The translations under genes and the position numbers were made by a program. Below the pieces are notes generated by a model. That model saw nothing but the letters and a program-made list of their open reading frames with translations, was not told the origin of the DNA and made no database searches. Positions 1 to 64,000 of a DNA stretch of 64,000 nucleotides are shown in pieces. Numbering within the stretch: the stretch's first letter is position 1; each line of letters starts with the position of its first letter. The stretch is taken from NCBI GenBank assembly GCA_029834535.1, contig JAQMWT010000677.1, positions 62,001-126,000 of the forward strand, given 5' to 3'. Source of the stretch: Chrysophaeum taylorii (lineage: Eukaryota > Sar > Pelagophyceae > Pelagomonadales > Pelagomonadaceae).

Positions 1-209
1 AAGGACAGCGAGTTTTCGCGCTCATCGGGGCCCTCCAGTTCAAACTCGTCGTCTTCGTCACCGCCACCACCATCCTCGCCGCGACGGCACCGGCGCGCCG
101 CCGCAGCTTTGAGCTGAAAGGCGAAGGACGCGAGACGGGCCTGTCCATGCTCATCCAGCTCGTCGAAGACGCTGTTGAGGTCTACCACGCAGAACGGCGC
201 CCGAGCCAT
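1..209 (-). CDS. Hypothetical protein, N-terminal part (runs off the left edge)
   Basis: An open frame reads leftward from an ATG at 207-209 and is still open at base 1, giving 69 codons. The visible protein begins MARAPFCVVDLNSVFDELDE and continues through an Ala/Arg-rich stretch, then a Gly/Asp/Glu-rich acidic stretch (about residues 44-65). Its GC-rich codon use matches the confident genes of the window. I recognise no domain. A real gene 5' end is plausible because the frame starts with a well-placed ATG and lies beside repeats that would limit an upstream extension, but a chance frame cannot be excluded. Confidence 0.4.
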   Translation of the reverse strand, partial: MARAPFCVVDLNSVFDELDEHGQARLASFAFQLKAAAARRCRRGEDGGGGDEDDEFELEGPDERENSLS

Positions 210-338
210 GGCTAACGGCCACTCGTCCTGCGACCCGACCCTGTGGGTCGCTTAGAAATCGGACGTTAGTCCTTCAAGCCGATTTTCTCGAAACGACGAT
301 TTTTGATAAGGTCCGATTTCTAAAACGACCCAGCCACA

Positions 339-541
339 TCTACGCCCGTCAGGCACATCCCTCCTACCCCACGAGGTCTCAAAAACGAGCAACGCATTTA
401 TGCGGGAATGTACCAGGAAACTTGGCTTTTGGGGAATCAATCGTTAGAGGAAACGCGGGTTTGCTCGGGTCTTTAAAGTTCGACTGCTAAGAGGGGGGGG
501 AGGGGGTGCGGCGCATGAAGGATGTGTGTAGTTTTGTGGAC
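339..541. repeat. Fragments of the LINE 3'-end repeat, in both orientations
   Basis: Bases 341-375 match the + orientation of the dispersed repeat that forms the 3' UTR of the non-LTR element at 44.8-47.7 kb (the segment around GTCAGGCACATCCCTC). Bases 473-541 match its terminus in the opposite orientation (GTTCGACTGCTAAGAGG followed by GCATGAAGGATGTG). The two pieces face each other. No coding content is visible. Confidence 0.6.
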
Positions 542-569
542 ATTTTGACTAACGATCAATTACGTCGTC

Positions 570-880
570 AACTTCCTTCTGCACCCCCCTGCCATATCCC
601 GTCCCGCTGCGAACGTCCCAACCGGCCCGTTCGAGAGGCGAACAGGTGCCAACCTGCGCCGGGAGGACCGATGCCCTAGCATGACGCTGGTTCAGAAGGC
701 ACCGTCCTCCATCGCGGCCATAACGGTGCGACCAGGTTTTGTGCACGGCACCATTCATTTTCGACTTTTACCTTTACGGCGCACGTTGGCACCTCTTCGC
801 CTCCCAGGCGGGCCGGTTAGCAGCCGGAGCGTTTGCAGCGGGGCGGGTTATGATGGCCTTGGGGCGCAGAAGGAAATTTT
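570..880. repeat. Inverted pair of a dispersed repeat related to the (TTAG)-tailed element
   Basis: Bases 570-732 resemble the segments at 39479-39625 and 57060-57225: the same order of CCCGTCCC-CTGCGAACG, CAACCGGCCCG, AGGTGCCAACCT, GATGCCCT and GGCACCGTCCTCCATCGC. Bases 775-880 carry part of the same sequence in reverse complement (GTTGGCACCTCTTCGCCTCC, GGGCCGGTTAGCAGCCGG, GCGGGTTATGATGG). The two halves therefore form an imperfect inverted repeat of roughly 100 bp per arm. Bases 881-1270 contain nothing I can assign. Confidence 0.55.
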
Positions 881-1270
881 AACGACGAGATGGATGCCAG
901 TCCAATCGCGATCTCCGCGCCGCTTGACGACAGTCGTAAAATCCCCCTCGTCGCTACTTGCGGCGCCCCTCGTTTCTTTTCCCAGTGATTCTGATCCTGC
1001 GCGCCACGGCGGTGTGGGATCAGCCTACGCCCCATTCACTGAGCTGGCCTATAGTCAGTTAGCCTTTACTTTGTATGGCCTCGGGCTGTGATGCCTGGCC
1101 TTTACTTTTACGATGGCGCTACTATTGACTTAAGTGTTTTGAGCAAATTCACAACAATGCATATCTTTGCCTTAGTGAGCGGCACCGCGGCACGTGAATT
1201 TTTATGTGTCACGTGGGCGGCGGTATTTGGGGGCTGTCCGAATTGAGACCGCGCTGTGCTGGACGCGCAA

Positions 1271-1882
1271 TTACTCCGACGAGAAAGCGCTGGCCCGTGG
1301 GGTGAAGGCCTGCACGAGCGTGGGAGCGTAGGTGCAATCATCCTGAACGGTCGCGATGGGCGCGAAGAAGTCCGCGTAGCCGTTGTCTGCCAGGAACGCG
1401 TCGACCGTCGACGCGTAGTTCTCAGCGTAGTCGGCCACGTCGCGCGCGAGCACAAAGAGCGAGAGGCCCGTCGAGTCGGACACCACCGAGTACTGGTACT
1501 GGTTGTTCACGACCGGGCCCAGCAGGATGACCCAGTAACTACCCGTCGCAAACGACGGCACGTACTCGTCGAACTTGACCGAAAGCTCCGCCGGCTCGCT
1601 CTCGTTCGCAATGTAGGCGTACCCGGTGATGTTGAACAACTTGCCGTTAATCGTCTCGCTGTTCACAAGCTTGATGATCGTCCCGTAGGTTGGGTCTGAC
1701 GCGAGCGCGTAGTCCGCCGTCACACACTCGGCCTTGAGCTCGAAGGTGTCCGCAACGAGCGCGTCCGCACTAATTTGGTACCATCGCCCCACGTACAGGC
1801 TCGGATCCAGCTCGGACACGGCGGGAACCACCGCACCTGCGCCTTGGAGAAACAACAGCACCATGGCGAACATGGCGAACAT
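1271..1882 (-). CDS. Secreted lipocalin (Blc/apolipoprotein D-like)
   Basis: A 203-residue protein. Residues 1-17 form a typical signal peptide (hydrophobic run ending AGA). The first lipocalin signature is at residues 31-38 (VGRWYQIS, the G-x-W motif), and a second family region follows near residues 125-152 (YWVILLGP ... YSVVS ... SLFVLARD), the pattern seen in bacterial Blc and eukaryotic ApoD-like proteins. Length and order fit a single lipocalin barrel. Lipocalins of this group bind small hydrophobic ligands, often at membranes or outside the cell; the ligand here is unknown. The start is the first Met of the signal peptide; Met4 and Met7 are close alternatives. No intron is needed. The nearest recognised gene is about 2 kb away, so context does not refine the role. 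Confidence 0.85.
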   Translation of the reverse strand: MFAMFAMVLLFLQGAGAVVPAVSELDPSLYVGRWYQISADALVADTFELKAECVTADYALASDPTYGTIIKLVNSETINGKLFNITGYAYIANESEPAELSVKFDEYVPSFATGSYWVILLGPVVNNQYQYSVVSDSTGLSLFVLARDVADYAENYASTVDAFLADNGYADFFAPIATVQDDCTYAPTLVQAFTPRASAFSSE

Positions 1883-3937
1883 ATTGGATACGAGAGAGGG
1901 ATGGACACTGTTGAACCTGAAGTGCGTTTTTTACTGACACAGCTAATTAGTCTAACTCGAGCGCTGATTGGTCCTCGGAAGAATCTTCTAATTTCTGAAA
2001 TTTCTGAAAAAAGGACTTTTCGCCTACGACAGTCGACCGCCGTCTTCTGCCACAGAATCACACAGGCTGTTGCTTCCTGCGGCAATATCACAAGCTTTCT
2101 CTGCACGTGATAAAAGTTGCCTCGACAGTCGCGGGGTCAGCGTTGGAGGCGTTGGCGATCATCCGTGATGAGAACGTAGACGTTCCTCCGCTCACACCTC
2201 CGCGAGCCCCAGCGTGACGAGTGCGACGCCTTCCGCGAATCGATTGAACCGTTACCTCTCCTTCGCCGCTGAGTCAGCGCGTCTAACGCAAACGTGTTCA
2301 GCCTTGACAACACAGCTGTTGGAGCGCCTTCGACCCCAACTGCTGCGGGGTACATTCACCAGGCACCTCCGCGCCCACAGATTCAATCCGCGAGTTCTCG
2401 TTCCAGACAGTTCTTCAAGTCGCCCACGCGCCACGCATCGACTCCGCTCCGCCAATCCAGACTAGCCAGAGGCTTATCCCGCGCAAGCCCGATCGTCCGT
2501 GTCTTGTTTAAACACACGTATGCCAACAGCTGCTTGAAAAAGGGTGACAAGACAATATCCCCTTCGGCATGCATATGGGGACCGGGTCGCGAAGGCACGG
2601 CAGGATTTTGCCCCGTGGACCGCAGCGACTTAGTTACGAGGGACGTTTCATAGTGAATTGCAGCCGCATGGCCACACAGGGGTCGTGTTTTAACAACGTA
2701 ACAGCGAAGTTTTGCGTATATTGCCTTACGGTATTCCAATATCGGAGATAGCGGGTCGCGCAGAGGCGCCGAAGAGAAAGATCGCAGCCCTTCCCCAGCC
2801 CGCTAACTCCGGCTCGTCGTTGGAAAGTCCGAGTCGGTCGGGACCGGGGTATGCGCCCCTGCCATTTGAGTTTGCTCCCCAATCCTAAATGTTGCCCTAG
2901 TCGTGGACCCAGTCGTCGTCAAGGCCTTCGCCGTGGCCTTGCTAGCGCGGCGTAAACGGGTCCTTAAACCCCGAGAGCATCGCAGGGGCTGCCCACGTCC
3001 CTACATGTCCAGCTGCCAAGCCAAGCACCGTAGCGAAGCACCGTAGCGCGCCGATCTGGAACACCTCGTCGCTGCCGCATGGACACGGTCTGTCTTCGAC
3101 TGCCTTGCGATTCGAGGTACCACAATTAAACACGCAAGGGCCCTCCCGCCGGCCATGCAGAGAGGTCGATGCCGACAGCCAACGCTGAGGCGGCAGCCGA
3201 GCTCGATGCAGGAGCGCAACGGGCGCTTGATGTGGCGACCGAAGGACGGCATTATTGCCAGCGCACGAGAGAAGTACGCGACGTTGGTGCTCCCGGTCGA
3301 TTCCGAGCGCTGAGAGGGTTTAGGCGATGTTACGGGCCGTGTTTGAGGGTCGGCAGAGAGCCCGGGCCACGAGATATGGCGGCATTTACGTGCTGCTGCC
3401 GGCGTCAGAGGGACTCGTCTATTGTGATCGAATCGAAATCCCTGAGGACGTCGACGTTGCGGCGACGACCCAGTCGATGCACGCGACGTGGCGCCGACAG
3501 CGGTGGCCGCGGATCAGGCGACCGACGAGGCTACGCGGAGGTCGGGCCCGCCGCTTTCACGGAGGTCGAGCATCCGCCGGCAGTCAAGAGTGGTGGTAAC
3601 GGCGCTGAAGGCAACGTGAAGCCGCAGGAGCGCGGCGTGTCAGCTTCTGCTGAAGAATTCTCGCCACCGCGGCCGGGCAATTGCGACGGCGCGCGTCCCT
3701 GGTAGCAATAGACTCGACCGACGGAATCGTCGTTTTGAAATCTTCATCTAATAAGCCTCATTGGTGTGCCCGCGCTGAAACAGTGTTCCGCCCCTGGCTC
3801 TGCTCGTCGCCGCGGGCGGCGGCGCGCCGGTGCTGATGAGCTTGGGGCCACGCCCTGTCCTTACTTACCCTTTGATTTTGCTCCCTTGCCCTACATGGCA
3901 GCACACTTAAGTCAGTCACCGTTCCCCTAAAAACAGG
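1883..3937. other. No recognised gene (about 2 kb)
   Basis: Several open frames exist on both strands, the longest about 178 codons near 3169-3705 (+). They have Arg/Gly-rich shadow-like composition and no motif I recognise. I see no RNA gene. The far left (1883-2110) may hold the lipocalin promoter. Confidence 0.4.
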
Positions 3938-4084
3938 ATGCACCCTGCGGCGAGCATCGGTGTCGCGGTCGTCATCCTCGGGCTGTGTGTGTACCTGTTA
4001 CGACGGTCCTCGCGGGAAGAGGGGGATTACGAGGTCGACGAGAGCGGGCGCAAACGAGAAATTCGGCACGAGGCCGGCATCTAA
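3938..4084 (+). CDS. Small single-pass membrane protein (48 aa), putative
   Basis: An ATG at 3938 opens a 48-codon frame. It starts MHPAAS, then has a hydrophobic segment (about residues 6-20, IGVAVVILGLCVYLL) flanked by RR, then a strongly charged hydrophilic tail ending RHEAGI and TAA. This layout (short outside N-terminus, one membrane segment, Arg pair, charged cytosolic tail) is typical of small organelle or ER membrane subunits. I cannot name a family. The frame converges on the beta-propeller gene and the two stop codons overlap (TAA at 4082-4084 on +, TAG at 4081-4083 on -). Its short length makes chance occurrence possible. Confidence 0.4.
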   Translation: MHPAASIGVAVVILGLCVYLLRRSSREEGDYEVDESGRKREIRHEAGI

Positions 4085-5694
4085 GTATACAAGGATCCGT
4101 TTCGGGTGCAAAAGTCGAGAGTGTTGGTGCCGGTCTTGGACGTGCGGGCGTCGAAGATCTCGATCGACGTCTCGCACGGTGCGACGGAGGCCTCGTAGCA
4201 CGCGTCGGCGAGGCAGACCCGGGTGTCCGTTGGCGACGCGACGAGGGCTCCAGAGAAGTTGACGTCGCACGACGCGACGAGCGCGTACGGCCAGGTCCCG
4301 TAGGCGCAGGACGTGATGGGCTGCGCGCACTCGCTGCCCTCGAGGCCGCAATAGCCACAGTCGACCATGTACTTGAAGCAGAGACTCGTTGGATCGGAGG
4401 TCGGGATGCCCGTAGGGTGGTCCGTCGGAAAGGACGACGGGACGGGTGCTGGACGCGTGCTCGGGAATGCGGACGGAAGGTGGGTAGGCGCCGGCGTCGG
4501 CTGGCGCGTGGGCGCCGTTGTCGGGACCGCCGATGGCTGGGTTGTGGGAGACGGGTTGGGCCGCGACGACGGCGCGCTCGTCGGCTTTGGGACCGGAAGG
4601 CCCGTCGGCAGTGCTGTTGGTCCGACGGTCGGCACCGCCGTGGGCGACGGCGTCGGCAAGAGTTCCGCGAGGACGCAGACAAACTTCGCGTCGTCAACTC
4701 GCGCGACCTGGACGACCTCGGCGTCGCCGTTGGGCGAGCCCCGGTAAATCCCCGCGTCGGTGGCCCAAACGAGGAGGTCTTGGGTCGAGTCGACCGCGAC
4801 GCCGTAGGGCGACGAGAGACCGTCGTAGACGACAACGACATCGTCGACGCCTCCCGACACTATACTTGTCGGGGCCTTTGAAATTTTTGAATCAGCGGTG
4901 AAGTAGACCTCGCGACTGTTGGCGTCGACAGCGACTCCCCTCAAATCCTTAAATGGAGGCCTGATCACAGGGGTGTGTTCGCCAGTAGCGGGATCGACTT
5001 TGAAGAGGAAATAGGGAGTCGTCACGAAGAGGTTTCCCGTCCTCTCGTCGACGGCCACGTCGACGAGTTCGTTGAATAAAGCGCCAATCGTTCTATAGGC
5101 CCCATCGCTGTCGTGGATTGCGGTTTCGTAGATCTTACCACTCGAATCAACCCAGTAGATCGCGTTGCCGCGATCGAACGTCGCGAGCCCTCGAAGTTCC
5201 CCGCTCGCGTTGTTGACGCACGCGATTTGCTCGAGGCCGTAGCCCTCCGTCCCAACCTTGCTGACGCACCCGATCCCCGTAAAGTACAGTGTCGTCCCGT
5301 TGGCGTCGATGTCGATGCCTGTCGCGCTCACGCCCGTCGCGACTAACACGGTCGCGAGCATATCTTCGTTTGCGCTCGTGCTCGTCCAAATGTACGACTC
5401 CTCCTCGGTGCCTTGAGTCCAAAAAACTTCCCACGCCTCGCCTAAAAAACTCGGGGCTCTGGTGCTCGCCTCCGCTTCGCAATCGCAATCCTCCTCGCAC
5501 TCCTCCTCGAGACGAACCCCATACAGCCGATATTGTCGCGGATTCGTCGTCAATAACACCACGCTCGTTACTATTGCACCCACCACCACCACCACCAAAA
5601 CACGCCCCCACCGCGACCCATCCTCCTCGCCGATCCGCGAGTAACCGTTGCTCTTCTTCCACCACCCAATCATCATCATCATCATCATCATCAT
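4081..5694 (-). CDS. Type II membrane protein with beta-propeller (YWTD/NHL-like) and Pro/Thr-rich stalk
   Basis: I start at the first Met of a run of eight ATG codons (5671-5694), giving 537 residues. The frame stays open to 5784, but that part is encoded by a poly-T tract and is unlikely to be protein. After a short basic cytosolic part comes one membrane segment (RVLVVVVVGAIVTSVVLL), then an acidic Cys-containing linker. At least five repeats follow of the kind seen in YWTD/NHL/SMP-30 propellers (GIDIDANGTTLYFTG, FDRGNAIYWVD, DERTGNLFVT, RGVAVDANSREVYFT, YGVAVDSTQDLLVW). A stalk of about 90 residues of P-T-x-x-P-T type repeats follows, then a C-terminal domain of about 100 residues with many cysteines. 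Such PT stalks are common on stramenopile surface proteins (family knowledge). A binding or scaffold role outside the cell is likely; no catalytic residue is recognised. Confidence 0.75.
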   Translation of the reverse strand: MMMMMMMMIGWWKKSNGYSRIGEEDGSRWGRVLVVVVVGAIVTSVVLLTTNPRQYRLYGVRLEEECEEDCDCEAEASTRAPSFLGEAWEVFWTQGTEEESYIWTSTSANEDMLATVLVATGVSATGIDIDANGTTLYFTGIGCVSKVGTEGYGLEQIACVNNASGELRGLATFDRGNAIYWVDSSGKIYETAIHDSDGAYRTIGALFNELVDVAVDERTGNLFVTTPYFLFKVDPATGEHTPVIRPPFKDLRGVAVDANSREVYFTADSKISKAPTSIVSGGVDDVVVVYDGLSSPYGVAVDSTQDLLVWATDAGIYRGSPNGDAEVVQVARVDDAKFVCVLAELLPTPSPTAVPTVGPTALPTGLPVPKPTSAPSSRPNPSPTTQPSAVPTTAPTRQPTPAPTHLPSAFPSTRPAPVPSSFPTDHPTGIPTSDPTSLCFKYMVDCGYCGLEGSECAQPITSCAYGTWPYALVASCDVNFSGALVASPTDTRVCLADACYEASVAPCETSIEIFDARTSKTGTNTLDFCTRNGSLYT

Positions 5695-5809
5695 TTTCGG
5701 CTTTCCGAAAAAAAAAAAAAAAAACAACAACAAAAACAAACTTGTTGTAGGTAGTAGTATCCTACTGTACGCGTGTCGTATCATTTAGTTATTTATTACA
5801 AGTGCAGGT

Positions 5810-6140
5810 CAGTAAGTTCACCTAGTCCCAATCTCTAACCCCAGCATTTTCACCCCATTAAGTTCACCTAGTCCCAATCTCTAACCCCAGTAAATTCGGC
5901 GTAAACCCACTCGTGCTCACAACCACTCACCTCACTCTCCTTTGAACTCGTGCGCTCTCACCCCCGCCAATCGAAGCTGCTTTGATCCGCACACGCCGCT
6001 AACCTTTGAGTTTACTCTTAAAACCCCAGTAAGTTCACTTGATCCTAGTAAGTTCGCCCCAGGGTCACTAAGTTCACCTAGTCCCAATCTCTAACCTCAG
6101 CAAGTTCACCTGGTTCCAGTAAGTTCACCTGGTCCCAGCA
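5810..6140 (-). repeat. Short-period repeats of GGTGAACTTACTGG type
   Basis: This stretch is built from degenerate copies of a roughly 20-bp motif (on this strand AGTAAGTTCACCTxGTCCC with spacers TCTAACCCC). The same motif flanks every Helitron helicase remnant further right (for example 38700-39020, 48370-48665, 51330-51650), always on the side after the helicase 3' end. It is therefore part of the amplified unit rather than an independent feature. Confidence 0.6.
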
Positions 6141-6770
6141 AGTTCACCTACAGTGCGCGTGTAGACGCCGGGAGGTTGGCTTATCGGTATTGCGCAGCAC
6201 GTGTGGGGTAGGGTGGAGTCGTCGACCCAGAAGAGGATATCCTCGGTCGGGGTTGCCGATCGACAGAGAGCCACGTAGAGCTGGACGTGGCAGAAGACGG
6301 GCTTGGGCAAGAGGACGCCGACCTCGCGGGGCGTCTGGCCCTGCCTCTTGTTGATCGTTTGGCGTAGGCGGGTCTTAAGGGATACTGGTTGGAGGAGCCT
6401 CGGTGACACGACACGATCGATGATGTATCGGGTGCCGTTGCAGTGGCCGTGCGAGACGGGTCGAGGTTGCGAAGACTTTAAGCTCGAGATCAAAGTCAGC
6501 ATGCCGTTGGTTGTCAGGGAGTTGACAACTCGACTGTAAAGAGCGAGGCGTCGTCTTCCGACCCAACCTAGTCGGCCGAAAAGAACTCTGACGCCTCGTC
6601 TCCGGGAAAAAAAGGCCGCGGTCATGCGCGCGTTGTCAGCATCGACAACATCGTTTCGACGGGGCGTGAGAATGGCGCGCTAAAAGAGCCGCCGCGGGTC
6701 GTGGAAACAGTCTGCGAGGTCGCCATAGACGGCTTGGAGCATCAATGGCTGCCTCGCGTGCCTACCTGAT
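6141..6770 (-). pseudogene. Helitron-type (Pif1-like) helicase C-terminal remnant, copy a
   Basis: The minus strand encodes the end of a Helitron Rep/helicase: RAILTPRRNDVVDADN (the segment following helicase motif IV), then LTTNGM, HCNGTRYII, then motif VI, TINKRQGQTPREVGVLL, with PVFCHVQLYVAL after it. This order and wording match the Helitron helicase C-terminus (family pattern: TINKSQGQT, then LP-PVFSHGQLYVALSR). Frames are broken upstream of the motif VI block, and the segment that normally separates NGTR from TINK is missing. It is one of about ten copies in the window. Confidence 0.7.
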
Positions 6771-6789
6771 CCTTACCCTGAATCGGGGG

Positions 6790-7004
6790 CCGCCCGTCAG
6801 GCACATCCCTCCTACCCCACAAACCCACCCACATCCTTCATGCTCCCCACACACACCCCCCTCTTGATTTAAAGACAGAACAGACCCCGACTAGGTCCCG
6901 CATACTTATCCCCGCTACGCCAGGCACATCCCTCCCACCCCACAAAACCACCCACATCCTTCATGCACCACACACACACACCCCTCTTAGCAGTCGACCT
7001 TTAA

Positions 7005-7051
<47 letters not shown>

Positions 7052-7061
7052 TAGACAGACA
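6790..7061 (+). mobile_element. Two tandem 5'-truncated LINE 3' ends with (GACA)n tail
   Basis: Bases 6790-6895 and 6876-7061 each carry the dispersed repeat running CCGTCAGGCACATCC ... CACATCCTTCATGC ... CTCTTAGCAGTCGAC ... TTTAAA. The second ends in a long GACA tetranucleotide run (about 7004-7061). The same sequence is the 3' UTR of the RT element at 44.8-47.7 kb. The shared 3' end, variable 5' end and simple-repeat tail point to target-primed insertion. Confidence 0.65.
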
Positions 7062-7095
7062 TCTGCCGATTAGTAGTAAAGATTATTACTATGAC

Positions 7096-7923
7096 CTAGC
7101 GAAAACAGACGAGGGGGAGGAGGGGGTGGTCTATTTGCTCGCCAGGGTCGCAATCGTGGATCCAGGCGTCGTAGCTCGGGGCGTCCTCGTCGTTTACGCG
7201 GTCGAGGCCGATCGCATCGACGAGGCGCGCGCCGTTGGCGACGTAGGAGACGGCGAAGGCGAGGCGGTCTCGTTGATCGCGAGGATTGGGCGCGGCGGAG
7301 TGGAGGGTCCAGCCGTGGTGCCAACTCGCGTCGCCGATTTCGAGGCGGCCGTGGTCGGCGAGGTCGTACCGCTCCGAGGCGTCGACGTCGTCCCCGTACC
7401 ACACGCACAAAGCGAGGTCTCTGTGGGATCCCTCGGCGTAAAGCAAGCCGGTGCCGCCGTCGCGGGAGACAGGCACGTCAACGAGCGGGAGCCAGGCCGT
7501 CACGAAATGGTTCGAGTCGAGGGGGGACGTGACGAGGTCAGAGTGCCAGTTGGTCGAGGCATCCCCCGCGCGCTTCCAGAAGACGCACGACTGGTAGAGC
7601 CGAAGCTCGTCGGCGCCGAGAAGGTCGGCGGCCGTCGCGGCGAGGACCGGCGAGAACGCGAGCCGCAGCGCCGTCGCATCGTGTCTGTGCGGGTTGAAGA
7701 TCTGCAAAAACGGCGTCGTCCCGTCGACGTTCATCGCCTCCGCGTGGCGCTTTGCGCGCGCCTCGTCGGCTCTCGCGACGCTCCAAAGATTCTCCACACA
7801 CGCCTCAACCTCCGACCGTGGCAGCAACCCGCGCGTGCACACGTGTCCGCGCCGCTCGAACTCCAGCACCGACTCGAGGCTCAACGCCTCGCACAACGCG
7901 ACGACAATCAACGACAACAACAT
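7096..7923 (-). CDS. Phytanoyl-CoA dioxygenase (PhyH) family protein
   Basis: A 2-oxoglutarate/Fe(II) oxygenase of 275 residues. I start at the ATG at 7921-7923 (MLLSLIVVALCEALSLESV). The frame continues upstream to 8064, but that part is the antisense of a LINE 3' end. The Fe-binding triad is visible: His127 and Asp129 in TNWHSDL, and the distal His at about 208 in WTLHSA, followed by the 2OG-binding Arg region (RDRLAFAVSYV). The pocket pattern LYQSCVFWKRAG before the HxD also fits PhyH. The hydrophobic N-terminus may be a signal or targeting sequence. Substrate unknown; PhyH relatives hydroxylate acyl-CoAs or small metabolites. The gene sits between two LINE tails of the same orientation, so its promoter and 3' flanks are transposon-derived. 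Confidence 0.8.
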   Translation of the reverse strand: MLLSLIVVALCEALSLESVLEFERRGHVCTRGLLPRSEVEACVENLWSVARADEARAKRHAEAMNVDGTTPFLQIFNPHRHDATALRLAFSPVLAATAADLLGADELRLYQSCVFWKRAGDASTNWHSDLVTSPLDSNHFVTAWLPLVDVPVSRDGGTGLLYAEGSHRDLALCVWYGDDVDASERYDLADHGRLEIGDASWHHGWTLHSAAPNPRDQRDRLAFAVSYVANGARLVDAIGLDRVNDEDAPSYDAWIHDCDPGEQIDHPLLPLVCFR

Positions 7924-7984
7924 CTCGGACTTCTTCGGTCCGTTGGGGATACGACTCGTATATGAAGTGTTGGGAGTCTCGAGC

Positions 7985-8097
7985 GATGGACACGGGTACT
8001 TATCTACGCCCGACAGGCACATCCCCACAAAACCACCCACATCCTTCACGCACCACACACACACACCCCTCTTAGGAGTCGACCTTTTAAAGGCACG
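7985..8097 (+). mobile_element. LINE 3'-end fragment
   Basis: It carries the same 3'-terminal repeat as 6876-7061 (CGACAGGCACATCC ... CACATCCTTCACGC ... CTCTTAGGAGTCGAC ... TTTTAAAGG) without the tetranucleotide tail. It lies just upstream of the PhyH start, antisense to that gene, and accounts for the apparent N-terminal extension of the PhyH frame. Confidence 0.6.
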
Positions 8098-8147
8098 GGA
8101 ACGTATTTGAATTGTGATGCCGACCCCCGCTAAAAATTATTTCATCA

Positions 8148-8603
8148 TCAATCCCCCACGACCCGACAGCGCCGGGCCCGGGCGTCGATGCGCAGCAGCC
8201 TTTTGCTTTCGGAATCGAAGGAAGGACGCGCTCCGCCGGCAGTCAGCTCTATTTCCCGAGAGTATATTTTCCGCACGGCGTGGGCACCGACCGCGTGCAT
8301 CATCTTATGGTCACGGCTTTCGATACGCTCGCTAACAGCTAATAACAGCTCGTGCTCCTCTTGGGCGATGTTTTCCGCCGGCGGCACCCGAGGGCTCGCT
8401 ATTCGCGGTTCGGCGCGGTGTGGGGGCCCGTAAGCTCTAGACTCCGCCAAGGCGCAGAACGCCCCTGCTACCGGGAGATGATGGCCAGTATAGCTCCAAC
8501 CACGCGCGATGGCAACCACCTGCTGCGTGTCCATGCTTAGGAACTTTTCCATGCGCGCCGTTACGGGATGCTCACCTGCAACCACAACATTTGGCCAGCG
8601 CAA
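8148..8603 (-). CDS. Hypothetical protein (151 aa), doubtful
   Basis: An open frame from an ATG at 8601-8603 encodes 151 residues beginning MRWPNVVVAGEHPVTARMEK. It has mixed, protein-like composition (EEHELLLAVSERIESRDHKMMHAVG) rather than the Arg/Ser-rich make-up of shadow frames. No motif, membrane segment or family is recognised. Bases 8604-9124 to the right contain no gene I can support. Treat it as a candidate only. Confidence 0.25.
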   Translation of the reverse strand: MRWPNVVVAGEHPVTARMEKFLSMDTQQVVAIARGWSYTGHHLPVAGAFCALAESRAYGPPHRAEPRIASPRVPPAENIAQEEHELLLAVSERIESRDHKMMHAVGAHAVRKIYSREIELTAGGARPSFDSESKRLLRIDARARRCRVVGD

Positions 8604-9124
8604 TTATGTGACCATCACGTAGAATTATGAAAGGGGGGTCTGCATTATATTACCTCCGTAGGCAAACGGTTCGTAGTGTGCCAATTCGCCACTCGAGGCG
8701 CCTGAAGTCACAAACTTCTGGCTGGGTACTTCAATAGTCTTTTCACAAGCACAACGCAACGCTCGTAACCGACGTTCAACGAGAGTCTAACTTATACAGA
8801 CAGGTTCGTCAGCAAGAAAATTGGTGTGAGTGGGGGGGGACTGTGCAAGTGCACAATGATTCGTGTGAAGTGTGTGAAGTGGAGGTTGGGGTCCATGCGA
8901 GGTGGAAAATAGGATCCCTGGTGTGGGAGTGATAGTGGGCCATGATTCGCTAGTTTGTGGTTGTGGAGACTCACGGCGCGATGGACAGCAAATAAGTGTC
9001 TACTATTGGTGGTAGTTGACGCGCAACGAGCACTGCCTGGAACAAGAAAACTGCGCCCTTGCCATCAGCAGTCGGAGGAACAAGAAGAGGGCGCAGAGAG
9101 AGAACCCCTGCGTTTACACATGTG

Positions 9125-9964
9125 TCTAAAGCTCTGCCGACAACTTGAAACAAACCCGAGTTTGTGTTGGTTCTTGAGGTCTTGCGAGTTCTCGCGTGCT
9201 CATCGCCCGCGCGTTCCATAGACTGGTGTATTATTCTGCTCGACTGAAGTGTTCCGAGCTTCTCCTGAAGCGCCTCGAAGTCTCTTGGAATGCGGCTCCT
9301 GCGGCGAGGATGATCTCAGGATTTATTTTTGTGGATGAAGTCGATGATCGGCTCGGGTAGCTCGTGGATCTTGTTCTCGCCTCCGAGCTCAGGCATTTCT
9401 GGCATGAACTCGATGCGATGGACCTGCGGTTCGACACTGGATACGAGCGCCAAAATAAATTGTCAAAATTGCTTCCTTTCTGATCCCTTCCATGAACTCC
9501 TTGCTGTACTGGTTGATAATAATACCGTAATTCGACCTGCACGACGAGACGACGAGCTTCATCGTATTCGTGGTGTTCTCGGTACGAACGCGGCCGCGGA
9601 CAGAAAGCAGGACAAAAATGATGCGGCACCTACCTCCCATCCTGAGCGCCGCCGTCGGGATTGCAGCGACAGATTTCTCGCGGCGTCGTCGCGAGCCCGG
9701 GCGTATCCACGTAAGTGCAACCGTCGTGATGGTACTCGTCGAGTGTGTCCGTCATCCAATCGAAATAAATGCCCGACTCAACGAGCTTGGTTCCGGCGCA
9801 ACAACTCATCAACGTCGACTGCAGACAACAGCATCGATCAAGGAAGGGAGGCGAGAAAAACAACAGAGGAAGCAGCAGCCGGTGTTCACCTTCCCAGCTC
9901 CTGGGTTGGCTCCTGGGTTGCCGACGAATAAGAGCCGCGAATCTCTGAGAGTACTGTGGGACAT
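9125..9964 (-). pseudogene. AIG1-type GTPase, broken minus-strand copy
   Basis: The sequence aligns by eye along its length with the intact minus-strand genes at 12021-12900 and 14965-15844: the exon-1 ATG at 9962-9964, the intron with GTGAAC donor, and the C-terminal coiled-coil part near 9125-9290. It has many small insertions and deletions that break the frame. The P-loop itself carries a 12-bp tandem duplication, so the glycine-rich loop is partly doubled (NPGA repeated) before GK. This is the most diverged member of the cluster and marks its left boundary. Confidence 0.75.
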
Positions 9965-10204
9965 GGTGCACTCGAGTTGGTGTGGACGTTACGACTTGTT
10001 CGTGTGCGACTGCGTACTTTTTTTGCCAAGACTTTGGAGAATTCGTGCAGGTTGTCTTTGTGCGAATTTCGTTTGCCGTGATAATATAGTTCCGCTGGGG
10101 GATCCTCAAGTTGCTGATGATGACTCGACCAACGGACTCGTAAAGGAGCAAACGTGCCTCCACAACGAAGAACATCATCGCAAGGTCTCGATTTGTGCGT
10201 GCCC

Positions 10205-10993
10205 GTGGCACCGCTTCGCGTCCTGGCTCTGGGCAACCCTGGAAGCGGGAAGAGTACGTCGTTGCTGAATTGTATCGCCCGACGACCACTGTTCAAGTCT
10301 GGAATTTCGTTCGGCGCTGGCTTGACGGAGAGCTTGTGTGAGAAGGAGTCGGAGGGTACTGTTTACGTCGACACCCCCGGCCTCTCCGACGAGGTGCTCC
10401 GAAAAAAGCGACGAGGGCCGTCACGGCAGCGCTTCGACGCGGCGGGTCACACAAGATTCTGTTTGTTCTTGTGGCGGTGCACGGGCGAGTTCGCCCGAAG
10501 ACAAGAACGGGCGATGCGCCAAGTCCTCGAGTCTTGTCGTGAAATTACGACGTGTGGCGTAGTCATCAATCAATGCAAGGACACATTATTGAAGCATCTT
10601 GGTGACGGGTCCAACCAACGTCAGAAATTTCTCACCGCCTTGTTCGCTGGCGTCGCGACTCGCGACAGGAAAGTCTATTTCGTGCCGATGATTCCTGAAT
10701 TAGCCGACGAAAATGACAAGATCGCCCCGTTACCGGAGACGACTTTACAGAACAATTTTTCGTCATGCTCCCAGTCAGTCGTCGACCTCGCGCCGCACCG
10801 GGCTGCCGACATCGATGCTGACGAACACAAGAAGTTGACCGATGAAGTTGAGGCCGCTGAAGCGCGTTTCAAAGAGTTAGAAATTCGTCGAGCGCAGGAG
10901 CGTCAGAGGAGGCAAGCTCAAGAGATCGAACAAATGAGAGCGCGAATTGCCCACAAGAACCGCCGCCGCCGCCATGAGTGTCTCATTTCGTGA
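10205..10993 (+). pseudogene. AIG1-type GTPase, plus-strand copy A (start codon lost, internal frame excursion)
   Basis: This is a homologue of the gene at 16084-16857. Where copy C has the start ATG (in CCCATGGC), this copy has GTG, and no in-frame ATG lies between the preceding stop and the P-loop. One A is missing from the A-run after DEVLR (about 10405) and one C is missing near 10490. The extra 2 bases shared with copy B then restore the frame, so the middle (about 30 residues including the region after DTPG) is read out of frame while both ends are in frame. The P-loop also has an inserted Ser codon (GKSTS). The C-terminal coiled coil and final CLIS are kept. Confidence 0.7.
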
Positions 10994-11560
10994 GACTAAG
11001 CGAAAAAGATCGTCCAAGTCACATTCAATACCATATCCTCGCGACTGCTCATCACGCGAAAGTGTTGGCATGCCGTGATGAAACTACGACGCCGCCGCTC
11101 CAGATGTCCACAACGCAAAGTTTTTTGACATGATGGTTCTCCGTTTTGACTTCGGCCAGGCATGACTTGCTGGGAGGCTGCTCCTCCAAGCTCGCGTAAG
11201 TTTTTTGGCGCATCGAGCACGCCAAGGCGCGCGCCGCAAAAAAAAGGTGCTTGCCCATCCACAGAAAACGCGACCATCCCGTCTCACCGCGTGAGCCTGG
11301 CAATCTGGTAGGTAACAGGGAACCCAGGCAGTGCTCCCCCTAGCCTCTTCACCTGCAAGACGATACATAGCAACACATCAGGGTAACATGTAATTACTAC
11401 ACGTACCTGCGGGACGCGCTATGACCATGATGAGCGCGTAGGCACAAATCAGAGGACTATTTCAATATCATAGTATTCGATTGTGTAGAACGGAAGAAGA
11501 AGGGTAAGGAAGAGATCACGTTCTCAACGGACGGAATAAGGGTACGAGTTAGCAGATTTC

Positions 11561-11987
11561 GAAAGGTGAGGGTAGGAATGCCGGTTCTGGTGTGTGCGAA
11601 TGCCCGGGGCTATATATACCCCTGTGCCCCCCCATCAAAGTGAAACGTGAACATCTGGGGCGAGTCAAGCATGTATGCGAGACGGTGGGGACCCAGCAGA
11701 CGACGACGACGCCATCTGCTTAAGATGAACATCTGCGTTGGAGATGAAAACCCGGTCCTGGTAAGTGAAAGCGCGCAGATGAGGGGGTATAGTGTGTGCT
11801 AGACGACGGGGCTCCAGAAGTTGGCGATGGCAACTGCTCCAAGGCACTCACTCCTTGCGGCGCAGCGGTGGGGCGGATTCGAACGCGCGAACCACCTCGA
11901 GCGCTTTAAGGGCCCATAACCGAAAGGTGAGGGTAGGAATGCCGGTCCTGGTGTGTGCGAATGCCCGGGGCTATATATACCCCTGTG
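11561..11987. repeat. Two 66-bp direct repeats with a GGGG-TATATATA-CCCC core
   Basis: Bases 11561-11626 and 11922-11987 are near-identical (GAAAGGTGAGGGTAGGAATG ... GCGAATGCCCGGGGC TATATATA CCCCTGTG). They lie in the spacer between the convergent GTPase genes, the second one ending 34 bp beyond the stop of the minus-strand gene. They recur in unit 2 at 14497-14562 and 14866-14931. The core is a near-perfect inverted repeat centred on TATATATA. It could be a promoter, a terminator hairpin or the end of a small element. No function is shown. Confidence 0.5.
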
Positions 11988-12020
11988 GATTTCTCTGCAG
12001 AATGTCTAAAACCCTCTAGG

Positions 12021-12900
12021 TCAAAGGCAAGGTAAAAGGTTGTCTAAAGCTTCGCCGATCTTTCCGAAAAGCCCTTTGTTGCTGCGTTTGAGCTCGTTCT
12101 TGAGGTCTCGCAATTCCTTCTCGTGCTCCGTTCGAGCGCGTTCCATAGCCTGGTGACTCTGTTCGAGTTTCTTCTGAAGTGCTCCAAGAGATTCCTGAAG
12201 CGCCTCAAAGTCTTGGAATTCGATGTCCTTGGCGGCGCCGCCGGTGAGGTTGATCTCGGGTAAGTTGCGGACGAAGTCGATGATCCGTTCGGGTAGCTCC
12301 GCGATCTTGTCATCGCCATCCAGCTCAGGCATTTCCGGCATGAACTCGATGCGATGGACCTTCGGTTCGACACTGGACATGAGCACCAAAATGAACTTGT
12401 CAAAATTGCTCTCCTTCCTGATCCCTTCCATGAAGGACTTGCTGCACTGGTTGATAATGATACCGTAATTCGACCCGATTTCGGAGCACGACGCGAGGAT
12501 GAGCTTCATCATCGTCGTGTCCTCGGGGCGAACGCGGCCGTGGACCGAAAGCAGGACGAAAATGATGCGATACTTTCCTCCCTTTCTGAGCGCCTCCGTG
12601 ATGGCAGCGGCTGCCTTCTCGCGCATCGTTGCGTCCGCGAGCCCGGGCGTGTCCATGTAGACACAATCTTTGTGACGATACTCGCCGAGAGCGTCCGTCA
12701 GTCCGCCGCCGAACGAAGTGCCCGAGCGAGCGAGCTTGGTTCCGGCGAAACAATTCATCAACGTCGACTGCAGACACCAGCATCGATCAAGGAAGGGAGG
12801 CGAGAAAAACAACAGAGGAAGCAGCGACGGTGCTCACCTTCCCAGCTCCTGGGTTGCCGACGAATAAGAGCCGCGAATCTCTGAGAGTACTGTGGGACAT
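12021..12900 (-). CDS. AIG1-type GTPase, spliced (269 aa), copy 1
   Basis: Two exons: 12838-12900 and 12021-12767, joined across a 70-bp intron (donor GTGAGC, acceptor CTGCAG, phase 0). Exon 1 starts MSHSTLRDSR and ends at Lys21 of the P-loop; exon 2 supplies the Ser/Thr. The spliced P-loop is GNPGAGKST (residues 15-23). G3 is DTPG (Asp60), followed by the AIG1/GIMAP-like block FVLLSVHGRVRPED; a candidate G4 is INQCSK, not the usual N/TKxD. The last 70 residues are a charged coiled coil (LQKKLEQSHQAMERARTEHE). Family knowledge: AIG1/GIMAP GTPases oligomerise on membranes and act in stress or immune responses. It is divergent from a plus-strand GTPase copy with 240 bp between starts. The open frame beginning at 12812 inside the intron is not the true start, since it would lack the P-loop. 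Confidence 0.85.
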
Positions 12901-13140
12901 GGTGCACTCGAGTTGGTGTGGACGTTACGACTTGTTCGTGTGCGACTGCGTACTTTTTTTGCCAAGACTTTGGAGAATTCGTGCAGGTTGTCTTTGTGCG
13001 AATTTCGTTTGCCGTGATAATATAGTTCCGCTGGGGGATCCTCAAGTTGCTGATGATGACTCGACCAACGGACTCGTAAAGGAGCAAACGTGCCTCCACA
13101 ACGAAGAACATCATCGCAAGGTCTCGATTTGTGCGTGCCC

Positions 13141-13931
13141 GTGGCACCGCTTCGCGTCCTGGCTCTGGGCAACCCTGGAAGCGGGAAGAGTACGTCGTTG
13201 CTGAATTGTATCGCCCGACGACCACTGTTCAAGTCTGGAATTTCGTTCGGCGCTGGCTTGACGGAGAGCTTGTGTGAGAAGGAGTCGGAGGGTACTGTTT
13301 ACGTCGACACCCCCGGCCTCTCCGACGAGGTGCTCCGAAAAAAAGCGACGAGGGCCGTCACGGCAGCGCTTCGACGCGGCGGGTCACACAAGATTCTGTT
13401 TGTTCTTGTGGCGGTGCACGGGCGAGTTCGCCCCGAAGACAAGAACGGGCGATGCGCCAAGTCCTCGAGTCTTGTCGTGAAATTACGACGTGTGGCGTAG
13501 TCATCAATCAATGCAAGGACACATTATTGAAGCATCTTGGTGACGGGTCCAACCAACGTCAGAAATTTCTCACCGCCTTGTTCGCTGGCGTCGCGACTCG
13601 CGACAGGAAAGTCTATTTCGTGCCGATGATTCCTGAATTAGCCGACGAAAATGACAAGATCGCCCCGTTACCGGAGACGACTTTACAGAACAATTTTTCG
13701 TCATGCTCCCAGTCAGTCGTCGACCTCGCGCCGCACCGGGCTGCCGACATCGATGCTGACGAACACAAGAAGTTGACCGATGAAGTTGAGGCCGCTGAAG
13801 CGCGTTTCAAAGAGTTAGAAATTCGTCGAGCGCAGGAGCGTCAGAGGAGGCAAGCTCAAGAGATCGAACAAATGAGAGCGCGAATTGCCCACAAGAACCG
13901 CCGCCGCCGCCATGAGTGTCTCATTTCGTGA
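13141..13931 (+). pseudogene. AIG1-type GTPase, plus-strand copy B (start lost, frameshifted)
   Basis: This copy has the GTG in place of the start ATG, as in copy A, but keeps the full A-run, so DTPG through HGRVRPED is read correctly. The two extra bases in AAGAACGGGCG (about 13441-13451) then shift the frame and it ends within the next 50 codons. The downstream half continues in another frame from 13452 and ends CLIS. It shares with copy A the extra Ser in the P-loop, the extra residue near SNQRQ, the six-base change near 13680-13720 and the duplicated AGG near 13845. Confidence 0.75.
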
Positions 13932-14964
13932 GACTAAGCGAAAAAGATCGTCCAAGTCACATTCAATACCATATCCTCGCGACTGCTCATCACGCGAAAG
14001 TGTTGGCATGCCGTGATGAAACTACGACGCCGCCGCTCCAGATGTCCACAACGCAAAGTTTTTTGACATGATGGTTCTCCGTTTTGACTTCGGCCAGGCA
14101 TGACTTGCTGGGAGGCTGCTCCTCCAAGCTCGCGTAAGTTTTTTGGCGCATCGAGCACGCCAAGGCGCGCGCCGCAAAAAAAAGGTGCTTGCCCATCCAC
14201 AGAAAACGCGACCATCCCGTCTCACCGCGTGAGCCTGGCAATCTGGTAGGTAACAGGGAACCCAGGCAGTGCTCCCCCTAGCCTCTTCACCTGCAAGACG
14301 ATACATAGCAACACATCAGGGTAACATGTAATTACTACGTACCTGCGGGACGCGCTAGACCATGATGATGAGCGTAGGCACAAATCAGAGGACTATTTCA
14401 ATATCATAGTATTCGATTGTGTAGAACGGAAGAAGAAGGGTAAGGAAGAGATCACGTTCTCAACGGACGGAATAAGGGTACGAGTTAGCAGATTTCGAAA
14501 GGTGAGGGTAGGAATGCCGGTTCTGGTGTGTGCGAATGCCCGGGGCTATATATACCCCTGTGCCCCCCCATCAAAGTGAAACGTGAACATCTGGGGCGAG
14601 TCAAGCATGTATGCGAGACGGTGGGGACCCAGCAGACGACGACGACGCCATCTGCTTAAGATGAACATCTGCGTTGGAGATGAAAACCCGGTCCTGGTAA
14701 GTGAAAGCGCGCAGATGAGGGGGGTATAGTGTGTGTGCTAGACGACGGGGCTCCAGAAGTTGGCGATGGCAACTGCTCCAAAGGCACTCACACACTCCTT
14801 GCGGCGCAGCGGTGGGGCGGATTCGAACGCGCGAACCACCTCGAGCGCTTTAAGGGCCCATAACCGAAAGGTGAGGGTAGGAATGCCGGTCCTGGTGTGT
14901 GCGAATGCCCGGGGCTATATATACCCCTGTGGATTTCTCTGCAGAATGTCTAAAACCCTCTAGG

Positions 14965-15844
14965 TCAAAGGCAAGGTAAAAGGTTGTCTAAAGCTTCGCC
15001 GATCTTTCCGAAAAGCCCTTTGTTGCTGCGTTTGAGCTCGTTCTTGAGGTCTCGCAATTCCTTCTCGTGCTCCGTTCGAGCGCGTTCCATAGCCTGGTGA
15101 CTCTGTTCGAGTTTCTTCTGAAGTGCTCCAAGAGATTCCTGAAGCGCCTCAAAGTCTTGGAATTCGATGTCCTTGGCGGCGCCGCCGGTGAGGTTGATCT
15201 CGGGTAAGTTGCGGACGAAGTCGATGATCCGTTCGGGTAGCTCCGCGATCTTGTCATCGCCATCCAGCTCAGGCATTTCCGGCATGAACTCGATGCGATG
15301 GACCTTCGGTTCGACACTGGACATGAGCACCAAAATGAACTTGTCAAAATTGCTCTCCTTCCTGATCCCTTCCATGAAGGACTTGCTGCACTGGTTGATA
15401 ATGATACCGTAATTCGACCCGATTTCGGAGCACGACGCGAGGATGAGCTTCATCATCGTCGTGTCCTCGGGGCGAACGCGGCCGTGGACCGAAAGCAGGA
15501 CGAAAATGATGCGATACTTTCCTCCCTTTCTGAGCGCCTCCGTGATGGCAGCGGCTGCCTTCTCGCGCATCGTTGCGTCCGCGAGCCCGGGCGTGTCCAT
15601 GTAGACACAATCTTTGTGACGATACTCGCCGAGAGCGTCCGTCAGTCCGCCGCCGAACGAAGTGCCCGAGCGAGCGAGCTTGGTTCCGGCGAAACAATTC
15701 ATCAACGTCGACTGCAGACACCAGCATCGATCAAGGAAGGGAGGCGAGAAAAACAACAGAGGAAGCAGCGACGGTGCTCACCTTCCCAGCTCCTGGGTTG
15801 CCGACGAATAAGAGCCGCGAATCTCTGAGAGTACTGTGGGACAT
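14965..15844 (-). CDS. AIG1-type GTPase, spliced (269 aa), copy 2
   Basis: Exons 15782-15844 and 14965-15711, with a 70-bp phase-0 intron at the same place in the P-loop as copy 1. The protein is identical to that of 12021-12900. Its partner across the 239-bp divergent spacer is the intact plus-strand gene at 16084, so this is the one complete head-to-head pair of the cluster. A coordinated GTPase pair (different proteins, shared promoter) is a reasonable inference. Confidence 0.85.
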
Positions 15845-16083
15845 GGTGCACTCGAGTTGGTGTGGACGTTACGACTTGTTCGTGTGCGACTGCGTACTTT
15901 TTTGCCAAGACTTTGGAGAATTCGTGGAGGTTGTCTTTGTGCGAATTTCGTTTGCCGTGATAATATAGTTCCGCTGGGGGATCCTCAAGTTGCTGATGAT
16001 GACTCGACCAACGGACTCGTAAAGGAACAAACGTGCCTCCACAACGAAGAACATCATCGCAAGGTCTCGATTTGTGCGTGCCC

Positions 16084-16857
16084 ATGGCACCGCTGCGCGT
16101 CCTGGCTCTGGGCAACCCTGGAAGCGGGAAGAGTACGTTGCTGAATTGTATCGCCCGACGACCACTGTTCAAGTCTGGAATTTCGTTCGGCGCTGGCTTG
16201 ACGGAGAGCTTGTGTGAGAAGGAGTCGGAGGGTACTGTTTACGTCGACACCCCCGGCCTCTCCGACGAGGTGCTCCGAAAAAAAGCGACGAGGGCCGTCA
16301 CGGCAGCGCTTCGGCGCGGCGGGCCACACAAGATTCTGTTTGTTCTTGTGGCGGTGCACGGGCGAGTTCGCCCCGAAGACAAGACGGCGATGCGCCAAGT
16401 CCTCGAGTCTTGTCGTGAAATTACGACGTGTGGCGTAGTCATCAATCAATGCAAGGACACATTATTGAAGCATCTTGGTGACGGGTCCAACCGTCAGGAA
16501 TTTCTCACCGCCTTGTTCGCTGGCGTCCCGACTCGCGATAGGAAAGTCTATTTCATGCCGATGATTCCTGAATTAGCCGACGAAAATGACAAGATCGCCC
16601 CGTTACCGGACGACTTTACAGAACAATTTTTCGTCATGCTCCCAGTCGTCGACCTCGCGCCGCACCGGGCTGCCGACATCGATGCTGACGAACACAAGAA
16701 GTTGACCGATGAAGTTGAGGCCGCTGAAGCGCGTTTCAAAGAGTTAGAAATTCGTCGAGCGCAGGAGCGTCAGAGGCAAGCTCAAGAGATCGAACAAATG
16801 AGAGCGCGAATTGCCCACAAGAACCGCCGCCGCTGCCATGAGTGTCTCATTTCGTGA
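16084..16857 (+). CDS. AIG1-type GTPase with C-terminal CaaX-like CLIS (257 aa), copy C
   Basis: Starts at the ATG in CCCATGGC (16084), the only in-frame ATG upstream of the P-loop. P-loop GNPGSGKST (residues 10-18), G3 DTPG, AIG1-type block FVLVAVHGRVRPED, and a candidate G4 INQCKD. After the G domain comes a charged coiled coil (EVEAAEARFKELEIRRAQER) and a basic stretch (HKNRRR). The protein ends CHECLIS. A terminal C-L-I-S fits the CaaX rule for prenylation, with Ser favouring farnesylation (family knowledge), and follows a basic patch, as in membrane-targeted small GTPases. Copies A and B lost the start codon; this copy has not. Confidence 0.85.
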   Translation: MAPLRVLALGNPGSGKSTLLNCIARRPLFKSGISFGAGLTESLCEKESEGTVYVDTPGLSDEVLRKKATRAVTAALRRGGPHKILFVLVAVHGRVRPEDKTAMRQVLESCREITTCGVVINQCKDTLLKHLGDGSNRQEFLTALFAGVPTRDRKVYFMPMIPELADENDKIAPLPDDFTEQFFVMLPVVDLAPHRAADIDADEHKKLTDEVEAAEARFKELEIRRAQERQRQAQEIEQMRARIAHKNRRRCHECLIS

Positions 16858-17235
16858 GACTAAGCGAAAAAGATCATCCAAGTCACATTCAATACCATAT
16901 CCTCGCGACTGCTCATCAAGCGAAAGTGTTGGCATGCCGTGATGAAACTACGACGCCGCCGCTCCAGATGTCCACAACGTAAAGTTTTTTGACATGATGG
17001 TTCTCCGTTTTGACTTCGGCCAGTCATGACTTGCTGGGAGGCTGCTCCTCCAAGCTCGCGTAAGCTTTTTGGCGTATCGAGCACGCCAAGGCGCGCGCCG
17101 CAAAAAAAAAATATATATGCTTGCCCATCCAGAGAAAACGCGACCATAAAATTATCTCCTTCAGAGCGACGTCGAGACTCCATCAAAAGGTTCAAAAGTT
17201 GTCACCACCAGGACCTAATAAAGCGTCTCTACGGA

Positions 17236-18429
17236 CTACCGACAGTCCCAAAGTTTGATGAGTTTGTCGGCCCCTCCCGAGACGAGTTGCGCCGAGGGTC
17301 CGTGGAGTGCAATCGTGGTAACGAAGGAGGCGTGGGCGGCGTCGATCGTTCGGAGGCAGCGGTGTGCGGCCTGGACTTCCCAGACTTTGAGGGAGCGGTC
17401 GTCCGAGGCGGTGACGAGACGCTTGGCACAGGGGAACCAGCAGAGCGCGCGGACCCAAGAGGCATGGCCGTCGAGGACGGCGACGGAAGCGACGGTGCGG
17501 CGCGGCGCGTCGAATCGCCACACGCGGACGGTCGCGTCTCGGCTAGCAGTCGCGAGAATCAAAGACGGTCCGAGGACGGTTTTCGGGGCCCAGGCCACGG
17601 CCTCGAGCTGGTGCGCGTGTCCCTCGACGCGAACAGTCTCGGCATCGAGCGCGCCGTCGTCGGGACTGACGCGGGAGAGGTGGGCCACGTCCGAGGATCC
17701 CGCGAGAGCGAGCCAGCAGTCGTCGTCGGCGTCGTCGACGGCCGCGATCGCGCGGACCCATCGGTCTTCGCCGAGAGCGTTTTGCGACACGCGGCGCGCG
17801 AATCCGCGTTCGTCCCACGCGCGCACGTCGCCGTCGCGGCCTGCCGTCGCGACCATGCCCCTTCTCGCGGGCAAAAATGAGCCGCAGAGCACGGGGCCCT
17901 CGTGGCCCCTCAACGTCGCGCGCGCCGCGGCGCCGTCGTCGACGAGGTCGTAGAGCTTGGCCGTTCCGTCGGCCGAGCACGCGAGGAGGCGGTCTTCATC
18001 GAGAGAAACGTGGGTGACGGCGTCGATGTGGCTCGCGAGGGTCGCGAGGAGCGCGCGCCGGTCGACGTCCCACAGCTTGACGGCGCCGTCTTCGGCGGCC
18101 GAGACGACGACGCCCGACGCCGAGTGTGCCGCGACGCTCGACACCCCTCCTCTGTGGCCCTTGAGGGCCACCACGCTCGGAGCGCGGACGCTCCACTCCT
18201 TTGACGTCTGCTGGACAGGCCCCCCCCGTTCGAGCTCGACCACGCGCCGCTGGAGTCGCAGGACCGATCGCCATCGACGCTCGAGCGTCTGCCGCTCCCC
18301 GGGGGTCGGCACCGAGATTCCTGCCTCGCGGCAGAATACCTTGGCGCTCTCCATGAAATTTGACTCGACGAGGTACTCGGCCACCGCCAACTGCAGCTGA
18401 GCGCGCTCGCCGCTGCTCAGATCAAACAT
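17236..18429 (-). CDS. LIS1-like WD40 protein (PAFAH1B1 family, 397 aa)
   Basis: The N-terminal LisH motif is at about residues 8-38 (AVAEYLVESNFMESAKVF). A basic helical stretch follows (RRWRSVLRLQRRVVELE, the place of the LIS1 coiled coil), then seven WD40 units with recognisable ends (VKLWDV, AKLYDL, VRAWDE, VRVWRF, LKVWEV, IKLWDC). Length (397) and domain order match LIS1 of animals and fungi (about 410). LIS1 binds the dynein motor ring and regulates microtubule-based transport, and implies cytoplasmic or flagellar dynein in this organism. No intron is needed. It lies just right of the end of the GTPase tandem cluster and is convergent with it. Confidence 0.85.
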   Translation of the reverse strand: MFDLSSGERAQLQLAVAEYLVESNFMESAKVFCREAGISVPTPGERQTLERRWRSVLRLQRRVVELERGGPVQQTSKEWSVRAPSVVALKGHRGGVSSVAAHSASGVVVSAAEDGAVKLWDVDRRALLATLASHIDAVTHVSLDEDRLLACSADGTAKLYDLVDDGAAARATLRGHEGPVLCGSFLPARRGMVATAGRDGDVRAWDERGFARRVSQNALGEDRWVRAIAAVDDADDDCWLALAGSSDVAHLSRVSPDDGALDAETVRVEGHAHQLEAVAWAPKTVLGPSLILATASRDATVRVWRFDAPRRTVASVAVLDGHASWVRALCWFPCAKRLVTASDDRSLKVWEVQAAHRCLRTIDAAHASFVTTIALHGPSAQLVSGGADKLIKLWDCR

Positions 18430-18703
18430 TATTCTTGTAACGGTACCTTTTGTTTCGAGAGGAGAGGGGGATCTTGCGTGAAATGTGAAAAAAAAACGGG
18501 GGGGGGGGGTCTTAATAATCCTATTCGACCAGAGAAGATCCTCCTCCTCCTCCTCTCCACTCGTGAATTATAATTCCTAATCAGGCGCAGCAGCAGCATA
18601 TAATCTCACCAGCAGTCACCAGCAGTCAACAGCAGCAGCAGCAGCAGACACGGATCCTCTACAACGTGAGGAGGTCGAGGAGAGAACGCGGCGGAGCGGC
18701 TCC
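18430..18703. other. Spacer with simple repeats
   Basis: It contains a poly-A/poly-G tract (18488-18509), CTC-rich and CAG-rich triplet runs (18540-18560, 18585-18650) and no gene. Confidence 0.5.
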
Positions 18704-19300
18704 CTAGCGGCGCGCCCCCTCGAGCGGGGACTCCTTGCTCTTCCCGGTCGGCGGAGGAGGAGGACGACGACGCCTGGAGGATGATTCGAGCGAGGAGTCG
18801 TTGCTGTGCTTGACGACGATGCGGCGGCCTTTAAAGTCGCTGCCGTTCAAGGCGTCGATCGCCTTCTGGGCAGCGTCGCCGTCCTCGACGTTGACAAAAC
18901 CGTAGCCGCGGCTCCGGCCAACGGGATCGCGCACAATGTTGACGACGGGCTCGGAGACAACAGCCCCGAAGAGTGAGTCGACGTCCGACTCGGAGGCTTG
19001 GAAGGGAAGATTGGCGACGAATATGTTGACCCCGTTGGGTCTCGGGGCCTTGGGCGCCTGGGGCTCGAACTGCTTCCGTCTCTCCTCGGGGTAGGGCGCG
19101 AGGTAGAAATTATCCTTGAGGGTGTTGAGCTTGCTGGGCGCCTGGAACCACTCGTTCCCACATATCTGGCACCGAACGCGGGACCCGCGCTCCCCGAGGT
19201 CCTCGGGGCTCAAAACGTACTTGGCCTTGCACCGGGCGCAGTTGGCGAAGGTAATCGCCTCGGCGAGCGCAAGCATCATGACCATTTTGATAAGCATCAT
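18704..19300 (-). CDS. RRM RNA-binding protein with N-terminal zinc ribbon, possibly targeted (198 aa)
   Basis: I start at the ATG at 19298-19300 ([15 protein letters not shown]), which gives a hydrophobic leader; Met codons at 19279 and 19285 are alternatives. After the leader come two CxxC pairs (CARC ... CQIC) spaced as in MJ0042-type zinc ribbons, then a linker, then one RRM: RNP2-like NIFVANLPF and RNP1 RGYGFVNV, with [16 protein letters not shown] at its end. The tail is Ser/Arg/Pro-rich. The leader could direct it to the plastid or ER; plastid RRM proteins act in RNA stability. The gene is divergent from SHMT with 139 bp between the chosen starts. The zinc ribbon plus RRM combination is uncommon. 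Confidence 0.7.
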
Positions 19301-19439
19301 CAGTCTTACCCCCACAAGACAAGGCAGGGGGGTCGGTCGGTCCCCCACGTACGTCATAACCATTTCTTTGGGCGAGCTTGTAATCGTCGCCTTGTTGTTG
19401 TCGTCGTCGCCTGCAGTCGTTTTGCCCTTAAGGACTGGG

Positions 19440-20849
19440 ATGGCTGCGATCGCGTCACACCCCGGGCTTCGGTCGCTCGAGGAGGTCGACGAGGAGGTGT
19501 TCGAGCTCGTCGAACGCGAGAAGGAACGCCAGTTCACGAGCATCGAGCTGATCGCGTCCGAGAACTTTGCGTCCTGCGCGATCATGGACTGCCTGGGGTC
19601 GTGCCTCACCAACAAGTACTCGGAGGGTCTGCCGGGGAAGAGGTACTACGGCGGAAACGAGATCATCGACCAGATCGAAAATTTGTGCAAGGCCCGCGCT
19701 CTCGAGGCGTACGGGCTCGATCCTTCCGAGTGGGGGTGCAACGTCCAGCCCTACTCGGGCTCGCCCGCGAATTTTGCGGTGTACACGGCGCTTTTGAAAC
19801 CGCACGACCGCATCATGGGCCTCGACTTGCCGTCGGGCGGCCACCTTACGCATGGTTTTTACACGCTCGACAAGAAAACCATGAACCGGAAGGCGGTATC
19901 GGCGACTTCCGTCTACTTCGAGTCCCTCCCCTACAAGGTCCACCCCGAAACCGGCCTGATCGACTTCGAGGAGCTCGACAAGCTCGCTACCGTCTTCAAG
20001 CCCGCCCTGATTGTGTGCGGCGGCTCGGCTTACCCTCGCGACTGGGACTACGCCAAGTTCCGCCAGATCGCCGACGCGAACGGCTCGCTCCTCATGATGG
20101 ACATGGCCCACATTTCGGGCCTCGTCGCCGCCAAGGAAGCCAACAACCCGTTCGAGTTCTGCGACGTGGTGACCACCACTACGCACAAGTCCCTCCGAGG
20201 TCCGCGCGCCGGCATGATCTTCTTCAAGAAGGACGCGCGCGGCTTCGAGGACGCGATCAACAACGCGGTCTTTCCCGCGCTCCAGGGTGGACCCCACGAG
20301 CACCAGATCGCCGGTATTGCCGTCCAGCTCAAGGAGACGATGACCGACTCCTACAAGGCCTACATCAAGCAAGTCAAGGCGAACATCGCCGCCCTCGGCG
20401 CCAGGCTCGTCGACGACTACGGCTACTCTCTCGCGACCGGCGGCACCGACAACCATCTCGTGCTCTGGGATCTCCGCCCCGCCGGCATCACGGGCTCTAA
20501 AGTCGAGAAAATTTGCGACGTCTGCCAGATCACGCTCAACAAGAACGCCGTCCCCGGAGACATCTCGGCCCTCTCTCCCGGCGGCGTTAGAATTGGCGCG
20601 CCCGCGATGACCACCCGCGGCCTCGTCGAGGCCGACTTTGTCGAGGTCGCCGATTTGCTCCACGAGGCCGTCCAGCTCGCCCTCAAAATTCAAGACTCCA
20701 TGACCTCCAAGAAGCTCGTCGACTTTGCCAAAGCCCTCGATGGACATCCGGAAGTCGCTGCCCTCAAAGACAAGGTCAAGGCCTTTGCCTCGCGCTTCGG
20801 CATGCCAGGGAAGCCTTTCGGCAAATATGTACCGAAACCCCAACTTTAG
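19440..20849 (+). CDS. SHMT: Serine hydroxymethyltransferase (469 aa)
   Basis: Interconverts serine plus tetrahydrofolate with glycine plus 5,10-methylene-THF. The PLP motif [14 protein letters not shown] is present, with the Schiff-base Lys at about residue 250. Other family blocks include [10 protein letters not shown], the tight [15 protein letters not shown] and [10 protein letters not shown], and DMAHISGL. I start at [20 protein letters not shown] because SHMT proteins begin here and the length then matches cytosolic SHMT (about 470). The frame stays open upstream to 19116, but that stretch overlaps the divergent RRM gene and shows no clear presequence, so a cytosolic enzyme is the simplest reading. 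Complete and intronless. Confidence 0.95.
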
Positions 20850-21748
20850 CTGCAATCCCCCTCCTTCGTCGTCTTACACCCGCAGCCGCTTACACTAGTT
20901 CCGCGCACCACCAATTCCCCGTTTATTTCCTCGGCCACGCCGACCAAGCATATGCACATTTCATTCTTTTTGGTGCTGCGACCCCGCGCCCGACTAGATA
21001 GCCCCCTCGGATCTTTCTCTCAGGTCACGCGGCGGCCTCTCGTCGAGCAAAAGCTCCTAAGAATAATACGGTGCGGCTTCTTCTCCTTCCTTATAAAGCA
21101 TCATCATCATCATCACCATCGCCCTCCCCTTCGCATACCGGCGGACACAGCGCGGTGCTGCCTGGTACCGCGGTGTCTTGCAGGCACGAGCATGCTCTCC
21201 TTCTTGCACTCCCATCCCCCCCGTTAGCTCAACGATGTGAGGGCAGGTAATAGATATCCAAAGAAGGGGCGGGGCCGTGCCCACAAGTTCTACATGTAAT
21301 AATAATGATGACTACGTCGAGGAGGGCTCTAATAATAACCCAGCAGCTCGCGATGTCTTTAAATGTCGACTGCTAAGAGGGGGGGGTGTGTGTGGGGAGC
21401 ATGAAGGATGTGGGTGGGTTTCTCCCGCTGTCCTTATAATACTCGCTTTCTGAGTTATTTTACTCCTAAACCTCAGGAATGGCAGCAGCAGCAGCAGCAT
21501 CATCGGGTTATGCCCTATTAAATCTGCGGCCTCTGATTCAGACGCGCCGACCCCCCTTCGAAGGGGGCCCGTGGTCCGCACGCGACTTAACAGACTGCGC
21601 ACGTCACAACAGGGCCGCCGCCGAGAAGGAAGGGAACACGGCTTGGTTTGAAAGAGAAGAAGCGGCTGGAAGATGAACAAGATGAAGATCATAACAAAGC
21701 TCGACTGCCGAATGTAATTGAAAAGAAATCAAAGCGATGTTGCTGTTG
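20850..21748. other. Intergenic region with a LINE 3' end
   Basis: Holds the 3' flanks of SHMT and of the GT2 gene. Bases 21355-21425 are a LINE 3'-end fragment in minus orientation (TTTAAATGTCGACTGC ... GCATGAAGGATGTGGG). A short CAT repeat is at 21100-21120 and CAG repeats at 21482-21500. No gene is seen. Confidence 0.5.
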
Positions 21749-24700
21749 TTAGTCGTCGAAGATCGACTTGCTGCGACGGATGATGTACTTTTCGTCGTCT
21801 CGAGGGCAGCCCTCGAGCGATGGGTTGACGCGACAGCGGCGCGCGGTGTTGAGGACCGAAGTAGACTTACCGAGTTTCTGTTCCTGGAAGGAAATAAAAA
21901 TGAGAGTCGTCCAGAGGAGGAGGTAGAACAAGTCGGGCGAAATAACTTGCTTGTCACCGAAGATGGCCTTGGTCGCCTTGTCCGTGAACGATGCCTTTTC
22001 CTTTTGGCGGACGACGCGCTCGAAGAAGAACATCGCCCGGACCGGCGTCTCGATGAGGTACGTGATGATGCAGCACATGAAGATGCCGATGAGTCGCGCG
22101 CCGCGCTGCTGGGCCGTCTCGTCGATCTCGACGATGTTGTAGATCCCGAACGAGATGGACGTCGCGAGGCAGGCGATCATGGTGAGCGCCCAAGACTTAA
22201 CGGCGATGATTGCCATCTTGTTGTCGAACGACGCCCAGCGCGACGCGTCCTTGCCGAAGAAGATGATGGAGAGGCCGTCTTTATTCCCAAAGAACATGGC
22301 GAGGATGTGGAGAGGGGCGTTGACGAAAAACATCTGCTGCGCGCGGAGGAGCGACTGGTTCGAGGGCGGCTTACCGTTCTCCAGCGGCGACCAGTCGCGG
22401 ATGTGGCTGATCAGCATGGCATTGGCCAATTGGAACCACAATCCCCCGACGGTCACGACTTGGGTGTCGAGGATCGGTGGGAGGCCGTTGCGGGCGAGGC
22501 ACATGTACATCGGGAGAGCGATCCAGAAAAATGCCGAGATCGACGTGAAGAAATACGTCACGTTCTCGAACATGACGATGAGCGCTGGCAGGCGGGACCA
22601 GTGGAATGAGATGGCCGTGAGCGTGATCATCCACGTGACGTACAACACGAACACGGGGTCGGCGGCGATACCAACGACGGGGCCCCAGCGGCACGGCACC
22701 CAGCCCGAGCGCGACGCGAGCCAGGTACGGTGACACTCGTCGAGCTTTTGCATCTGGAGCCACGCGACGCAGCCAACGATCGGGCAGACGTGAACGAGGA
22801 TCGAGAGCCACGGCCACAGGTAACCCGATCGGGGAAAGTAAAACGTCGTCCACGCGAGCTGGACGGCGCCGCGCGACCAACGGAAAACGGCGGCGAGGTA
22901 ATCTGTCGTGCCCTTGCGCGCGCCGAGGACGAGGCGCTCGAAATGGTACACGCCCTTGCGGCCCTCGATGATGACGTCGTGGGAACTCGCCGTGTCCTCG
23001 ATCATCGTGTCCTCGTTGAACCTGTGCTCGAGCGGGTTTTCTTGGTAACGGATGTCGTAGTTCCAGACCGCGTTCGTGCCGCACGACGTGATGGCACCCA
23101 CGCCGTTGCGGAGGTTGTTTGCGAGGCGGAAGGCGTACTCGTTACGCATGTCGAAAATATCGGTCTCGAGAGAGAGCGAGGTGAACGTCTGCGGGAGCTG
23201 GACGAAGGCGACCGACGTGTCGATCTCGAGCTCGCGTCCCCACGGATTGTTGACGTGCTTGTACGTGTAGAAGTACGGAATCACGGCATCCCAAAAGCCC
23301 TTCTGGCCCATGTGGCGGCAATCAAAGATGGCAAAGAGCAAATGCGCGTCGACGATTTTCTTGTTGGCCGACCCCGGCGGCACGGCGCCCGACCGCTTCT
23401 CCTTGATGAGCGTGAACGTCGACGAGTGGTGGCGCAGGTAGTGGTTGAGGATTTCCATCGCGTGGTTCATGCCGCCGGCCTTTCCGCGTGACTCCCGCAA
23501 CGGCTGCAACACCTCGAGGGGCACGATAGCCTCCTCGTTTTCGAACGCGCCCGCTCCGCGCGGCGGCCGGTAGCCCTTGAGGGCGCGGTTGGCGCTCTCC
23601 AAATCCACGCCGGCACGACGATTCTGACTCTTCTTGTCGCCCTTGGCCTCGGGGATATCGTCATCGTCAAAGTCGTCGTCGTCGCCCTCGTCGAACTCGG
23701 GCATCCGGCCGTGACAAGCGAGCCATGTCCGCGGAATGGCCTTGAGGAGCTCGGGCGTGCACTCGCGGAGCTTGACATATCTGACCTTACGCTGGTCATG
23801 CTTGCGCTTGCCCCAAAAGATGCGGATGACGCGCGCGTGGCAGCGACGCGCCTCGGAGCGCTGGAGCTGCTTGAGGCCGAGGAAGGCGTAGCGGTCACCG
23901 ATCTCGTCGTTGTTGACCTCCTTGAGCCTCACGAACACGCCCGGCTTGATGCCGCGGATGTTGCGCGTTGGCGCGATCTGGACGCTGAGGTCCTCGGGAT
24001 TGGCGCGCGCGCTGTAGCACATCATGAGGTCGCGGAACGTCGCGTTGTCCTCGACGTCGCGGTAGTAGTGGAGTCTCGCGAGCCGGAACTTGGTGCAGTC
24101 GAAGCGCTTCATCCACTGGATTCGGCCGAGCTCGGCGTAGAGTTCCCACCACGATTGCCAGATGTCGGGGCTAATCGACGGGTCCTCGGACGGCACGATG
24201 TCCGAATCGAACGGGTCGAGGCCGCGCTTCTTGCCTTTTTTGTACTTTTCGGCCCACTTCTTGAGCGTCGCGACGGCCGCTGGGTCGCTCGCGAGCTCGC
24301 GAAAGCCAACGACGCTGACGTTGCGGTCCGAACGCCAAAACGCCTGGTGGCCGAGCTTGGTAAGCAGGTCGAACGTCGCGAAGGCAAGCTCGAGCTTCTC
24401 GACGTCGTCCTCCGTCACGCCGACGTGCGGCTTCTTCATGAACTCGCGCAGCTCCTTGTCGAGGAGCGTGCCGTCGCCCTCCTTCTTTGACGAGAGCTTG
24501 TCCTCGTCGGCGCTCATGTTGGTCATCTTTTGCGCGAGGAGCTCCGCGAACCGTAGATCGCTGTCGTGGACGACGTCGATAAAGGCGTCCCACAGCGCGT
24601 AGGCGCCGACGCGGTGGCCCTCGTCCTCGAAGATGTCGACCATCTCCGCGATATCCATGTAGTCGACGCCCTGCTGGACCTTCTGGACGTACGACTGGCG

Positions 24701-26623
24701 GTTTCGGTAGTTGGGCGATTCGTCGTCACCGAACATTGTCGAGAGGCTCGTCACCTCGGACGTGTAGATCGACTGCGGCGGATTGCGCGGCATGAGCGAG
24801 AACTTGCGCTGGTTGACCATCGACATGAGCTTTCCGACCATGTTCCGCAGCACCATCATCCTCGGTTCGGAAGCCGAGATGGCGAAACAGACGATGCACA
24901 GCGGCTTGGCGTCCTCGTCGTTGGTCGCGACGTACTCCTCGATCTCCGTCATCGACGGCTTGGGCGAGTTTTTTGATTTTCCGACGCCCGGGAGAAACGA
25001 GATCCACGTCCCCGTCGCCATCATCGTGACAAAGACGACAAAGAGCGTGTGGTAGACGATCGACCGCAGCGCCTGGACGTCGTGGCGGCGGTCCTTCCAG
25101 CGGTTCTTGAATTTGCGCTTGCCCTTTCCGAGGATCTCGGGCGATAGCAGGCGCTTGAGCGGGATGTTACCGTTCTCGTCGCACGTGTTCTCCTTGGGAA
25201 CTTGCGATGTGACGCCGCACGCGCTGCCGCACCGCCCGTGCAACGCGACGCACCTGTCCTCGAACGGCGCGCCGCGCACGAGCGTGTACATCTCGTCGAA
25301 GGCGAGTTTCTCGAACGGGGTCGCGCACGCGACGAGGTACGTGAAACCCGCGTTCCCGAGGCAGCATCGGGACTTGTACTCGTCTCCTAGAATGAGCGGC
25401 GTCGGAGGGTCGGTCTTGTGCTCGGACTCGGCCGTCGGTGCGAACGTTTCCCATTCCGTCTGCGCCTCGAGGTTGTCGAGGATTGACTCGTACGTGACGA
25501 TGTCGTTATCGTCCTCGCCGGCCTTGATCTGGTCGGTGTTTTTGGTGACCTCCTTGAAATAGGTGATTTTCGAGACGCCATGATCGTCGTTTTCCGCGAG
25601 CTGTGGGCCGTCGTCGGCCTCGTACCCCTTGGGAAGGCACACCTCGACCGTCTGGTCCCCCTTCTTGAGCCCCGTGAGCAACCCAACTTGGTTGTAGAGC
25701 TCCCAGTGGACGAAATCGTGGGAGCCGTAGATGATGACGTACGACGTCGTTCCGACCTCAAACGCGCTGTGGTAGCCCTCGATGTGCGCGGTCACCCCGT
25801 ACGTCACGCCGCTGTAGTACTCGTCGTCGTCGAAGTTCGTCCCCTGCGTCCGCCTTCTGACTCGTTCCGAATTTTGCGACAACGAGAGCTGCTGGTTGAA
25901 GGCGACGTCGTCGAGCGTATTATCCTTGCTGCGCTCGTCGCACAGGTGGCACTCTCTGCTTTCGGGGTCGTCGAATGTCTCGACCTCGAGCCGCAGCCGC
26001 ACCGACTCGTTATAGACCGACTCGAAGCGCTCGCGCGCGTCACGCCGCTGGATCGTCGCGAGCTTAAGCCACAGCGGCACCCACAACACGATGTTCAACA
26101 GCACGAGCGCGTAAGAGAAACGCGAGCTCGCCGACTTGTGGATGATGTTCTTGTTGGCGCGCGTCGCGACGTAGATCGCCTTGCCCTTCTTGTCCTTGGC
26201 ACGCGGCGACACGCTCGTCGCCTGGCGAAACAACGAACGCGGGCGCGGCATGTCGGGGGGCGCCGCGAGCGTCGAGACCCGCGCCTGGGTATAAGACTGG
26301 AGCTCGGCCAAGCTCGATGCCGACTCGGCCGAGGGACTCTTGGGCGGCGCCTCGGGATCGGGGATCATCATCCGGACCTTCTTCTTCCCCCCCTTGATAG
26401 TCACGGTGCCCGTACCACGGGCGCTTTTGTCGGTGGGCGTCGCGGGCGACGTCTCCGTATCCTGAAGCAAACAGATCTCGCTACACTCGGACTGCGTGTG
26501 ATATGTCGAGAGCGCGTCCGCGTCGTCGTCGAGCCCGCCGCGCTCGACGCTCTTCGATTCGACGAGCAGCTCCGCCGGGACGTCCACGGGTTGGTTTTCG
26601 CGTTGGTAGACCGCATTCATCAT
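21749..26623 (-). CDS. Large CesA-superfamily glycosyltransferase (GT2), 1624 aa
   Basis: A single uninterrupted 4.9-kb frame. A cytosolic N-terminus precedes a membrane segment (about 169-191), a Cys-rich domain (about 418-478) and a second membrane segment (about 522-545). A long soluble region carries a GT2 core: RGKAGGMNHAMEIL (the KAG-N motif, about 1045), FDCRHM (second Asp, about 1098), SCGTNAVW, MIEDTASS (TED-like, about 1207) and VFRWSRG (RW of Q-x-x-R-W, about 1250). Seven or so membrane segments follow to the C-terminus. This order is that of processive GT2 synthases (cellulose, chitin, mixed glucan). The Q of QxxRW appears to be Ala here and TED is IED. The product cannot be decided from sequence. 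It is divergent from a membrane-anchored GH5 glucanase, which supports a role in wall or matrix glucan. Confidence 0.8.
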   Translation of the reverse strand: MMNAVYQRENQPVDVPAELLVESKSVERGGLDDDADALSTYHTQSECSEICLLQDTETSPATPTDKSARGTGTVTIKGGKKKVRMMIPDPEAPPKSPSAESASSLAELQSYTQARVSTLAAPPDMPRPRSLFRQATSVSPRAKDKKGKAIYVATRANKNIIHKSASSRFSYALVLLNIVLWVPLWLKLATIQRRDARERFESVYNESVRLRLEVETFDDPESRECHLCDERSKDNTLDDVAFNQQLSLSQNSERVRRRTQGTNFDDDEYYSGVTYGVTAHIEGYHSAFEVGTTSYVIIYGSHDFVHWELYNQVGLLTGLKKGDQTVEVCLPKGYEADDGPQLAENDDHGVSKITYFKEVTKNTDQIKAGEDDNDIVTYESILDNLEAQTEWETFAPTAESEHKTDPPTPLILGDEYKSRCCLGNAGFTYLVACATPFEKLAFDEMYTLVRGAPFEDRCVALHGRCGSACGVTSQVPKENTCDENGNIPLKRLLSPEILGKGKRKFKNRWKDRRHDVQALRSIVYHTLFVVFVTMMATGTWISFLPGVGKSKNSPKPSMTEIEEYVATNDEDAKPLCIVCFAISASEPRMMVLRNMVGKLMSMVNQRKFSLMPRNPPQSIYTSEVTSLSTMFGDDESPNYRNRQSYVQKVQQGVDYMDIAEMVDIFEDEGHRVGAYALWDAFIDVVHDSDLRFAELLAQKMTNMSADEDKLSSKKEGDGTLLDKELREFMKKPHVGVTEDDVEKLELAFATFDLLTKLGHQAFWRSDRNVSVVGFRELASDPAAVATLKKWAEKYKKGKKRGLDPFDSDIVPSEDPSISPDIWQSWWELYAELGRIQWMKRFDCTKFRLARLHYYRDVEDNATFRDLMMCYSARANPEDLSVQIAPTRNIRGIKPGVFVRLKEVNNDEIGDRYAFLGLKQLQRSEARRCHARVIRIFWGKRKHDQRKVRYVKLRECTPELLKAIPRTWLACHGRMPEFDEGDDDDFDDDDIPEAKGDKKSQNRRAGVDLESANRALKGYRPPRGAGAFENEEAIVPLEVLQPLRESRGKAGGMNHAMEILNHYLRHHSSTFTLIKEKRSGAVPPGSANKKIVDAHLLFAIFDCRHMGQKGFWDAVIPYFYTYKHVNNPWGRELEIDTSVAFVQLPQTFTSLSLETDIFDMRNEYAFRLANNLRNGVGAITSCGTNAVWNYDIRYQENPLEHRFNEDTMIEDTASSHDVIIEGRKGVYHFERLVLGARKGTTDYLAAVFRWSRGAVQLAWTTFYFPRSGYLWPWLSILVHVCPIVGCVAWLQMQKLDECHRTWLASRSGWVPCRWGPVVGIAADPVFVLYVTWMITLTAISFHWSRLPALIVMFENVTYFFTSISAFFWIALPMYMCLARNGLPPILDTQVVTVGGLWFQLANAMLISHIRDWSPLENGKPPSNQSLLRAQQMFFVNAPLHILAMFFGNKDGLSIIFFGKDASRWASFDNKMAIIAVKSWALTMIACLATSISFGIYNIVEIDETAQQRGARLIGIFMCCIITYLIETPVRAMFFFERVVRQKEKASFTDKATKAIFGDKQVISPDLFYLLLWTTLIFISFQEQKLGKSTSVLNTARRCRVNPSLEGCPRDDEKYIIRRSKSIFDD

Positions 26624-27076
26624 CTTGCTCGGGGCAGAGAAGCAACACCACCACCAACAACAACACGCTGCTCGTTCGAAGGTTTGGTCAGCGTTCTTTC
26701 TTCGCAGGACCCTCTACCTCGTGCCGAATGTACCTTGCTCATAGAGATAGGATATGTGGCGACGATATCCTTTATTACGTGTGGTGGTCCAAATGAAACC
26801 GACGTATGTCCCAGACCGGCGCTGTACTAGAACTACGCGGAAAAATCTTAGAACTCACAAATCCTAACGCGCCCCTTTTTACGAGAACACCAGAGAGAGA
26901 AACCTAATTGTTCGAGCCTATTTATTAGATATCCCTCTATAATCCGTATTCTGTCTGCACTGACTTACAGCAGCGGCGCGCATTAGCGCTACGCACAAGA
27001 GTACAAGGATACGCAACTGACAGTTGTTGCCTTCTCTTAAAAGGAAATCGAAGAGAAGAACCGCGAGATCGACAAG
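26624..27076. promoter_or_regulatory. Divergent promoter region between GT2 and GH5
   Basis: A 453-bp spacer separates the start codons of the minus-strand GT2 synthase and the plus-strand GH5 glucanase. It must hold both 5' regions. I see no clear TATA box. Just before the GH5 ATG a pyrimidine tract (TTGCCTTCTCTT) followed by AAAAG and an open frame KEIEEKNREIDK looks like a possible splice acceptor, so an upstream GH5 exon cannot be excluded. Confidence 0.45.
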
Positions 27077-28690
27077 ATGGCGGCGGCGGCGGCGGCGGCG
27101 GAGAACAAGCAGTACCTCTCAGTCACGTCGACCGTGGCGACCACTCTTAGCGAAGTGACGACGGTGGCCGAAGACATCGCCATGTCGGTCGCGCCGGAGA
27201 CGCCGATCCACTTGGGTCTCAAGCGACCCGTGACGACGAACGTGCCGCCGACGCGAAAACCCCAGGGACGACGCGCGCGCCAGCAGCGGGGCGAGCGATC
27301 CTCGGGCTGCTTCTACTTTTGTTGCGGCGGACGCTCGGCGCGAAACGATCCGAGTATCGATGTCGTGGTGGCAGACTACGCGTCCAAGGTCGCCGCCAAG
27401 CAGCCAAAGCATTATTACGTCCACGAAGACCCCAAAGGGTGCTGCGTATGCCGGTACGGGTGCCCGAAGGAGGGCAAGTTCCCGCGGGGTGCGCGCATAT
27501 CGATGTGCCTTGGCGTGTTGTTTCTCGCTGGCATCTCTACCGCGCTCCTCTTCCCGTGGCGCGATCCCAAAGAGGGCAACAAGCGCGACAAATACAACAA
27601 CAAGGCCGATCCTTTCAACCCCGACCTCAGTCCTACCTACGCGCCCACAAAACGCCCGACGCTTTCGCCGACGCCCGCGCCCCAGGCCAACCGACCGTCG
27701 ATGGCGCCGACTGCCACCCCGCAGCCCACGATCCAAGGCATCAACCTCCCCGGCTCCGTCGTCAACAAGCACGGCTGGTTGTCGGTCGACGCTACATCCT
27801 TTGGCATTCCCCAGATTGTCGACGAGCACGGCGAGATCATCCAGCTCAAAGGCATGTCCATGTTCTGGAGCAACACCGGATGGGGGGCGGAGAAGTTCTG
27901 GACGCGCGAGGCCGTGAAGATCCTAGTCGAGGACTGGAACATCGAGGTGATCCGCGCGTCGCTGGGCGCCGAAGACGACGGCGGCTATGTGGATGAACCC
28001 TCGGAAAATTTCGACCGGCTGATCGCGGTCGTCGACGCCGCGCTCGAGTTTGGCATCTACTGCGTCATCGACTGGCACTCGCACTACGCCGACGAGTACC
28101 AGGATCGTGCCGAGTCGTTCTTTACGTTCGTCGCTGGGATCTATGGCAGATACCCCAACATAGTTTACGAGCCTTGGAACGAACCCGTCGACCAGAGCTG
28201 GACCACGACCATCAAACCGTATCACGAGACCATCATCTCCATTGTTCGCCGCGAAGCCCCATACAACATCATTCTCCTCGGCTCGCGCCAGTATAGCCAG
28301 CGTGTTGACGAGGCAGCGGACGATCCCGTCACTGGCTACGACAACATCGCCTATACCTTCCACTTTTATGCCGCCACCCACGCGGACAACTACCGGGACT
28401 ACGTCCTTACTGCCCTCAGCCGCGGCGTCGCCGTCATGTGCACCGAGTTCGGCACCGTCCGCGCCGACGGCGACGGCGACGTCGATCTCCCAGAGACTCG
28501 CATCTGGATGGAATTCATGAACTCGCGCAACATCAGCTGGATGAACTGGGCCGTCAGCGACCGGGACGAAGGCTCCGCCATCCTCAAGGACGGCTCATAC
28601 ACCCCGAACTTCGACATCCCCTGGCCAGACTCAGACCTCACCGACTCCGGTACCATCATCAAGGCCTACCTCAACGATGAGGACGTCTAG
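27077..28690 (+). CDS. Type II membrane-anchored GH5 endoglucanase (537 aa)
   Basis: The cytosolic N-terminus (Ala run, basic, Cys-rich patches CFYFCCGG and CCVCRYGC) is followed by one membrane segment (about 142-161, MCLGVLFLAGISTALLFPW), a P/T-rich stalk (about 185-225) and a GH5 barrel. The general acid/base is Glu369 in EPWNEP and the nucleophile is Glu457 in VMCTEFGT. The supporting motifs VIDWHSHYADEY and FHFYAATH are present. The pattern is closest to GH5 cellulases of subfamily 2 type (recognition by eye). It should cleave beta-1,4-glucan outside the plasma membrane or in the secretory lumen. The topology recalls plant KORRIGAN, a membrane-anchored glucanase needed for cellulose synthesis but of family GH9. 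The GT2 gene lies divergently upstream and a diverged GH5 copy follows 450 bp downstream. Confidence 0.9.
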   Translation: MAAAAAAAENKQYLSVTSTVATTLSEVTTVAEDIAMSVAPETPIHLGLKRPVTTNVPPTRKPQGRRARQQRGERSSGCFYFCCGGRSARNDPSIDVVVADYASKVAAKQPKHYYVHEDPKGCCVCRYGCPKEGKFPRGARISMCLGVLFLAGISTALLFPWRDPKEGNKRDKYNNKADPFNPDLSPTYAPTKRPTLSPTPAPQANRPSMAPTATPQPTIQGINLPGSVVNKHGWLSVDATSFGIPQIVDEHGEIIQLKGMSMFWSNTGWGAEKFWTREAVKILVEDWNIEVIRASLGAEDDGGYVDEPSENFDRLIAVVDAALEFGIYCVIDWHSHYADEYQDRAESFFTFVAGIYGRYPNIVYEPWNEPVDQSWTTTIKPYHETIISIVRREAPYNIILLGSRQYSQRVDEAADDPVTGYDNIAYTFHFYAATHADNYRDYVLTALSRGVAVMCTEFGTVRADGDGDVDLPETRIWMEFMNSRNISWMNWAVSDRDEGSAILKDGSYTPNFDIPWPDSDLTDSGTIIKAYLNDEDV

Positions 28691-29140
28691 GATCCCACGC
28701 CTTTAGCCCCGACACACTTGGCGCCTTGCTCGTCGGCGCCGATCAGAACCACCTACCCATCCCACTCAGCCAATTGCCCGCCAAACGCTTTTCTTCGCCA
28801 AACACTCGCGCCTTTAAGCTTTCCCTGCGTCTTTTTCTCAAAACTAGCATCCTTCCTCGAACGAGGGAGTTGAGCAGCGCCAGCTGCACGTCGTTCACAC
28901 AACGAAAGCTCAACTACAGTCAACAGCAGTCGGTAGTCGCATCCTGATAGTTCGAAAGAAGCCGCCGTTCAACTCCCACGCAACTTGCTGACGCAACTTC
29001 TACCTAAGTACTAGTATACCCCCATTATTAGTGAAACTCTTTCTCATTAATACCCAACAACATTTGGATAGGGCCCACTTATTATTATAGGGCCACTTAT
29101 TATTATTATTAATTAATGGTCGGCTTATTACATTGAAGCG
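28691..29140. other. Spacer between the two GH5 genes
   Basis: No gene. AT-rich toward its right end (repeated CTTATTATTATTA near 29080-29120), which may form part of the promoter of the second GH5 gene. Confidence 0.45.
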
Positions 29141-31569
29141 ATGATGGACGACTCCAATTCGGCCGTCTCAGAGGACAGGGTGGTGTCGGTCGAACTGTCG
29201 CTGATCGATGATGATGCGTCTCCGACGACGGCAGTCGAGCTCCTTGGAGATTCGGACAAGTCGTCTTCCTTCCCCCCCCAGACATCGTGGCTACCGCGAA
29301 TCATCGAGTCGGTGGAGTTCTCGTGGGTGGTCAAAGACGACGAAGACGACGACAAGGAGGACGGCGTTGGGGACGTCGTCGAGGATGAGATAAAGGACGC
29401 AAGGGAGCTGCCGGCATGGCTCTCACCGAACGTGTTCCGGCCGCCGTCACGCGTCATCTCGTCGCGCGCTAGCATTTCTACGTCACCCCGGTGTCACTCG
29501 CCCTCGCCGAGCGTTGTCGTGGAGCCGCCGGCGTCGCCTGAAAGAGACGCCGAGCCTCCGCTCTACCTTTCGCCCGGCTTGGTTCAGAGGAGCGAGGAAT
29601 TGTCGTCGTCGTCGTCGTCTTCCAACCGAACCGACGAGCTCGGAGAGGCCAGGACGTCGTTGTCGAGCGCCACGTTGATTTCCGTGTCGTCTGGCGACGG
29701 GCGGCTGTCGGGGCACGGATCGTCGCCGTCGGTCACGGTCGAGCCTCGCGAGGACCTCGTTGATGTGTTGACGCGTTCGACGTGCTCGAGCACGACGACG
29801 ATCGTCTCGAAAAACTCGTACGGTTCGCGCGTGAAAAAATACGTCTCGATGGGCCTCGATGAAATGAAGAAGAAGAAGACCTGGATGCAGACGGAGAGCA
29901 GAACAAGCAAGCCTTTTCGGAGGTCAGCTTCGCACGACAACCGAAAACAACAACGACGACGAACGCACCGACGAAGTAGTCACCCCTCGGCGGTGGCGCG
30001 CCAGCCGTTGCATCACAAGGTCGTCGTCGAGCCCGAGGGGGTCCGGACGCACATGTCCCTGCCAGGCGAGATGATTGCGTCGAGCCCGTCCCTCTTTCGG
30101 CCTGTGCTCGACGCGCTAATGCACCGCCAGCGCCGCGACGGCCGCCGTCGCGACGACGTCGAGTTCGGCGCGCCGCGACAGGCTGGGCGACGGCAAAAGA
30201 GCATCGACGGAAGGGGAGGCTCCGAGTTGCCCGAGGACTACGGGCGCGTCGTGAACACGCCACCGTGCCTGGCGCGCTGTTGCATGTTCGTCGGAGCTGT
30301 TTTTACGGTTGTCGTGTTGGCCGCGCTGTTCTTTCCGTGGAAGCGAAACGAGTTCAGCGACGACGACACGACGAGCCTTGTCGTGCTGGATACGCCAGCC
30401 CCCTCGGCGAGTCAGAGCGCCGCACCACACCCGCCAACCGCCAAGCCCAAAAAGGAACCGAGCGTAACTTTCACGGGCGAGCCGACGACTTTCCCGACGA
30501 GCGGCGGGACCACTCGCGCCCCGACGCCGTTTCGCTGGAAGCCACCGGTAGACGAGTTCGGCCGCCTCTACGTCAACGGGTCCGAGCTCTGGAGCGAAAC
30601 AAAGCGCGCGCCTGTCCAGCTCCGCGGCGCGTCTCTCTATCGTTCCAACACCGGCGGGGGCGGCGAGGACTTTTACGCGCGCCCCGTCGTCGAGACGCTC
30701 GCCAAGCGATGGAACTGCAGCGTCGTCCGCGCAGCGCTCGACGTCGGCAACGACGGCGGGTACCTCGAGGATACGGCGGCGAACCGCGACCGCGTCTACA
30801 ACGTCGTCCGCGCCGCCGTCGAGCTCGGAGTCTACGTCCTCGTCGACTGGCACACCAACGCCGCCGAGAATTACCAGGACGAAGCCGTCTTTTTCTTCGC
30901 CGACCTCGTCTCGAGGTTCGGCACCTACCCCAACCTTCTCTTCGAGGTTTACGGGGAGCCCGTCAGCGTCTCCTGGGCCGCAACCATAAAGCCCTACGCC
31001 GAGAAGATCGCCAACGTCATCCGTCGCACCGGCTGCGACAACCTGATAATCGTTGGTACCCGCACCTGGAGCCAGGATGTCGACGAAGCGGCACTCGATC
31101 CCATTACTGATTTCGACAACATCGCCTACTCTCTCCACTTTTACGCGCGAACCCATCGCCAGTGGCTCCGCGACAAGGCCGACGTCGCGCTTTCCTATGG
31201 CGCGGCAATTTTTGTCAGCCAATGGGGTGCGACCCTCAACATTGCTTCCTTTCATATTCCTCGCGCGCAGGCACGGGCTTTGCCGTTGGCGGCGGCGGCG
31301 GCGGCGGCGGCGGAGACCCCGACGAGCTCGCCGTGCGAGAGTGGACCGACTACCTCGACGCCCGACGAATAAGCCACGTCAACTGGTGCGCGCGTGGTTT
31401 CTTCTTTGTCTTCGCTGCCACAACACACAACGCGCGCAGGCATGTGAGCGATCGGGAGGACGACGACGCAGCTTTTCTCCTTCCCGGGACGACGGCAACC
31501 TACCCCGAATTGTGGTCGGCGGCGGACCTCTCGTCCTCGGGCCTTCTTGTCCGGAACATCCTCCAGTAG
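29141..31569 (+). CDS. Type II membrane-anchored GH5-like protein, catalytic nucleophile replaced (776 aa, 3 exons)
   Basis: Exons 29141-31226, 31271-31385 and 31440-31569; introns of 44 and 54 bp begin GTGCG and end CGCGCAG. Splicing restores alignment with the first GH5 protein: SQWGTGF before a Gly run, and VNWHVSDRED matching MNWAVSDRDE. Total length is a multiple of three and ends in TAG. A long acidic Ser-rich cytosolic region (about 380 residues) precedes the membrane segment (FVGAVFTVVVLAALFFPW) and a short P/T stalk. In the barrel VDWHTNAAENY and LHFYARTH are kept. The acid/base Glu606 is kept but NEP is GEP, and the nucleophile position is Gln694 (VSQWG for CTEFG). A retaining glycosidase without its nucleophile should not hydrolyse glucan, so a binding or scaffold role is inferred. 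Confidence 0.85.
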
Positions 31570-31862
31570 CCCCCCCAAGCCGGTGATGCATTCCGCGCCG
31601 CTGGTCTGGCTTGTGGGTGCTCGTACAAGATGTGGTGGTGCTCTTGCTCGAGCAGTATGTCCTCCTATTCGAGGTGGCGATCGAGACGTCGTAGGCTGGA
31701 AATTAAAAAGGCGAAGGCTCACGCACGCGACGCGGAAGTCCCGTCTCGCCAAGTATCGCAGTCACCCCATCGGTGCGCGCGGCAGGTAGGACATAACATC
31801 TGTTTGTTGGGGGATTTGTTTTAGGTAGAAGAAGGGTTGAGAGGAGTGCAGGGGTGTGCACG
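31570..31862. other. Intergenic, nothing recognised
   Basis: This is the spacer between the GH5-like gene and the carrier gene. No motif, repeat or RNA gene is seen. Confidence 0.4.
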
Positions 31863-33011
31863 ATGTTTGAGTCTGTTGGGCTCCAGAAGGCATTGAGCTT
31901 TATGTTCATGGCCGTCGTGGGGCGGCTCGTCAAGAAGCGGTTCACCGCGGAGCACGTCGCCGGGATCCAGCGGCTGATCCTGGACGTGATGCTGTGCGTG
32001 TCGTGATGAGGGTGTGAGATGATGCGCACGCAGGCCTTGCATGATCTTCAAGTCGCTGTGTTCGATCCAGGTGTCAGCCGGGCTGCTCAAGTGGCCAGCG
32101 CTGGGAGTGGCGTTCGCAGCGTGGCAGCTCGGCACGGCGTTTGTGTTTTGCCGTCTCTCGTTGGCGCGCGGAACGGCCCGACGCACGGCGATTCTCCAGC
32201 TCGCGACAGCAGCCCCTGGGCTCTCGGCCATGGTTTTCGTCAAGGAGTTCGTGGGCGAGGAGGCCGCCGGCATGGCCGCGCTCTTCGATCTTCCCACCAA
32301 GGTCTACCTCATATTTGGATTGCCGAGGTTGCTCGCGCTCGCGGGCGACGGCGAAAACGGCGAGGTCTCCCAGGCGAAGAAGAAGAAGCAGAGCGCGCTG
32401 CTCGACCCGCTCAACGTCGCCATCGCCGCCGGTCTTGCGATGGCGGCCACCCGCACCAAGTTTGCCGCGCTATCCTTTGTCGGCCGCGGGGTAACGGCGC
32501 TCGCCGACGCGCAGACGCCGGTGCTCTTCGTGCTCATCGGCATGAAGCTCAAGGTCTCGGGCGCGACGCCCGCCGTCTGCCTCGCTCTCCTCGCCGTGCG
32601 CCAGGCCGCAAATTACGCCTTCTTTCTGCTGGCGTCCGCGATCGCGGGCGGCGACCTCGCGTTGCTGCTCGCGTGCCAAGCTGCGGTGAGCGTCATCGGG
32701 TGGAGCCAGATGCACAAAATCAAGGAGGCCGGCGTCAAAGGTTACGACACGGCCTTTGCCTTTGACGTCGTCGGCTTCTCTATGCCGCTCGCGATGGGCC
32801 TTCAGACGATGGCCTGCCTCCAGGACCCCAAAGCCGCCGTAGCCACCATGGTGCGTCGTCGCTGTTCTGGTGCTTGGGGTCGTGACGGCGCCGTGTGTAG
32901 GCCCCCTACGGCGCGCCCGCGCTCCTCGGCCTCGGCGCGACCGCTCTCGTCGCGCTCCAGCCCTCCCTACGAGAGTCGAGGGCCTGGGCGGAGCACCCCC
33001 GGGCCGACTAG
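31863..33011 (+). CDS. Auxin-efflux-carrier (AEC/PIN-like) family membrane transporter, 3 exons (352 aa)
   Basis: Exons 31863-31993, 32034-32850 and 32901-33011; introns of 40 and 50 bp with GTGCG donors and CGCAG / TGTAG acceptors. The first junction (phase 2) creates DVMLPCMIFKSL, matching the AEC motif of a Pro-containing broken helix in the first half; the second (phase 0) leads into APYGAPALLGLG and a stop. The protein is almost wholly hydrophobic with a basic central loop (AKKKKQSAL), giving two bundles of helices as in AEC carriers of the BART superfamily. Substrate is not predictable; relatives export organic anions including auxin. The start MFESVGLQKALSF is the first ATG of exon 1. 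Moderate certainty for the family, high for the splice pattern. Confidence 0.65.
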
Positions 33012-33043
33012 AGAGACACAAAGAAACAAGGGCTTAGAGCCGT

Positions 33044-33805
33044 ATGCGTCTGTCGACCGTGGCGCTTATCTTCGATGTGGACGGCACGTTGTGCGACAGC
33101 TTCGATCTTGCCTTCGGAGCAACCAACAGCGTGCTGGCGTCGCGGGGTCTGCGCGAAGTGAGCGAGGCCGAGTACCTCGAAGGGTGTCGATTTACGACGT
33201 CAGAGAGATTCGCGCGACACGCCGGGCTGATGCCGGGCGACCCCCGCTTCTCTGACGTCGGCGCCGACCTCGGCGCGGTGTTCGACGCGACCTACATCGA
33301 TCTCGTCTCGCCGCGCACGGCGCCGCTCTTCGACGGCATGCGCGGTCTGGTCGAGCGCGCGGCGGAGGCCTTGAGCCTGGGCTGTCTGACCAACGCGGCC
33401 GTCGCCTACGCCGAGGCCGTCTTGACGGCCCACGACGTGCGCCCGCTCTTCGGAACCGTCCACGGCGCTGACTCGGTCCCGAGACCCAAGCCCCACGCTG
33501 ACGGTCTTGTCGCGTGCTGCGCCGACCTCGGCGTTTGTCCCGAGGACGCGGCGTACGTCGGCGACTCGCCCTCGGACGGCGCCGCGGCGAGGGCCGCCGG
33601 CTTCGGCGCTTCCCTTGGAGTCGCGTGGCCGGGTGCGGCCAACTCGCGCGAAATTCTCGTCGAGTCGGGCCACTTCGACACCGTCGTCGACACGCTCCCT
33701 GAACTCGAGGCACTCCTCTTTGGCGGCGGCGGCGGCGCCCGTGCCGACGACGCCGCCGCCTTCAAGGCGAATCTGAAGACCCTCATTACGGCGCGTCGTT
33801 CCTAG
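33044..33805 (+). CDS. HAD-superfamily phosphatase (phosphoglycolate phosphatase-like, 253 aa)
   Basis: All four HAD motifs are visible: I IFDVDGTLCDS (Asp11 nucleophile, Asp13), II CLTNAA, III RPKPHAD (Lys) and IV YVGDSPSDGAAA. The cap sits between motifs I and II, as in the Gph/beta-phosphoglucomutase-type subclass. Function is a small-molecule phosphatase; phosphoglycolate or a sugar phosphate is likely but unproven. It starts only 32 bp after the stop of the carrier gene on the same strand, unusually tight for separate eukaryotic genes. An Ala/Gly-rich C-terminal tail follows the core. Confidence 0.85.
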   Translation: MRLSTVALIFDVDGTLCDSFDLAFGATNSVLASRGLREVSEAEYLEGCRFTTSERFARHAGLMPGDPRFSDVGADLGAVFDATYIDLVSPRTAPLFDGMRGLVERAAEALSLGCLTNAAVAYAEAVLTAHDVRPLFGTVHGADSVPRPKPHADGLVACCADLGVCPEDAAYVGDSPSDGAAARAAGFGASLGVAWPGAANSREILVESGHFDTVVDTLPELEALLFGGGGGARADDAAAFKANLKTLITARRS

Positions 33806-34112
33806 CGGCCAGCCGACGTTACGTTACCACTTCGTCTTGCGGCAGCGCATTTCCACTCGCGCGACCTCCTCCGGGGTCCTCGTCGGCGGATAGCGTTAAT
33901 TATAATTCCGATTCCGCCTCCCCGCGCGCGTCGTGCTCGCGGCGGGTGTGCACTCCGTGGGACTGTCCTTAGAGCCGTTCTCCACCGGCTTCAAATAATC
34001 AAAGTTGCAGGATTGATTTGCTGAGAAACGCCAAGTTGATGGCCCGAGGGGTGTCGGAAGAGCAGAAGCGGTCGGCGTTGCGGTCGCTCGCGCCTGGGTG
34101 AAGTGAACCCCC
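33806..34112. other. Intergenic, nothing recognised
   Basis: No supported gene or repeat in this 300-bp stretch. Confidence 0.4.
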
Positions 34113-34409
34113 ATGACCAAGCAGGCCTGGTATCCGCGTGGTACGTGCCCCGACAACAATTCCTTGAAGACGGAGTTAGGGCGGCGGGCTAGAATTCTCG
34201 GAAAGGAAGCGCTGGGCGCCTGGAATAGGAACTGGCAGGCATTGGTTGACAGACTGGCGAGGCATGAATCACCGAACGACGAGGACGACGACTGGAACGA
34301 AGCCGGCGCCGACACCGCGTACACGGTCATACGGGGACCAGCTGCGCTCGGTGTTCCTGCCGTGCCGGTACGGACGCAGCCGTCGCACTCTCAGATCAGC
34401 CCGAATTAG
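34113..34409 (+). CDS. Hypothetical protein (98 aa), doubtful
   Basis: The ATG at 34113 opens a 98-codon frame. It contains EALGAWNRNWQALVDRLARH and an acidic stretch NDEDDDWNEAG, which look more protein-like than the shadow frames around it. No family is recognised. It lies at the left of a region without other genes and could be a degraded transposon fragment. Confidence 0.25.
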   Translation: MTKQAWYPRGTCPDNNSLKTELGRRARILGKEALGAWNRNWQALVDRLARHESPNDEDDDWNEAGADTAYTVIRGPAALGVPAVPVRTQPSHSQISPN

Positions 34410-34460
34410 CCGCCACCTCCTGCGACTCAGCACTGGACCCGCCAGCACAGCCACCCGCGG

Positions 34461-34916
34461 ATGGTCAACGACTTTGTCGAGCTGGGGACAGACTTTCTCT
34501 TGCGGGACCAGACGGCGACGCGGGCCGAGCCAGACGCTGAGGACACCAACTGGTTCTTGAAAATGGCGGCCGCTACCTTCAATACGCCCAACGCCAGCTT
34601 GACACAAACCTCTTCCTTAGCAAGGACGGCTAAAAACCCCGAGGATCTAACCGATCTCACCCCGTTCCCCAGCCCTGGCCATGTCGCCAGCGCCACCACG
34701 ATCAAGAAAAAGTTTGTCGACCTGCGCGCCCATATGCGCCCGCTTGACCTCTGCGCCCCTCTGAACTCCCGTTCCCGACCAGAAAAAAATGTGCATCTTG
34801 AAGCTATGCGCTCGCACGTTTTGGCGGACACGCATGGTTTAGGCGGACAACAGACAGCGGCGTGGGCCCGCGGCGTGCCGCTGCGCCCCGCTCGTCGCAA
34901 TCCACGAGCGCAATGA
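34461..34916 (+). CDS. Hypothetical protein (151 aa), doubtful
   Basis: A frame from ATG 34461 encodes MVNDFVELGTDFLLRDQTAT, then a region with even amino-acid use (NWFLKMAAATFNTPNASLT, IKKKFVDLRAHMRPLDL) and an Arg/Pro-rich end. The first two thirds look coding; the end looks like chance extension. No motif is recognised. It may be one exon or a relic. Confidence 0.3.
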   Translation: MVNDFVELGTDFLLRDQTATRAEPDAEDTNWFLKMAAATFNTPNASLTQTSSLARTAKNPEDLTDLTPFPSPGHVASATTIKKKFVDLRAHMRPLDLCAPLNSRSRPEKNVHLEAMRSHVLADTHGLGGQQTAAWARGVPLRPARRNPRAQ

Positions 34917-35169
34917 GGCGATGACGTTTTACAACTCGTGAGACGGCCTCGAGCATCCTTTTCCGCTCGAGCCTCCTCTTCCGCTCGCCGCCATCGAAGT
35001 ACTTAGCAGATTTGACCATTTCGCTTTTAACTTTGCCCTCCTCGGTGGAGAACGGGTGCGCGCGAAAGTTGCAAAAAAAAGGGACTTAGCAAATTTTGCA
35101 ACTTTGATCTGGTGGAGAACGGGCCTTGGTCTTTAGTACTTCCGCTCTGGTCGAGTCAAGGTCTTTTTT

Positions 35170-35325
35170 TTACAGGGGAAAATGGGCCCACAGCGGTCAC
35201 GAGCAAAAAGAATAAATGGATTTGCAAAAATCGTGGCAGTTGCCGCTGCCACAGAAATTGCCACAAAACAAGAGTCGATTGCAAATAGATGACGTGGATT
35301 GGTGAAAATCGTGGCTGTTACACCC
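35170..35325. repeat. Upstream repeat shared by both DAC-like gene copies
   Basis: Contains repeats of TCGTGGCAGTT(G/A)CCGCTGCCAC AGAAATTGCC. A matching block is at 39040-39230, upstream of the second DAC-like copy. It marks the left part of a segmental duplication that includes the gene and about 130 bp of 3' flank (to about 36565 and 40690). Confidence 0.6.
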
Positions 35326-35610
35326 ATACCCTGATCGCTAACCGCACGGTTGCGACGCTCCTTGAAGCGCCCCTCGTCTCTCGACCCCGTGACTTCTCAT
35401 CCCACGCATAGTTAGTTAGTTACCACTGCCACAAAAATTTCCACAAAATAAGTTTTAGCTTACCATAATAATAATGATAAGGCTCTTAGAGCCTAGGAGT
35501 TGATCACAACATAGTATGAAGTCAAAGATATTTCCACATAAAAAGGAATCAAGATGTCAAAGAATAAGGGCGGGTAAGAACATTTACAACAATTTCGATT
35601 CTGAGCCGCC

Positions 35611-36441
35611 ATGAGCTCGCACATCATCTGCGAAAAGGTAGTTACTGCGGCCCTCGAGGCCGCGCAAATGATCGCGAGAGAGGGTGTCGGCGAGAATCAG
35701 CGAGCGCACGGCTTTTTGTTCATCATCGGCAACTCGACCGAACTCCTCGCTCCTGATCCCGTCCTTAAATTTCCGCAAACCGAATCCTCCGTTCACTCTA
35801 AGTATGGTTTCTTCCCCAAGGACCTCGATCGCCGTGAAGCCGCGATTTTAATCAAGAATTGCTGTGAAGACGACGCCCAAAAGCGGGCGTTGCAGACCCT
35901 CTGCGCTCGCGACAACGCGATAATCATCGACGGCACCTCGGGCCAGGTCTGCTGCGGGGGGTTTGCGAACCGTGACAGCACGACACCGTACGGCACGGGC
36001 TCGCGCACGAGAGCGGCATCGTCTATCGCCGTAAATGCTGATTGCGTTTCTATCAAGGCTTCGGAAGACATCTGCTGCACAAGACAGAACCCTATATCTG
36101 ATGCATCGGACGCACACTTCGAAGTGTTCCGACGCGATTACTATCCCACAAAAGTCCCTGTCAGAGTCCCTGTACGAGAGAGTCCACCGTCTACGAATCG
36201 TACGTTCATGGTGTCCGCAACTGGCGGCGTGCACGGAATCAAATACAGGTATGAAGGCCACGCCAAAGATAAGGATTCGGGCATCGAACACGGAACGCCT
36301 CGTCGTTGGAAGAGTCCCGCGGGCGCAAAGGAACATGCTGCTCAAGAACTCGCCGAAAAACTTCAACGCGACGGCATTATCAAGGGACCGATTGACTTCA
36401 AAAACATCAACATTATTGATGGTGGTCATAATATCCCCTAA
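35611..36441 (+). CDS. DAC/DisA_N-like (diadenylate cyclase) domain protein with dsRBD-like tail (276 aa)
   Basis: I start at the ATG in GCCATGAGC (35611). Residues 13-160 follow the archaeal-type DAC (DisA_N) pattern: AALEAAQMIAREGVGENQ, then GFLFIIGNSTEL (family: GTLFVIGD), SKYGFF (family NPFKGY), ARDNAIIIDGTSGQVCCGG (family DGAFVIDGDG) and GTGSRTRAASSIAVNADCVS then SED (family GTRHRAAxxIT..TDA and SE). DAC domains make c-di-AMP from two ATP. The signature DGA is DNA (Asp101 kept) and RHR is RTR (132-134), so activity is uncertain. Residues 196-256 (RTFMVSATGG ... KSPAGAKEHAAQELAEKLQ) resemble the second half of a dsRNA-binding domain; this part is tentative. No signal peptide. A broken second copy lies 4 kb downstream. 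DAC proteins are chiefly bacterial and archaeal. Confidence 0.65.
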   Translation: MSSHIICEKVVTAALEAAQMIAREGVGENQRAHGFLFIIGNSTELLAPDPVLKFPQTESSVHSKYGFFPKDLDRREAAILIKNCCEDDAQKRALQTLCARDNAIIIDGTSGQVCCGGFANRDSTTPYGTGSRTRAASSIAVNADCVSIKASEDICCTRQNPISDASDAHFEVFRRDYYPTKVPVRVPVRESPPSTNRTFMVSATGGVHGIKYRYEGHAKDKDSGIEHGTPRRWKSPAGAKEHAAQELAEKLQRDGIIKGPIDFKNINIIDGGHNIP

Positions 36442-37365
36442 GGATATGATGAACTGATTCGGCGTTTCCGCCGCCATCATCTTCAACCAGGATGCCGTAG
36501 TCTGGGCCAACAGGACGGCTTATTACCCTTCGGAATTCTATCTCCCTTCCCTTGTCCTACCTCCTCCCTCTTCCTGTTTTATTTTAAGGCCGTTTCTTTT
36601 AAGCTCATTCCTTACTTCTAAGAGGAATGGTCTGACTGACTGTCTGTTTGGTTTGTTTTGGTTTGTATTGGGTTGATTTGTTTTTTTTTGTTTGGTTGTC
36701 TTTAAAGGTCGACTGCTAAGAGGGGTGTGTGTGTGTGGCGCATGAAGGATGTGTTTCCCAAGAATAATCAGGGTTTAGGACCAGCCTCAAGGCCCGGCTA
36801 GAAGACCACCTGGGCGCCACCGCCGAGCACGGCCAGCCCTAAGTGGATCTCAGCCGAGTCGGCAAACCCGAGGACATCGTCTTCTGGGTCGACGACTCCA
36901 TCCTAGCCCCACGTGCTGCGCAATACAGACAACGCCCCCTCGGTACCTACAAGCGCAATGTCGTCTACGGCGAGTTCCTCGGGTAGCTGCCCTCTCTCCT
37001 CGACAAAATCGTCGAGCGCAGAGCCCATGGCCGCAGCACCGACTCATTCGTGTTCCTAATCTCCGATTAACTCTCTTAAAAGAATGAACATCAAGCCCAA
37101 GGAACAGAGAACAAAGAGGTGGAACGCATTATTAGAAGGACGAGTGTTTGCGAGGGACTGGGTCAAAGTGAATGCAGCGCGAAACTTAGCGGGGTTTGAG
37201 ATTAGGGACCAAGACTCCTCCTCACGAAAGGTCGTATGAAGATCATATTCGTGTCGCCAAACTTATCTTCGCCTTCATGAACTATACGGTCGACGTCTGT
37301 GATCGATTTCCCAGCTGCATGTGCGATTAAGTGAACGTACTGCCTGCACACGAGTGCACTTGTTT
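36442..37365. other. Intergenic with LINE 3'-end fragment
   Basis: 36442-36565 is the 3' flank shared with the second DAC copy. Bases 36704-36755 are a LINE 3' end in minus orientation (TTTAAAGGTCGACTGC ... GCATGAAGGATGTG) preceded by a T/G-rich tail (36635-36700). Around 36790-36990 faint similarity to the end of the Helitron helicase unit is visible (GTCGACGACTCC, TGCTGCGCAATAC). No intact gene. Confidence 0.5.
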
Positions 37366-37560
37366 CTTACTAACTAACTAACTTCAGACCTCTCCCGAGC
37401 ATGGGAGCCAGGCCGGACCGACAGGAGCCAGTCCGGAATCACGGGCCTGTAGACGAGGAGCGCCGAAAGGTCGGTCGGCGGAGAGTGACCATCAAGCTTG
37501 TCGCCATACGACGAGGAGACCGCGATGTGACTGACAACCAACTCGCCGATAACCTCCCTT
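37366..37560 (-). mobile_element. (TTAG)-tailed dispersed element, copy 1
   Basis: Starts on this strand with TAACTAACTAACTTCAGACC and continues CTCCCGAGCATGGGAGCC, GGCCGGACCGACAGGAG and so on. Equivalent copies are at 39290-39635 and 56890-57230, with the same abrupt left edge. Read on the minus strand the element ends in a (GTTAGTTAG) tail, as expected for a retroposed 3' end. No protein family is recognised in it. Confidence 0.5.
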
Positions 37561-37599
37561 GTTTCTTACACCGAGGAGAAATCTTGACTACTAATCGAC

Positions 37600-38036
37600 A
37601 GATGTTTGTCTGTTTGTTTGTTTGTCTGTCCTAACTACTAATCGACATCTGTCTTTAAATGTCGACTGCTAAGAGGGGGGTGTGTGCCGAGAGTCAAAAG
37701 GGGAAAATCCCCGTCCCCGCACCTTCCCCGCGCCCCGCACCTTCCCCGCCCCCGCACTTTCTCTCCCCGCGCCTTCCTCGCTCCCCGCACCTTCCCCGTC
37801 CCCGCACCTTCCCCGTCCCCGCACCTTCCCCGTCCCCGCACCTTCCTCGCTCCCCGCACCTTCTCTTCCCCGTCCCCGCGACTTTCCCCGTTCCCCTTGA
37901 GACTCACACCGTGTGTGTGGGGAGTCTGTCTTTAAATGTCGACTGCTAAGAGGGGGGGGTGTGTGTGGGGAGCATGAAGGATGTGGGTGGGTTTGTGGGG
38001 TATGAAGGATGTGCTTGACGGGCGTGGGGAGTCTGT
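37600..38036 (-). mobile_element. LINE 3' ends flanking a C-rich minisatellite
   Basis: Bases 37645-37690 and 37929-38036 carry LINE 3'-end repeats in minus orientation (TTTAAATGTCGACTGC). The first is preceded by the tetranucleotide-like tail (GTTTGTCTG repeats, 37605-37632). Between them, 37705-37890 is a minisatellite of about 16 bp (CCCCGCACCTTCCCCG) with roughly ten units of varying length. Confidence 0.6.
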
Positions 38037-38700
38037 CCCTCGATTTAGGGTAAGGATCAGATAGGTGCGAGAGTAAGGATCAGGTAGGCGCGAGAGCCAG
38101 ACAGTGATCCTCCAAGCCGTCTACGGCGACCTCGCAGACTATTTCCACGACCCGCGGCGGCTCTTTCAGCGCGCCATTCTCACGCCCCGTCGAAACGATG
38201 TTGTCGATGCTGACAACGCGCGCATGACCGAGGCCTTTTTTTCCCGGAGACGAGGCGTCGGAGTTCTTTTCGGCTGACTAGGCTGGGTCGGAAGACGACG
38301 CCTCGCTCTTTACAGTAGAGTTTTCAACTCCCTGACAACCAACGGCATGCTGACTTTGATCGCGAGCTTAATGTCTTCGCAACCTCGACCCGTCGCACGG
38401 CCACTGCAACGGTACCAGATACATGATCGATCGTGTCGTTGTCACCGAGGCTCCTCCAACCTGTATCGCTTAAGGCCCGCCTACGCCAAACGATCAACAA
38501 AAGCCAGGGCCAGACGCCCCGCGAGGTCGGCGTCCTCTTTCTTTCCCAAGCCCGTCTTCTGCCACGTCCAGCTCTACGTGGCTCTCTGTCGATCGGCATC
38601 CCCGAGGATATACTCATCTGGGTCGACGACTCCACCCTACCCCACACGTGCTGCGCAATACCGATAAGCCCCCTCACGGCGTCTACACGCGCACTGTAGG
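38037..38700 (+). pseudogene. Helitron helicase remnant, copy b
   Basis: Begins with CCTCGATTTAGGGTAAGG and two short repeats (AAGGATCAG-TAGGCGCGAGAG). The broken helicase end follows: RAILTPRRNDVVDADN near 38170-38225, then motif VI TINKSQGQTPREVGVL near 38480-38550 with PVFCHVQLYVAL after it. The short-period GGTGAACTTACTGG repeats follow to about 39020. Confidence 0.65.
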
Positions 38701-39039
38701 TGAACTTACTGGGACCAGGTGGACTTACTGGGGTTGGAGGTTGGGACTAGGTGAGCTTAGTGACCAGGTGAAACTGGGACCAGGTGAACATACTGGGGTT
38801 TTTAGAGTAAAGGGTTTTTAGAGTAAACTCAAAGGTTGGCGGCGCGTGCGGATCAAAGCAGCTTAGATTGGCGGAGGCGAGAGCGACGAGCTCAAAGGAG
38901 TTGGTGTGAGCTAGGTGAACTTACTGACCAGGTGAACTTATATGAAACTTACTGGGATTAGGTGAACTTACTGGGGTTAGACTTACTGGGGTTAGAGATT
39001 GGGACTAGGTGAACTTACTGGCCTGCACTTGTAGGTCCA

Positions 39040-39230
39040 TAAAGGTCTAGTGCAAAAAGAATGCATGGATTGGTAGAAATCGTGGCAGTTACCGCTGCCA
39101 CAGAAATTGCCGCAAAACAAGTTTTTGCATACCGTCGAGCGCAAATAGAATACGAGGGTTGGTAAAAATCGTGGCAGTTACAGCTGCCACAGAAGTTACC
39201 GCAAAATAAATTTTTGCATACCGCAACAAT
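39040..39230. repeat. Upstream repeat of the second DAC-like copy
   Basis: Two near-identical blocks (around 39055-39125 and 39140-39215) containing TCGTGGCAGTTACCGCTGCC type sequence. They match the repeat upstream of the intact DAC-like gene at 35170-35325. Confidence 0.55.
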
Positions 39231-39289
39231 CATAACGCTCGTAAGCCTAGTAGATAAGTGTAAAGTCAAAGAAATTACCACTGAAAAAA

Positions 39290-39635
39290 GAACTAACTAA
39301 CTAACTTCAGACCTCTCCCGAGCATGGGAGCCAGGCCGGACCGACAGGAGCCAGTCCGGAATCACGGGCCTGTAGACGAGGAGCGCCGAAAGGTCGGTCG
39401 GCGGAGAGTGACCATCAAGCTTGTCGCCATACGACGAGGAGACCGCGATGTGACTGACAACCAACTCGTCGAGAACCTTCCGTCTTCGCCCCCCAGCCAT
39501 ACCCCGTCCCACTGCGAACGTTCCGGCTGCCAACCGGCCCGCCCGGGAGGCGAATAGGTGCCAACCTACGCCGGGAGGGCGGATGCCCTCGCAAGGCTCA
39601 GGATTCATGAGGCACCGTCCTCCATCGCAACCACA
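39290..39635 (-). mobile_element. (TTAG)-tailed dispersed element, copy 2, in the promoter region of the DAC pseudogene
   Basis: The same sequence as 37366-37560 and its 3' partner 570-732 type segment, here as one continuous 345-bp block. It separates the upstream repeat (39040-39230) from the DAC-like pseudogene. In the intact copy those two parts are joined by about 280 bp without this block, so it is an insertion. Confidence 0.55.
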
Positions 39636-39721
39636 GTCGGCGAAAAAAAGAAAGGTGTGAAAGAATGGGGATTTTGGTTTGAAGCATGTAACACAAGCAA
39701 CAGTCTTGATTTTGAGCCGTC

Positions 39722-40530
39722 ATGGCCTCGCACATCCGCGAGGAGGTCGTCGCTGCGGCCCTCGAGGCTGGGCGAATGATCGTGACCGAAGGCGTCGGCG
39801 AGAACCACCAACCCGCGCACGGCGGTTTGTTCATAATCGGCGACTAAGAAGAACTCCTCCCGATCCTAACCTTTGGTTTCCGCAGCCCGAGTTGTCTGTT
39901 TGTTCGAAATACGGGACTTTCCCCAAGGCCCTCGACCGCCGCGATGTCCCGTTTCACATCCAGAATTGCTGCGAAGACGACTCTCGAAAGCATGCGCTGC
40001 AAGATCTCTGCGCTCGCGACAGCGCGATCGTCGTTGACGGCACCTCGGGCCAGGTCTGCTGTGGGGGGTTAGCGAGTCGTGACCTCACAACGCCGTGCGG
40101 CCCGGGCTCACGCAGCCGAGCGGCATCGGCGATAGCCGTGCAGGCCGGTGGCTGCGTTTCTATCAAGGCTTCGGAAGACATTTGCGGCACGCTTTGGAAC
40201 CCTGTCGCTTCGGACGCACACTTCGAAGTGTTCCGAAGTAAACTCGAACCAGAAAGAGTCCCCGTAGGAAAGTTTCCCGTGTCTACGAAGCGCACCTTCG
40301 CGGTGAGAGCCATAGGCGGCTTCTACGGGTGGGCGTACAACTTCGAAGGCCACGCCAAAGATAAGGAATCGGGCATCCAACACAAATCGCCTGATTGGAA
40401 GAGTGCTGCAGGCGCAAAGGAACATGCCGCTCAAGAACTCGCCGAAATATTTCGACGCGCCGGCTTGATTCAGGGGGCCGATTGATTTCAAGAATATCAG
40501 CATTATTGATGATGGTACTAAACTCTCGTT
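39722..40530 (+). pseudogene. Second DAC/DisA_N-like copy, broken
   Basis: Starts with an ATG at 39722 (MASHIREEVVAAALEAGRMI) and follows the intact gene throughout, including GLFIIGD, SKYGTF, ARDSAIVVDGTSGQVCCGG, GSRSRAASAIAV, SED and the dsRBD-like tail (KSAAGAKEHAAQELAE). It has an in-frame TAA at 39845 (codon 42) with a one-base frame change just after it, and one extra G near 40480 that brings an early TGA. The signature residues are DSA and RSR, also lacking the canonical Gly and His. The homology extends about 150 bp past the end of the coding part. Confidence 0.7.
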
Positions 40531-40971
40531 ATAGATTGATGGTGGTAAGAACATCTCATTTTGGAACTGATGAACTGATTCGGCGTTTCCACCGCCATCA
40601 ACTTGCGCAAGGAGGTCATAGTCTGGGCCAACAGAGCGCTGTACCCGAGGTACACTATCTCCCTTCCCTTGTCCCACCTCTTCCCTTCATTATTGTTTTA
40701 AGCGGACTTGGTGGCGTATCGTCACGTGGACTTGGGTTGAGAAAGCTGGGGTCCTCGGTACACCACCCCGTCGACAAACAGGGCTAAACCCGCGCGTGTC
40801 GACGGCGACGCTGGGGAGTCGCCGGATGCCGCCCCCTCTGTGGGGGTGGTGCGAAATCAATCTCTACAATTATTGTGGACCCGAAACACCAGGAGCCAAT
40901 AATGTCTAGGGTAAGCGTGAGTTGTTGTTTCGGACACGCCAATAAAATGGATCGAGAGTACAGTATATATT
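40531..40971. other. 3' flank of the DAC pseudogene and of the AlkB gene
   Basis: The left part is homologous to the 3' flank of the intact DAC gene; the right part holds no recognisable feature. Confidence 0.4.
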
Positions 40972-42447
40972 CTAGGTGACTCGCAAGGCGCGGAAGGTGA
41001 GGTTGAGGCGGCCGGGCTTGAGATTGAGGTCGCGCGGGAGGCGATGGGCGTCGAAGACGCGGTTGATGCCGTGGAAGACGAGGCGACTCGGGCCGCCGAA
41101 GAGGAGGATATCCCCCGACTGGAGCGTGACCTTTGGGGTGGGCGGGGCGCCGGGGAGGTCGGTGGGGCGATCGTCGGCGTAGGCGAAGTCGGCGGGCGCG
41201 CCAATCGAGATCGAGACGACGGGGGAGCCCGCGTCGAGGGTTTCCCGCGGTTCGGCGTCGTCGCGGTGCATGCCCATTCGGCCCTGCGGAGCGTACCAGT
41301 TGGCGAGTAGGAGTTCGGGGTGGAAGCGCTTGCTTTTCCCGAGCACGGCCGGGTCGACAGTTGCGGCGGCGCGGGAAGCCCAGGTCGCGAGGTCGACGAG
41401 GGGGGCGGGGACTGGGTCCCTCGGCTCGACGTACCGGTTCGCGTCGGGGTCCCAGCGGAAGCCGAAGCAGCTCATGCGGCAGTGGAGTCGCGCTCCATCC
41501 GCGTAGGTCGGGACGTCCCAGGAGGCCGCCGCTTCGACGATATCGACGACGGCGCGCTGTTGGGCCAGGCTCAAGAGCCCGCGCAGCAGGACCATGCCCG
41601 GTCTCAGCTCGCACGCGCCCGCCGCCGCCGAATTTAGTTTGATTGGGGCAACGAGGTCCAAAGCCGGGGGATCGCCCCACACCAAATCAACGGCGGGATC
41701 GGCGGGTGCCCGCACGATCGAAAACTCGCGGGGGTTTCCCCCGTCCGGGGGGGTTCCCCTCTCGGGGCGGGAGTCCCAGTCTGGCGGGGTCGCGGCGACG
41801 CCTGTGGGCTCCGGCGGTGCCTCGAAGAAGACCTTACGGCCGGCGAAGTCGATGGTCACCGCGGGTGGCTTCCAGGTCCTTTTCTCCTCGTAGGGTGGCG
41901 AGGCGTACCAATCCTTCTGGTCATCGATGACGCGAGTCCGACTCGCGCTCTCGCGATCGTATCTTACCAGCCGCGCCGCGCGCTCGACCGCCGCGTCGAG
42001 GCTCGCGTCCTCGGCGTCGCCGTGCCGCAGCTGCTCGGCCAGCGCGTCCCCGCACGCCGCGCACGTCCCCCACTCCCCCCGCGTCGCCCTCAGGCGGGCT
42101 TCCAACCGAGCGTATTCCTCGCTCGCTATCGCGCGCGCGGGAGCGCGGTTCACGAACCCGCACCGCAGGCAGTTCAACGGGGCCATTGGGTTTGACTTGC
42201 GCGGCGGCTGCTGCTTTTTGTTATTCTTCGCGCGCCGCTTGCTGCTGCCCCACACCCGCGCGCAGATCTCGTTCACGCACGCCAACGCTTCCGGCGACTC
42301 CCCGAGCAACGTCGCGGCCTCGCGGAGCAGGGCCTCGCTCGGCTGTTCGGCAAGGTTCGAAGCGACAAGCACGTCGTCCAGCCCGATGGCCTCCTTGATG
42401 CGCTCGTGGATCCACGCCGTGTGTTGCTGAACACGCGCGGCGGCCAT
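40972..42447 (-). CDS. TRIP4-type zinc finger fused to AlkB-like 2OG-Fe(II) dioxygenase (491 aa)
   Basis: Start ATG at 42445-42447 (MAAARVQQHTAWIHERIKEA); the open frame runs further upstream, but that part overlaps the GNAT gene antisense. Residues 20-70 (LLGESPEALACVNEICARVWG) resemble the N-terminus of ASC-1/TRIP4. The CxxC pairs at about 90 (NCLRCG) and 130 (CAACG) resemble part of its C2HC5 zinc finger. The C-terminal half is an AlkB domain: His394 and Asp396 (MHRDDAEP), SGDILLFGG, distal His459 (VFHGINRV) and the final AlkB signature RLNLTFRAL. AlkB enzymes remove methyl groups from N1-methyladenine or N3-methylcytosine. In animals ALKBH3 works with the ASCC complex, of which TRIP4 is a subunit (established knowledge), so the fusion joins proteins known to act together. 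Confidence 0.75.
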   Translation of the reverse strand: MAAARVQQHTAWIHERIKEAIGLDDVLVASNLAEQPSEALLREAATLLGESPEALACVNEICARVWGSSKRRAKNNKKQQPPRKSNPMAPLNCLRCGFVNRAPARAIASEEYARLEARLRATRGEWGTCAACGDALAEQLRHGDAEDASLDAAVERAARLVRYDRESASRTRVIDDQKDWYASPPYEEKRTWKPPAVTIDFAGRKVFFEAPPEPTGVAATPPDWDSRPERGTPPDGGNPREFSIVRAPADPAVDLVWGDPPALDLVAPIKLNSAAAGACELRPGMVLLRGLLSLAQQRAVVDIVEAAASWDVPTYADGARLHCRMSCFGFRWDPDANRYVEPRDPVPAPLVDLATWASRAAATVDPAVLGKSKRFHPELLLANWYAPQGRMGMHRDDAEPRETLDAGSPVVSISIGAPADFAYADDRPTDLPGAPPTPKVTLQSGDILLFGGPSRLVFHGINRVFDAHRLPRDLNLKPGRLNLTFRALRVT

Positions 42448-42757
42448 GCTGGGATATCCTACCACCGCGGGTGGTAGGTACCCCCTCCTTGTTGTTTTAG
42501 GAAGGAAGGACCGGATCCGGTGTCCGGATCCGGTTTTGTTGTTGCGACAGCACAGTCTCCTCCTCACCGTTCCGGTCCCATCCATCGGGCGGTGCTCGCG
42601 ACCGGCAGAGCCGTCGGTCGGTCTGTCTGGTTGCCTGTTTACGTTTCTCTGCTGCCGAATATGGCTGGCGAACTTTGATGAAGGGCCCGGACGGACGGAA
42701 TGTGTGTCTATGCCAGTAGCGCAAGAGACACGGACTGCTACGGGGATCGATGGGCTG

Positions 42758-43672
42758 CTAGTAGGTGATGGAGGGGGTGTAGATGAGGGATCGGTCCGGC
42801 GCAGTATAGGGGCCTTTGACCATGTGGACCACCTGACGATCGAGGCGAAATCCCGAGGAGGCGATCCAGCGCAGAATACCGGGTCGATCGTGAGGCACGA
42901 CAAACAAAGCGGAGGGCAGCAAGGCCCCGGCCGCGCGGTGGGCCTCGATGGCCGCCGACAGGAAGACAACAATTCGCTTGAAGGCGGCGTCCGAGGCGGC
43001 GAGCGTGTGGCCCTCGTGCACGGCACCGGTGGAATAGGCGACGACGCGTCCGGAGGCGTCGAGGACGACGCAGGCGGGGTTCCCGGGGTGGCGGGCGGCC
43101 GCAGCCATCGCGATCTCGTCGCGGCGCGAGAGGCCTTCGAGGCGACCGTAGAGCGCATCGCACTGGTCGACGTGGACGGCGGAGAGGGGGACGCAGACCG
43201 AGCCGTCGGCGTCTTCGAGGGGCGGTCCTTGGTAGGTGCCGATGAAAAAGCCGTGCGACATGACGGGGTCGAAGCCCAGGCTTAAGTAGAGCGAAAAGCT
43301 GCGGGCATTGGCCGCGACCTGGAAGAGCCGGACGCGGTCGTGGCGGGAGACCTCCAAGGCGGCCAGCATGAGGAGGCGGCCGGCCCCGGGCTGCGCGGAC
43401 GAGATGGGTCCGACGCCGGCGACCTGGTCGCGCTCGTCGACCACGTTCGAGCCGACGACGGCCCCGTCGGCCTTGCGGATGGCGACGAGGCCGCAGAGGG
43501 GCCCTAACCCGAGCCCGAGGACGAACCTCGTTACGTCGAGGCTCGGCCACTCCGGGGGCAGCCCGACCGAGGCGTTGAAGTTGTTGAACTCGACCAGGCA
43601 CACGCGCGCCGCCGCCTCGACGTCGCCTTGGTCGATCGTACGAACGTAGAACTCATCGCTTTCCGCAATCAT
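42758..43672 (-). CDS. GNAT-like acetyltransferase family protein (304 aa)
   Basis: Start ATG at 43670-43672 (MIAESDEFYVRTIDQGDVEA). The first half has GNAT features: IRKADGAVVGSNVVDE (strand beta-4 region), the acetyl-CoA loop-like segment PGAGRLLMLAALEVSR and FSLYLSLGFDP near its end. The second half (from about residue 165) has a second, weaker set (ACVVLDASGRVVAYSTG ... SSGFRLDRQVVHMVKG), so it reads as a tandem GNAT. The substrate is unknown. It lies between the AlkB fusion and the mitochondrial carrier, all on the minus strand with short spacers. Confidence 0.65.
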   Translation of the reverse strand: MIAESDEFYVRTIDQGDVEAAARVCLVEFNNFNASVGLPPEWPSLDVTRFVLGLGLGPLCGLVAIRKADGAVVGSNVVDERDQVAGVGPISSAQPGAGRLLMLAALEVSRHDRVRLFQVAANARSFSLYLSLGFDPVMSHGFFIGTYQGPPLEDADGSVCVPLSAVHVDQCDALYGRLEGLSRRDEIAMAAAARHPGNPACVVLDASGRVVAYSTGAVHEGHTLAASDAAFKRIVVFLSAAIEAHRAAGALLPSALFVVPHDRPGILRWIASSGFRLDRQVVHMVKGPYTAPDRSLIYTPSITY

Positions 43673-43788
43673 GCCGTCGTCGTCGTAAGTTTCAATTGGT
43701 TTTTTTCGGGCAGAAATACGAGCGATCGTTCTCTTCTCTTGATGGCTGTGGTAAAGAAGAAGTTGTTTGTAGTAGTAGTGTGGCAATT

Positions 43789-44649
43789 TTAGTTGAGGAG
43801 GCGCTGGAAGAAGGGGAGGCAGAGAGCCATGAGCGCGCCCGAGGCGCCCATGTGCGTCGCCTTGACGGCGAAGCCTGTCCACAACACCGGGAGTCCTCCC
43901 TCCGTTGCGACAAGGGCGGCACCCGTCCGGAGGAAGCGGGCGAGGCCGTGGGGGGGCTCGGCGGGGGCATCGAGATGGTCGAGGACCTGGAGCTGGACCC
44001 GTGTGCGTACGACGTCGCACGGAACGTTAAGGACGGCGCCGCAGACGCCGGCGAGGAAGCCGGCGAGGAGGGTCTGGAGCGCGGGGGGAAGGTGAGGGAG
44101 TCTGAAGAAGTCGACGGTCGAGAAGTAGACGGCCGTCCAAGAGCTCTGGCGGAGCTGGACGCCCGCGTAGCCAGCGTAGAGTCCCGGCAAACCGCGCGCT
44201 ACGAGGATGCGGCGGACGAGGCGAGCCGTGGACCCGTGGTAGGTGTTGGTTCTGTCGAGCTGTAGTCCGACCTTCGCGACCTCGAGGGGCATGATGCACG
44301 CGACCTCGGGCAGCGTGCACAGAGCCCCCGCGAGTGCCTTTGAGCCCGGAGAGCCCCTCGACGGCGCTTCGGCCGTGAGAACCTCGTGAGTCAAGGGAAA
44401 CATGAAGAACTTGAGCGTCCGCATCACGCCGGCGCGCGCCACCTCGGCCGCGACGCCCTGCGTGAAAAGCCCCGACCAGCCGTACTGCGACCTGAACCTA
44501 GTCACGATGTCCCTCAACGGCGCCGTGCGGCCCATCCGCAGCGACCGCACGACGTCCATCGGGTAGAGGCATGCCGCCGTCACCAAGGACGACAGGACGA
44601 TCGGCGGGAGCGTCGCAAGCCGTTGGCTGTCCAGTACAAGCCGCCCCAT
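43789..44649 (-). CDS. Mitochondrial carrier family (SLC25) protein (286 aa)
   Basis: Three repeats with the carrier signature P-x-D/E-x-x-R/K are visible: PMDVVRSLRM (about 30), PLEVAKVGLQ (about 121) and PCDVVRTRVQ (about 209). Each is followed by a matrix helix with G-x-x-G-L-type ends (YGWSGLF, RGLPGLYAGY, GGLPVLWTG). Length near 290 is typical. Carriers of this family exchange metabolites across the inner mitochondrial membrane. The sequence AKVGLQLDRTN has some likeness to oxodicarboxylate carriers, but I do not assign a substrate. The start MGRLVLDSQRLAT is the first in-frame Met. Confidence 0.85.
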   Translation of the reverse strand: MGRLVLDSQRLATLPPIVLSSLVTAACLYPMDVVRSLRMGRTAPLRDIVTRFRSQYGWSGLFTQGVAAEVARAGVMRTLKFFMFPLTHEVLTAEAPSRGSPGSKALAGALCTLPEVACIMPLEVAKVGLQLDRTNTYHGSTARLVRRILVARGLPGLYAGYAGVQLRQSSWTAVYFSTVDFFRLPHLPPALQTLLAGFLAGVCGAVLNVPCDVVRTRVQLQVLDHLDAPAEPPHGLARFLRTGAALVATEGGLPVLWTGFAVKATHMGASGALMALCLPFFQRLLN

Positions 44650-44759
44650 GGAACTTCACGGTTGATGTTGATTAATGTTGCCAAGGTGGTCGTCGTCGTC
44701 GTCGTCAAGTTGAAGTCGTAGTGCAAATTCAAACAAGTTGATTATGACTGTTTGTCTGT
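44650..44759. other. Spacer
   Basis: Contains a GTC repeat (44688-44705) and the T/G-rich tail of the LINE that follows. No gene. Confidence 0.4.
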
Positions 44760-47730
44760 TTGTTTTTAAATGTCGACTGTTAAGAGGGGGGTGTGTGTGG
44801 GGAGCATGAAGGATGTGGGTGGGTTTGTGGGGTATGTGGCTGACGGGCGGAGATAAGTACGCGGGACCTAGTCGGGGTCATCGCCGAGGCGTGGGGCAGG
44901 CGAAGAGAGGACGGGCCCCGCCCGTAGGTCGTACGCATGCTGCCGCCGGACGTATGTGCAACGAAGGGCGACGTCCTGCTGGGATCGGGCGGCCTGGGTG
45001 GGGTTCCCCGAGGCGGCGACATGGGTGAGGGCGGTGAGGGCACAGCGAGCCCGGCCTAATGCGTTGGCGATCCCCCACTCACGGTAGATGCGGCGAGTTT
45101 GGGCCGCCTTTGCCTCTGTGAAGTAGGCGCAGCCGCTTGCCACCCAGGTTCGCGCAGCGATGCGCTCTGCGCATGTTTGGGCGAGAGCGTGGCACGCCGC
45201 GCTGGCCTCACCGAAGGCACCAAAGACGAGGCCGGCGACGGTGCCGTAGCTACGTAGCCGCTGTTCGACAGGGCCCAAGAAGCCAGGCGGTGGTGCTGTA
45301 CCCGGCTCGGGGATGATGGCGTCGATGCCGCGGGCGTGAGCGAGGTATTCGGAGTGGACTTGCGCTGCGCGCCGATCGACAGGCGACGGGTGGGAGGGAT
45401 GGAGGGCGTGGGCGGTGTACAACGAACCCGAAGCGAGGGTTTTGATGTCGTAGAGTTGCTCCTTGTTGTCGAGCGTGGTGAGGATGTCTGGGACGACTTG
45501 GCGTCGGGCGATATTGCCTCGGTACCGGCCGTAGAGGCGCGTGCGAATGGTAGGGGCGACGACGTCAGCAAAGATGCCGAAAACCTCGGACAGGGCTGGG
45601 ATGCCGGCGTCTTTGACGCTGCCGTGGGCGCACTCGAGCTGGCCGTCGTGCCAGGTGGTCCGAGCTCCTCCGCGGTTGACAAGGTTGGCCTGCGTGAGAA
45701 GCACCTTGCCGTGAGCGTCGAGAACGACGTCAGTGCCCAGAATGCGAGTGCCCACGAGGCCCAAACAAGCTGGAGAGGGGTAGCCAAAGTACTGGGCACA
45801 CATCTCAGCCCAGCAGCGGTTGGGGATTTGAAGGGCAGAGCTGGGCCACGAGCTGATGAACGTGGTCGAGAAGCGATCCCATGAGTACGCCGCTACTCGA
45901 AGTGCTTCGGTGATGGGAAGGGTGGCCGCAAGGCGCTGGAGTGCAGTGGCCCGAGCTGTCTCGCGCTGGGAGGTTAGAGCACGCTGGAGTTGGGGTATGA
46001 GCACGGGTGTCGAGATGGTGGGGTCGACGAGGACGCCCACGGAGACGAATTCGTGGGAGAGAGGACCGTCGACGAGATGAACGTTGGCGGGGTCGCCGGA
46101 ACCAGCGCCGCCGTGGGAAGCCAGCGTGATACGGAGATCAGCCCGAAGTCCATCCCACGCAGTCTCGAGTGCTCGCCCCAGGCGGCAACCGGATGCGAGG
46201 AGGTGGTGCCAACGGTGCAACTCGTTACCTGTGCGAAAAGAAGTGGCACCCAGGACCGAGGCGAGGCGGGGGAGGTAGCCAGAGACCTCCACGGCACCCG
46301 TAGGATCGCGAAGGTCGACGAGGTGTGGGAGGGCTTGGGCCGCCGTGCCAACAAAGGCGGCGGGGCTGAGGTCGGCGCAGGAGCGAATGCCGCCACCCCC
46401 ACTTCGAGCAGGAAGACGGAGGCGTTGGAGGACGATGCCGGTGGAGTCAAAAACCTGACGCGGATCTGCGCCAAGTGCTGTGGCGACGAAGCTGAGGACG
46501 GCAACGTCGAAGCGGCGGAGCGCGCTCAAGGCATTGGTGGGGTAGCAGTGTTGCGCGATGTAGTCCATGCGCGGGGCGATGCAGTAGCGGCCCAACGAGT
46601 ACATGCAGTGGAGGGAGACGTTCTGGAGCTTGGTGCGAATACGGCTCATGTAGCTCACCTGAGCGTCAACCTCGCGTTGCAAGGTAGCTTCGACATAGGC
46701 ATCTCCGGCGTGGCCGGGGGAGCCGATGGGCACACCGTAGATTACGAGGCCGTCGGCGACAACGGGGATACCAGCAAGAGTACGCGTGCCGTCAGGCGCA
46801 ACTTGGACGTGGTCGTCAACATCGGGGTGGTCGAGAAGACCCATGCCAAGTGCTGGACAGAACGCCAAGCACTTGTCGAGGCGGAGCTCCTCGCCGCTAG
46901 CTTGGATGTCGCGGGCGTACTGCAGGAGGGCGTCGACAACCTCACGAGGGGAACCAGAGATGACGCCGTCGTCCATGCCAAATCGGGCGTAGCCGGCACG
47001 TGAACGTAAGCGGGTGTCAAGGGCCTGTGCGGCGTCATGCGTTGCCAGACAGTACGCCGGTGGATAGGTGGGGTCGCCTTGCTGGCCGCCTTCTTGAGAG
47101 TCGAAGGGGGCGCGATCGAGGCCGGTGGGGCCGTGGAGGGCCACCCAGGATGCCGGCCGTAATTGCTTGAACATAAAGTGGCCAAAGGCACGCAGCTTAG
47201 CGTTGGCGTGGTTTGCGAGTTTGTCCACGACGGTCCGGCGCTTGAGCTCGGTGAAGGCGTTACGTTTGTCCAGCTTGATGATGACCTGGTCGGGGTACTG
47301 CTCCGCGTGGGTGCGGACGCCAAAGACGAGGCGCTAGGGGCCGCCCTTGACCCCGACGGCAACGTTGATCGGGTACAGTGCCTCAGAGAGCTCGGAGTGG
47401 AGGCTACGCACAAGGCACCGTCCAGTGGCACGACGGCGGACGGTGCCAATGCCGATAAGTCGAACGTCAGGTGCTTGGTTAGCGTCAGCGGCGCGTCGTT
47501 TTACCAACGGAATGAGGGTTACCGTGGTGGTGATGAAGTAATACCAGTCAGGAAGAGCTCCACGAACGAACAAGGTCTCAAGGTTGTCGATTTTGTCCAT
47601 CGCCGAGCGTGCCTTGACGTTGCTCGGGAAGGGCAGGGCGAAAACGGAGAGGAATTCATTGCGGCACTGGTCGGGGCCCACACCAGCCTTCGGCCGGAGC
47701 GTGCGGTAAGTTTCACGCAGGGCGACCTTA
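44740..47730 (-). mobile_element. 5'-truncated non-LTR retrotransposon (LINE)
   Basis: Contains a reverse transcriptase frame, a 3' UTR of about 105 bp matching the dispersed LINE 3'-end repeat (GTCGACTG ... CATGAAGGATGTGGG), and a TGTTTGTCTGTTTG tail at the right edge of 44740-44765. The left (5') end stops at about 47730, where the sequence changes abruptly into a Helitron unit (CCTCGATTTAGGG). No apurinic endonuclease domain is present in what remains. Confidence 0.75.
44868..47730 (-). pseudogene. LINE reverse transcriptase with C-terminal PD-(D/E)xK-like segment, one nonsense codon
   Basis: Reading right to left, the RT finger motifs come first (PKAGVGPDQCRNEFL; LPDWYYFITTTVTLIPLVK; DVRLIGIGTVRRR). 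An in-frame TAG follows at 47334-47336, then VIIKLDKRNAFTEL (motif A), EGGQQGDP (motif B, about 47070-47090) and GMDDGVIS (the DD motif, about 46960-46985). The thumb and a long C-terminal part follow, with RRQVVPDILTT and LYDIKTLASG (about 45437-45515), spaced like a restriction-type PD-(D/E)xK nuclease found in R2/NeSL/Utopia-class elements. Apart from the TAG the frame is open for about 950 codons, so decay is recent. The missing 5' end includes any gag-like region. Confidence 0.75.
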
Positions 47731-47734
47731 TCCC

Positions 47735-48665
47735 TCGATTTAGGGTAAGGATCAGGTAGGCGCGAGAGCCAGCAGTGATCCTCCAAGCCGTCTACGGCGA
47801 CCTCGCAGACTGTTTCCACGACCCGCGGCGGCTCTTTCAGCGCGCCATTCTCACGCCCCGTCGAAACGATGTTGTCGATGCTGACAACGCGCGCATGACC
47901 TCGGCCTTTTTTTCCCGAAGACGAGGCGTCGGAGTTCTTTTCGGCCGACTAGGTTGGGTTGGGTCGGAAGCCGACGCCTCGCTCTTTACAGTCGAGTTTT
48001 CAACTCCCTGACAACCAACGGCATGCTGACTTTGATCGCAAGCTTAAAGTCTTCGCAACCTCGACCCGTCGCACGGCCACTGCAACGGTACCAGATACAT
48101 GATCGATCGAGTCGTGTCACCGAGGCTCCTCCAACCTGTATCCCTCAAGCCCCACCGACGCCAAACGATCAACAAGAGCCAGAGGCAGACGCCCCGCAAG
48201 GTCGGCGTCCTCTTGCCCAAGCCCGTCTTCTGCCACGTCCAGCTCTACGTGGCTCTCTGTCGATCGGCAACCCCGAGGATACGCTCTTCTGAGTCGACGA
48301 CTCCACCCTACCCCACACGTGCTGCGCAATACCGATAAGCCCCCTCCCGGCGTCTACACGCGCACTGTAGGTGAGCTTACTGGGCCAGGTGAACTTACTG
48401 GGGTTTGGGATTGGGACTAGGTGAACTGAGTGACCAGGTGAGGTTACTGGGACCAGGTGAACTTACTGGGGGTTTTAGAGTAAACTCAAAGGTTAGCGGC
48501 GTGTGCGGATCAAAGCGCCTTAGATTGGCGGAGGCGAGAGCGACGAGCTCGAAGGAGTGGGTGTAAGATAGGTGAACTTACTGACCAGGTGAACTTATAT
48601 GAAACTTACTCGGGTTAGGTGAACTTACTGGGGTTAGAGATTGGGACTAGGTGAACTTACTGGCC
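47735..48665 (+). pseudogene. Helitron helicase remnant, copy c
   Basis: Unit begins CCTCGATTTAGGGTAAGG at about 47733, directly at the 5' truncation point of the LINE. Helicase segments: RAILTPRRNDVVDADN (47838-47890), INKSQRQTPRKVGVLL (48165-48215) and PVFCHVQLYVAL (48220-48260). The short-period repeats follow to 48665. Confidence 0.65.
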
Positions 48666-48667
48666 TG

Positions 48668-48980
48668 CACATGTCGACATTTAAAGACAAACAGACAGAC
48701 AGACAAACAGGACGTCACCCTTCGTCGCACATACGTCCGGCGGCAGCATGCGTACGACCTACGGGCGGGGCCCGTCCTCTCTTCGCCTGCCCCACGCCTC
48801 GGCGATGACCCCGACTAGGTCCCGCGTACTTATCTCCGCCCGTCAGGCACATCCCTCATACCCCACAAACCCACCCACTTCATGCTCCCCACACACACCC
48901 CCCTCAGTCGACATTTAAAGACAGACAGACAAATCTCACACACCCCCCTCTTAGCAGTCGACATTTAAAGACAGATAGAC
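48668..48980 (+). mobile_element. Short LINE copies in opposite orientation to the main element
   Basis: 48712-48913 reproduces the last ~100 bp of the LINE RT coding part and its 3' UTR (from GCACATACGTCCGGCGGC to CAGTCGACATTTAAAGACA), ending in a GACA-type tail. A second shorter tail is at 48935-48975. The (GACA/AACA)n tail is also present just left at 48675-48710. These are 5'-truncated insertions. Confidence 0.65.
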
Positions 48981-48999
48981 AAACATCTGTCGATTAGTA

Positions 49000-49350
49000 G
49001 TAGGACAGACAAACATTTGGCGATTAGTAGTCCTAACCAGGGTCGGATAAGAAAGTTCGTACGAGCCGTTAACTATGTTTCAGTTTGTACTAAGACAAAC
49101 TCAACGGACCGCTGAGCTATGTTCATTTGTACTCAAGCAGTATGTGCCGCCACGCCGCGAGATCGTCGCGATGGAACTAGTCCCCATAGTGAAGTCGGCA
49201 TCCTTTCGTCCCCTCACGCAAAAAAAGGAAAAAGCCCACGCGTTGTAGGACCCGTCGTTGCGGCGCGGGCTAGTCTCGTTTTCTTATCCGACCCTGTCCT
49301 AACTACTAATCGACAGATACTGTTGGCCGTTTGGCGAATAGTAATTCTGG
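49000..49350. other. Mixed spacer
   Basis: Has the recurring junction CTAACTACTAATCGACAGATG in both orientations (49010-49030 and 49298-49318). No gene is recognised. Confidence 0.4.
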
Positions 49351-49354
49351 GGCC

Positions 49355-50048
49355 GCAGTACCCTACGTGTCCGTTCGCTAAGTATATAGTCGGTTTGTGG
49401 GAGTCAGTACTTTAGGTGCGTGTCCGTTGGCTAAGTATATAGTCGTTTTGTGGGAGTCAGTACTTTAGGTGCGTGTCCGTTGGCGAAGTATATAGTTGTT
49501 TTGTGGGAGTGAGTACTTTAGGTGCGTGTCCGTTCGCTAAGTATATAGTTGTTTTGTGGGAGTCAGTACTTTAGGTGCGTGTCCGTTGGCTAAGTATATA
49601 GTCGTTTTGTGGGAGTCGATACCTTTACGTGCGTGTTCGTCGGAGTCGATACCTTTACGTGCGTGTTCGTCGGCGAAGTATATAGTCGTTTTGTGGGAGT
49701 CAGTACTTTAGGTGCGTGTCCGTTGGCTAAGTATATAGTCGTTTTGTGGGAGTCAGTACTTTAGGTGCGTGTCCGTTGGCGAAGTATATAGTCGTTTTGT
49801 GGGAGTCGATACCTTTACGTGCGTGTTCGTCGGAGTCGATACCTTTACGTGCGTGTTCGTCGGCGAAGTATATAGTCGTTTTGTGGGAGTCAGTACTTTA
49901 GGTGCGTGTCCGTTCGCTAAATGTATAGTTGTTTTGTAGGAGTCAGTACTTTAGGTGTGTGTCCGTTGGCGAAGTATATAGTTGTTTTGTGGGAGTCGAT
50001 ACCCTTACGTGCTGTTCGTCGGCGAAGTATATAGTCGTTTTGTGGGAG
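49355..50048 (+). repeat. 53-bp tandem satellite, about 13 units
   Basis: The unit reads GTGCGTGTCCGTTGGC / TAAGTATATAGTCG / TTTTGTGGGAGTCAGTACTTTAG. Two variants alternate in blocks: GTCAGTACTTTAGG and GTCGATACCTTTACG with GTTCGTCGG; the second comes in doubled half-units at 49615-49670 and 49805-49860. This gives a higher-order pattern. Three or four units in inverted orientation lie at 57239-57430. Confidence 0.8.
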
Positions 50049-50101
50049 TCCTAACTACTAATCGACACATGTTTGTCTGTCTGTCTGTTTGTCTGTTTGT
50101 C

Positions 50102-53100
50102 CCTCGATTTAGGGTAAGGATCAGATAGGCGCGAGAGTAAGGATCAGGTAGGCGCGAGAGCCAGACAGTGATCCACCAAGCCGTCTACGGCGACCTCGCA
50201 GACTATTTCCACGACCCGCGGCGGCTCTTTCAGCGCGCCATTCTCACGCCCCGTCGAAACGATGTTGTCGATGCTGACAACGCGCGCATGACCGCGGCCT
50301 TTTTTTCCCGAAGACGAGGCGTCGGAGTTCTTTTCGGCCGATCTTCTGGGTCGACGACTCCACCCTACCCAACGTAGCGCAATACCGACAACGCCACCCT
50401 GGCGTCTACACGCGCAACGTGGTTTACCACGAGGTCCTCCGGTAGCCGCACTACCCTTATTAGGACGAGTGTTGTTCGCGAGGGACCGGGTCGAAGTCAG
50501 CGCAGCAACGCAGCACGAAACTTTGTGGGGTTTGAGAACCAAGTGAATGTGGGGTAAACTCAAAGGTGAATGTGGGGTTAGAAATCTGAGCAAACTTACT
50601 GGCCTGCACTTACTGGCCTGCACTTGTCCTAACTACTAATCGACAGATGTTTGTCTGTCTGTCTGTTTGTCTGTTTGTCCCTCGATTTAGGGTAAGGATC
50701 AGATAGGCGCGAGAGTAAGGATCAGGTAGGCGCGAGAGCCAGACAGTGATCCTCCAAGCCGTCTACGGCGACCTCGCAGACTATTTCCACGACCCGCGGC
50801 GGCTCTTTCAGCGCGCCATTCTCACGCCCCGTCGAAACGATGTTGTCGATGCTGACAACGCGCGCATGACCGCGGCCTTTTTTTCCCGGAGACGAGGCGT
50901 CGGAGTTCTTTTCGGCCGACTAGGTTGGGTCGGAAGCCGACGCCTCGCTCTTTACAGTCGAGTTTTCAACTCCCTGACAACCAACGGCATGCTGACTTTG
51001 ATCGCGAGCTTAAAGTCTTCGCAACCTCGACCCGTCGCACGGCCACTGCAACGGTACCAGATACATGATCGATCGTGTCGTTGTCACCGAGGCTCCTCCA
51101 ACCTGTATCCCGTAAGGCCCGCCGACGCCAAACGATCACCAAGAGCCAGGGCCAGACGCCCCGCGAGGTCGGCGTCCTCTTGGCGAAGCCCGTCTTCTGC
51201 CACGTCCAGCTCTACGTGGCTCTCTGTCGATCGGCAACCCCGAGGATATCCTCTTCTGAGTCGACGACTCCACCCTACCCCACACGTGCTGCGCAATACC
51301 GATAAGCCCTCCCGGCGTCTACACGCGCACTGCGTGAACTTACTGGACCGCACCTGGCTTTGGGTTTGAGATTGGACTAGGTGAACTTAGTGACCAGGTG
51401 AACTTACGGGACCAAGTGAACTTACTGGGGTTTTTAGAGTGAAACAAAGGCTAGCGGCGTGTGCGGATAAAAGCAGCTTAGATTGGCCGAGGTGAGAGCG
51501 ACGAGCTCGAAGGGGAGTGGGGTGAGTGGGTGTGAGCACGAGTGGGCTTACGCCGAATTTACTGGGGTTAGAGATTGGGACTAGGTGAACTTAATGGGGT
51601 GAAAATGCTGGGGTTAGAGATTGGGGCTAGGTGAACTTACTGGCCTGCACTTGTCCTAACTACTAATCGACAGATGTTTGTCTGTCTGTCTGTTTGTCTG
51701 TTTGTTTGTCCCTCGATTTAGGGTAAGGATCAGATAGGCACGAGAGTAAGGATCAGATAGGCGCGAGAGTAAGGATCAGGTAGGCGCGAGAGCCAGACAG
51801 TGATCCTCCAAGCCGTCTACGGCGACCTCGCAGACTATTTCCACGACCCGCGGCGGCTCTTTCAGCGCGCCATTCTCACGCCCCGTCGAAACGATGTTGT
51901 CGATGCTGACAACGCCGCGCGCATGACCGCGGCCTTTTTTTCCCGGAGACGAGGCGTCGGAGTTCTTTTCGGCCGACTAGGCTGGGTCGGAAGACGACGC
52001 CTCGCTCTTTAAAGTAGAGTTTTGAACTCCCTGACAACCAACGGCATGCTGACTTTGATCGCGAGCTTAAAGTCTTCGCAACCTCGACCCGTCGCACGGC
52101 GACTGCAACGGTACCAGATACATCATCGATAGTGTCGTTGTCACCGAGGCTCCTCCAACCTGTATCCCGTAAGGCCCGCCGACGCCAAACGATCAACAAG
52201 AGCCAGGGCCAGACGCCCCGCGAGGTCGGCGTCCTCTTGCCCAAGCCCGTCTTCTGCCACGTCCAGCTCTACGTGGCTCTCTGTCGATCGGCAACCCCGA
52301 GGATATCGTCTGGGTCGACGACTCCACACCTACCCCCACGTGCTGCGCAATACCGATAAGCCCCCTCCCGGCGTCTACACGCGCACGTGGTGAACTTACT
52401 GGGACCACGTGAACTTACTGGGTTGGGATACTAGGTGAACTGAGTGACCAGGTGAAACTGGGACCAGGTGAACATACTGGGGTTTTAGAGTAAAGGGTTT
52501 TGGTAAACCAAGGTGGCGGCGCGTGCGGATCAAAGCAGCTTAGATTGGCGCGAGGCGAGAGCGAGGGAGTTGGTGTGAGCTAGGTGAACTTACTGACCAG
52601 GTAACTAACTAAACTTATACGAAACTTACTGGGACCAGGTGAACTCTCTGGGGTTAGAGATTGGGACTAGGTGAACTTACTGGCCTGCACTTGTTACGTC
52701 CTAACTACTAATCGACAGATGTTTGTCTGTCTGTCTGTCTGTTTGTTTGTTTGTTTGTCCCTCGATTTAGGGTAAGGATCATGTAGGCGCGAGAGTAAGG
52801 ATCAGGTAGGCGCGAGAGCCAGACAGTGATCCTCCAAGCCGTCTACGGCGACCTCGCAGACTATTTCCACGACCCGCGGCGGCTCTTTCAGCGCGCCATT
52901 CTCACGCCCCGTCGAAACGATGTTGTCGATGCTGACAACGCGCGCATGACCGCGGCCTTTATTTTCCCGGAGACGAGGCGTCGGAGTTCTTTTCGGCTGA
53001 CTAGGCTGGGTCGGAAGACGACGCCTCGCTCTCAAGAGTCAAGTTTTGAACTCCCTGACAACCAACGGCATGCTGACTTTGATCGCGAGCTTAAAGTCTT

Positions 53101-53755
53101 CGCAACCTCGACCCGTCGCACGGCCACTGCAACGGTACCAGATACATGATCGATCGTGTCGTTGTCACCGAGGCTCCTCCAACCTGTATCCCTTAAGGCC
53201 CGCCTACGCCAAACGATCACCAAGAGCCAGGGCCAGACGCCCCGCGAGGTCGGCGTCCTCTTGGCGAAGCCCGTCTTCTGCCACGTCCAGCTCTACGTGG
53301 CTCTCTGTCGATCGGCAACCCCGAGGATATCCTCTTCTGGTCGACGACTCCACCCTACACCGTGCTGCGCAATACCGATAAGCCCCCTCCCGGCGTCTAC
53401 ACGCGCCTGTAGGTGAACTTTCTGGGACCAGGTGAACTTACTGGGGTTTGATTGGGATTGGGATTAGGTGAACTTAGTGACCAGGTGAACTTACTGGACC
53501 ATGAACTTACTGGGGTTTTAGAGTAAACTCAAGGTTGCGGCGTGTGCGGATCAAAAGCTTCGATTGGTGGCGGAGCGACGAGCTCGGGAGTGGGGTGTGA
53601 GCACGAGTGGGTTTACGCCGAACTTACTGGGGTTAGAGATTTGGACTAGGTGAACTTACTTATTCAAAAAAATTCAAGAAACTTACTGGGACCAGGTGAA
53701 CTTACTGGGGTTAGAGATTGGGACTAGGTGAACTTACTGGCCTGCACTTGTCCTT
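50102..53755 (+). repeat. Direct array of four Helitron-remnant units
   Basis: Units begin (CCTCGATTTAGGGTAAGG) at about 50102, 50679, 51710 and 52760. The first has lost its middle (about 580 bp long); the others are about 1.0 kb. Each holds a broken helicase end (RAILTPRRNDVV ... QGQTPREVGVLL ... FCHVQLYVALCRS), short-period GGTGAACTTACTGG repeats and a junction of CCTAACTACTAATCGACAG with a TGTCTGTCTG run. None is intact. Confidence 0.75.
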
Positions 53756-56690
53756 ATATATAGTTCACCTCGTCAGTAAGTTCACCTAGCTCACACCAAC
53801 TCCTTTGAGCTCGTCGCTCTCGCCTCCGCCAATCTAAGCTGCTTTGATCCGCACACGCCGCCAACCTTTGAGTTTACTCTAAAACCCTTTACTCTAAAAA
53901 CCCCAGTATGTTCACCTGGTCCCAGTTTCACTTGGTCACTCAGCTCACTGTCCCAATCTCCAACCCGCAAGTTCACCTGGTCCCAGTAAGTTCACCTACA
54001 GTGCGTGTAGACGCCGTGAGGGGCTTATCGGTATTGCGCAGCACGGTGGGGTGGTGGAGTCGTCGACCCAGAAGCACATCCTCGGGTTGCCGATCGACAG
54101 AGAGCCACGTAGAGCTGGACGTGGCAGAAGACGGGCTTCGCCAAGAGGACGCCGACCTCGCGGGGCGTCTGGCCCTGGCTCTTGTTGATCGTCTGGCGTC
54201 GGCGGGCCTTGCGGGATACAGGTTGGAGGAGCCTCGGTGACAACGACACGATCGATCATGTATCTGGTACCGTTGCAGTGGCCGTGCGACGGGTCGAGGT
54301 TGCGAAGACCTTAAGCTCGCGATCAAAGTCAGCATGCCGTTGGTTGTCAGGGAGTTGAAAACTCTACTGTAAAGAGCGAGGCGTCGTCTTCCGACCCAGC
54401 CTAGTCAGCCGAAAAGAACTCCGACGCCTCGTCTCCGGGAAAAAAAGGCCGCGGTCATGCGCGCGTTGTCAGCATCGACAACATCGTTTCGACGGGGCGT
54501 GAGAATGGCGCGCTGAAAGAGCCGCCGCGGGTCGTGGAAATAGTCTGCGAGGTCGCCGTAGACGGCTTGGTGGATCACTGTCTGGCTCGCGTGCCTACCT
54601 GATCCTTACTCTCGCGCCTACCTGATCCTTACCCTAAATCGAGGGACAAACAGACAAACAAACAGACAGACAGACAGACAAACATCTGTCGATTAGTAGT
54701 TAGGACACCTGGTCAGTAAGTTCACCTAGCTCTAACCAACTCCTTTGAGCTCGTCGCTCTCGCCTCCGCCAATCTAAGCTGCTTTGGTCCGCACGCGCCG
54801 CCAACCTTTGAGTTTACTCTAAAACCCTTTACTCTGAAAACCCCAGTATGTTCACCTGGTCCCAGTTTCACCTGGTCACTCAGCCCACCTAGTCCCAATC
54901 TTTAACCCCAGTAAGTTCACGTGGTCCCAGTAAGTTCACCTATAGTGCGCGTGTAGACGCCGGGAGGGGGCTTATCGGTATTGCGCAGCACGGGGGTAGG
55001 GGTCGTCGACCCAGAAGATATCCTCGGGGTTGCCGATCGACAGAGAGCCACGTAGAGCTGGACGTGGCAGAAGACGGGCTTCGCCAAGAGGACGCCGACC
55101 TCGCGGGACGTCTGGCCCTGGCTCTTGTTGATCGTTTGGCGTAGGCGGGCCTTAAGCGATACAGGTTGGAGGAGCCTCGGTGACAACGACACGATCGATC
55201 ATGTATCTGGTACCGTTGCAGTGGCCGTGCGACGGGTCGAGGTTGCGAAGACATTAAGCTCGCGATCAAAGTCAGCATGCCGTTGGTTGTCAGGGAGTTG
55301 AAAACTCTACTGTAAAGAGCGAGGCGTCGTCTTCCGACCCAGCCTAGTCAGCCGAAAAGAACTCCGACGCCTCGTCTCCGGGAAAAAAAGGCCGCGGTCA
55401 TGCGCGCGTTGTCAGCATCGACAACATCGTTTCGACGGGGCGTGAGAATGGCGCGCTGAAAGAGCCGCCGCGGCTCGTGGAAATAGTCTGCGAGGTCGCC
55501 GTAGACGGCTTGGTGGATCACTGTCTCGCTCTCGCGCCTACCTGATCCTTACTCTCGCGCCTACCTGATCCTTACCCTAAATCGAGGGACAAACAGACAG
55601 ACAAACAGACAGACAGACAAACATCTGTCGATTAGTAGTTAGGACGTAACAAGTGCAGGCCAGTAAGTTCACCTAGTCCCAATCTCTAACCCCAGAGAGT
55701 TCACCTGGTCCCAGTAAGTTTCGTATAAGTTTAGTTAGTTACCTGGTCAGTAAGTTCACCTAGCTCACACCAACTCCCTTGAGCTCGTCGCTCTCGCCTC
55801 CGCCAATCTAAGCTGCTTTGATCCGCACGCGCCGCCAACCTTTGAGTTTACTCTAAAACCCTTTACTCTAAAACCCCAGTATGTTCACCTGGTCCCAGTT
55901 TCACCTGGTCACCAGTTCACCTAGTCCTCTAACCCCAAGTTCACGTGGTCCCAGTAAGTTCACCTACAGTGCGCGTGTAGACGCCGGGGGGCTTATCGGT
56001 ATTGCGCAGCACGTGGTAGGGTGGAGTCGTCGACCCAGATGAGTATATCCTCGGGGTTGCCGATCGACAGAGAGCCACGTAGAGCTGGACGTGGCAGAAG
56101 ACGGGCTTGGGAAGAGGACGCCGACCTCGCGGGGCGTCTGGCCCTGGCTCTTGTTGATCGTTTGGCGTAGGCCGGCCTTAAGGGATACAGGTTGGAGGAG
56201 CCTCGGTGACAACGACACGATCGATCATGTATCTGGTACCGTTGCAGTGGCCGTGCGACGGGTCGAGGTTGCGAAGACATTAAGCTCGCGATCAAAGTCA
56301 GCATGCCGTTGGTTGTCAGGGAGTTGAAAACTCGACTGTAAAGAGCGAGGCGTCGTCTTCCGACCCAACCTAGTCGGCCGAAAAGAACTCCGACGCCTCG
56401 TCTCCGGGAAAAAAAGGCCGCGGTCATGCGCGCGTTGTCAGCATCGACAACATCGTTTCGACGGGGCGTGAGAATGGCGCGCTGGCTAAAAGAGCCGCCG
56501 CGGGTCGTGGAAATAGTCTGCGAGGTCGCCGTAGACGGCTTGGAGGATCACTGTCTGGCTCTCGCGCCTAACTGATCCTTACTCTCGCACCTACCTGATC
56601 CTTACCCTAAATCGAGGGACAAACAAACAAACAAACAGACAGACAGACAGACAGACAAACATCTGTCGATTAGTAGTTAGGACTTACTGG
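53756..56690 (-). repeat. Inverted array of three Helitron-remnant units
   Basis: The same unit as in 50102-53755 but on the opposite strand, with unit starts at about 54648, 55589 and 56622 (reverse complement of CCTCGATTTAGGG). Together with the direct array this makes a large inverted repeat with its centre near 53755 (TATATATAGTTCACC). The helicase motif VI block is readable in each. Confidence 0.75.
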
Positions 56691-56889
56691 GATTAGGTGA
56701 ACTTACTGGGGTTAGAGATAGGTGAACTTACTGGCCTGCCCTTGTAATAGTTTATCGGGGAGTGGTGCTGTAATAGTTACTTTTTCGAAAGTCGTGTAAT
56801 AGTTTATCGGGAGTCAAATAGTTTTGAGAATCGGAGAGAACAAATTGGATGCTGTCCGTTAAGCTGACGCAGCCGTCCGTTAACGGGTC

Positions 56890-57235
56890 TAACTAACTAA
56901 CTTCAGACCTCTCCCGAGCATGGGAGCCAGGCCGGACCGACAGGAGCCAGTCCGGAATCACGGGCCTGTAGACGAGGAGCGCCGAAAGGTCGGTCGGCGG
57001 AGAGTGACAATCAATCGCCATGCGACGAGGAGACCGCGATGTGACTGACAAACTCGTCGATAACCCTCCGTCTTCGCCCCCCGGCCATACACCGTCCCAC
57101 TGCGAACGTTCCGGCTGCCAACCGGCCCGCCCGAGAGGCGAATAGGTGCCAACCTACGCCGGGAGGGCGGATGCCCTCGCAAGGCTCAGGATTCATGAGG
57201 CACCGTCCTCCATCGCAACCATGCGGTCGGCGATC
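56890..57235 (-). mobile_element. (TTAG)-tailed dispersed element, copy 3
   Basis: Begins with CTAACTAACTAACTTCAGACC and matches 39290-39635 over its length with small changes. It ends near 57235 where inverted satellite units begin. Bases 56700-56889 to its left hold remnants of the short-period repeats and nothing else. Confidence 0.55.
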
Positions 57236-57238
57236 AGG

Positions 57239-57430
57239 GTAAGGGATGTTAGTACTGACTCCCGCAAACCGACTATATACTTCGCCAACGGACACGCACC
57301 TGAAGTACTGACGCCCGCAAAACAACTATATACTTCGCCAACGAAGCGCACGTAAGGGTATCGACTCCCGCAAACCGACTATATACAAAGCCAACGACTA
57401 TATACAAAGCCAACGGACACGTAGGGTACT
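57239..57430 (-). repeat. Satellite units in inverted orientation
   Basis: About three to four copies of the 53-bp satellite of 49355-50048 on the opposite strand (AGTACTGACTCCCGCAAA, ACTATATACTTCGCCAACGG, ACACGCACCT). They are more diverged than the main array. Confidence 0.65.
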
Positions 57431-57475
57431 GCGGCCCAGAATTACTATTCGCCAAACGGCCTACAGTAGGAGACT

Positions 57476-57550
57476 TGTGAGGAAGCTATGACACTTACCC
57501 CTGCACCACGTCCCCATTATAGTTCTCACATCTCCATTTCAGTTCTCACA
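57476..57550 (+). repeat. 5' LTR (75 bp)
   Basis: Starts TGTGAG and ends CTCACA (inverted 6-bp ends with the canonical TG..CA). It is identical base for base with 61748-61822. An LTR of 75 bp is very short for a Copia element. Confidence 0.85.
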
Positions 57551-57651
57551 TGGCAGCAGGTGTTCTCCACGGTTGAGCCTCTGCTTGAGTTCGTGGCGAC
57601 ACCTCCTCGGCTTCAGTTCATTGCTACGTGTTCGATTCGTTGTCGTCTATC

Positions 57652-58250
57652 ATGTCCTCGATCGAAATTCAAGCTAGCAAGCTTTCGCACAAACTTGATG
57701 CCTTCAGCGGTGAGCGACATTTTTTTTTTCCCACCAATGGACACGTCGTCGCGAACATGATCATCTCTACCGGCGATCACATTATCTCGACCAACGATCC
57801 TTGGACTAGCATCTCAGCATCTCGCTCTGCAGAAGCATCTCGCTGCTCTGAAGAAGAATTTCGCGTCAAGCAACAACGTTGATATCCATGAAAACCGCGA
57901 CATGAACTTCACGCGAACAACATGACGACCGCGACATGAACTTCACGCGACTTTACAAGCGCATTACCGATGTCTACATGGGCCGTGGGGATCGCGTAGC
58001 GAACTTCCTCAACAAGTTCATCATCGGAGTATACGAGTTGCTCGGCATTGTACCTATCAAAGGAGTTCAAGTTGCTCGGCATTGTACCTGATCCGACGTA
58101 CCCTCGAGTGTCCTCGCATTTGACTACGTGCATCGTGCTTCAAGCCTTACTGGCTTTGTTTTATCGTCTCGCGTTTCGTACCGATGAATGTGGTTCTACC
58201 CTTGAGAAGTTCAACAACAACGATGAATGTGGTTCTACCCTTGAGTAGTT
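57652..58250 (+). pseudogene. Copia gag-like region, broken
   Basis: Begins with MSSIEIQASKLSHKLDAFSG (ATG 57652), later GDHIISTNDPWTSISAS, then a stop. It continues in another frame (NFTRLYKRITDVYMGRGDRV, LLGIVPDPTYPRVSSHLTTC), with a partial duplication of about 40 bp near 58030-58090 and another near 58180-58245. This looks like a gag with helical segments. No zinc knuckle is visible. Confidence 0.5.
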
Positions 58251-58819
58251 CAACAACAATCAATTTCGATGGCATGCACAACCACTTCCGCCGCGCTATC
58301 CGCCGCGTCGTCAACCACGACTTCAGACTCTTCCAACTGACCTACCCTAGACGCTCCTTTCCCAACAACCTGGCTCTGCTCGATTCCGACGCACTACCCG
58401 ATGTCCTTTTGGCGGCTGCAAGGATCACTTTAAGGGGACTGCCGCAAGTTTCAAAGTTCCTAGCTATTCCACGACAACGCCCTACCCACCATCGCCGTTC
58501 TTCTCAACAGCGCAACACTTCCAATGACTCCAAAAACACCCAACAACACCAACCCAAACCCACCACCACTAACACTGCCTTTTCTGCTCCTATGCCTACT
58601 CCCACCTTGACTGATTCTAGTTCCACTCCGCCGCTTTTCTTAATACCACCATCTATTCCACCCCTTCACCGCTTTAAACGGCCACACCCACCGTCTCACA
58701 TACCCCTCCCGATACTCTGTCTCATGCCAATCAAGTTAATTCCAAGTCAGCGTGTGTACCGCCGAATGTCTGATGCAAGCACATCAACAACCCCATCCCA
58801 CGGAAGCCCCTCGTTTTTG

Positions 58820-59030
58820 TTTTTAGCTCCCATTGCACAGGCGCCTCGTTCTGTATTTTCCGCTATTCGTTGCTCAGCCCCTCGTTCTGTATTTTCCCCT
58901 CGTCGTTGCTCCTCTCCTCGTTCTGTCTTTTCACCTCGTCGTTGCTCCCCTCCTCGTTCTGTATTTCGCCTATTCGTTGCTCCACTCCCCGTTGTGCATT
59001 TTCAGCTATTCGTTGATCCACTCCTCGTTG
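58820..59030 (+). repeat. 33-bp minisatellite inside the Copia element
   Basis: About six units of CCTCGTTCTGTATTTTCCCC-type sequence with CTCGTCGTTGCTC. In one frame it encodes repeats of PRSVFSPRRC, Arg-rich. A second, 21-bp repeat (GTTGATACGGGCCATTCTGAT) lies at 60238-60320. Confidence 0.65.
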
Positions 59031-60587
59031 TGCTTGTCGGTTTTGGTAAAACCAGCGAATCACGTTCCATCGCGCATTTCACCTGCCACAACTAAGCTGT
59101 GCCTGTCAATTTTTCGCGTGCGCAGTTTTCGTGCTTCCTATGTGGTTGGATCGCTCATCTTCGGGATCCTGGACAGACGCTTCTTTGCTGTGTGATTTGT
59201 GGTTCTCCTTCACGCACTTTTTCGCCGTTTTTCTGACCTTTAAAATTCGGTTTTGCTATCGACGTGAATTCCGTGTTCAGCACCCGCGACGCTATCTGCA
59301 AGCTATCTGCAACGTTCTTACGTGCCACAACTGTTTTGCCACTGTCGCCAACTTCTACCGCAGCCTATTCGAGTATGACAAGCGAAGCTCGCCGCTTGCT
59401 CCTCCAACGTTGGCCCATATGGCAATTTCGTTCTTGCGACTGCGAAAACGGGCCACTTTCTTATCTGTCACAGCAGGCTGGCATACAGCAGCCTGGTCTA
59501 CCTGTGTTCGTTCCTTACACCGCTGGCGCGTCCGAAGTCTTCCATCTTCGCGTACAGGACGCGGTCGTGCCCATGGCAACTTGCTCGCGCCACAAAACCA
59601 AACACCCACGTTCGCATCAAACCTGTTTACGCCTGTTTTGGATTCTGTCGACTCCGACCATCGTCATACCCTGGTCACCATGCAACATATCTGCCCAAAG
59701 GCCATGTCATCAGACGTCTGGTACACCGCCATCATATGTACCAGCTTGTGTTTCCGCTATCTTTGCCCCGCTGCGATCCTCAGTGGCAACAATCGTCTAA
59801 CGCACGTCATCCCAGGCACTTTTGTCGCTATCGTTCTTCAGACCTCGATTTTGCTGACAGTTTCACTTACCCGATTTCCTGCAATGTCAACCACCGAAGG
59901 AACTTCAACGTTGTTCTGACTTTCTCGAATCACGCTTCCAGCTCTCGTCTACTGTTGCCCCATTGTCACCTGTTCTTCCGCTGTTGCCCCCTTGTTCGCT
60001 GTTGCCCCCTTGCCCCTTGTTTGATGAGAATGCGCCGGTTTCACTGGGACTGATCACCCCATCACGTGAACCGACCATTCTACGAGCTCGAGAGAAAACA
60101 ACTGAAAGTGCAAAAGAGAGAAAACAACAGAAAGTGCAAAACAAAGTCGTGCCAAACGGGGCCGACCGCGCAAAGTCGACCAACGCGCGTTGCAACAACC
60201 AACTTTTTTTTACGGGCCATTCTGTTTCATCCTGTCACAATGTTGATACGGGCCATTCCAATGTTGATACGGGCCATTCTGATGTTGATACGGGCCATTC
60301 TGATGTCGATACGGGCAATTCTGTTTCCTCCTGTCACGATGTTGATTCTGTTTCCTCTGTCGCTTCTGTTTCCCCTGTAACTCTTTGTATGTCTCTTCTG
60401 TTAGCTTTCGTTTGTTAGTTCATTAGGTCTTCCTTCCCCTTTGTTTAGCTAACACCCTTGTTGATCCTCATGCACGTTTATTACTCTGCTTCCGAAGAAC
60501 TGTCGCAATATTCCGACCTTGACGGATACACTATCACTTCCACCCATCTACGTGAACTTTAGCTCCGACCAATCCTGAGCGTCCTGG

Positions 60588-61610
60588 CTGGTTGCAAGCC
60601 ATCGCTAAAGAATACAGCTCTCTTGGTCAGCTTGGTTGCTGGGATGTTATGCGCCTTCCTTCGACGTTTTCTGGCAACATTTGTACCCTCAAGTGGATCC
60701 TCCGCAAGAAGTATGACTCTGGCCGCTTCAAATCGTACAAGGCTCGCCTCGTTGTCCGCGGTTACACGCAGGTTCACGGCATTGCCTATACACGACACGT
60801 GCCGTCCTGTAGATGTCATCTCTGCTTTCATACAAGCCCCTGTCTGGCGTTGCTGCTCATGACTGGGATTTGCATAAGTTGGATGTCAACTCCGCTTTTA
60901 TCCAAGCTCTCATTGACGAAGACATCTATGTCTGGCCACCCGAAGGCTATGCTCCTCGCCAACCCACCGATGGTTCCAAAATCGTTTACAAGCTCCGTCG
61001 CTCTTGGTATGGTTGCAAACAAGCTTGTCGCAATTGGTGGCTTTATTTGGAACGCTTCCTTCTCAATGATTGTGGCTTCGTCCGCGGATCTGGTGACACT
61101 TGCCATTACAAGCTCGTGCTCAATTCTACCGTGGTCCTCCGTCTCGTTTTAGTCGTTGATGATCTTCTTGTGGCGCACCCTCGTCATTGCATTGGCCATT
61201 ACCAAGCCTTCTTCCTCCATATCCGCGCTTTCACTGACGTCAATGAACTTGATCTCACCTCTTACGTTGGCTTTTGAAGCTGAATTGCTCGCTCTTTACG
61301 CCGCTACTGCTGAGCTCTATTGGCTTCTCCAACTTTTGATGACTTTGATCTCCTCGTCACACGGTACCAATGTATGTCGATAATAGCACCACCGTCACCC
61401 AAGTCCGTCTCCAATGTCTCCCGCGGCGCACCCGCCATATTGATATTCGCTTTTACCGCCGAATATCATCGCAACCACATCATTGACCTCCAACATAGCG
61501 ATATCTTCACCCGCAGTACGGAAGCTCCTTCCTTCCTCCGGCTTCGTGCTCGTTACCTCACCTCGCGACTTCGCCCTGATATCTCCTGTCTCTTTCTGCC
61601 ACACTGCCTC
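60588..61610 (+). pseudogene. Copia reverse transcriptase and RNase H, frameshifted
   Basis: RT blocks in order: WLQAIAKEYSSLGQLGCWDV, CTLKWILRKKYDSGRFKSYK, ARLVVRGYTQVHGI, DTCRPVDVISAFIQA, LHKLDVNSAFIQALIDEDIY, KLRRSWYGCKQACRNWW and LVLVVDDLLVA (the YVDD position). RNase H follows (EAELLALYAATAELYWLLQL, YVDNSTTVTQ, RTRHIDIRFY). These are the standard Ty1/Copia motifs. At least three frame changes (near 60790, 60860 and 61250-61340) prevent a single product. Confidence 0.8.
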
Positions 61611-61747
61611 TCCTGACGTCTTCCTTCAAGCTTCTCCTCTGTGAGCGTCTCACTTACCCCTTTTCCTTCTTCCTTTTCTTTCTTTTCCAGCACCTGTGTG
61701 AGGACCTCACTTACCCCTTTTTCCTTTTCTTTCTTTTCCAGCACCTG

Positions 61748-61822
61748 TGTGAGGAAGCTATGACACTTACCCCTGCACCACGTCCCCATTATAGTTCTCA
61801 CATCTCCATTTCAGTTCTCACA
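61748..61822 (+). repeat. 3' LTR (75 bp)
   Basis: Identical to 57476-57550. Just upstream, two further partial copies of the LTR start with pyrimidine tracts (TGTGAGCGTCTCACTTACCCC at 61640 and TGTGAGGACCTCACTTACCCC at 61695) make a short tandem series leading into the LTR. Confidence 0.85.
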
Positions 61823-61847
61823 AGACTCATCAAACGGTAGAATAATA

Positions 61848-62867
61848 ATGAGAGTCGTGCGGCGGCTCCTGTCGTCGGTGTTTCCCGTGGGTGAGGCGGA
61901 TTTCCAGCAGCGCGTGCTGCGCTCCCCCGTGCCCGTGGTGCTGAACTGCATGGCGACTTGGCGCGAGCCCTGCATACGGATGACGCCCGTGCTACGGTAG
62001 CACGTCGAGGCGACAAAGGGCCGCGTGGCGATGGCGCTGCTCGACGTCGACGTCGAGCGGGAGCTCGCGGGGAGGTTGGGCGTACGATCGGTCCCGACGG
62101 TGTATGGGGTGTGGGAGGGTCGCATCGTCGACCGAATGATCGACTTGCAGCCGTCCAAGGACGTTGAGATTTTTGTCTCGAAGCTCGAAGCGCTTTCGGA
62201 ACCAGAGGAACCCTTCGACCCTCTCGCCGCCGCGAGTGATGCCATGCTTGCCGGCAACGCGCCGCTCGCCCTCGAGATCGCTCGAGCAGAGATCGACGCT
62301 GTCCGCGGCGAACCCACGACCAAGCGATGCCTCTCGAAGGAGTTCGACGCGGACATGCCAGAGTCCCAAGCGGTTGCATGGTTGCTCCAAGTGGTGTGCC
62401 GCGCCGAGATCGAGACCGGTGGCGACGCGACGGCGACGCTCGCCTCCCTTCGCGATCCCAAGCGCTCGGCGGTTATCGCGAAAGATCCTGCACTCAAGGC
62501 AGCCGTCGCCGAGCTCGCGCTCGCGCTCGCCGAGGCCCCCGATGGGGACGACTTTTCGCAACGTCTCGCCGACGCGCGCGCCGCCTTCGCCGACGGCAGG
62601 CAGGCCCTCGCCCTCGACCTGGCTCTGGGCCTCGTTACGACTGCGCCTCACGCCGACGCGAAAGAACAAGCGCGCAGGCTTGTCTTGGACTTTATCGACG
62701 CACTCGGCCCCTCGCCCGAGGCGGCCAACGCGCGCAGACGTAAGATTCTGTATCGAAACGAAACGGGGTTTACCAACGTACCACCTCCGCCGCAGGTCTT
62801 TCCAACGCCATCTTTCGCTGATCCCCCCGCTTGGACACCACCTGTGGCGGCAAGTCCTGACCGCTAA
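61848..62867 (+). pseudogene. Thioredoxin-fold/TPR (CnoX/YbbN-like) protein with in-frame TAG at codon 51
   Basis: ATG at 61848 gives MRVVRRLLSSVFPVG, a basic hydrophobic leader like a mitochondrial presequence. A thioredoxin fold follows: DFQQRVLRSPVPVVLNCMAT, WREPCIRMTPVL, TAG at 61998-62000, then MALLDVDVERELAGRLGVRS and VPTVYGVWEGRIVDRMI. The WCxxC site is WREPC, with one Cys missing, as in the CnoX/YbbN group, which lacks the redox pair. The remaining ~200 residues are helical repeats (PLALEIARAEIDAV ... RQALALDLALGLVTTAP), as in the TPR half of YbbN, a chaperone that hands clients to Hsp60/Hsp70. Everything but the TAG reads as one 339-residue protein. The Copia element sits 25 bp upstream of the ATG. 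It could be a pseudogene, a read-through gene, or a sequencing error at one base. Confidence 0.75.
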
Positions 62868-63117
62868 GGCTTACTCTCCCTTCCTCGAGGCTTGATACCC
62901 GTTCAACGGGACGCCTTTCCCGACCTTTTCCTAATGACATCATCATACCTCTCTCTCTTGTGAGAAGCATTCTTGCAGTATTCTTGTAGCATTCTTGCTA
63001 TCATATACCATCTCTCCATCTTGTTGAGAGGCTTGGTGGGCGTGAGCAAGGTGTGTGGCGAGCATACCCGACCCCGAGTCCGTGTGTTCCTCGTTCAGTG
63101 AGGTCTAGGACGAGTCG
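62868..63117. other. Intergenic
   Basis: Contains short tandem repeats (CATTCTTGCAGTATTCTTG near 62965-62995). No gene is recognised. Confidence 0.4.
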
Positions 63118-63564
63118 GTGAGTACCCCCTTTGTATGTCACCCGGGGGTCGGGAAGGTTTTTTTTTCTGTGCCGCCATACGTGGTGGAATACACGAGATC
63201 GTGCGACTACATCGGTCGCCGACGAGCGAGTGCTGCCGTACGTATTGTATTACGTGGTCCGGATTTGTACGTGCGCCCTGATCAAGCACACGGAGTTCCA
63301 GTGGACCGGTTTGCGTTGAGAATATACGCGAACGTTGTTTGTGTTCGTGTAATCCGAGTGAAGACGAACACGCGTGCGAGTTGGAAATCGCAGCGCATTC
63401 TCCCGGGACTTGATTTTGGTATAGCTGGACGGTGGAAGCTGTTTAGCGAGTGGGATCGCTACCAACGGGCATTTTTTGAATTGCCAGCGGATTGGAATTC
63501 CGCGAGTGCTGTTTTTACAGCGACAGATAGCGTTGTTGGAATCAACGTGCGTTACTTAAAGTGA
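63118..63564 (+). CDS. Unidentified frame, possibly an exon (148 codons)
   Basis: Open from 63118 to a TGA at 63562-63564 with even amino-acid use (VEYTRSCDYIGRRRASAAVR, RFALRIYANVVCVRVIRVKT, WDRYQRAFFELPADWNSASA). There is no in-frame ATG, so if real it must be an exon or use an upstream start. The segment GGTGAGTAC at 63117-63125 looks like a splice donor instead. No family is recognised. It directly precedes the coiled-coil frame at 63613 and could belong to the same element. Confidence 0.3.
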   Translation: MSTPFVCHPGVGKVFFSVPPYVVEYTRSCDYIGRRRASAAVRIVLRGPDLYVRPDQAHGVPVDRFALRIYANVVCVRVIRVKTNTRASWKSQRILPGLDFGIAGRWKLFSEWDRYQRAFFELPADWNSASAVFTATDSVVGINVRYLK

Positions 63565-63612
63565 TCGGATCCGGACGTATTTCGAGATTCCTGATCGATA
63601 TTTTGATACAGT

Positions 63613-64000
63613 ATGGATATAAACGCAGACGTGCGTGAGGGAGAATCTCCTCCAATTCTTCCCGCCGCCCCTGAGATAGGCCGCGAGGAAGGTGAATTAA
63701 GAGAGGCCGAGGCAGTCGACGTTGCTGACGTGCCCCCTGACGTGCCTCCGGATACTGCCATTTTTTCGCCGTTGAGTCCAACGACCCCGGACCGTGGCGA
63801 GCGTGTTACGATTGAGCGCGGATCTGCAGCCCGAAGTCGACTTCGTGAAGACCTCGAGCGGAGACGTCGCGAAAATGAACGATTAGCTGAACGTTTTGCC
63901 CGTGAAAGGGCTGAAGCGAAAGAGGAAGCGGCTCGACGAGAAGTTGATATGCTCAATGATGCCTTACAGCAAGAGATTGAGACCTCGAAGACCCTACGTG
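63613..64000 (+). CDS. Charged coiled-coil protein, N-terminal part (runs off the right edge)
   Basis: ATG at 63613 begins MDINADVREGESPPILPAAP; the frame is open to the window end (129 codons). An acidic, Pro-rich first half (EAEAVDVADVPPDVPPDTAI) is followed by a strongly charged helical stretch (RLREDLERRRRENERLAERF and on) that should form a coiled coil. Such a layout occurs in gag-like proteins of retroelements and in many structural proteins; I cannot choose. The preceding frame at 63118-63564 ends 48 bp upstream. Confidence 0.5.
   Translation, partial: MDINADVREGESPPILPAAPEIGREEGELREAEAVDVADVPPDVPPDTAIFSPLSPTTPDRGERVTIERGSAARSRLREDLERRRRENERLAERFARERAEAKEEAARREVDMLNDALQQEIETSKTLR

Follow-up and report, generated by a model that had tools for sequence, protein, structure and literature searches.

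A divergent diadenylate-cyclase-fold gene in an alga, with relatives at the front of NLR-like proteins

The window (i.e., the whole stretch of 64,000 nucleotides that was analysed) holds a gene for a small protein with the predicted fold of diadenylate cyclases (DACs). We consider it fairly probable that this gene is a solo member of a DAC-fold family that normally occupies the N-terminal signalling/effector slot of NLR-like (STAND) proteins. This explanation is built on sequence and prediction, namely on homology and fold, on the fusion to NACHT-WD40 and other long receptor-like frames, on the exchange with an MLKL_N-like domain and on sequence constraint.

The window gene and its DAC-fold domain

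The gene, its parts and its damaged neighbour are located as follows.

35611..36441, + strand: gene for a DAC-fold domain plus tail; open from ATG to stop, 276 aa, single exon
35632..36171, + strand: DAC-fold domain, residues 8-187, placed by AlphaFold2 model, fold searches and the PF02457 match of residues 31-153
35911..35919, + strand: D101-N102-A103 at the place of DGA, from profile alignments to DisA and DACs and from conservation counts
35998..36012, + strand: G130-S131-R132-T133-R134 at the place of GTRHR/RHR, His replaced by Thr, from alignments and conservation counts
36061..36069, + strand: S151-E152-D153 at the place of SEE, from alignment and conservation counts
36187..36438, + strand: C-terminal tail of 84 aa with low-confidence fold in the model
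about 39722-40491, + strand: damaged second gene copy with in-frame TAA and TGA and a frame change; motifs DSA and RSR

All sequence blocks that the first-pass annotation had quoted (GFLFIIGN, SKYGF, ARDNAIIIDG, GTGSRTRAASSIA and SED) are present in the 276-aa translation, and its numbering of Asp101, Arg132 and Arg134 is correct. The downstream copy, which it had called a pseudogene with DSA and RSR, indeed reads so and carries in-frame stops. The window protein consists of the DAC-fold domain and the tail, i.e., NACHT core and repeats are absent from its 276 residues. The tail is unrelated to the DAC fold and is found within the genome only in both window copies, whose tails are related to each other (63% identical). 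Pairwise dN/dS values of the domain range from 0.18 to 0.31 between the window protein and 10 close paralogues, with 0.53 for the comparison to the paralogue L031. The same window also contains a mitochondrial carrier gene as well as two small GTPase-like frames (10124-10987 and 16003-16854, both on the + strand and about 5.9 kb apart; MMR_HSR1 E 1.3e-6 for the former). Their first 80 residues are near-identical, such that the two are likely a duplication.

Within Pfam, the best match of the window protein is DAC (PF02457, residues 31-153, E 0.017), which at 15.2 bits stays below the cut-off of 27. L031 passes the gathering cut-off (30.2 bits, E 3.7e-7). Among 8 scanned paralogue proteins, DAC is listed at E <=0.1 in at least 4, exceeds the cut-off, among the matches listed, only in L031 and is absent from the Pfam scans of L023 and L021b. 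Searching the genome with the Pfam DAC model (E <=1) returned three places, i.e., the bacterial contig C301, contig C418 with L031, and C553, whose match (E 0.53) we took as chance; the window protein is absent from these results. Furthermore, a DAC HMM was built from 8 of 11 plasmid DAC loci (L042-L052, of which L042 and L052 are close relatives and L048, L050 and L051 were excluded for want of an annotated gene) together with the bacterial locus L039. It ranks the receptor-type family members weakly.

We also compared the profile of the family with 9 bacterial DAC-type sequences. The score of 33.8 exceeds those of 200/200 column-shuffled decoys (maximum 23.7) and of the reversed control (12.95). 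The AlphaFold2 model was computed from 12 sequences, solely paralogues of this alga with L031 included. Its pLDDT block means lie between 73 and 95 except for residues 121-130 (54) and 181-190 (65), with values below 50 at residues 128-130 directly before R132. The predicted fold is the DAC alpha/beta fold, for which it is to be kept in mind that AlphaFold had already seen solved DACs and that the low-confidence residues 121-130 adjoin the pocket. When the PDB was searched with this model (Foldseek, VIA-align), every row among the matches listed was a DAC, i.e., 50/50 among the best 50 of 103 matches in one fold search and 40/40 rows in the other.

On sequence level, the sole PDB match of the window protein alone is ribosomal eS12 (4/4 rows, E 0.3-1.6), which also tops the PDB list of the family profile (E 0.24). 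We rejected this candidate, since the E values are insignificant, all matches are confined to residues 68-155 and the listed fold rows are all DACs.

Taken by profile and predicted fold, the family domain is almost certainly a DAC-fold homologue, and both comparisons support the proposal that such a homologue is encoded in the nucleus of a eukaryote. The label 'archaeal-type' found no support: the archaeal DacZ model NF041371 reaches E 0.033 with one paralogue and gives nothing with the window protein. Since the latter misses the Pfam gathering cut-off as well as the DGA and RHR motifs (reading DNA and RTR), we file it as a divergent DAC-fold homologue and not as a diadenylate cyclase.

Family members and their fusions in the algal genome

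The genome (70.8 Mb, 697 contigs) was searched on protein level, which resulted in 20 rows, i.e., 12 near-complete open copies and 8 fragments or stop-bearing rows. Two of the latter are the second window copy, while others include C528, C675, C670 and C165. Frames were taken from stop to stop, with starts and introns being predicted. Most open copies (8/12) begin longer frames of 676-3406 aa. For L022, L026, L027 and L030, the domain opens NACHT-WD40 frames of 1298-1414 aa, while it precedes a common module of about 430 aa in L021a, L021b, L023 and the copy on contig C309 (frames of 838, 676, 946 and 3406 aa, respectively). Two further copies have their partner present with a broken frame, i.e., L029 (391 aa) ends within the NACHT part and L028 (267 aa) is followed by the 430-aa module after a stop codon. 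Only the window protein and L031 stand alone (2/12). NPHP3_N is above its cut-off in L022, L026, L027, L029 and L030, WD40 likewise in L022, L026, L027 and L030, and ankyrin is found in the C309 frame. Genome-wide, NPHP3_N exceeds the cut-off at 12 places, 6 of which adjoin a DAC-like domain or a fragment thereof. The paralogues show what defines NLR-like STAND proteins: a NACHT/STAND NTPase core, C-terminal repeats and an exchangeable N-terminal domain.

The longest fusion is the single open frame on C309 (612866-623083; L024 from 9167, L025 to 9483), which within 3406 aa joins a DAC-like domain and the 430-aa module to an MLKL_N-like domain, to ankyrins, to a protein kinase and to NACHT. Its MLKL_N match scored 24.3 bits (cut-off 27) in one scan and 29.5 bits, i.e., above the cut-off, in another; its NACHT match is below the cut-off (20.8 of 26.7 bits). 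For the 430-aa module (alignments A4, A5), neither the Pfam scan of L023 nor a PDB sequence search yielded a match; it may resemble CHAT domains. In the C-terminal part of L022 (573-4466), a second P-loop (GQGRVGKTS) follows the WD40 repeats, which, judged by eye, may be Roc-like.

The exchangeability of the front domain is visible in three further NPHP3_N places (one on C44, two on C359), which are preceded by MLKL_N matches. Here, L058a is above the cut-off of 27 (31.8 bits), and L058b and L057 are below (25.7 and 23.0 bits; scans of the isolated N-termini gave 24.9 and 23.0). These N-termini form one family, given that the one of L058a shares 70% and 74% identity with its two counterparts. 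Residues 206-1391 of L026 align with 43.8% identity to L058b (1285 columns) and with 43.5% to L057 (1280 columns), and both alignments begin directly after the DAC domain; 38% identity over 456 columns is found for L058a. Thus, the same NACHT-WD40 backbone at about 44% identity carries an MLKL_N-like front instead, so that the position taken by the DAC-like domain is an exchangeable front slot. The 430-aa module likewise recurs (28% identity) in L055 and L056, whose N-termini are PNP_UDP-like, with scores of 22.0 and 22.9 bits that do not reach the cut-off of 25.1. Since these two N-termini are 95% identical, we count them as one case. Altogether, sequence and model make it very probable that the DAC-like domain is an N-terminal slot domain of NLR-like proteins.

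The family alignment A1 covers 11/12 open copies, with the C309 copy added in A3. Only 2/9 branches of the domain tree are well supported. Contigs C25 and C521 give matches with equal scores at almost equal coordinates and are likely duplicate haplotype contigs. Neither PADLOC (6 proteins) nor PHROGs (3 proteins) gave matches. A STING search of the genome, which lacked a positive-control signal, found no match. DHHA1 matched at 3 places, which may be of tRNA-synthetase type.

The assembly does contain a bacterial DAC: C301 (L039), at a GC content of 0.39, is a bacterial contig that carries a canonical cdaA (TIGR00159 above cut-off) beside folP. It stems from an associated bacterium, probably of the Bacteroidota to judge from gene order and best matches. 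The family as a whole could thus be suspected to be bacterial contamination rather than algal, which we find hardly credible. GC contents are 0.55-0.59 for the family loci and 0.58 for the window, the latter holds the mitochondrial carrier gene, and light-harvesting genes lie on C309 with a family member and on C359 with the MLKL_N-like sister proteins. The genome shows 71 light-harvesting protein matches, as expected of a photosynthetic eukaryote.

Relatives were also sought elsewhere, using scans that reach close relatives only. Within this range, the A1 alignment yielded 14 stretches in viral contigs and 77 in genome contigs, of which 0 were confirmed in either set. For L031, 30 stretches in genome contigs and 1 in viral contigs likewise left 0 confirmed, and no close relative was found for the window protein in plasmids or for L031 in phages and plasmids. 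Among the plasmid DAC loci, L042 (pAQ6 of Picosynechococcus PCC 7002) is a small DAC gene, after which come genes for an ATP-binding and a CHAT protein; this neighbourhood is possibly a conflict-system setting.

Pocket residues, proposed role and alternative readings

Next to fold and architecture, the pocket has to be considered. In the alignment, D101-N102-A103 corresponds to DGA, R132-T133-R134 to RHR and S151 to the Ser of the SEE motif. Ala103, Gly130, Arg132 and Ser151 are found in 12/12 open copies. Asp101 is kept in 10/12 and replaced by His in L022 and by Glu in L021b. Position 102 holds Asn in 9/12 and Gly in 3/12, and residue 133 is Thr in 11/12, with His in L031 only. Arg134 is present in 7/12 copies (otherwise Lys, Lys, Gly, Thr and Gln), Glu152 in 8/12 and Asp153 in 11/12. 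The statement that the aspartate and two arginines are kept is therefore true of the window protein, while at family level it holds throughout for Arg132 alone. L031 (4529-5431 on C418), a diverged stand-alone copy, is the only open copy with both DGA and RHR. Within the 9 compared bacterial DAC-type sequences, the RHR His is kept in 9/9, the Asp is Asn in 1/9 and the third RHR residue is Leu in 4/9, of which 3 are annotated as diadenylate cyclase and 1 as DisA nucleotide-binding domain protein.

Mutational data on bacterial enzymes help to judge these exchanges. For Leptospira CdaA, the available text of PMC12974146 reports Asp and first Arg to be essential and about half the activity for the Ser mutant; it also describes contacts of the SEE-motif Ser of CdaA to the ATP phosphates. 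The window protein keeps these three singly mutated residues (Asp101, Arg132, Ser151) and differs at the RHR His. According to the accessible parts of the respective articles, mycobacterial DacA is still active with G73A in DGA and dead with RHR changed to AAA (PMC3328451), and CdaS is dead when either DGA or RHR is replaced by AAA (PMC4568413). From the residues kept, copies with Asp, first Arg and Ser, including the window protein, probably bind ATP and may convert it to a nucleotide product. Catalysis in at least some copies is a serious possibility, though less likely than not, and among the copies L031 is the strongest candidate for a eukaryotic DAC with activity.

As stated in the available part of PMC8573169, DACs work as head-to-head dimers, so that the oligomerisation of a NACHT receptor would be an obvious way to turn such a domain on. 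In the role that we propose, triggering of the NACHT part would lead to oligomerisation and thereby bring DAC-fold domains together head-to-head, and the joined domains would relay a signal via their nucleotide pockets. L022 and L021b, in which the Asp is gone, would act as silent partners, and the small window protein would either signal together with the receptor domains or modulate them. It is the architecture of these algal proteins that suggests an immune function. More tentatively, the receptor might make a cyclic dinucleotide or other nucleotide signal upon activation, without recourse to cGAS-like enzymes, with window protein and L031 in the same circuit. Against the overall explanation stand the RHR His, lost in 11/12 copies and kept in 9/9 compared DAC-type sequences, the Asp lost in 2/12, and the window protein itself, which is without NACHT and below the Pfam cut-off.

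The altered residues (Thr for His in 11/12 copies, no Asp in 2 copies, and the Arg at the third RHR position exchanged in 5/12) could also indicate that the pocket is dead and the DAC fold was retained only for homotypic interactions between receptors, i.e., as a pseudo-enzyme adaptor, a frequent function of NLR N-terminal domains (available part of PMC4986451). We deem this rather unlikely: invariant first Arg, Ser151 and Ala103 (12/12) and a Thr133 fixed in 11/11 copies without L031, which argues against free decay, point to a retuned pocket instead of drift. Some changes may furthermore be mild, as exemplified by the active G73A enzyme (within the accessible text of PMC3328451) and by Leu as third RHR residue in the bacterial sequences, 3/4 of which are annotated diadenylate cyclases. 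That the window gene is merely a truncated receptor gene, decaying like its neighbour at 39.7-40.5 kb, appears improbable to us. The missing NACHT, the damaged copy 4 kb downstream and the further fragments or damaged copies at C528, C675, C670 and C165 would fit such a relic. Its 276-codon frame is open, however, and dN/dS of 0.18-0.31 to close paralogues speaks for constraint, albeit recent decay would escape this measure. Moreover, the tail is shared by both window copies and absent elsewhere in the genome, thus the solo form is older than their split.

DACs hold their product in the pocket, so the domain might instead be a sensor that binds c-di-AMP or another nucleotide from bacteria near the alga. 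A solved DisA D75N contains c-di-AMP (title of 4yxm). Moreover, C301, a contig of bacterial origin whose cdaA is canonical, was assembled alongside the alga. In NLRs, sensing usually falls to the C-terminal repeats, whereas the DAC-like domain occupies the N-terminal slot, which also accepts an MLKL_N-like domain; we hence rate the sensor as quite improbable, slightly below the relic. For the preferred reading, i.e., a slot domain of receptors with a solo member in the window, the family architecture, mostly at the front of immune-receptor-like proteins, suggests nucleotide signalling by such receptors.

Comparison with known systems

Synthesis of c-di-AMP is regarded as prokaryotic. Among the literature matches listed, judged by title and abstract, we recognised no eukaryotic DAC or DAC-NLR, which leaves room for an unreported or database-only precedent. 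In the respective texts, PMC9815663 and PMC12258605 mention neither cyclase nor DisA, and PMC11249213 mentions neither diadenylate nor c-di-AMP nor DAC. The available part of PMC7159879 has GGDEF and cNMP cyclases among the domains of prokaryotic conflict systems, with DAC not among them. If a DAC-fold domain does sit in the NLR effector slot, algae would possess an immune output based on nucleotides, alongside those of the TIR and cGAS systems. Even with a dead pocket, it would add a further type of NLR N-terminal domain, for which a prokaryotic signalling fold was recruited.

With bacterial and archaeal DACs (PF02457: DisA, CdaA/DacA, CdaS, CdaM, DacZ), the window protein shares the predicted fold, the order of motifs, the Asp, the first Arg and the Ser. 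It differs by its DNA/RTR motifs, by a family whose members are mostly fused to NLR-like or related proteins, and by its eukaryotic host. DS-2 is similar in that a DAC serves defence: the available part of PMC13092281 describes it as CBASS-like and directed against phages, with a DAC among its genes, and mutating either of two predicted catalytic residues abolished defence. In contrast to the algal fusions, its DAC is a separate gene of a bacterial three-gene system that also includes a cGAS-like enzyme as well as a phospholipase, and no NACHT fusion is involved.

Fungal NLRs share the NACHT core, WD40 or ankyrin repeats and a swappable N-terminal domain, for which PNP_UDP, RelA_SpoT and HeLo-type domains as well as swaps are reported in the accessible part of PMC4986451. 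Their RelA_SpoT members place a bacterial second-messenger synthase domain in the very same slot, whereas DAC is missing from the 12 fungal N-terminal classes given there, fungi being a different lineage. NACHT-WD40 proteins with MLKL/HeLo-like N-termini show, in this alga, the same backbone, about 44% identical, with an MLKL_N-like front in place of the DAC.
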